IMG/VR virus record: IMGVR_UViG_3300044765_000025
Coordinates: 1-23,846 of that record
DNA length: 23,846 bases
Source: a virus
Reading direction: 5' to 3' (one strand)
How positions within the stretch are numbered: the first letter of the stretch is position 1; every line of letters begins with the position of its first letter. Shown in pieces: positions 1-23,846 of this stretch. The translations under genes were made by a program, and so were the position numbers. Below the pieces are notes generated by a model, which was given only the letters and a program-made list of their open reading frames with translations, had not been told where the DNA came from and searched no databases.

Positions 1-2
1 TG

Positions 3-1283
3 TCGTGGTTGACGATGGGACTGTCTTGCGCGGTATGCCTATTCCGCCCACAGATCACTGTGGGGTGCGGATCCCGAAAAGAAGAGTACGTGGACGTCAT
101 CGGCGATCCGGATTCACTGTTTGAGAAGGCGCGAATATTCCTGGCCGGTCTGCCTGCGGAATTCCGCGGCGGTTGGCAGCGCGGCATCCACGCCTCATAC
201 ATGAAGATCCAGTTCCCGGAGACGGGATCGATCATGACTGGCGAGGCTGGCGACGGTATTGGCCGCGGCGGACGTTCGAGCTTCTACATCGTGGATGAGT
301 CGGCCTTCCTGGCTCGCCCGCAGTTGGTAGACGCATCGCTATCGGCTACGACGAACTGCCGCCAGGACATTTCGACACCGAACGGTCGAGGCAACTCATT
401 CGCTAACCGTCGCTTCAGCGGTAAGACCAAGGTTTTCACGTTCCACTGGCGCGACGATCCGCGCAAGGACGAGGCCTGGTACGAGAAGCAACGCCAGAAG
501 CTTGACCCGGTAACCCTGGCGCAGGAGATAGATATCGACTACGCAGCCTCAGTTGAGGGCGTGGTTATTCCATCCGCTTGGGTGCAGGCAGCGATTGATG
601 CCCACTTGAAGCTAGGCATTCCGATCACGGGAAGCTCTCGTGGCGCCCTGGACGTAGCGGATGAGGGCCTAGACAAGAATGCCTTTGCAGGCGGTCAAGG
701 CATCCTCTTGGATGTGCTGGAAGAATGGTCTGGCAAGGGCGGAGACATCTTCGACACAGTGCAGAAGGCTTTTCTGCTTTGCGACGCGAACGACTATCCA
801 TCGTTCGAGTATGACGCAGACGGGTTGGGCGCCGGTGCTCGTGGTGATGCCAGGGTGATCAATGAGGGGCGCAGGCAGCGTGGCGAGCCCTTGCGTAGGG
901 CTGAGCCGTTCCGAGGCTCTGGAGAGGTGCACGATCCCGATGGGGAGATGGTCCCGAAACGGAAGAACAAGGATCTCTTCCTGAACCGGAAGGCGCAGGG
1001 ATGGTGGTCACTCCGCCTTCGCTTCCAGCAGACCTACCGGGCTGTCGTTGAGGGGATGTCAGTCGATCCGGACAGCATCATCTCGATATCCAGCAAGCTG
1101 CCGAACCTCCAGAAGCTGATCATGGAGCTTTCCCAGCCGACCTACAGCATCAACGGTGTCGGAAAGATCGTGATCGACAAGGCACCTGAGGGCACGCGTT
1201 CTCCGAACCTGGCAGACGCTGTGATGATCCGTTTCAATCCTGGCGCCAGTGCGCTGGACATCTGGGCCAAACTCGCATCATGA
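3..1283 (+). CDS. Terminase large subunit (TerL), 5'-truncated by the window edge
   Basis: This is the DNA-packaging motor: an ATPase that pumps DNA into the prohead and a nuclease that cuts it. The frame is open to the window start, and its first codons read Ser-Trp-Leu-Thr, which fits the segment just after the Walker A motif, so the true start lies upstream; the TTG at 9 is probably internal. Walker B is visible as YIVDES near position 290, with the Asp-Glu pair. The RNase H-like nuclease domain shows LDVADEG near 650 and YDADGLGAG near 810, which supply its acidic residues. The stop overlaps the portal start by 4 bases (ATGA), so the two are probably translationally coupled. TerL followed by portal is the standard head-operon order. 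Confidence 0.93.
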   Translation, partial: SWLTMGLSCAVCLFRPQITVGCGSRKEEYVDVIGDPDSLFEKARIFLAGLPAEFRGGWQRGIHASYMKIQFPETGSIMTGEAGDGIGRGGRSSFYIVDESAFLARPQLVDASLSATTNCRQDISTPNGRGNSFANRRFSGKTKVFTFHWRDDPRKDEAWYEKQRQKLDPVTLAQEIDIDYAASVEGVVIPSAWVQAAIDAHLKLGIPITGSSRGALDVADEGLDKNAFAGGQGILLDVLEEWSGKGGDIFDTVQKAFLLCDANDYPSFEYDADGLGAGARGDARVINEGRRQRGEPLRRAEPFRGSGEVHDPDGEMVPKRKNKDLFLNRKAQGWWSLRLRFQQTYRAVVEGMSVDPDSIISISSKLPNLQKLIMELSQPTYSINGVGKIVIDKAPEGTRSPNLADAVMIRFNPGASALDIWAKLAS

Positions 1284-2767
1284 GCAAGAACCGGCAGCGA
1301 CGAAATCAGGCCGCGCGGGTTCAGGCGCAGGCGCAAGCCCAGTCGGGCAAGCGCTTCATGGTGGGCGATAGCTTCGCCAACTTCGAAGCGCGTGTCGGCA
1401 TCGGCACCAACAACCAGTCCGCGCAGGCGACCTACCAATTCGACTACATCAGCCGCAACCGCGTGCAGATGGAGGCGATGTACCGGTCGAGCTGGATCGT
1501 CGGCCAGGCGGTCGATGTGGTCGCGGAGGACATGACGCGCGCCGGCATCGACCTGAGCACGTCGCTGTCTCCGGAAGATCAGGAGGCATTGACCGGCGCC
1601 TTCGAGCGGATGCAGCTGTGGGACCGCCTCTGCGACAACATCAAGTGGTCACGCCTGTACGGCGGTTCGATCGCCGTGATGCTGATCGACGGGCAGGACC
1701 TGAAGACGCCTCTCCGGCTGGATTCGATCGCCAGGGACCAGTTCAAAGGCCTGATGGTCCTGGATCGCTGGCTCGTCCAGCCAACCTTGAACCAGCTTGT
1801 GAAGGAGTACGGGCCGAGCTTCGGCATGCCCGAGTTCTACGACGTGGTGGCGGATGGTATGGCGCTAACCCGCCAGCTTATCCACCACAGCCGCGTGATC
1901 CGCATGGACGGCGTCGATCTGCCGTACTGGCAGAAGATCGCTGAGAACCTCTGGGGCCAGTCGGTCATCGAGAGGCTGTTTGACCGTCTGGTGGCTTTCG
2001 ACAGCACGACCCAGGGAGCAGCCCAGCTCGTCTACAAGGCGCACCTGCGGACCATGTCCGTGGAGGGATTGCGCGAGATCATCGGCATGGGCGGCCCTCC
2101 GCTGGAGGGCCTGCTCAAGAACATCGAGATGATCCGTCGCTTCCAGAGTAACGAGGGGCTGACGCTTCTCGATGCCAAGGACAAGTTCGAGGCCCACCAA
2201 TATGCATTCTCCGGGCTGTCGGACCTGATGTTGCAGTTCGGCCAGCAGCTATCGGGCGCGCTGCAGATCCCGCTGGTACGCCTTTTCGGGCAGTCTCCCG
2301 CGGGCCTCAACTCGACCGGCAACGGCGAGATGAAGCAGTACCACGAGAACATCGCCCAGCAGCAGGAGCGCCGGCTTCGTCCTGGCGTGACAACGCTGTT
2401 GGAGGTTCTTTGCCGCTCCGAGCTCGGGAAGGCACCTCCCAAAGGCTTCAAGTTCGAGTTCAACTCCCTGGAGCAGATGTCCGACAAGGAGAAGGCGGAG
2501 ATCGGCGAGATCGTGACCCGGACGGTGCTATCGGCCGAAGAGGCAGGCCTCATCAGCCAGCAGACCGCTCTGAAGGAGCTGCGCCAGGCCAGCGAGGTAT
2601 CCGGCGTCTGGTCGAACATCACCGACGAACTGATCAACGCCGCGGAAGACGAGCTTCCAGACCTGAGCGAGACCCTACCCGATGCGAACGCTAACCAGGG
2701 ACCGCCGGAAGCAGCGCGGACAGGTGAGAGCGAGGAAGGCGGAGATCCAATACGCCGCGCAGCTTAG
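1280..2767 (+). CDS. Portal protein, DUF1073 family
   Basis: The 495-residue product is a phage portal of the DUF1073 type. Portals form the 12-subunit ring at one head vertex through which DNA enters and to which the tail joins. The family is recognised from an N-terminal segment with FDYISRNR, the RSSWIVGQAVDVVAEDMTRAG region around residues 70-90, and the VRLFGQSPAGLNSTGNGE stretch around residues 333-350. Length is normal for a stand-alone portal. It starts inside the terminase stop (ATGA) and its last 86 bases overlap the following head protein in another frame. Some DUF1073 proteins carry an extra C-terminal anti-CBASS domain; none is evident here. The C-terminus is acidic and low-complexity. 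Confidence 0.93.
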   Translation: MSKNRQRRNQAARVQAQAQAQSGKRFMVGDSFANFEARVGIGTNNQSAQATYQFDYISRNRVQMEAMYRSSWIVGQAVDVVAEDMTRAGIDLSTSLSPEDQEALTGAFERMQLWDRLCDNIKWSRLYGGSIAVMLIDGQDLKTPLRLDSIARDQFKGLMVLDRWLVQPTLNQLVKEYGPSFGMPEFYDVVADGMALTRQLIHHSRVIRMDGVDLPYWQKIAENLWGQSVIERLFDRLVAFDSTTQGAAQLVYKAHLRTMSVEGLREIIGMGGPPLEGLLKNIEMIRRFQSNEGLTLLDAKDKFEAHQYAFSGLSDLMLQFGQQLSGALQIPLVRLFGQSPAGLNSTGNGEMKQYHENIAQQQERRLRPGVTTLLEVLCRSELGKAPPKGFKFEFNSLEQMSDKEKAEIGEIVTRTVLSAEEAGLISQQTALKELRQASEVSGVWSNITDELINAAEDELPDLSETLPDANANQGPPEAARTGESEEGGDPIRRAA

Positions 2768-3425
2768 GCGGGTAGCTAGGCAGGTCGGGCAGATCATTGG
2801 CATGTTCACGCCGGGAGATACCTCGGCGGTTCCGACGATCTCCGACCTTCTGGGCCGCTACTCCGAGGCCTTGGAGGGCTGGGCCGTGAAGACGGCCAGC
2901 CGGATGCTGGAGGACGTCAACCGACGCGATCGGCAGAGCTGGCAAGAGCTGGCCGCAGAGATGTCGCACAGCCTACAGCAGGAGATCCGCACCGCGCCCA
3001 CGGGCATTGAGATGCAGCGCCTGCTGGACGAGCAGGTCACGCTGATCAAGTCACTTCCACTGGACGCCGCAAAGCGGGTGCACGAACTGACGTTGAAGGG
3101 CCTGGAGGATTCCACCCGGGCTAGCGAGATTGCCAAGGAGATCGCTCGGTCCGGCGAGGTCACGGCCAGCCGGGCGAACCTGATCGCCAGGACGGAGGTT
3201 GCCCGTAGCGCCTCCGTGTTGACCCAGGCGCGCGCCCAGCATGTTGGCTCAGAGGGCTACATCTGGCGCACCTCTGGCGACAGCGATGTCCGCCACAGCC
3301 ACAAAGAGATGAACGGAAAGTTCGTCCGGTGGGATTCGCCGCCGACGCTTTCCGATGGCACCACTACGCACGCCGGGCAGATCTACAACTGCCGGTGCTG
3401 GCCCGAACCTGTATTGCCGGAATAG
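2682..3425 (+). CDS. Head morphogenesis protein, Mu F / SPP1 gp7-like
   Basis: This 247-residue minor head protein follows the portal, as in most phages with this family. The diagnostic part is the C-terminal F-like domain, about residues 165-245: LIARTEVARSASVLTQAR, then a DSDVRHSH motif, and finally a short IYNCRCWPEP segment with the paired cysteines typical of the family. The N-terminus is strongly basic. The ATG at 2682 is chosen because the basic RKAE-YA-QLRRVARQVG segment, which is family-like, starts close to it; this gives a long overlap with the portal, so a slightly later start is possible. Homologues are injected or internal head proteins needed for assembly or DNA entry; the precise role here is inferred. 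Confidence 0.88.
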   Translation: MRTLTRDRRKQRGQVRARKAEIQYAAQLRRVARQVGQIIGMFTPGDTSAVPTISDLLGRYSEALEGWAVKTASRMLEDVNRRDRQSWQELAAEMSHSLQQEIRTAPTGIEMQRLLDEQVTLIKSLPLDAAKRVHELTLKGLEDSTRASEIAKEIARSGEVTASRANLIARTEVARSASVLTQARAQHVGSEGYIWRTSGDSDVRHSHKEMNGKFVRWDSPPTLSDGTTTHAGQIYNCRCWPEPVLPE

Positions 3426-3428
3426 ACC

Positions 3429-3602
3429 ATGGCCACCGCTACTGTGAACATCACCATCCGCGTGCGCTGGTGGCTGAAGCCGTACGTGTTCGCTCTCGTC
3501 TTGACTAACGCATGGTTCGGATTCGTACCGAGTGATGCTCATATCGAGCGTTTGGCAAGGCTCGCAACGAAGATTCGGATCGGTGAACTGCAATGCCACT
3601 GA
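3429..3602 (+). CDS. Small single-pass membrane protein (57 aa), unknown function
   Basis: A short ORF fills the gap between the F-like head protein and the protease gene. It begins three bases after the upstream stop and overlaps the downstream start by 10 bases, the spacing expected of a real gene in this packed operon. The product has a basic amphipathic start ending RVRWWLKPY, a hydrophobic stretch of about 17 residues (YVFALVLTNAWFGFVP), and a basic C-terminal helix. I recall similarly built miniproteins, with an R-W-W-L-K/R-P-Y motif, at this place in related phages, but know no function. A single membrane span suggests the inner membrane. Holin-like or superinfection roles are conceivable but unsupported. 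Confidence 0.6.
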   Translation: MATATVNITIRVRWWLKPYVFALVLTNAWFGFVPSDAHIERLARLATKIRIGELQCH

Positions 3603-5017
3603 AGAAAGGCAGCTCCCGCGAGGTCATCGAGGCCAATATCGCGGATCTTATCAAGGCCGGCCACGAGCCTGATCAGGCCGCAGCCATCGCCTATAAGGAG
3701 GCGCGGAAGACCACGGATTTCGATGGGGCCGGACGGTCCAGGTACTACACCGTCAACCGACTTGGTCCGAAGCGGTCGCTCACCCCCGAAGGCTACCTTC
3801 TGTGCGAGGGCGTACCAGTCGCCCGGACGGGCGAAATGCTCTACGCCGAAGGTGAGATCGCCGGCGAAGACGGCGAGATGATCAAGGGCGACCAAGACGG
3901 GTTGATCCGCGTCAGCCGTGGCCCCGAGGAACTGTTCCGACCTGAAACGCTTGCCAGCTTCGAGGGCAAGCCTGTGACGCTCAGTCACCCCGACGAGTTC
4001 GTCACTCCAGAGAACATCCGGCAGTACCAGGTCGGCACCATGGCCAATGTCCGTCAGGGCCAGGGCATGGAAATGGACCTGATGCTCGCCGACCTGCTGA
4101 TTACTGACGCCAAGGCCATCAAGGCAGTCCAAGAGGACGGCATCGAAGAGGTCAGCAACGGCTATGAGGCCGATTACCAGCAGCAAGAACCGGGGCGCGC
4201 GGACCAGCGCAACATCCTAGGCAACCACGTCGCACTGGTTGAACGAGGCCGCTGCGGCCCGCGGTGCGCAATCGGAGACGAAGCAATGGCAAAGACCACC
4301 AAGAAATCCAAGGTCAAGGACTTCCTGATGCGCGCCTTCAAGGCGAAGGACGCCGACGAAGTCGAGAAGCTGGCCGAAGAGGCGGAATCCATGGACGAGG
4401 AGTCCGAGGAAGAGCGTGAGGCCCGCGAGCGCGAGGAGAAGGACAAGAAGACCGAGGACACCCTCAAGAAGGTCCTGGACAAGCTGGCCGCCATCGACGA
4501 GCGGCTGGACAAGATGGAGTCCAAGAAGGAAGAGGAGGACGAGGGCAAGACCAAGGATGGTGGCGATCTCACCGAGCCGGAAACCGCCGAGAAGCTGGAC
4601 GAGGCCGGCGTGAAGCTCTACACAGGCGACGCGGCCAAGAACATCCCCTCGCTTGCCGAGATCCTGTCCCCGGGCATCAAGCTCCCTACCTTCGACGCCA
4701 AGACCACGGACGCTCAGCGTGCCGCGGCGCTCTGCAAGTGCCAGCGGAAGGCCTTGGATGCGGCCTATCAGACCGAAGCCGGCCGCGAGGCGATTACCCC
4801 CTTCCTTGGCGGTCACGAGGCGAACTTCGCCAAGATGCCGGCCTCCATGGTCAACGCCGCTTTCATGGGCGCCGCCGCGCTGATGAAGGCCCGCAACAAC
4901 GACGCCACCGTTCGTACCAGCATCACCACCCGCGACTTCGGCCGCACGGTCGATGTCGCCTCCATGAACACCAAGAACCGGGAGTTCTGGGCCAAGCGCT
5001 CGGGCAACCATCACTGA
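3593..5017 (+). CDS. DUF2213 prohead protease with C-terminal scaffold-like region
   Basis: The 474-residue product opens with the MPLKKGSS...A-AIAYKEAR helix common in this family. A DUF2213 domain follows at about residues 50-225, with TLSHPDEFVTPENIRQYQVG and EVSNGYEADYQ as landmarks. DUF2213 proteins stand where the prohead maturation protease stands in other phages and are thought to cleave scaffold and capsid. From about residue 232 the sequence becomes a highly charged Lys/Glu coiled coil (to about 340), then an alanine-rich helical tail, as in scaffolding proteins. An in-frame ATG with a good ribosome binding site lies exactly at the domain junction. The gene lies between the portal-linked genes and the decoration and capsid genes, as expected. 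The catalytic residues cannot be assigned by eye. Confidence 0.85.
   Translation: MPLKKGSSREVIEANIADLIKAGHEPDQAAAIAYKEARKTTDFDGAGRSRYYTVNRLGPKRSLTPEGYLLCEGVPVARTGEMLYAEGEIAGEDGEMIKGDQDGLIRVSRGPEELFRPETLASFEGKPVTLSHPDEFVTPENIRQYQVGTMANVRQGQGMEMDLMLADLLITDAKAIKAVQEDGIEEVSNGYEADYQQQEPGRADQRNILGNHVALVERGRCGPRCAIGDEAMAKTTKKSKVKDFLMRAFKAKDADEVEKLAEEAESMDEESEEEREAREREEKDKKTEDTLKKVLDKLAAIDERLDKMESKKEEEDEGKTKDGGDLTEPETAEKLDEAGVKLYTGDAAKNIPSLAEILSPGIKLPTFDAKTTDAQRAAALCKCQRKALDAAYQTEAGREAITPFLGGHEANFAKMPASMVNAAFMGAAALMKARNNDATVRTSITTRDFGRTVDVASMNTKNREFWAKRSGNHH
4274..4288 (+). promoter_or_regulatory. Internal ribosome binding site and in-frame start for a nested scaffold
   Basis: GGAGA at 4274-4278 is followed after 7 bases by ATG at 4286, in the same frame as the DUF2213 gene. 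Initiation here would give a separate 243-residue protein made only of the charged coiled coil and helical tail. This mirrors lambda, where scaffold Nu3 is translated from inside protease gene C. The site and frame are seen directly; its use is inferred. Confidence 0.55.
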
Positions 5018-5029
5018 GGAGAAGGACAC

Positions 5030-5518
5030 ATGTCCAATGCTTATCTGTACCGCATGCCGTCCGGTATCCCGGGCGATGTGAGCCGAAAGCTCGAGTCCAC
5101 CGTCGAGTCGCAGATCTTCGACTCCACCAACCCGTTCTCCGCCTATGGCCTGTTCGGCAAGCTGGTGAGCGGCAAGTTCGTGCCGGTTGGCGCCGGCGAT
5201 ACTGCGGCGGCCGTGTACGGCATCTTGGTGCGCCCGTTCCCGACCCAGAGCGCCCAGGAGCCGCTGGGCACCGCGACCCCGCCGACCACCGGCATCGCGA
5301 ACGCGCTGCGCCGTGGCTACATCACCGTGAAGAACAACGCCGGCAGCCCGACCAATGGCGGCCAGGTCTACGTGCGCGTCGCTGCCGCTGCGGCCGGCAA
5401 GCCCATCGGTGGTATCGAGGCGGCGGCCGACAGCACCAACACCATCGCCATCACCGGCTGCATCTTCACCAACGCCGGCGACGCCAACGGCAACGTCGAG
5501 ATCGCCTACAACATCTGA
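5030..5518 (+). CDS. Head decoration / structural cement protein
   Basis: This 162-residue protein is preceded by a strong ribosome binding site (GAGGAGAAGG) and sits just upstream of the major capsid gene, the usual place for the head-stabilising protein. It opens with AYLYRMPSGIPGDVSR, a pattern I associate with the gp24-like structural cement or DUF2190-like group. The rest is a beta-rich, Gly/Ala-rich domain without signal peptide or membrane segment. Such proteins are made in hundreds of copies and sit on the capsid surface at three-fold or quasi-three-fold axes. A terminator follows directly. Family placement is by resemblance and position only. Confidence 0.75.
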   Translation: MSNAYLYRMPSGIPGDVSRKLESTVESQIFDSTNPFSAYGLFGKLVSGKFVPVGAGDTAAAVYGILVRPFPTQSAQEPLGTATPPTTGIANALRRGYITVKNNAGSPTNGGQVYVRVAAAAAGKPIGGIEAAADSTNTIAITGCIFTNAGDANGNVEIAYNI

Positions 5519-5545
5519 TCCCACCCACAAAGCAGCCACGCACTG

Positions 5546-5569
5546 AAACCGCCTTCGGGCGGTTTTTTT
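5546..5569 (+). terminator. Rho-independent terminator between decoration and capsid genes
   Basis: An 8-bp stem (AAACCGCC / GGCGGTTT) closed by a TTCG tetraloop runs straight into a T tract, giving seven consecutive T residues. It lies 28 bases after the decoration stop and 27 bases before the major capsid start, which leaves no room for a promoter between hairpin and capsid gene. Confidence 0.88.
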
Positions 5570-5595
5570 GTGGGCGCGTTTCGGAGACCAAACAC

Positions 5596-6609
5596 ATGAG
5601 TCAACTGATCCTCCCGCGCTCCGTGAAGCGCGCCTATACCCGCGACAACGGTCTGATGACCTTCGATCGCCAGACGATCGACAGCGCCGGCGCCTTCCTC
5701 GTCGGCGAGCTGGAACGCCTGGACCAGCGCCTGCACGAGCCGCTGGCTTCGGTCACCTGGTCGCGTGACATCGACCTGCGGTCGGACGTGTCGATCGCCG
5801 ATGAGGTGTCGAGCTTCACCAATTCGAGCTTCGCCGCGGCCGGCGGTGCCTCTCCCAACGGCAAGAGCTGGATCGGCAAGGATGCGACCGCCATCCAGGG
5901 CATCGCGCTGGACATCGGCAAGACCGCCAATCCCCTGACCCTCTGGGGCATGGAGCTTGGCTGGACGCTGCCTGAGCTGGCCTCCGCTCAGAAGCTTGGC
6001 CGTCCCGTCGACCAGCAGAAGTACTCGGGCATGCAGCTCAAGTACAACATGGATGTCGATGAGCAGGTCTACATCGGCGATGGCCAGCTCGGGGTCTTCG
6101 GCCTGGTCAACTCGCCGCTCGTTACGGCCACCAACGTGGTCAACGGCGCCGGCGGATCGCCCTTGTGGTCCCAGAAGACGCCGGACGAGATCCTGGCCGA
6201 CGTCAACACGGTGCTGACCAACGCCTGGACCTCTTCGGCGTACGCCGTCGTCCCGGGCAAGCTGCTGCTGCCCCCGACGAAGTTCGCGTACATCAACAGC
6301 CAGAAGGTGAGCTCGGCGGGCAACATCTCGATCCTCCAGTTCCTGAAGGACAACTCGCTGTCCAATGCGATCAACGGCCGTCCGCTGGACATCCAGCCCT
6401 GCAAGTGGCTGACCGGCCGCGGCGCCGGCGGCACGGACCGCATGGTGGCCTACACCCAGGAAGAGGATCGCGTCCGCTTCCCGCTGGTCCCGCTCCAGCG
6501 TACCCCGCTGGAATACCGCGGCATCACGCAGCTCACCTACTACTACGGCCGCCTGGGCGTGGTGGAGTGGGTCTATCCGGAAACGGCCCAGTACGCGGAC
6601 GGGATCTGA
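5596..6609 (+). CDS. Major capsid protein, DUF2184 family
   Basis: The 337-residue shell protein is recognised as DUF2184, a HK97-fold capsid group, from its N-terminal segment (RDNGLMTFDRQTIDSAGAFL), the WSRDIDL and TNSSFAAAGG region, and the C-terminal YRGITQLTYYYGRLGVVEW segment. The same frame is open far upstream, but ATG 5596 is the proper start because it is preceded by GGAG at 5583-5586 and by a terminator. That gives a normal family length. Hundreds of copies form the icosahedral head. The neighbours, decoration protein before and STY1053-like and DUF4054 proteins after, are the usual ones. The location right behind a terminator hairpin is odd for such a highly expressed gene. Confidence 0.92.
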   Translation: MSQLILPRSVKRAYTRDNGLMTFDRQTIDSAGAFLVGELERLDQRLHEPLASVTWSRDIDLRSDVSIADEVSSFTNSSFAAAGGASPNGKSWIGKDATAIQGIALDIGKTANPLTLWGMELGWTLPELASAQKLGRPVDQQKYSGMQLKYNMDVDEQVYIGDGQLGVFGLVNSPLVTATNVVNGAGGSPLWSQKTPDEILADVNTVLTNAWTSSAYAVVPGKLLLPPTKFAYINSQKVSSAGNISILQFLKDNSLSNAINGRPLDIQPCKWLTGRGAGGTDRMVAYTQEEDRVRFPLVPLQRTPLEYRGITQLTYYYGRLGVVEWVYPETAQYADGI

Positions 6610-6611
6610 CC

Positions 6612-6911
6612 ATGGCCAGCAAGCTCGTCAACATCGTCAAGGCTTTCACGCTCACCCTCGTTCGCGATGGTGAGCAGGTCATTCAGAAGATCGAGGCCGG
6701 TATCCAGCGCCTGGAGTCCGACATTGCCGATCACTGGTACACCAAGGCACACTCGGCCGACGTGCCCAAGGGCGTGACCAAGACCGACGCCGAGCTCCAG
6801 GCCGAAGCCGACGCCGAAGAGCTGGCGAAGATGGAAGCCGAAGAGAAGGCCGCCGCCGAGGCCAAGGCGAAAGCCGACGTCGAAGCCGCGAAGGGCAACA
6901 AGAAGAACTGA
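6612..6911 (+). CDS. STY1053-like phage protein
   Basis: The 99-residue product begins 3 bases after the capsid stop. Residues 5-45 (ending ESDIADHWYTKAHS) fit the small STY1053 phage family, which commonly follows DUF2184 capsid genes: a beta-rich segment of the form F-L-L-R-DG, then a short helix and a W-Y/F-K-AH ending. The remaining half is a low-complexity Ala/Glu/Lys helix ending in basic residues. The biochemical function of the family is not known to me; a head-associated role is inferred from position. The frame is open much further upstream within the capsid gene, so the start is set by operon spacing. Confidence 0.72.
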   Translation: MASKLVNIVKAFTLTLVRDGEQVIQKIEAGIQRLESDIADHWYTKAHSADVPKGVTKTDAELQAEADAEELAKMEAEEKAAAEAKAKADVEAAKGNKKN

Positions 6912-6913
6912 CC

Positions 6914-7312
6914 ATGACCGTCACCGCCACCCAGCTACGACAAGACTTCCCGGAGTTCTCGGATACCACGGTGTACCCGGACTCTGCGGTCAACCTCTGG
7001 CTGGGTGTCGCGGCGGTCTCCCTCCCGGAAGACCGGTGGGGAGCATGGTGGGTGCTTGGACAGGAGCTATTCGCCGCTCACCACCTCGTCCTGGCCGCTC
7101 AGGCTAGTCAGGACGCGGCGGACGGCAGCACGCCAGGAGAAGTCACTGGACCCACAACGGCGAAGGCCGTGGACAAGGTCTCGGTCGGCTATGACGCCGG
7201 CGCGGTGACCCTGACGGACGGTGGCTTCTGGAACATGACGCGGTACGGCGTTCAGTTCCTCCAGTTCGCACGCATGGTGGGTGCCGGGGGTATTCAGTTC
7301 GGAGGCTGCTGA
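6914..7312 (+). CDS. DUF4054 head-tail connector protein
   Basis: The 132-residue protein starts with the T-A-TQLRQDFPEFSD pattern typical of DUF4054. It is largely helical, continuing with a segment like WWVLGQELFAAHHLVLAAQ and a C-terminal GGFWNMTRYGVQFLQFAR. It is built like the adaptor (gp6/gp15-like) proteins that dock under the portal. Position right after capsid genes and before the tail-completion genes agrees with an adaptor role at the head-tail joint. Its stop overlaps the next start (TGATG), so translation is probably coupled. Confidence 0.8.
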   Translation: MTVTATQLRQDFPEFSDTTVYPDSAVNLWLGVAAVSLPEDRWGAWWVLGQELFAAHHLVLAAQASQDAADGSTPGEVTGPTTAKAVDKVSVGYDAGAVTLTDGGFWNMTRYGVQFLQFARMVGAGGIQFGGC

Positions 7313-7791
7313 TGGGCGTCAAGGTCACCAAGGACGAGTTGCAGAAGGTCTTACGATCGATCCAGCAGCTTGCGTCCGAAGAGGTCCTTGTCGGTATCCC
7401 GGCCAGCACGACCGAACGCCAGGACGGCGAGGCGATCAACAACGCCACCATTGGCTACATCCAGGAGAACGGCTCACCGGTGAACAACCTGCCGGCGCGT
7501 CCCTTCCTGGTTCCTGGCGTACAGCACGCTATTCCGGACGCCACGGCACAGCTCAAGAAAGGCGCTCAAGAGGCCCTGAGCGGTGACGCTGAGGCGGCCA
7601 ACAAGCGCATGCATGCTGCCGGGATCGTGGCTCAGAACGCCGTGCGCAGCCACATCAACTCAGGTGTTCCGCCGCCGCTCGCGGAGGCCACCCTTGAGGC
7701 GAGGCGTCGGCGTGGACGCACCGGCGAGGTTCCGCTCATCGACACGGGCCAGCTCAGAAACTCGATCACCTACGTCATCCGAAAGGTCTAA
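7312..7791 (+). CDS. HK97 gp10-like / tail completion protein
   Basis: The 159-residue protein resembles the neck and virion-morphogenesis group that includes HK97 gp10-like proteins. It has a GYIQENGSP segment and a NLPARPFLVPG motif, which is very characteristic, then an alanine-rich helix, and a C-terminal LIDTGQLRNSITYVIRK ending, also typical. These proteins help to finish the head-tail joint or the tail end facing the head. It overlaps the stop of the DUF4054 gene by one base. Assignment is by these motifs and gene order; the exact place in the particle is inferred. Confidence 0.78.
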   Translation: MGVKVTKDELQKVLRSIQQLASEEVLVGIPASTTERQDGEAINNATIGYIQENGSPVNNLPARPFLVPGVQHAIPDATAQLKKGAQEALSGDAEAANKRMHAAGIVAQNAVRSHINSGVPPPLAEATLEARRRRGRTGEVPLIDTGQLRNSITYVIRKV

Positions 7792-7794
7792 GCC

Positions 7795-8169
7795 ATGCCC
7801 CGCCTCAACGTGACTCGCGTGTTGTTCTCGCGCGAGTTTGTCGATCGTTCGTTGGTCTGCCGGCGCAACGTGCAGGTGGTGGGTGACGACGGGCGAGCTG
7901 TGGATACGCCGACCGATACCCCTTTCGCTGGCGTGGTCACCAACGATCAAGGCGACATCCTCAAGCGGTTGCCCGAGGGTTCTTACGTCACTGGATCGAT
8001 CATGGTCCATTCCAAGTTTCCCCTGGTCGCCGGTAAGGATGGTCTGAACGCCGATCAGTTGAGCTGGAAAGGTGATTGGTACACGGTCATCAACGTCTCG
8101 GACTGGACGACCTACGGCGAAGGCTTCACAGCAGCCATCTGCGCTCCCATCAAGCTTTCAGGCGGTTGA
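7795..8169 (+). CDS. Putative head-closure / neck protein
   Basis: I do not place this 124-residue protein in a named family with confidence. It is beta-rich, with a C-terminal segment around residues 83-115 (DQLSWKGDWYTVINVSDW, then YGEGFTAAIC) that resembles small head-closure proteins of tailed phages, where a W-x-G-x-x-Y-x-V segment is common. It lies between the gp10-like and tail-terminator genes, where a stopper or closure protein is expected. No membrane segment or signal peptide is present. Start ATG 7795 is 3 bases after the preceding stop. Confidence 0.62.
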   Translation: MPRLNVTRVLFSREFVDRSLVCRRNVQVVGDDGRAVDTPTDTPFAGVVTNDQGDILKRLPEGSYVTGSIMVHSKFPLVAGKDGLNADQLSWKGDWYTVINVSDWTTYGEGFTAAICAPIKLSGG

Positions 8170-8172
8170 TCC

Positions 8173-8736
8173 ATGGCAAATGACTCGTCCACTGGCGGCT
8201 ATCTGTCGCCAGCGGGTAGCCCTGCGCCACTGGAAGACGCCGCGCTAGAGGACCTTCTTCAGAAAGTCGTGGTTGGCATCAGCGGGTTGCCTGGCTCCAT
8301 GGTCAGGCCTCGCTGGCAAGCCACCGTGCCGAAGCAACCGGAGCCGTCCGTCGATTGGTGTGCCATCGGTGTGACGGAAGAGCAGCAGGACGACTATCCG
8401 GTCGAGGAACATGAAGGCACTGGCGACGGGCACGACATCTTCGCCAGTCACGAGACGGTCCATGTCCTGGCCTCTTTCTACGGCCCCAACGGCAGCCGAA
8501 ACGCCAAGGTTTTGCGGGATGGTCTCTACGTCGCCCAGAACCGCGATCAGCTCGTAGCCAATGGCATGAACCTGACGGATGTCGGCAGGGTCATCGCCGC
8601 ACCCGAACTCATCAACCAGCAGTGGATACGCCGTTACGACGTGCCGATCCGCATCCGCCGAAAGGTGGAACGCATTTACCCGATCCTCAACATCCTGTCG
8701 GCTCCCACGGAGACCGACACGGATACCCATGCCTAA
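8173..8736 (+). CDS. Phage neck / tail terminator protein (LIC_12616-like)
   Basis: The 187-residue product resembles the family annotated LIC_12616 or phage neck terminator. The telling part is the second half: a beta strand followed by SFYGPNGSRNAKVLRDGL, a stretch with DVGRVIAAPELINQQWIRRYD, and a final beta strand with IRIRRKVERIYP. In this family these form the ring that caps the tail next to the head. It directly precedes the sheath gene, as expected. The N-terminal 30 residues are less conserved and poor in structure. The function is inferred from family and position. Confidence 0.72.
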   Translation: MANDSSTGGYLSPAGSPAPLEDAALEDLLQKVVVGISGLPGSMVRPRWQATVPKQPEPSVDWCAIGVTEEQQDDYPVEEHEGTGDGHDIFASHETVHVLASFYGPNGSRNAKVLRDGLYVAQNRDQLVANGMNLTDVGRVIAAPELINQQWIRRYDVPIRIRRKVERIYPILNILSAPTETDTDTHA

Positions 8737-8748
8737 CGGAGTATCCCC

Positions 8749-10230
8749 ATGTCGCAAGGCCTTTCCGTAAGCGATGTCGTCAACGTACAGGTGGTCATGT
8801 CGCCGTTGGCGGCGGCCGTGCGCAACTTCGGCGCGCTCCTGATCCTGGGCTCGTCGCCCGTCATCGACACCGCCGAGCGTGTCCGCCAGTACAGCAATAT
8901 CGATGGCGTCGCCACCGATTTCGGCTCGTCGGCACCCGAGTACGCCGCGGCTGCGCTGTTCTTCTCGCAGTCGCCGCAGCCGTCCGTCCTCTATGTAGGA
9001 CGGTGGGCGAAGAGTGCCACCTCTGCGGTTCTCCACGGCGGTGTCCTTTCGACCGCCCAGCAGGCGCTGTCCAACTTCACGGCCGTCACGTCCGGCGGCA
9101 TGAAGATCACGGTGGATGGCTCGCAGAAGTCCCTGTCGGCGATCGACCTGTCGACGGTGACGAACCTGAACGGTGTGGCATCGAAGGTAACCACGGCCCT
9201 GGCTGGCTCAGCCACGGTGGTGTGGAACGCCGCCTACAACCGCTTCGAGGTGACCAGCGCCACCACCGGTGCTACGTCGACGCTGACGTATGCGACGGCG
9301 CCCAGCTCTGGCACGGATATCTCCGGACTCCTGGGCCTGACGCAGGGCGTCGCTTCGGCTCCGGTGAATGGCATCGCATCCGAATCGCTCCTTGCCGCCG
9401 TGCAGGCCTGCGCGCCCTACGGTGACTGGTATGGTCTGATGGTGGCCGACGCCACAGTGTCGGATGCCGATCACCTCGCCGTCGCCGGCTACATTGAGTC
9501 AGCCAGTCCGAGCCGTATCTACGGCATCACGACTCAGGCGAGCGCGGCACTGGATCCCGTGAGTACCACGGACCTCCCGTACGTCCTCAAGGGGCTCAAC
9601 TACAAGCGGACCTTCACCCAGTACTCGTCCAGCAGCCCCTATGCGGTGGCTTCCCTGTACGGCCGCGCCTTCACCGTCGATTTCACGGCCAACAACTCGA
9701 CCATCACGCTCAAGTTCAAGCAGGAGCCTGGCGTTGCGGCCGAAGTGCTGAACGAGACGCAGGCGTCGGCGCTCAAGGCCAAGAACTGCAATGTCTTCGT
9801 GGCCTACAACAACTCCACCGCCATCATCCAGGAAGGTGTGATGGTCAACGGGTACTTCTTCGACGAAGTGCACGGCCTGGACTGGTTGCAGAACGACATG
9901 CAGACGTCGATCTACAACCTGCTCTACACCAGCCCAACGAAAATCCCGCAGACGGATGCCGGTATCAACCAGCTGGTGGCAGCGGCAGAGGCATCTTGCG
10001 AGCGTGCCGTGAACAACGGACTCGTTGCTCCTGGCGAATGGAATGCTCCAGGCTTCGGCGCCATCAGTCAGGGCCAGATGCTCTCCAAGGGCTACTACGT
10101 GTACGCGCCGCCGCTGTCGACCCAGTCTCAGGCAGATCGAGAGGCACGCAAGGCCCCGACCCTCCAGGTCGCCGTAAAGCTGGCGGGCGCCGTGCATTTC
10201 GCCAACGTCATCATCAATGTGAATCGCTAA
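8749..10230 (+). CDS. Contractile tail sheath protein, DUF3383 family
   Basis: The 493-residue protein is the tail sheath, which contracts to drive the tube through the host envelope. The N-terminus ([15 protein letters not shown]), the F-G-LLILG-S-VID-ERVR-Y segment around residues 25-45, and the [14 protein letters not shown] stretch are clear DUF3383 features. So is the C-terminal region with [16 protein letters not shown] and a final [16 protein letters not shown] sheath gene shows that the particle is a myovirus. The ribosome binding site is GGAG just upstream. The tube protein follows 9 bases later, the normal order. Confidence 0.92.
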
Positions 10231-10239
10231 GGAGCCGCC

Positions 10240-10683
10240 ATGGGTCGCGCTTACAGTTTCCTCGACGTCCAAGCCACCATCACTGGGCCTGGCGGCTCGT
10301 TCAATCTCGGGTCCGGATCCGGCAATGCCGAAGAGGGCATCACGATCGAGATGGCGGAAGACAAGAACAACATGGCGGTTGGCGCTGATGGGCAGGTGAT
10401 GCACAGCCTCCATGCCGGCAATGCGGGCACCGTCACCGTCCGGCTGCTGAAGACGTCGCCGGTCAATGCCCAGCTGATGGCGATGTACAACCTCCAGAAG
10501 ACGTCATCGTCGCTGTGGGGGAATAACGTCATTTCCATCAACAACAAAGCCAGCAGCGACAACAATGGGTGCCGAGCCGTGGCCTTCAAAAAGGCTCCAA
10601 ATATGGCCTATGCGAAGGACGGCGGAACGGTCGAATGGGCCTTCGACGCCGGCTACATCGATAGCATTCTCGGCACTTACTGA
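10240..10683 (+). CDS. Tail tube protein, DUF3277-like
   Basis: The 147-residue protein opens with YSFLDVQATITGPGGSFNLG and continues GSGNAEEGITIEM, which matches the DUF3277 group found directly after DUF3383 sheaths. Members are tail tube subunits: hexameric rings that stack around the tape measure inside the sheath. A good ribosome binding site (AAGGAG) precedes ATG 10240. The chaperone pair and tape measure follow, the standard tail-assembly order. No signal or membrane segment is present. Tube identity is inferred from family and position. Confidence 0.85.
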   Translation: MGRAYSFLDVQATITGPGGSFNLGSGSGNAEEGITIEMAEDKNNMAVGADGQVMHSLHAGNAGTVTVRLLKTSPVNAQLMAMYNLQKTSSSLWGNNVISINNKASSDNNGCRAVAFKKAPNMAYAKDGGTVEWAFDAGYIDSILGTY

Positions 10684-10691
10684 GGCCTGAC

Positions 10692-11093
10692 ATGGAATTC
10701 GAGATCAATGGGCAGACTTATCGTTCGTCCAAGCTGAACGCCCGTCAGCAATTCCACGTCTCCCGCCGGCTCGCCCCTGTGCTTGGCGGCCTGGCTACCG
10801 CGTCGGGAAGTGCGGCGGAGGACTTCGCCCACTTCCTCCAGCCCATTGCGGACGCCGTGGCGAAGATGTCGGACGACGACTGCGACTACATCCTGGATAC
10901 CTGCCTGGCCGTGGTCCAGCGGCAGCAGGGAACGGCATGGGCACAGATTTTCGTGGCGAAGAACATCATGTTCGAGGACATCGACATGGCCGCTATGCTC
11001 CAGATCGCTGCGAAGGTCATCCAGGAGAACCTGGGGAGTTTTTTTCACGCAAGCGCCGTCAGCCAACTGAATTCGGCCAAGGCGGCAGCGTAG
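10692..11093 (+). CDS. Tail assembly chaperone, short (unshifted) form
   Basis: The 133-residue helical protein lies between tube and tape measure, where tailed phages encode the chaperone that coats the tape measure before tube polymerisation. Its N-terminus (MEFEINGQTYRSSKLNARQQFHVSRRLAPVL) is of the type seen in such chaperones. Near its end the reading passes through seven T residues, giving Ser-Phe-Phe-His, and then a short tail of 15 residues to the stop at 11093. A second open frame in the -1 register begins at the same spot. Most ribosomes would make this short form and a minority the extended one. Confidence 0.85.
   Translation: MEFEINGQTYRSSKLNARQQFHVSRRLAPVLGGLATASGSAAEDFAHFLQPIADAVAKMSDDDCDYILDTCLAVVQRQQGTAWAQIFVAKNIMFEDIDMAAMLQIAAKVIQENLGSFFHASAVSQLNSAKAAA
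11023..11086 (+). promoter_or_regulatory. Programmed -1 ribosomal frameshift signal
   Basis: Three standard elements are present in order. A Shine-Dalgarno-like AGGAGA at 11023-11028 lies 10 bases before a slippery heptamer T TTT TTT at 11039-11045, which is in exact register (codons AGT, TTT, TTT). A stem-loop starts 9 bases downstream: GCCGTC 11055-11060 can pair with GGCGGC 11081-11086 (one G-U), with a possible inner GCC/GGC helix. Upstream SD plus slippery site plus hairpin is the arrangement known from dnaX. A -1 slip enters the frame that runs to 11269. Confidence 0.82.
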
Positions 11094-11269
11094 CCTGGGC
11101 GTCTCTCCCTGACGGCGAAGACTGGCTCCTGCGGCCGGTCATGCGGCAGATGTGCCGATTCGAGAGCTTGATCGACGGCACATTGGACCTCGAGCAAGTC
11201 GCGCTGCTCAACGACGCCATTGACGTCATCGACGAAAACAAGATCAAAGCCCAAAGCCTGAGACCATGA
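11045..11269 (+). CDS. Frameshifted extension of the tail assembly chaperone (DUF6889-like)
   Basis: This -1 frame has no plausible start with a ribosome binding site of its own, yet encodes a well-formed domain: WASLPDGEDWLLRPVMRQM, then FESLIDGTLDLEQVALLNDA. It resembles DUF6889, small proteins found between chaperone and tape measure in related phages. Joined by slippage at 11039-11045, the product would have 118 residues of the chaperone plus 74 from this frame, 192 in all. This matches the G/G-T logic of lambda, where the T part binds the tape measure. The stop overlaps the tape-measure start (ATGA), which supports translation of this frame. Confidence 0.8.
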   Translation, partial: SRKRRQPTEFGQGGSVAWASLPDGEDWLLRPVMRQMCRFESLIDGTLDLEQVALLNDAIDVIDENKIKAQSLRP

Positions 11270-13206
11270 GTACGGAAGTCATCCGCGAATTTCTGGTCTC
11301 CCTTGGCTACAAGGTGGACACGACGGGCCAGCGCCGTTTTGTCGATGGCGTGGAAGGAGCCACCAAGGCTGTGGTGGCCCTCGGCGCGGCGGCCACCGCG
11401 GCGGCAGGAACGGCCCTGGCGTCGATCGCCAAGATGGCGTCGGGTCTGGAAGACCTGTACTACATGTCCCAGCGGACCCGAGCGTCCGCCGAGAACATCC
11501 TCGCCGTGGGCTTCGCAGCAGGGCAGATGGGCTCCAGCGTGGAGGGAGCGCGCCAGTCGCTTGAAAGCCTGGCGCGCTTCATCCGGGAGAACCCGGGCGG
11601 GGAAGGCCTGATCGGCAGCCTTGGCGTCGCGACTCGAGACGCCAACGGCCAGTTGCGCGATACCTCCCGCATCATGGAGGACATCGGCTCTCGACTGGCT
11701 CGGATGCCCTACTACCGTGCCAGGCAGTACGGAAACCTCTTCGGCTTCGACGAGAAGACCCTCATGGCTTTGCGCCAGGGTCTTGGTGGGGCGGAAGCGC
11801 AGTACCGTCAGATGCTCCGCGCAGCCGGTCTGGATGCCGATGCGGCGGCGAAGTCCTCGCATGACTTCATGAACTCCATGCGGGAGGTGGTGGCCTGGAT
11901 CCGCATCCTATGGATGAAGGTTACTTCTGACCTTGCGGGCGGCGTAGGAAACCAGATCCAGCGCTTTCGGGAGAAGTTCGTAGCGAACTTCGACCGGATC
12001 GCCAATGTCATTGCATCCGTCATCAAGGCCGCCCTTTGGCTGGCTGACATTCTGACGCAGATCGCCATGCGTGCGGTTGATGCTGTGAACTGGATCATCC
12101 AGCGCTTCGAGGGACTGGACGAGGGAACGCAAGACCTCATCAAGACCATTGGTCTCCTGGTGGCGGCCTGGTGGGCCTTCAACAAGGTCATCTCCATGAG
12201 CCCGGTAGGGATTGTCCTTGCCTTGGCTGCGGCGATCGTCGCCCTGTGGGACGACTACCGAACCTGGAAGGAGGGTGGCAAGAGCCTCATCGACTGGGGG
12301 AAGTGGGAGCCTGGCATCAAGGCGGCCACTGAGGGCATCAAGACGCTCATTCAGTGGCTGAAGGACCTTATTGGCTGGACTGAGAAAGCCTTCGAGAAGA
12401 TGAAGGAGATCTCGGACAAGGCCCTGGGAGGCACGAAGGCAGGCGACAAGATCGGCGATCTCACTGCTCGCGCTGCTGCCTTCTTCGGCAACCGAGAGGC
12501 GCAGGAGGCCGTCTGGCGAGCTGAGCACGGTGGAATGAGCCCGAAACAGTGGGTCATTCGGAAGAACTACCCGAACGGCAACGCCCCAAAGGCTCTCCTC
12601 GACAAATCGGAGGAGGAGTTCTGGAAGGAGGCTGGTATCGGCGACGGATCGCCGTCGAATGCCACTCAGGCCAGATCGACGAATCCTGGTGATCCGCTTG
12701 GCATACGCAACAACAACCCCGGAAACCTCCGTACGGGTCCGGGTGGATCGTTCGGCGTCTACGCTACCGCCCAAGAGGGACTGAATGCCCTAAGCCGGCA
12801 ACTTGGCCTCTACTACAACGGAGAGTCCGCAGCCGCTGGTCACCGAAAGCTTCAGAACGTGCGGGACATCATCAGCACCTACGCGCCGAAGAACGAGAAC
12901 AACACGGCGGCCTATATCGCGGCCGTTTCGGGAGCGCTCGGCGTCAGTCCCGATGCGCAACTCGATCTGAACGATGTGGCGACGAAGGCAAAGCTCATGC
13001 AGGCCATCACGCTGCACGAGAACGGGGTCAACCCGTACTCGGATGCCATGTTCAGGCAGGCCGCCGGCGCAGGTCTCAACCAGACGACCAACATCACGGT
13101 GTATGGCTCTGATAGGCCTCAGGAAACGGCCAACGAGATCGCGGCTCGCCAGAACCAAGTCAACGACCGGGCAACCCGAAACCTGAAGGCAGGAACGGCA
13201 ACGTGA
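11266..13206 (+). CDS. Tail tape measure protein with C-terminal peptidoglycan-active-like domain
   Basis: The 646-residue protein sets tail length and is the longest helical product of the tail cluster. Residues 30-55 are an Ala-rich hydrophobic helix. About residues 288-328 form a long hydrophobic stretch with Trp residues, typical of tape measures that insert in the inner membrane. The C-terminal 170 residues form a globular domain beginning GIRNNNPGNLR (about residue 479) and including GVYATAQEGLNAL and TAAYIAAVSGALGVS. I know this domain as 'structural protein P5-like' in many virions, with a presumed murein-degrading role. Its catalytic residues are not established to me. It follows the chaperone pair (ATGA overlap) and precedes the Dit-like gene. 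Confidence 0.88.
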   Translation: MSTEVIREFLVSLGYKVDTTGQRRFVDGVEGATKAVVALGAAATAAAGTALASIAKMASGLEDLYYMSQRTRASAENILAVGFAAGQMGSSVEGARQSLESLARFIRENPGGEGLIGSLGVATRDANGQLRDTSRIMEDIGSRLARMPYYRARQYGNLFGFDEKTLMALRQGLGGAEAQYRQMLRAAGLDADAAAKSSHDFMNSMREVVAWIRILWMKVTSDLAGGVGNQIQRFREKFVANFDRIANVIASVIKAALWLADILTQIAMRAVDAVNWIIQRFEGLDEGTQDLIKTIGLLVAAWWAFNKVISMSPVGIVLALAAAIVALWDDYRTWKEGGKSLIDWGKWEPGIKAATEGIKTLIQWLKDLIGWTEKAFEKMKEISDKALGGTKAGDKIGDLTARAAAFFGNREAQEAVWRAEHGGMSPKQWVIRKNYPNGNAPKALLDKSEEEFWKEAGIGDGSPSNATQARSTNPGDPLGIRNNNPGNLRTGPGGSFGVYATAQEGLNALSRQLGLYYNGESAAAGHRKLQNVRDIISTYAPKNENNTAAYIAAVSGALGVSPDAQLDLNDVATKAKLMQAITLHENGVNPYSDAMFRQAAGAGLNQTTNITVYGSDRPQETANEIAARQNQVNDRATRNLKAGTAT

Positions 13207-13799
13207 GCATCTTTCAGCAAGTCGGTCTGCTCGTCGGCGGTCAGGTGCTCAACGTACTGTTGCGACGCGGCAGGAGCATCGCCGGCATCATCCCCCAGGT
13301 AGTGCTGGAGGAGCACCATCACGATGAGATGGTCATCACCAGCCACCCCGTCCAGAACGGCGCGAACATCACGGATCACAGCTACAAGGCACCGGCGACT
13401 GTGACCATGCGCTGCGGGTGGAGCGATAGTGCCTCGGTATTCAACCTGGGGATGAGTCTTCCGACCGTAAAGGATGCCTACGACCAGCTACTCGCGCTCC
13501 AGGACAACCGCGAGCCCTTCGATCTGGTGACGGGCAAGCGTACCTACAAGAACATGCTGCTGAAGAGCCTTGATGTAACCACGGACAAGGATTCCGAAAA
13601 CGCCTTGTTCGTCGAGGCTCAGTTTCAGCAAGTCATCATCGTCGATACGGCACAGACTACGCTGAAGCCACAGGCCGAGCTCGCCAATCCTGAGAAGAAC
13701 ACCCCGACGTCCGACGTCGGCGTGAAGCAGCCACAGCAGCAGCCCGAGAGCATCCTGTTCAAGATGTCAAAGGGCGTGCAGTCGATTTTCGGAGGCTGA
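13203..13799 (+). CDS. Dit-like baseplate / distal tail protein
   Basis: The 198-residue protein fits the Dit-like group of simple contractile phages, which joins tube to baseplate. Residues 30-60 (VVLEEHHHDEMVITSHPVQ, then ANITDHSYK) and the segment around FDLVTGKRTYKNMLLKSLDV are the recognisable landmarks: a beta sandwich in which a tag-like HHHDEMVITSHP strand recurs across homologues. The C-terminal 40 residues are Pro/Gln-rich and probably disordered. It overlaps the tape-measure stop by 4 bases. Function is inferred from family and order. Confidence 0.78.
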   Translation: MSIFQQVGLLVGGQVLNVLLRRGRSIAGIIPQVVLEEHHHDEMVITSHPVQNGANITDHSYKAPATVTMRCGWSDSASVFNLGMSLPTVKDAYDQLLALQDNREPFDLVTGKRTYKNMLLKSLDVTTDKDSENALFVEAQFQQVIIVDTAQTTLKPQAELANPEKNTPTSDVGVKQPQQQPESILFKMSKGVQSIFGG

Positions 13800-13800
13800 T

Positions 13801-14115
13801 GTGGCCTACAACGTGTATGAGATTCCGCTGGTGGCCAAGCCTCAGCGGGTCCAGGTGCTGCTGTCGAATGTCCAGTACATCCTGACCGTGATGTGGCGTG
13901 CAGGCTCTGGCTGGGTCATGGACATTGCCGACCAGTTGGGAAATCCAATCCTCCATGGCGTGCCCTTGGTGACCGGGACGGATCTCTTGGGCCAGTACGC
14001 CCACCTTGGCATTGGCGGGAGCCTCGTTGTATCGACCGATGGCGATCCCGACGCGGTTCCTACCTACGACAACCTCGGAACCGAGAGTCATCTCTACTTC
14101 GTGATCAAGGCATGA
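13801..14115 (+). CDS. Baseplate plug protein (Pam3 gp18-like)
   Basis: The 104-residue product starts at GTG 13801, because the nearby ATG at 13799 is out of frame. It is a compact beta-rich protein: YEIPLVAKPQRVQVLL, then YILTVMWR-G-GWVMDI, D--GNPILHGVPLVTGTDLL and a final YFVIKA. This is the pattern I associate with the plug protein family of simple myoviruses such as cyanophage Pam3. It sits between the Dit-like and hub genes, as in that arrangement. Its stop overlaps the hub start (ATGA). The plug is thought to close the hub interior before firing. Confidence 0.75.
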   Translation: MAYNVYEIPLVAKPQRVQVLLSNVQYILTVMWRAGSGWVMDIADQLGNPILHGVPLVTGTDLLGQYAHLGIGGSLVVSTDGDPDAVPTYDNLGTESHLYFVIKA

Positions 14116-15050
14116 CACGGCAGTACATTAGGCAGGTCAAGCTGGTCATCGGCCAGGCCGGTGGCGAGGCGATCGACCTTTCCCAGCTGCACATCAAGTT
14201 CACCGTACGAAATGCCACGGTGGAGACGCTGAAGCAGGCGGACATCCGAATCTACAACGTCGCCGACGAGACGGCCAAGAAGATCCAGAACGAGTACACC
14301 AGGGTCGAGCTGCATGCCGGCTATGGCGACAATGTGGGCCTAATCTTCCAGGGCCAGGTAGCCATGGTTAAGCGGGGCAAGGAAAACGCCACGGATAGCT
14401 ATGTAGACGTCTTCGGCCAGGATGGGGATCAGGCGTACAACAACGCCTACCTCAACACCTCGCTGGCCAAGGGTTGGACACCAGACGACTACTACAACGC
14501 CATGATGACGGCGGCTAAGGCTTACGACATTCAGCCAGGCTTTCGGCCGACCTTCATCGGCAACCCGGCAACCCGTGGTGCTGCCTGCTACGGCATGCTC
14601 AGGGACCACATGAGGGCGTTTGCCGAGACGCAGGGATGCGAGTGGAACATCGAGGACGGCAAGCTGAACCTTGTCCCGAAGACCTCCTACATCCCTTCCC
14701 AGGTGCCAGTGATCAACGCGGGGACGGGTATGGTGGGAACGCCGGTGCAAACGATCCAAGGGATCGAGGTCCAATGCCTCCTAAACCCCATGGTGAAGGC
14801 TGGCGGCCAAATCCAGATCGACAACGCAAGTCTGGCAACGCAGGTCCAGCGACCGAATTACCAGCCTGGCGGGTCCGCGCCGCTTCCACCGGCCGGCACC
14901 GATGCGGATGGATACTACAAGGCGCTCTGCGTCACCCATGTGGGCGACACGCGCGGGCAGCCCTTCTACACCTACATTATCGGTGTGGCCGTGGATGGCA
15001 CGGCGCCACTGACTGGTCCCACTCTTACGGCGGTGCCCGATGGACGCTAG
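14112..15050 (+). CDS. Baseplate hub protein (gp27 / gpD-like)
   Basis: The 312-residue protein is the baseplate hub that links tube end and spike. Evidence is the N-terminal beta domain (FTVRNATVETLKQADIRIYN, then GYGDNVGLIFQGQV), a middle region with AMMTAAKAY and a helix ending FAETQGCEWNIEDGKLNLVP, and INAGTGMVGTPVQT followed by IEVQCLLNP, which are typical of hub proteins in this phage group. ATG 14112 is chosen because it overlaps the plug stop; the frame itself is open further upstream. About 35 residues near 270 are Pro/Gly-rich. The spike gene follows with an 11-base overlap. Confidence 0.82.
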   Translation: MTRQYIRQVKLVIGQAGGEAIDLSQLHIKFTVRNATVETLKQADIRIYNVADETAKKIQNEYTRVELHAGYGDNVGLIFQGQVAMVKRGKENATDSYVDVFGQDGDQAYNNAYLNTSLAKGWTPDDYYNAMMTAAKAYDIQPGFRPTFIGNPATRGAACYGMLRDHMRAFAETQGCEWNIEDGKLNLVPKTSYIPSQVPVINAGTGMVGTPVQTIQGIEVQCLLNPMVKAGGQIQIDNASLATQVQRPNYQPGGSAPLPPAGTDADGYYKALCVTHVGDTRGQPFYTYIIGVAVDGTAPLTGPTLTAVPDGR

Positions 15051-15699
15051 GGAGCGATACGGCGATTACGAGGAACTTCTGAGGGCCGCGATAGGCGCTC
15101 TTCAGGCGTCTTTGTGGACGTGCCTTCCTGGGTATATCGTTGCCTTCGACGCGGCTACGGTGACGGCAACTGTGCAGATAGGCATCTCGGGGCAGGTGAC
15201 AGACTCATCGGGTAATCGCACCGCGGTTAACTTCCCCGTGCTTACGGATGTGCCCGTGATCTTCCCCCGGGGTGGCGGGTGTACGTTGACGTTCCCCATC
15301 AAGCCGGGCGACGAGTGCATCGTTCATTTTGCCTCGCGAGCCATCGATGGCTGGGCACAATCGGGCGGCGTCCAGCCTCCGAGCGATGCCAGGAAACATT
15401 CGCTGTCGGATGCCTTCGTCATGGTCGGCGCCCAGTCTCAGGCCCACAAGATTGGTGGCATCAGCACAAGTAAGACGCAGCTCAGGAGCGATGATGGAAC
15501 GGCCTATGTGGAACTTGACCCGGTCGGCCACATCGTGAATGTCATTGCGCCAGGCGGGATCAATCTCACCGGCCCACTGAACGTCAATGGCAACACGACA
15601 TTCACGGGGCAGGTGTCTGCCAATGGCAAGCGGATCGATGAGACGCACACGCATAATGGCGTTCAGACGGGATCAGGTAACAGTGGAGCGGTCAACTAA
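15040..15699 (+). CDS. Gp138-like membrane-puncturing spike
   Basis: The 219-residue protein is the tail spike that pierces the outer membrane. Residues 5-110 form an OB-fold-type domain (ATVQIGISGQV, VPVIFPRGGG, GDECIVHFASRAIDGW). This is followed by a repetitive beta-helix stalk (IVNVIAPGGINLTGPLNVNGNTTFTG). The tip carries His-Thr-His at residues 203-205 in ETHTHNGV. HxH at the apex of such spikes binds an iron ion through three chains, as known for P2 gpV and phi92 gp138. It overlaps the hub gene at its start and shares one base with the next ORF at its stop (TAATG). Confidence 0.88.
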   Translation: MDARERYGDYEELLRAAIGALQASLWTCLPGYIVAFDAATVTATVQIGISGQVTDSSGNRTAVNFPVLTDVPVIFPRGGGCTLTFPIKPGDECIVHFASRAIDGWAQSGGVQPPSDARKHSLSDAFVMVGAQSQAHKIGGISTSKTQLRSDDGTAYVELDPVGHIVNVIAPGGINLTGPLNVNGNTTFTGQVSANGKRIDETHTHNGVQTGSGNSGAVN

Positions 15700-16115
15700 T
15701 GCGTATATCACCATTCCTGGCTGTCCTCTTCCTTCTAACCTCAGGGGGACTGGTAGCGCAGTCAGTTAAGACTGTGGAAGACCCTTACGATCCATCTCAC
15801 CCTAGTGGTTACGCTCGCTTCGAGAATGGTGTGCTGCACCGATCTCCGTCGCGCGATGAGATGCTAAAACGTGATCCTGAGTACCAGAAAAAGTCCGCTG
15901 AACTTGATGCCAGAGGTCGAGAGTACCAAGACCAATACAACGCCAAGTTCAAGGCCATGCTTAACCGCATGACGCCCGAGCAGCGTAGAACGTACCTTTG
16001 CTCGGCGATGCGCCAGGAGCTTTTAAGGAAGCCCTACAGCGACGGCCTGAGCGGTACTCCTAGCCCATTCTGGCAAGAACAATTCAGGACGTACCAAGTA
16101 TCGGGATGTCCATAA
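15699..16115 (+). CDS. Exported protein of unknown function inside the baseplate operon
   Basis: I do not recognise a family. The 138-residue product has a clear Sec signal peptide: basic MRISP start, hydrophobic core FLAVLFLLTSGG, probable cleavage after LVA near residue 20. It lacks the lipobox Cys. The mature part is charged and helical (about residues 55-110, ending MTPEQRRTYLCSAMRQ), with two cysteines near the end that could form a disulfide in the periplasm. The gene is visibly more AT-rich than its baseplate neighbours, starts on the spike stop (TAATG) and is closed by a terminator. These traits suit a 'moron': a host-directed or superinfection-related periplasmic protein. It is unlikely to be part of the baseplate. 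Confidence 0.7.
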   Translation: MRISPFLAVLFLLTSGGLVAQSVKTVEDPYDPSHPSGYARFENGVLHRSPSRDEMLKRDPEYQKKSAELDARGREYQDQYNAKFKAMLNRMTPEQRRTYLCSAMRQELLRKPYSDGLSGTPSPFWQEQFRTYQVSGCP

Positions 16116-16120
16116 CCAAC

Positions 16121-16149
16121 AAACCCCGCTTCGGCGGGGTTTCGCTTTT
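16121..16149 (+). terminator. Rho-independent terminator after the exported protein
   Basis: A 9-bp stem (AAACCCCGC / GCGGGGTTT) with a TTCG tetraloop is followed by CGCTTTT. It begins 6 bases after the stop of the exported-protein gene and ends just before the gp25-like gene. The T tract is interrupted, so efficiency is uncertain. Confidence 0.78.
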
Positions 16150-16160
16150 ATGGGGTAGCG

Positions 16161-16514
16161 ATGCGCTATCGAAAGCTTGATGCCAATGGCGACTACACCT
16201 TCGGTCATGGGCAGGCGGATTTCTACAGAGATCAGCCAGAGGCAGTCGCCCAGGCCGTTGAGACACGACTAAGGCTGTTCACCCAGGAATGGTTCCTGGA
16301 CCTTAGCGAGGGGACGCCGTGGCGTGAGGAGGTACTCGGCAAGTACACACAGAATGCCTATGACACGGTCATCAAGGACCGGATCATCGGCACCCAGGGT
16401 CTGTCATCCCTGGATACCTACGACAGCAGCCGGAATGCCGACACGCGAGCTCTTAGCGTCCAGGCCACCATCACGACCATCTACGGCCAGTCTTCCATCG
16501 AGACCACACTGTGA
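16161..16514 (+). CDS. Baseplate wedge protein, gp25-like (GPW family)
   Basis: The 117-residue protein fits the gp25-like baseplate wedge family, related to T4 gp25 and P2 gpW. Landmarks are MRYRKLDANGDYTFGHGQ, a helix with AVAQAVETRLRLFTQEWFLD, and LSEGTPWREEVLGK. Gp25-like proteins clamp the sheath to the baseplate and trigger contraction. ATG 16161 starts 12 bases after the terminator tract; the spacer contains TGGGGTAG, a possible weak ribosome binding site. The stop overlaps the GTG start of the J-like gene. Confidence 0.85.
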   Translation: MRYRKLDANGDYTFGHGQADFYRDQPEAVAQAVETRLRLFTQEWFLDLSEGTPWREEVLGKYTQNAYDTVIKDRIIGTQGLSSLDTYDSSRNADTRALSVQATITTIYGQSSIETTL

Positions 16515-17689
16515 TCACCAGCCCCGCTCCTGTCATCTCATCGACCGGCATAAGTGCACCGTCGTTTGACGATGTCCTGGCATACCTGCAAGCGCAATAC
16601 CGTGGCATCTATGGGGCGGATGTCTATCTGGAGCCAGACAGCCAGGATGGCCAGTTCATTGCTGTCATCGCCCAGGCCATCAGCGACACGAACGCCGCCT
16701 GCATCCAGATCTACAACAGCATGAGTCCTGCCACCGGCCAGGGCGCAGCACTGTCGAATAATGTGAAGATCAATGGCATCTCTCGCCTGATCGCCAGCTA
16801 TTCGACCGTTGATCTCTTGATCACAGGACAGACCGGAACGACGATCAACCATGGCGTCGTCCAGGATTCCAACGGCGTCCGCTGGAGCCTTCCGAATTCC
16901 GTCACGATTCCTCCTGCTGGACAGATCACGGTAACGGCGACCTGCCAGTCCATTGGGGCGATCGAGGCGGCAGCTGGCACTGTGACCACGATTCGTACGC
17001 CAACCCTCGGCTGGCAGTCAGTCACCAACCCATCGGACGCGGCACCAGGCGCTCCTGTGGAATCGGATGCGGATCTCAGGTATCGGCAGACCGTATCGAC
17101 GGCTCTTCCTTCGCTGACCGTCCTGGACGGAACGGTGGGTGCAGTAGCCTCGATTACCGGCGTGTCTCGCGTACGAGCCTACGAGAACGACACGAACGCT
17201 ACCGACGCGAATGGCATACCTAGCCATAGCATCTCTCTGGTCGTGGAGGGAGGCGATGCGATGGCGATTGCGACGGCCATCGCCAACAAGAAGACGCCTG
17301 GAACGGGCACGTATGGCACGACGTCGGTGACGGTCACCGATATCTACGGCCGTCCGATAGCCATCAAGTTCTACCGCCCAACATCTCGAGCCATCACAGT
17401 GGCCATCAGTCTGAAAGCACTGTCTGGCTACAGCTCAACGATTGGCGCTTCCGTCCAGCAGGCCGTTTCGGACTATATCAACTCGGTGGATATAGGCGGC
17501 GGAACGAGCGGTACGGTTGAATGGGCCGATGCGATCACGGCGGCGAACAGCGTACCCAATAGCAACACTTTCAAGCTGACGTCCTTGACGCTGACCGGTC
17601 CGGGTGGGGCTGGCAGCCCGGACGTCCCGCTTGCCTTCAATGAGGTCTCGACGTGCACTCCCGCTAGCGTAACGTTGACGGTGAGCTGA
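16511..17689 (+). CDS. Baseplate J-like protein
   Basis: The 392-residue protein is the J-like baseplate wedge subunit (Mu gp47 / P2 gpJ / T4 gp6 type). Evidence is the N-terminal segment (PSFDDVLAYLQAQYRGIYG, then EPDSQDGQFIAVIAQAISD) and a beta-rich middle with GTTINHGVVQDSNGVRW. There follow the ESDADLRYR and VRAYENDTNATDANGIPSHS elements that are hallmarks of the family, and a C-terminal EWADAITAANSVPN. It initiates at GTG 16511, overlapping the gp25-like stop (GTGA), and is followed by the DUF2612 gene after one base. It forms the wedge ring around the hub. Confidence 0.9.
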   Translation: MITSPAPVISSTGISAPSFDDVLAYLQAQYRGIYGADVYLEPDSQDGQFIAVIAQAISDTNAACIQIYNSMSPATGQGAALSNNVKINGISRLIASYSTVDLLITGQTGTTINHGVVQDSNGVRWSLPNSVTIPPAGQITVTATCQSIGAIEAAAGTVTTIRTPTLGWQSVTNPSDAAPGAPVESDADLRYRQTVSTALPSLTVLDGTVGAVASITGVSRVRAYENDTNATDANGIPSHSISLVVEGGDAMAIATAIANKKTPGTGTYGTTSVTVTDIYGRPIAIKFYRPTSRAITVAISLKALSGYSSTIGASVQQAVSDYINSVDIGGGTSGTVEWADAITAANSVPNSNTFKLTSLTLTGPGGAGSPDVPLAFNEVSTCTPASVTLTVS

Positions 17690-17690
17690 T

Positions 17691-18353
17691 ATGGCCGACT
17701 TAAGCCAATATACGGGCCTAATCACCTCGGAGCATGCCGACAAGCCGAAGTTCATGGCGATGGTGCATGCCGTCGCCGGATGTTTTGGAGCCCAGCAGGA
17801 TGCACTGGCCAGCTTCATTACCAAGTTCGATCTTGACCAGGCCGCTGGCGACCAGCTCGACATCATAGGCCTTTGGGTTGGCATTGGCCGCAGGGTCAAG
17901 ACGCCACTCACCGGCGTGTACTTCTCTCTAGACATCATCGGTGTTGGATTCGATCAGGGCGTGTGGCAAGGACCCTTCGATCCGTCGACGGGTATTACCT
18001 TGTTGGATGATGACACCTACCGACTTCTCATTCGGGCGAAGATCGGCGCGAACCATTGGGACGGTACGCTGGCATCAACCAAGGCGATTCTCGAGACCAT
18101 ATTCAACGGCGACACCCAGGTCTTCATCCAGGACAACCAGGACATGTCGATGCTCATCGGCATTTCCGGACAGATCCCATCGGCTATTTTTCTTGCCCTT
18201 TTGTCAGGGGGCTACATCCCCTTGAAGCCAGAGGGAGTCCGCGTATCCACGTATGTCGTCACCTCCGCTGATGGAGCCCCTATCTTCGGATTCGACATGA
18301 CTGGGCCATATGTATCTGGCTTCGATGCCGGATCGTGGGCTAATCCACTCTAG
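17691..18353 (+). CDS. DUF2612 baseplate protein
   Basis: The 220-residue protein belongs to the DUF2612 group, which replaces gpI in this phage type. Landmarks are YTGLITSEHADKPKFMAMV, AAGDQLDIIGLWVGIGR, and DDDTYRLLIRAKIGANHWDGT followed by ILETIF. This last part is the segment common to gpI-like wedge proteins. It lies directly after the J-like gene and before the fibre, so it probably links the wedge to the fibre. The C-terminus (FGFDMTGPYVSGFDAGSW) repeats a pattern present around residues 80-100 (FSLDIIGVGFDQGVW). A terminator follows. Confidence 0.84.
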   Translation: MADLSQYTGLITSEHADKPKFMAMVHAVAGCFGAQQDALASFITKFDLDQAAGDQLDIIGLWVGIGRRVKTPLTGVYFSLDIIGVGFDQGVWQGPFDPSTGITLLDDDTYRLLIRAKIGANHWDGTLASTKAILETIFNGDTQVFIQDNQDMSMLIGISGQIPSAIFLALLSGGYIPLKPEGVRVSTYVVTSADGAPIFGFDMTGPYVSGFDAGSWANPL

Positions 18354-18372
18354 CGCTTTCACTTTCGACGTC

Positions 18373-18399
18373 AGGCCGCCTCCGGGCGGCCTTCTTTTT
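18373..18399 (+). terminator. Rho-independent terminator before the tail fibre gene
   Basis: An 8-bp stem (AGGCCGCC / GGCGGCCT) with a TCCG tetraloop is followed by TCTTTTT. It sits between the DUF2612 stop and the fibre ribosome binding site, with the fibre ATG only 11 bases past the T tract. Confidence 0.85.
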
Positions 18400-18409
18400 G
18401 GAGATTCGA

Positions 18410-19264
18410 ATGGCAACTAATGATTTCCTGCCCTTTGCGGTAGGTGCTGGCGCGAACGTTATCGACCAGCCTACTTATGCCGGTCTTACGCCGCTCCTCG
18501 CCAATGGATTTTCTTCTGGAGTGGCGCAATCGGCTCAGTTGAACAAAGTGTGGCGCCAGTCTTCCATCATGTCAGCAGTTCTCGCGCAGCTTATCGTGGA
18601 TAACACGGGCCAAAACGCTGCCGATGATGGCACCACGTCGACATTGCTTTCGAACCTTAAGAAGGCCACAGCAGGTCGGTTACTCAATATCCAGATTTTC
18701 AACACGGTTGGCACGTTCACCTACACGCCGACTGCTGGAACTAACAAGGTTCGGGTGCGCGTTCTTGGCGGCGGCGGTGCCGGCGGTGGAAGTCCGGCGA
18801 CAAGCTCATCGCAGGTAGGTCTGGGGGCGCCCGGTTCTGCGGGCTCTTACGCCGAGAGCTTCATCACATCCGGTTTTTCGGGTGTGACGGTTACCGTGGG
18901 CGCAGGTGGCGCGGCGGTATCTGGTGCAGCCGGTGGAAATGGTGGAGCAAGCTCGTTCGGCGCCCTGGTATCTGCGCCAGGCGGAATCGGCGGAACATCT
19001 GCCTTACAGAGTGGAGCCTACGCAAGCAATGGATCTTCGCCTGGTTTGGCTGTTGGAGGGTCAATTATCAACGCCCGTGGAGCACGAGGAACGACAACAA
19101 TTGCGCTTAGCCTGACGATTGGTGCCTCGGGAATTGGAGGCGCCTCGACGTTTGGCAACTCGATTGGCTCGGGCGGTGATGGCGTCATCAATATCGCCTC
19201 CAGCGCCGCAGTCTCAGGATCGGTTGGAACGGCCGGCATTGTGATCGTAGAGGAGTTTGCCTGA
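18410..19264 (+). CDS. Tail fibre protein with glycine-rich tip domain
   Basis: The 284-residue protein is the only fibre candidate visible. ATG 18410 is preceded by GGAG at 18400-18403; an upstream in-frame TTG is disregarded. Residues 1-90 are an ordinary helical attachment region (ANGFSSGVAQSAQLNKVWRQ, then a helix with LAQLIVDNTGQN). After FTYTPTAGTNKVRVRVLGGGG the rest is almost entirely Gly, Ala and Ser, with GGGGAGGG and similar runs. Such domains form packed polyglycine helices at the tip of adhesins, as known for T-even gp38-type tips, and bind the host receptor. By family logic this part is variable between relatives and sets host range. A small gene follows with a TGATG overlap. 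Confidence 0.8.
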   Translation: MATNDFLPFAVGAGANVIDQPTYAGLTPLLANGFSSGVAQSAQLNKVWRQSSIMSAVLAQLIVDNTGQNAADDGTTSTLLSNLKKATAGRLLNIQIFNTVGTFTYTPTAGTNKVRVRVLGGGGAGGGSPATSSSQVGLGAPGSAGSYAESFITSGFSGVTVTVGAGGAAVSGAAGGNGGASSFGALVSAPGGIGGTSALQSGAYASNGSSPGLAVGGSIINARGARGTTTIALSLTIGASGIGGASTFGNSIGSGGDGVINIASSAAVSGSVGTAGIVIVEEFA

Positions 19265-19455
19265 TGCGTACTTATGCCTATATCAATGAAGGGGTGGTTG
19301 ACCAAATCCTGTCTACCGACCTTGACATAACCACGCTGTTCAATCCGCAAATGGAATGGGTTGACGTCACCGATGTTGAACCGATGCCGGCTGAGCGGTG
19401 GCTAGCTCAAAAGGTCTCGGGGTCTTGGACGTTCTCTCCGCCACCTACTGCGTAG
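19264..19455 (+). CDS. Small fibre-associated protein (63 aa), possible fibre assembly partner
   Basis: The start overlaps the fibre stop (TGATG), so it is probably co-translated with the fibre. The product (MRTYAYINEGVVDQILST, then a W-V-DVTDVEP segment near residues 37-45) resembles the N-terminal part of short tail-fibre-assembly-like proteins that follow phage fibre genes, where Y-A-I-N-G-V-V-I and W-V-DVT-V are recurrent. It is beta-rich, without signal or membrane segment. Whether it chaperones the fibre or is itself a virion part cannot be told. Confidence 0.62.
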   Translation: MRTYAYINEGVVDQILSTDLDITTLFNPQMEWVDVTDVEPMPAERWLAQKVSGSWTFSPPPTA

Positions 19456-19487
19456 TTCACGCCTATGCTCGCGTGATCGACCATTGC

Positions 19488-20570
19488 TCAATGGTTTGCT
19501 GGAGCGACGATTCCTGCGGTCCCGCCGAACGCCTTGCGCTTAAATTGAAGGGCTGGCTGCTCAATAAGCGTCCACGAGATAGCTCCAGCCACCCAAGCAA
19601 GCGGAGCAGCTATGAGGAACATCTTGTGCGGGCCAGCGGATGGAAGGTAATGAGCCACCAGCTGCTGAATAGGGAACGAGTAAAGATAGATGCCATAGCT
19701 GTAGTCGCCTAGCCAGCGCGGAAGTGGAATCTTCCGACCGTAGGCCATCACCATCACGCCATAGACCAGAGCAGCTGACCAAGCAAAGAAGTAGGCTTGT
19801 GTGCCCTGGGACAAGATGGCGATGAGTACGAGCAGCACAGCACATGCCGGGCTGTAAGGTACGCAGTCGCGGTTCACGTACATCAGCGCACCGATGGCGA
19901 ATAGTGCGGCCAGGCGATACTCCCAAGCGCCATGGGTGATCATCGGAAGAAGATCGAAAGCTCCCATGACAATGAATGCAGCTGCTAGAAGATTCAGGGC
20001 GATCTTGGAGCGCCACGCCGCTACAGAGGCGACTCCAACTAGGATGTAGAGACGTACCTCAACTGGGATCGTCCATAGGTTTCCATTGATTGCTGTGGCA
20101 AACGATCCAGAGCGCAGCGCCACTCCGGGCAAATCGGCAGCGATGTGGTAAGTCGACGCGTTGGTGAGGAAGTAGCTCCATGTCGTATAGCTACCGAGAT
20201 ACTCTGATAGTGGAAGTGTTGTGAAGGCAGGCCCAAGCCCAAATGCAAGAATCGCGGAGCACACGGCAAGACCTGGAAAAATGCGGAGGACGCGCTTGGC
20301 GAAATAGCTTCCCGCCGATGATGATTCAAGGCAGCTCTTGGTGACAAGGAAGCCGCTGATGACAAAGAAAGCGAACAGGCCAATGCGGTGGCTGAGGATC
20401 TCAGTCGATCCCGTGATCGATGATGCGACGTCCCGGCAGTCCATGCACGGCGCCGCGAGTACATATGAGTGCCCGTAGATCACCAGTGTCGCCGCTACGA
20501 GACGAAGAATCAGAAAATTATTTGATTCAGGACCTGAGCGTTCGGCTACCACATCGCGAAGGGTTTTCAT
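19488..20570 (-). CDS. Membrane O-acyltransferase (acyltransferase-3 family), probable serotype conversion
   Basis: The 360-residue protein is an integral membrane acyltransferase of the OafA/acyltransferase-3 type, which typically O-acetylates O-antigen or other surface sugars at the inner membrane. About ten hydrophobic segments are visible. Family landmarks are Arg23 and His34 in FLILRLVAATLVIYGHS, FFVISGFLVTKS near residues 68-79, RVLRIFPGL near 93-101, TIPVEVRLYILVG in the middle, WLGDYSYGIYLYSFPIQQ, and LIEQP near the end. It is convergent with the fibre genes, more AT-rich than they are, and has its own promoter-like element. Adding an acyl group to the surface would change the receptor and block superinfection; this is inferred. 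The SD is AAGGA, 7 bases before ATG. Confidence 0.88.
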   Translation of the reverse strand: MKTLRDVVAERSGPESNNFLILRLVAATLVIYGHSYVLAAPCMDCRDVASSITGSTEILSHRIGLFAFFVISGFLVTKSCLESSSAGSYFAKRVLRIFPGLAVCSAILAFGLGPAFTTLPLSEYLGSYTTWSYFLTNASTYHIAADLPGVALRSGSFATAINGNLWTIPVEVRLYILVGVASVAAWRSKIALNLLAAAFIVMGAFDLLPMITHGAWEYRLAALFAIGALMYVNRDCVPYSPACAVLLVLIAILSQGTQAYFFAWSAALVYGVMVMAYGRKIPLPRWLGDYSYGIYLYSFPIQQLVAHYLPSAGPHKMFLIAAPLAWVAGAISWTLIEQPALQFKRKAFGGTAGIVAPANH

Positions 20571-20899
20571 TACTGCATCCTTGACCTAGGGCAGCGGTAA
20601 GATCGATGCGGGCGGTCACCACGTCAACCCGCTTTCACCTAGCTGGCTATGATCGGGCCATATGCATCCGCCACGCCATACGGCTGCCAACTGCGCCGGG
20701 GATGGCGATAACCTGGCCAGCCTGCTGTAGCCCGGCGCTTTCGGGACTTTCCTATGGCGCGCCGAGAGGCGCCCCCGCCATACTGACCATGCCCCGCGAG
20801 TCCTGGCGGCGTGCCCAACCGGCGCGCGACAGCCGATGACCGGGGCACGCTTCCGTCCGCATCGCACAGACTGAGACGCCGCCGGCGTACGGTTTCCCG
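20571..20899. other. Stretch without a convincing gene
   Basis: This region separates the acyltransferase from the next ORF. It holds the candidate promoter and ribosome binding site of the acyltransferase at its left end. At 20754-20781 there is a nested hairpin: ATGGCG / CGCCAT outside, CGCC / GGCG with a GAGA loop inside, and a CCCC bulge, without a T tract. Open frames on both strands are short, lack ribosome binding sites and have Arg/Pro-rich compositions expected of chance ORFs in GC-rich DNA. I see nothing else. Confidence 0.6.
20599..20627 (-). promoter_or_regulatory. Candidate sigma-70 promoter for the acyltransferase
   Basis: On the - strand, TTGACG (20627-20622) is followed after 17 bases by GATCTT (20604-20599), which is only a weak -10. 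The start codon is 29 bases further on. The -35 matches consensus at 5 of 6 positions, the -10 at 3 of 6. Confidence 0.35.
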
Positions 20900-21355
20900 A
20901 TGGATCCCGTTCGCCTCGATCTCATCGCCATCGTGTCCAGCCTGTCGCGGCTGCTGATCCGGCTTCACCACTTGTCTTGCAGTCCACGCAAGCTAGACAA
21001 CGGAAAAATCACATGCGCAGCTGATGCGCGCTGGGGTATAGGAGATCTTTCGCCGCCTTCTCCTTGGTTTGATGCGGCCAACCCGCGAACGGCCATCAGC
21101 GGTGGCATCAGCGCCGTCCTGCTTGTACAGGCCCATCTCCTGGCCATGATCGAGGCGCCTGGCGAGATCGATGTGAAGTTCGCGATCCGCGTCGTCGAGC
21201 ACCTATGCCGCGGACCGGGGTGGAGCGCGCGTGTACGCGCTCTAGCGGATCGCCTAGGTTATGAGCTGCCCTCAAGGCCGTGGGATCTACACCACGGCCT
21301 AGGCCTTGAACAGATCCGCTTACCGCGGCGCGGCGAGCGCCACACAGACCCCTGA
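20900..21355 (+). CDS. Hypothetical protein (151 aa), uncertain
   Basis: I do not recognise this ORF. Its product looks protein-like in two places: a helical N-terminus (DLIAIVSSLSRLLIRLHHL) and a helical segment around residues 77-100 (VLLVQAHLLAMIEAPGEI, then VKFAIRVVEHL). The middle and end are rich in Pro, Arg and His. No good ribosome binding site precedes ATG 20900. No competing ORF on the other strand looks better. It lies between the conversion gene and attP, a place where phages often carry variable cargo. It could be a real small gene or chance. Confidence 0.4.
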   Translation: MDPVRLDLIAIVSSLSRLLIRLHHLSCSPRKLDNGKITCAADARWGIGDLSPPSPWFDAANPRTAISGGISAVLLVQAHLLAMIEAPGEIDVKFAIRVVEHLCRGPGWSARVRALADRLGYELPSRPWDLHHGLGLEQIRLPRRGERHTDP

Positions 21356-21390
21356 GCCGGGCGCGCCCATGCAAGCTCAAAAGGGTCGAG

Positions 21391-21401
21391 GTTTTTAGCA
21401 A
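21391..21401 (+). repeat. Integrase arm-type site candidate 1
   Basis: GTTTTTAGCAA matches the local consensus GTTTTTAGCGG at 9 of 11 positions. It lies in direct orientation 19 bases from copy 2, close to two helical turns. Confidence 0.65.
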
Positions 21402-21409
21402 GAGGGGAA

Positions 21410-21420
21410 ATTTTTAGCGG
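21410..21420 (+). repeat. Integrase arm-type site candidate 2
   Basis: ATTTTTAGCGG matches the consensus at 10 of 11 positions, in direct orientation. Confidence 0.7.
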
Positions 21421-21444
21421 CTACATCAGCGATGAGCTAGAATA

Positions 21445-21455
21445 CCGCTTAAAAA
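21445..21455 (-). repeat. Integrase arm-type site candidate 3 (inverted, adjoining the core)
   Basis: The - strand reads TTTTTAAGCGG, the consensus with one inserted A. It abuts the CCA end of the tRNA fragment, so it may be a degenerate copy or have another role. Confidence 0.5.
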
Positions 21456-21508
21456 TGGTGGCCGGGGACGGAATCGAACCGCCGACACGGGGATTTTCAA
21501 TCCCCTGC
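21456..21508 (-). tRNA. 3' part (53 nt) of tRNA-Phe(GAA): attP core, not a complete tRNA
   Basis: Read on the - strand, this is a tRNA 3' part. It has an anticodon stem-loop GGGGA-TTGAAAA-TCCCC (21505-21489) with anticodon GAA, a variable loop GTGTC, and a T arm GGCGG-TTCGATT-CCGTC. The acceptor strand CCCGGCC, discriminator A and CCA follow. The D arm and 5' acceptor strand are absent: tRNA similarity stops just beyond the anticodon stem at 21508. Integrases that target tRNA genes carry such a 3' fragment so that the gene is restored on integration. The symmetric anticodon stem flanking a 7-base loop (21494-21500) is the likely crossover region. Confidence 0.92.
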
Positions 21509-21519
21509 CAAGAATGAAG

Positions 21520-21532
21520 CAAGTTATTGATA
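21520..21532 (-). promoter_or_regulatory. IHF binding site between attP core and right arm
   Basis: The - strand reads TATCAATAACTTG, a full match to the IHF consensus WATCAANNNNTTR. It lies 11 bases outside the tRNA-derived core on the integrase side, like H' in lambda, where IHF bends the DNA so that Int bridges arm and core sites. Confidence 0.72.
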
Positions 21533-21555
21533 GTTCAAACTTTTGTCATCATGCG

Positions 21556-21567
21556 TCGCTAAAAAAC
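21556..21567 (-). repeat. Integrase arm-type site candidate 4 (inverted, right arm)
   Basis: The - strand reads GTTTTTTAGCGA, the consensus with one extra T and a final A. It lies beyond the IHF site on the integrase side. Confidence 0.62.
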
Positions 21568-21618
21568 TTCCACTAGAAACGTGACGTAAGTCTCTGTACC
21601 GTCTTATGGCCCATGTGG

Positions 21619-21629
21619 GTTTTTAGCGG
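21619..21629 (+). repeat. Integrase arm-type site candidate 5 (right arm)
   Basis: GTTTTTAGCGG, the full consensus. It lies 15 bases before the start codon of the Cas2-like gene, just upstream of its ribosome binding site, so integrase bound here could affect that gene's transcript. Confidence 0.7.
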
Positions 21630-21644
21630 AACAGGGAGACATGG

Positions 21645-21929
21645 ATGGCTTACTTCATCGTTACCTATGACCTCAAGCATGCAAGCGAAGTCCGTTATGA
21701 GCACCTGATTGATTACCTCAAGATTCTTGGTGCTCACCATACGCAGGAATCCGTATGGCTGGTCGACTGGGCAGGGACCGCTGGCGGTCTTTACGATCAA
21801 CTCCGGACGCACATGCATCAGAATGATCTTTTGCTGGTGCTTCAATTTTTCTCAAATTCGACCTGGAAGAGCTTCTCATTCCAAGGAACCCGAGAATGGT
21901 TGAATGCGCGATGCGGTCCAAGTAGCTAA
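21645..21929 (+). CDS. Cas2/SinR-like small protein, stand-alone
   Basis: The 94-residue protein resembles the 'SinR family' group related to Cas2 and VapD. It begins with a beta strand ending in Tyr-Asp (MAYFIVTYDLKH), as in Cas2, then a helix (YEHLIDYLKILGAH), a strand with ESVWLVDWAG, a helix with YDQLRTHM, a strand NDLLLVLQFF, and a final WLNARC. This order fits a ferredoxin-like fold. Asp9 is at the position of the metal-binding Asp of Cas2. No cas1, other cas gene or CRISPR array is in the window. ATG 21645 has GGGAG at 21634-21638; the ATG at 21641 is out of frame. It lies between attP and int and its stop overlaps the convergent integrase stop by 4 bases. Function is unknown to me; nuclease or toxin-like roles are possible. 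Confidence 0.72.
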   Translation: MAYFIVTYDLKHASEVRYEHLIDYLKILGAHHTQESVWLVDWAGTAGGLYDQLRTHMHQNDLLLVLQFFSNSTWKSFSFQGTREWLNARCGPSS

Positions 21930-22957
21930 CGGGCCGGCTTAACCACCCTTGGCTTGCGGTCATAGACCCGTGAGTGCGTCTTCTGGTCTAGGTGGCCTAG
22001 AAGCTTCCAATCCTCGGAATCGGAGCCGGCCTTGGCGCGCAGATCGTGAAACGTGAAGCGCTGTAGGGTCGGCTCCTCCTTCTCTCCGGGGCGCGACGCC
22101 TCGACAGCCTTGCGCATGGCCTTGTCCCACAGCGTGCGGAACCCGTCCGACGTGTAGGGCTGCCCCTGCCGATTCACCAGCCAGAAGCCGTCAATGCTCG
22201 CCACCTTATGGGCAGCCAGCTCATTGGCGAGGCGGATCCCCGGCGTCCAGGGGAAATGCAGCGGCTTGCGGGTCTTTCCCTTCGTCTTGCTTGGCCGGAA
22301 CGTTAGGCCATCCGGTCCGAAATCCGAGCGCCGCAGGGACAAGATGTCGCCCTGCCGGAGTCCCGTAGACACGGCGAGGATGACCGCGGCCTGCACGGGC
22401 CGGCTGGCGTGCTTCAGGACAGCGTTCACCTCGTCGTTGGTCGCGTACCGATCGCGGGGAGCGGTCTTCATGCGCCCGAGCATGGTCACCGGGTTCGAGT
22501 CCACCATTCCTCTCTCTACGGCTACCTTGAACGCCTCCAGCAGCGCTGTCCGTTCCAGATTGAACTGCGTCGGACTCTTCGCGCCGCGCACGTCCCTCCA
22601 CCGGACAAGCATGGGGACATCGACGTCAGCTAGACATACGGGTCCGAAGACCTGGCGCAGCTTGTCGATGTGCTTCCGGTAATCCTTCTCGGTCGATTCC
22701 CTCAGTTCGCCGCGTGATCGCCTTTGGGCAAGCTGGCCAAGGTAGGCGTCCAACGCGTCGGCCACAGTGTCTCCCTGGGGCGCAGTCGCTCCCCAGGTCT
22801 TCGCCCACTCATCGAGCATGCGGTGCAGGTCATCGCCGTACGTGCGTCTGCTCAGCTTTCCCTCGGGGGCCGGCAGAAGCATGTAATAGGCGCCGTTCCG
22901 GCGATCTCGGTAGCAGTAGGATGGAAGGCCGCTACGCTGCTTTCTTGGGCGACTCAT
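21926..22957 (-). CDS. int: Tyrosine recombinase, lambda-type phage integrase
   Basis: The 343-residue enzyme recombines attP with the host tRNA-Phe gene. The N-terminal 50 residues (LPSYCYRDRRNGAYYMLLP) resemble the arm-binding domain of lambda Int. A SAM-like core-binding domain covers about 60-155, and the catalytic domain about 170-343. Catalytic residues are visible: Arg201 in TGLRQGD, Lys224 or Lys226 in SKTKGK, His304 and Arg307 in FHDLR, His322 in LLGH, and Tyr332 in SRVYDRK. The set is complete, so the enzyme should be active. It overlaps the DUF4224 gene by 26 bases and has no clear ribosome binding site of its own, which suggests coupled translation. The nearby arm-like repeats fit its N-terminal domain. 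Confidence 0.95.
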   Translation of the reverse strand: MSRPRKQRSGLPSYCYRDRRNGAYYMLLPAPEGKLSRRTYGDDLHRMLDEWAKTWGATAPQGDTVADALDAYLGQLAQRRSRGELRESTEKDYRKHIDKLRQVFGPVCLADVDVPMLVRWRDVRGAKSPTQFNLERTALLEAFKVAVERGMVDSNPVTMLGRMKTAPRDRYATNDEVNAVLKHASRPVQAAVILAVSTGLRQGDILSLRRSDFGPDGLTFRPSKTKGKTRKPLHFPWTPGIRLANELAAHKVASIDGFWLVNRQGQPYTSDGFRTLWDKAMRKAVEASRPGEKEEPTLQRFTFHDLRAKAGSDSEDWKLLGHLDQKTHSRVYDRKPRVVKPAR

Positions 22958-23165
22958 AGGCCGTGAAGTCTGGTTGAACCTTGGTCTTCCGCTTGGATGC
23001 GGAAGGCATGAGGCGAGCCTCTACGGCTGCGCGCAGCACTTTCGGCCAGCCATCGGCGGCCACCTCGTACTTATAGCCATTCTCCGTCAGCCAAGCGATA
23101 ACCTTCGACCGGTTCTTGCGGCCGGTCAGGTCCATCAGCTCGTCACGGGAAAGGAAGAGGCTCAT
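22932..23165 (-). CDS. DUF4224 protein, candidate excisionase
   Basis: The 77-residue protein matches DUF4224: FLSRDELMDLTGRKNRSKVIAW, LTENGYKYEVAADGWPKVLRAAVEARL. This looks like a winged or MerR-like DNA-binding helix set, as in small recombination directionality factors. Members are regularly found directly upstream of phage integrases. The C-terminal 25 residues are basic and probably flexible. A full Shine-Dalgarno AAGGAGG (23182-23176) precedes ATG with 10 bases spacing. The 3' end overlaps int by 26 bases, like xis and int of lambda. The excisionase role is inferred from family and context. Confidence 0.82.
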   Translation of the reverse strand: MSLFLSRDELMDLTGRKNRSKVIAWLTENGYKYEVAADGWPKVLRAAVEARLMPSASKRKTKVQPDFTAYESPKKAA

Positions 23166-23240
23166 CTAATCTTCCCCTCCTTGCCGCCGACCTTTTCCGG
23201 CGCGACCATGGGCCCACTGAGCAGAATGGGGGATTCACGC

Positions 23241-23399
23241 ATGGCTGATTGCTTCCGTTGTGAGACTGAGCTCCAGGCCGATAAGAAAAGGCAAGGCGAT
23301 CCCGCCGCAGTGGCCTATTTCGTCTGCCCAAACTGCCAGCATCGCTATGCCGAAGTTCTCGTTGCGGACGACCGGACAGAATTGAGACGGCTGGACTGA
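23241..23399 (+). CDS. Small zinc-ribbon protein (52 aa)
   Basis: The product MADCFRCETELQADK... carries CxxC at residues 4-7 and CPNC at residues 29-32 (YFVCPNCQHRY), enough to bind one zinc in a zinc-ribbon fold. GGGGG at 23228-23232 gives a ribosome binding site 8 bases before ATG 23241. Two upstream in-frame ATGs (23208, 23226) would lengthen it slightly. It is alone on the + strand between two - strand genes and ends 2 bases before the methyltransferase stop. Size and cysteine pattern recall Mu Com, the zinc-binding regulator of a DNA-modification gene, but the opposite orientation argues against the same mechanism. Confidence 0.55.
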   Translation: MADCFRCETELQADKKRQGDPAAVAYFVCPNCQHRYAEVLVADDRTELRRLD

Positions 23400-23401
23400 C
23401 A

Positions 23402-23846
23402 TCACGCCGCCTCCCGCTGCGCCGCCGCGATACGCCGCCGCGCTATCTCGACAAACTCGGCTTCAGTGTCGATGCCGATGAAGTTGCACCACTCGAGGAC
23501 TGCCGCCTTTCCGGTGGATCCGCTGCCGCAGAAGGGGTCAAGAATGGTGCCGCCCGGTGGCGTGACCAGCCTGCAGAGGTAGCGCATCAGCTCGGTCGGC
23601 TTGACCGTGGGGTGGTGGTTCCTGACCGGGCCGGGCGCGCCACCATCGCGCCGCGTGATGTGCTGGCCACTGGTGTTGCTCACCATGCCGCCCTCGCGAA
23701 GGCGAAGGTCTTCGCAGCCATCATCCCGATCCTTGCGGCTCGCCTTGGCGCAGTAGAAGAAGCGGGCAGCCGAGGTTTCAGTTTCGATGCGAGCAACAGC
23801 GTCACGCGCTGCCCGCATATCGCCGTAGATGCCCCGGGAAAGGCGA
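23402..23846 (-). CDS. DNA methyltransferase (N6-adenine/N4-cytosine), N-terminal part beyond the window
   Basis: The frame stays open to the window edge, so the real start is outside; the ATG at 23818 is internal. The visible C-terminal part has HPTVKP, then DPFCGSGSTG (the AdoMet-binding motif) and FIGIDTEAEFVEIARRRI, the typical end of the N6/N4 methyltransferase family. With the AdoMet-binding motif at the C-terminus, the catalytic DPPY-type motif should lie upstream (beta order). Phage-borne enzymes of this class protect phage DNA from restriction or mark it. No restriction endonuclease is visible. The gene runs towards DUF4224 and int on the same strand. Confidence 0.92.
   Translation of the reverse strand, partial: RLSRGIYGDMRAARDAVARIETETSAARFFYCAKASRKDRDDGCEDLRLREGGMVSNTSGQHITRRDGGAPGPVRNHHPTVKPTELMRYLCRLVTPPGGTILDPFCGSGSTGKAAVLEWCNFIGIDTEAEFVEIARRRIAAAQREAA

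Follow-up and report, generated by a model that had tools for sequence, protein, structure and literature searches.

The tail module of the virus contig analysed here (the window; 23,846 bases in all) contains two overlapping reading frames that, judging from comparative sequence analysis, are almost certainly joined by a programmed -1 ribosomal frameshift, which would make a Phage_TAC_15 product and a longer Phage_TAC_15-DUF6889 product. We consider -1 programmed frameshifting very well supported because 203 of 205 non-identical relatives have DUF6889 in the -1 frame, an in-register slippery heptamer occupies a fixed position in 186 of these 203, and in none of the 203 is there a start with a Shine-Dalgarno (SD)-like sequence between the slip site and DUF6889. 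The relatives, together with the match of the predicted fold to a known chaperone, lend strong support to the central claim of an earlier sequence-only reading of the window, which had proposed this pair of frameshift products.

The upstream frame, ORF1 (10692..11093, + strand), extends from an ATG at 10692 to a TAG at 11091–11093 and encodes a short, gpG-like tail assembly chaperone (TAC) of 133 aa, with matches to Pfam Phage_TAC_15 (E=1.3e-32) and to the tail assembly chaperone family PHROG 1688 (E=1.2e-40). ORF2 (11045..11269, + strand), a 74-aa C-terminal extension in the -1 frame, carries DUF6889 (Pfam, E=1.8e-14; PHROG 4364, E=4.8e-17); read from 11045, it begins SRKRRQP, ends LRP and stops at a TGA (11267–11269) that overlaps the ATG of the tape measure gene at 11266. 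The predicted fusion, join(10692..11045,11045..11269), comprises 118 + 74 = 192 aa with the junction S-F-F-S-R, and the coordinates and translations agree with the length, junction and overlapping stop that had been proposed for it.

As expected for the lambda G/G-T type, ORF1 is recognizable as a TAC by sequence (Phage_TAC_15) and also by fold. The ORF1 and ORF2 parts were modelled separately. The ORF1 model (mean pLDDT 88.9) was aligned by VIA-align with PDB entry 5ir0 at Z 8.4 and rmsd 2.9 over 90 residues with 13% identity, the next row scoring 4.8. This match surfaced in the VIA-align second look only, as Foldseek alone returned nothing significant for the ORF1 model, and HK97 2OB9 itself was absent from the VIA-align listing. 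The 5ir0 protein, deposited as having unknown function, is described as the TAC of the Vibrio satellite PLE1 and as similar to the HK97 TAC 2OB9 (PMC12987554, 2026); the likeness of the ORF1 model to the TAC of this cholera satellite is a fold link between a satellite chaperone and a phage chaperone. The ORF2 model, for the most part confidently predicted from residue 20 onwards, has three helices, and no solved structure matched it (none at E<=0.001 in Foldseek; best Z 2.3 in the second look). PDB profile searches by sequence gave no convincing relative of either ORF1 or ORF2, and we found no mention of DUF6889 in the literature.

The lambda G/G-T type also includes an overlapping second frame in -1 that has no start of its own, and this is what we found. 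In-frame ATGs of the -1 frame are located at 10937, inside ORF1, around which this frame is closed in most close relatives, and at 11141 and 11150, after the conserved LPDGEDWLLRPV motif, so that the earlier description of a second frame without its own start was right in substance. ORF2 is entered as a CDS in its own right in several records, and its annotated start in BgManors32 overlaps the stop of ORF1, as if DUF6889 were a separate small protein whose translation began internally or through reinitiation after termination near that stop. We regard a separate protein as very improbable: an ATG, GTG or TTG between the slip site and DUF6889 exists in just 32 of the 203 relatives (an ATG in six), a product started at the first ATG past the slip site in the window, at 11141, would lack the LPDGEDWLLRPV motif and its invariant Pro, and the fixed heptamer would be left unexplained. 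Relatives that lack the heptamer and carry the two frames as separate genes with ribosome binding sites, the case that the sequence-only reading had named as telling against frameshifting, were not encountered, as an SD-like start was seen in 0 of the 203.

In the window the slippery heptamer is T_TTT_TTT (11039–11045, + strand). The codons AGT (11037), TTT (11040) and TTT (11043) place it as X_XXY_YYZ in register with ORF1, exactly as had been claimed. Among the phage ORFs listed for the window, this is the only T7 run within a coding frame, and in-register X_XXY_YYZ heptamers number nine in 6,065 codon positions. Phenylalanine is encoded in the listed ORFs by TTT 25 times versus 151 times by TTC; this usage, with the occurrence of a sole all-T heptamer in a coding frame, argues that the T7 run is no accident of composition. 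Given the S-F-F residues and local codon usage, a heptamer is expected in ~2% of synonymous versions.

Conservation was analysed in 257 loci, including the window's own copy, that were gathered from phage records, viral contigs and bacterial genomes; the three forward frames of all loci were scanned with iterated profiles for both parts, and removal of identical stretches left 205 loci with both. The in-register X_XXY_YYZ heptamer of the 186 relatives lies 1–6 codons past a conserved Asn (N113), against a mean background in the rest of ORF1 of 0.23% per codon position. The amino acids and the codon usage of each locus predict 26 heptamers at the three main positions, and 185 were present, with the qualification that the sequences are related and the heptamer z-scores therefore are not probabilities. 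The heptamer is present in the majority of members in 72 of the 85 clusters formed at 60% identity, and is thus conserved in position, again as in the lambda G/G-T type. Its type varies by cluster (T TTT TTT, T TTT TTC, T TTT TTG, G GGA AAT/A AAT TTT, C CCT TTT) while the position is unchanged, which is expected if slippage itself is selected. Among the twelve closest sequences, one Phe column of the site is TTT in 12 of 12, TTC predominates in the other invariant Phe column, and more than one codon is used in 9 of the 12 invariant residue columns. The length of the extension is almost constant (median 77 aa, 5–95% range 74–82).

Two relatives are exceptions to the frame relation. In L160, ORF1 has lost one base before the slip region, which shifts the frame, and the slip region itself resembles that of its neighbours. 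In L158 (IMGVR_UViG_2065487013_000041, about 1490–1510), eight Ts put the chaperone and DUF6889 in one frame, which reflects either an error in sequencing the homopolymer or a constitutive fusion that occurs naturally. This T8 relative and the seven-base homopolymer run at the site would also fit transcriptional slippage on T7, with mRNAs longer or shorter by one base giving the fusion by normal translation. That explanation has little chance of being right, given that the G GGA AAT, A AAT TTT and C CCT TTT lineages keep the same -1 arrangement at the same codons and that the codon register of the slip site is maintained.

Counting against the frameshift reading, a canonical heptamer is missing from the site in 17 of the 203 relatives. 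Sixteen of the relatives (L023, L026, L036, L063, L072, L076, L077, L079, L082, L104, L137, L174, L221, L247, L250 and L253) have no canonical heptamer anywhere in the scanned overlap and nonetheless keep the -1 arrangement. Several heptamer-less relatives read NNN CCT TTT ATN or GAT TTT ATN at the site, and we tentatively suggest that such relatives (e.g. L079, GGG CCT TTT ATG) might shift on non-canonical sites, perhaps via one-tRNA slippage. If so, the chaperone family would be a natural series of slippery-site swaps in which the frameshift is kept.

The sequence-only reading had further described the signal as dnaX-like, with an SD motif and a hairpin around the run. The positions agree: the SD-like AGGAGA (11023..11028, + strand) is 10 nt before the slippery run, and a candidate 3′ stimulatory stem-loop predicted by folding (GCCGUC.GCC ... 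GGC...GGCGGC; 11055..11086, + strand) begins 9 nt after it. The dnaX-like geometry is present, but this part of the reading is weakly supported: the encoded residues and the codon usage would produce AGGAGA anyway, and the structure of the hairpin is not conserved. An SD-like motif occurs in 92% of synonymous versions of the AGGAGA stretch, CAG GAG being the usual Gln-Glu codons of this phage; family-wide, it was observed 57 times versus 41 expected in what are related sequences, mainly at T7 loci (30 versus 17). Downstream stability is unexceptional, with a z of about -0.1 for 70–100 nt and about -2.3 for the best 40 nt, and the stem-loop is in the top 5–8% for stability among GC-matched windows of its size; across the family, z for the 40 nt downstream averages slightly lower than elsewhere (-0.56 versus -0.03). 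In close relatives the stem-loop is partly broken and its covariation is not above chance (paired cells 58.6% versus 58.7% in shuffles); the full set of relatives was too diverse in alignment for pattern searches. A conserved downstream stem-loop of the dnaX type is accordingly not supported, there being no covariation excess. AGGAGA and the 11055–11086 hairpin may act as stimulators.

Just before the slippery run there is a 5′ hairpin (UCCAGG-AGAA-CCUGGG; 11020..11035, + strand) of -7.9 kcal/mol, a strength reached by 7% of synonymous versions. Stems at the 5′ side show little, and no clear, excess in relatives (mean z -0.22); this hairpin was rejected as a conserved element and is probably incidental. 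Its terminator-like score notwithstanding, we give next to no credence to the hairpin and T7 forming an intrinsic terminator that tunes tape measure expression, since it sits within a translated gene, its stems show little excess in relatives and the scanned 7 kb holds four terminator-like sites versus 4.2 in shuffles.

The contig encodes a head-to-tail structural module in which the head genes (portal, Mu F-like protein, DUF2213, cement protein and major capsid, in this order) are followed by those for a DUF3383 sheath, KPP10_Orf10 tube, the chaperone pair, tape measure, a Dit-like protein and a Pam3 gp18-like plug. The tail of this phage is of the KPP10/Pam3 contractile type. The chaperone pair is placed, as in the lambda G/G-T type, between the gene for the tail tube protein (KPP10_Orf10/DUF3277 type; 10240..10683, + strand; Pfam KPP10_Orf10, E=3.1e-62) upstream and that for the tape measure protein (11266..13206, + strand; PHROG 2276 tail length tape measure, E=1.5e-147) downstream, whose ATG overlaps the ORF2 stop as ATGA. 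The nearest host-named relatives come from Dyella genomes (Rhodanobacteraceae), with 78% and 70% identity in ORF1.

Three other features of the contig were noted. A textbook-looking intrinsic terminator, AAACCGCC-TTCG-GGCGGTTTTTTT (5547–5569, + strand), absent from the terminator scan output, lies between the cement protein gene (end 5518) and the major capsid gene (start 5596), and could govern how abundant upstream transcripts are relative to those of the capsid gene. An acyltransferase-3 gene (Pfam PF01757; 19488–20570, - strand), possibly a lysogenic-conversion gene acting on surface sugars, is located downstream of the tail genes. An ORF near the contig edge (23402–23818, - strand) aligns with no more than the C-terminal end of the N6/N4 DNA methylase profile and hence is probably a cut-off gene.

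For the chaperone pair, the analysis shows the frame relation, the slippery site, the conservation of both and the predicted ORF1 fold, and from these we infer the slippage, its efficiency and the binding roles of the products as follows. The majority of ribosomes would read ORF1 to the TAG at 11091 and make the 133-aa tail assembly chaperone, and in a minority the P- and A-site tRNA-Phe on TTT TTT (11040–11045) would move back one base; these ribosomes would continue in the -1 frame and make the 192-aa chaperone with the DUF6889 extension. If the roles are those of lambda gpG/gpGT, the tape measure protein would be coated by the common part, and the rare extension would bind the tail tube protein and start tube polymerization.

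Among the 19 annotated relatives examined, two have a join, eight have ORF2 as a separate gene and nine are without ORF2, i.e. the fusion is missed in 17 of the 19. The expectation that gene callers would miss it is borne out for most records, but not for Klebsiella phage Mulock (MN098327) and Burkholderia phage Magia (NC_070954), which already carry a joined product. Most records of the phage group have a wrong annotation of this two-product chaperone, which the analysis settles, and Pfam DUF6889 would be explained as a frameshift-only C-terminal domain of Phage_TAC_15 chaperones (203 of 205 relatives).

The Escherichia coli dnaX gene has the heptamer A AAA AAG, an SD-like motif upstream and a downstream stem-loop, and its stimulators are established. 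The window resembles it in having an SD-like motif 10 nt upstream, a heptamer and a downstream stem-loop, although here the stimulators are indistinguishable from coding and composition effects. In lambda, the slip sequence is GGGAAAG and the tail is non-contractile, whereas here T TTT TTT is found in a phage with a KPP10/Pam3-type contractile tail; family searches revealed no sequence relation to the lambda chaperones. Nevertheless, lambda gpG/gpGT and the pair described here have in common one start, two chaperone products, a -1 shift and a location between the major tail protein and the tape measure, and the lambda mechanism is widely conserved in long-tailed phages (PMC5009743). Phage P2 E/E+E′ is alike in its contractile tail, slippage on a T run and the same place in the tail operon, and differs in its chaperone family and in the last base of the heptamer (G versus T here); since P2 E+E′ slips on TTTTTTG, with no downstream hairpin reported (PMC3091744), the all-T run to which attention had been drawn is not unusual. 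Mulock and Magia share Phage_TAC_15 + DUF6889, the gene order and an annotated joined CDS with the window, but have other slip sequences, GGGAAATTTTTTG (Mulock) and CCCTTTT (Magia), and ~40% identity in ORF1. In view of the lambda and P2 precedents and of the joins in Magia and Mulock, we therefore regard the finding as correct, of an ordinary kind and of use chiefly for annotation: the chaperone pair is a well-formed, unremarkable example of the lambda G/G-T type and involves no new mechanism.
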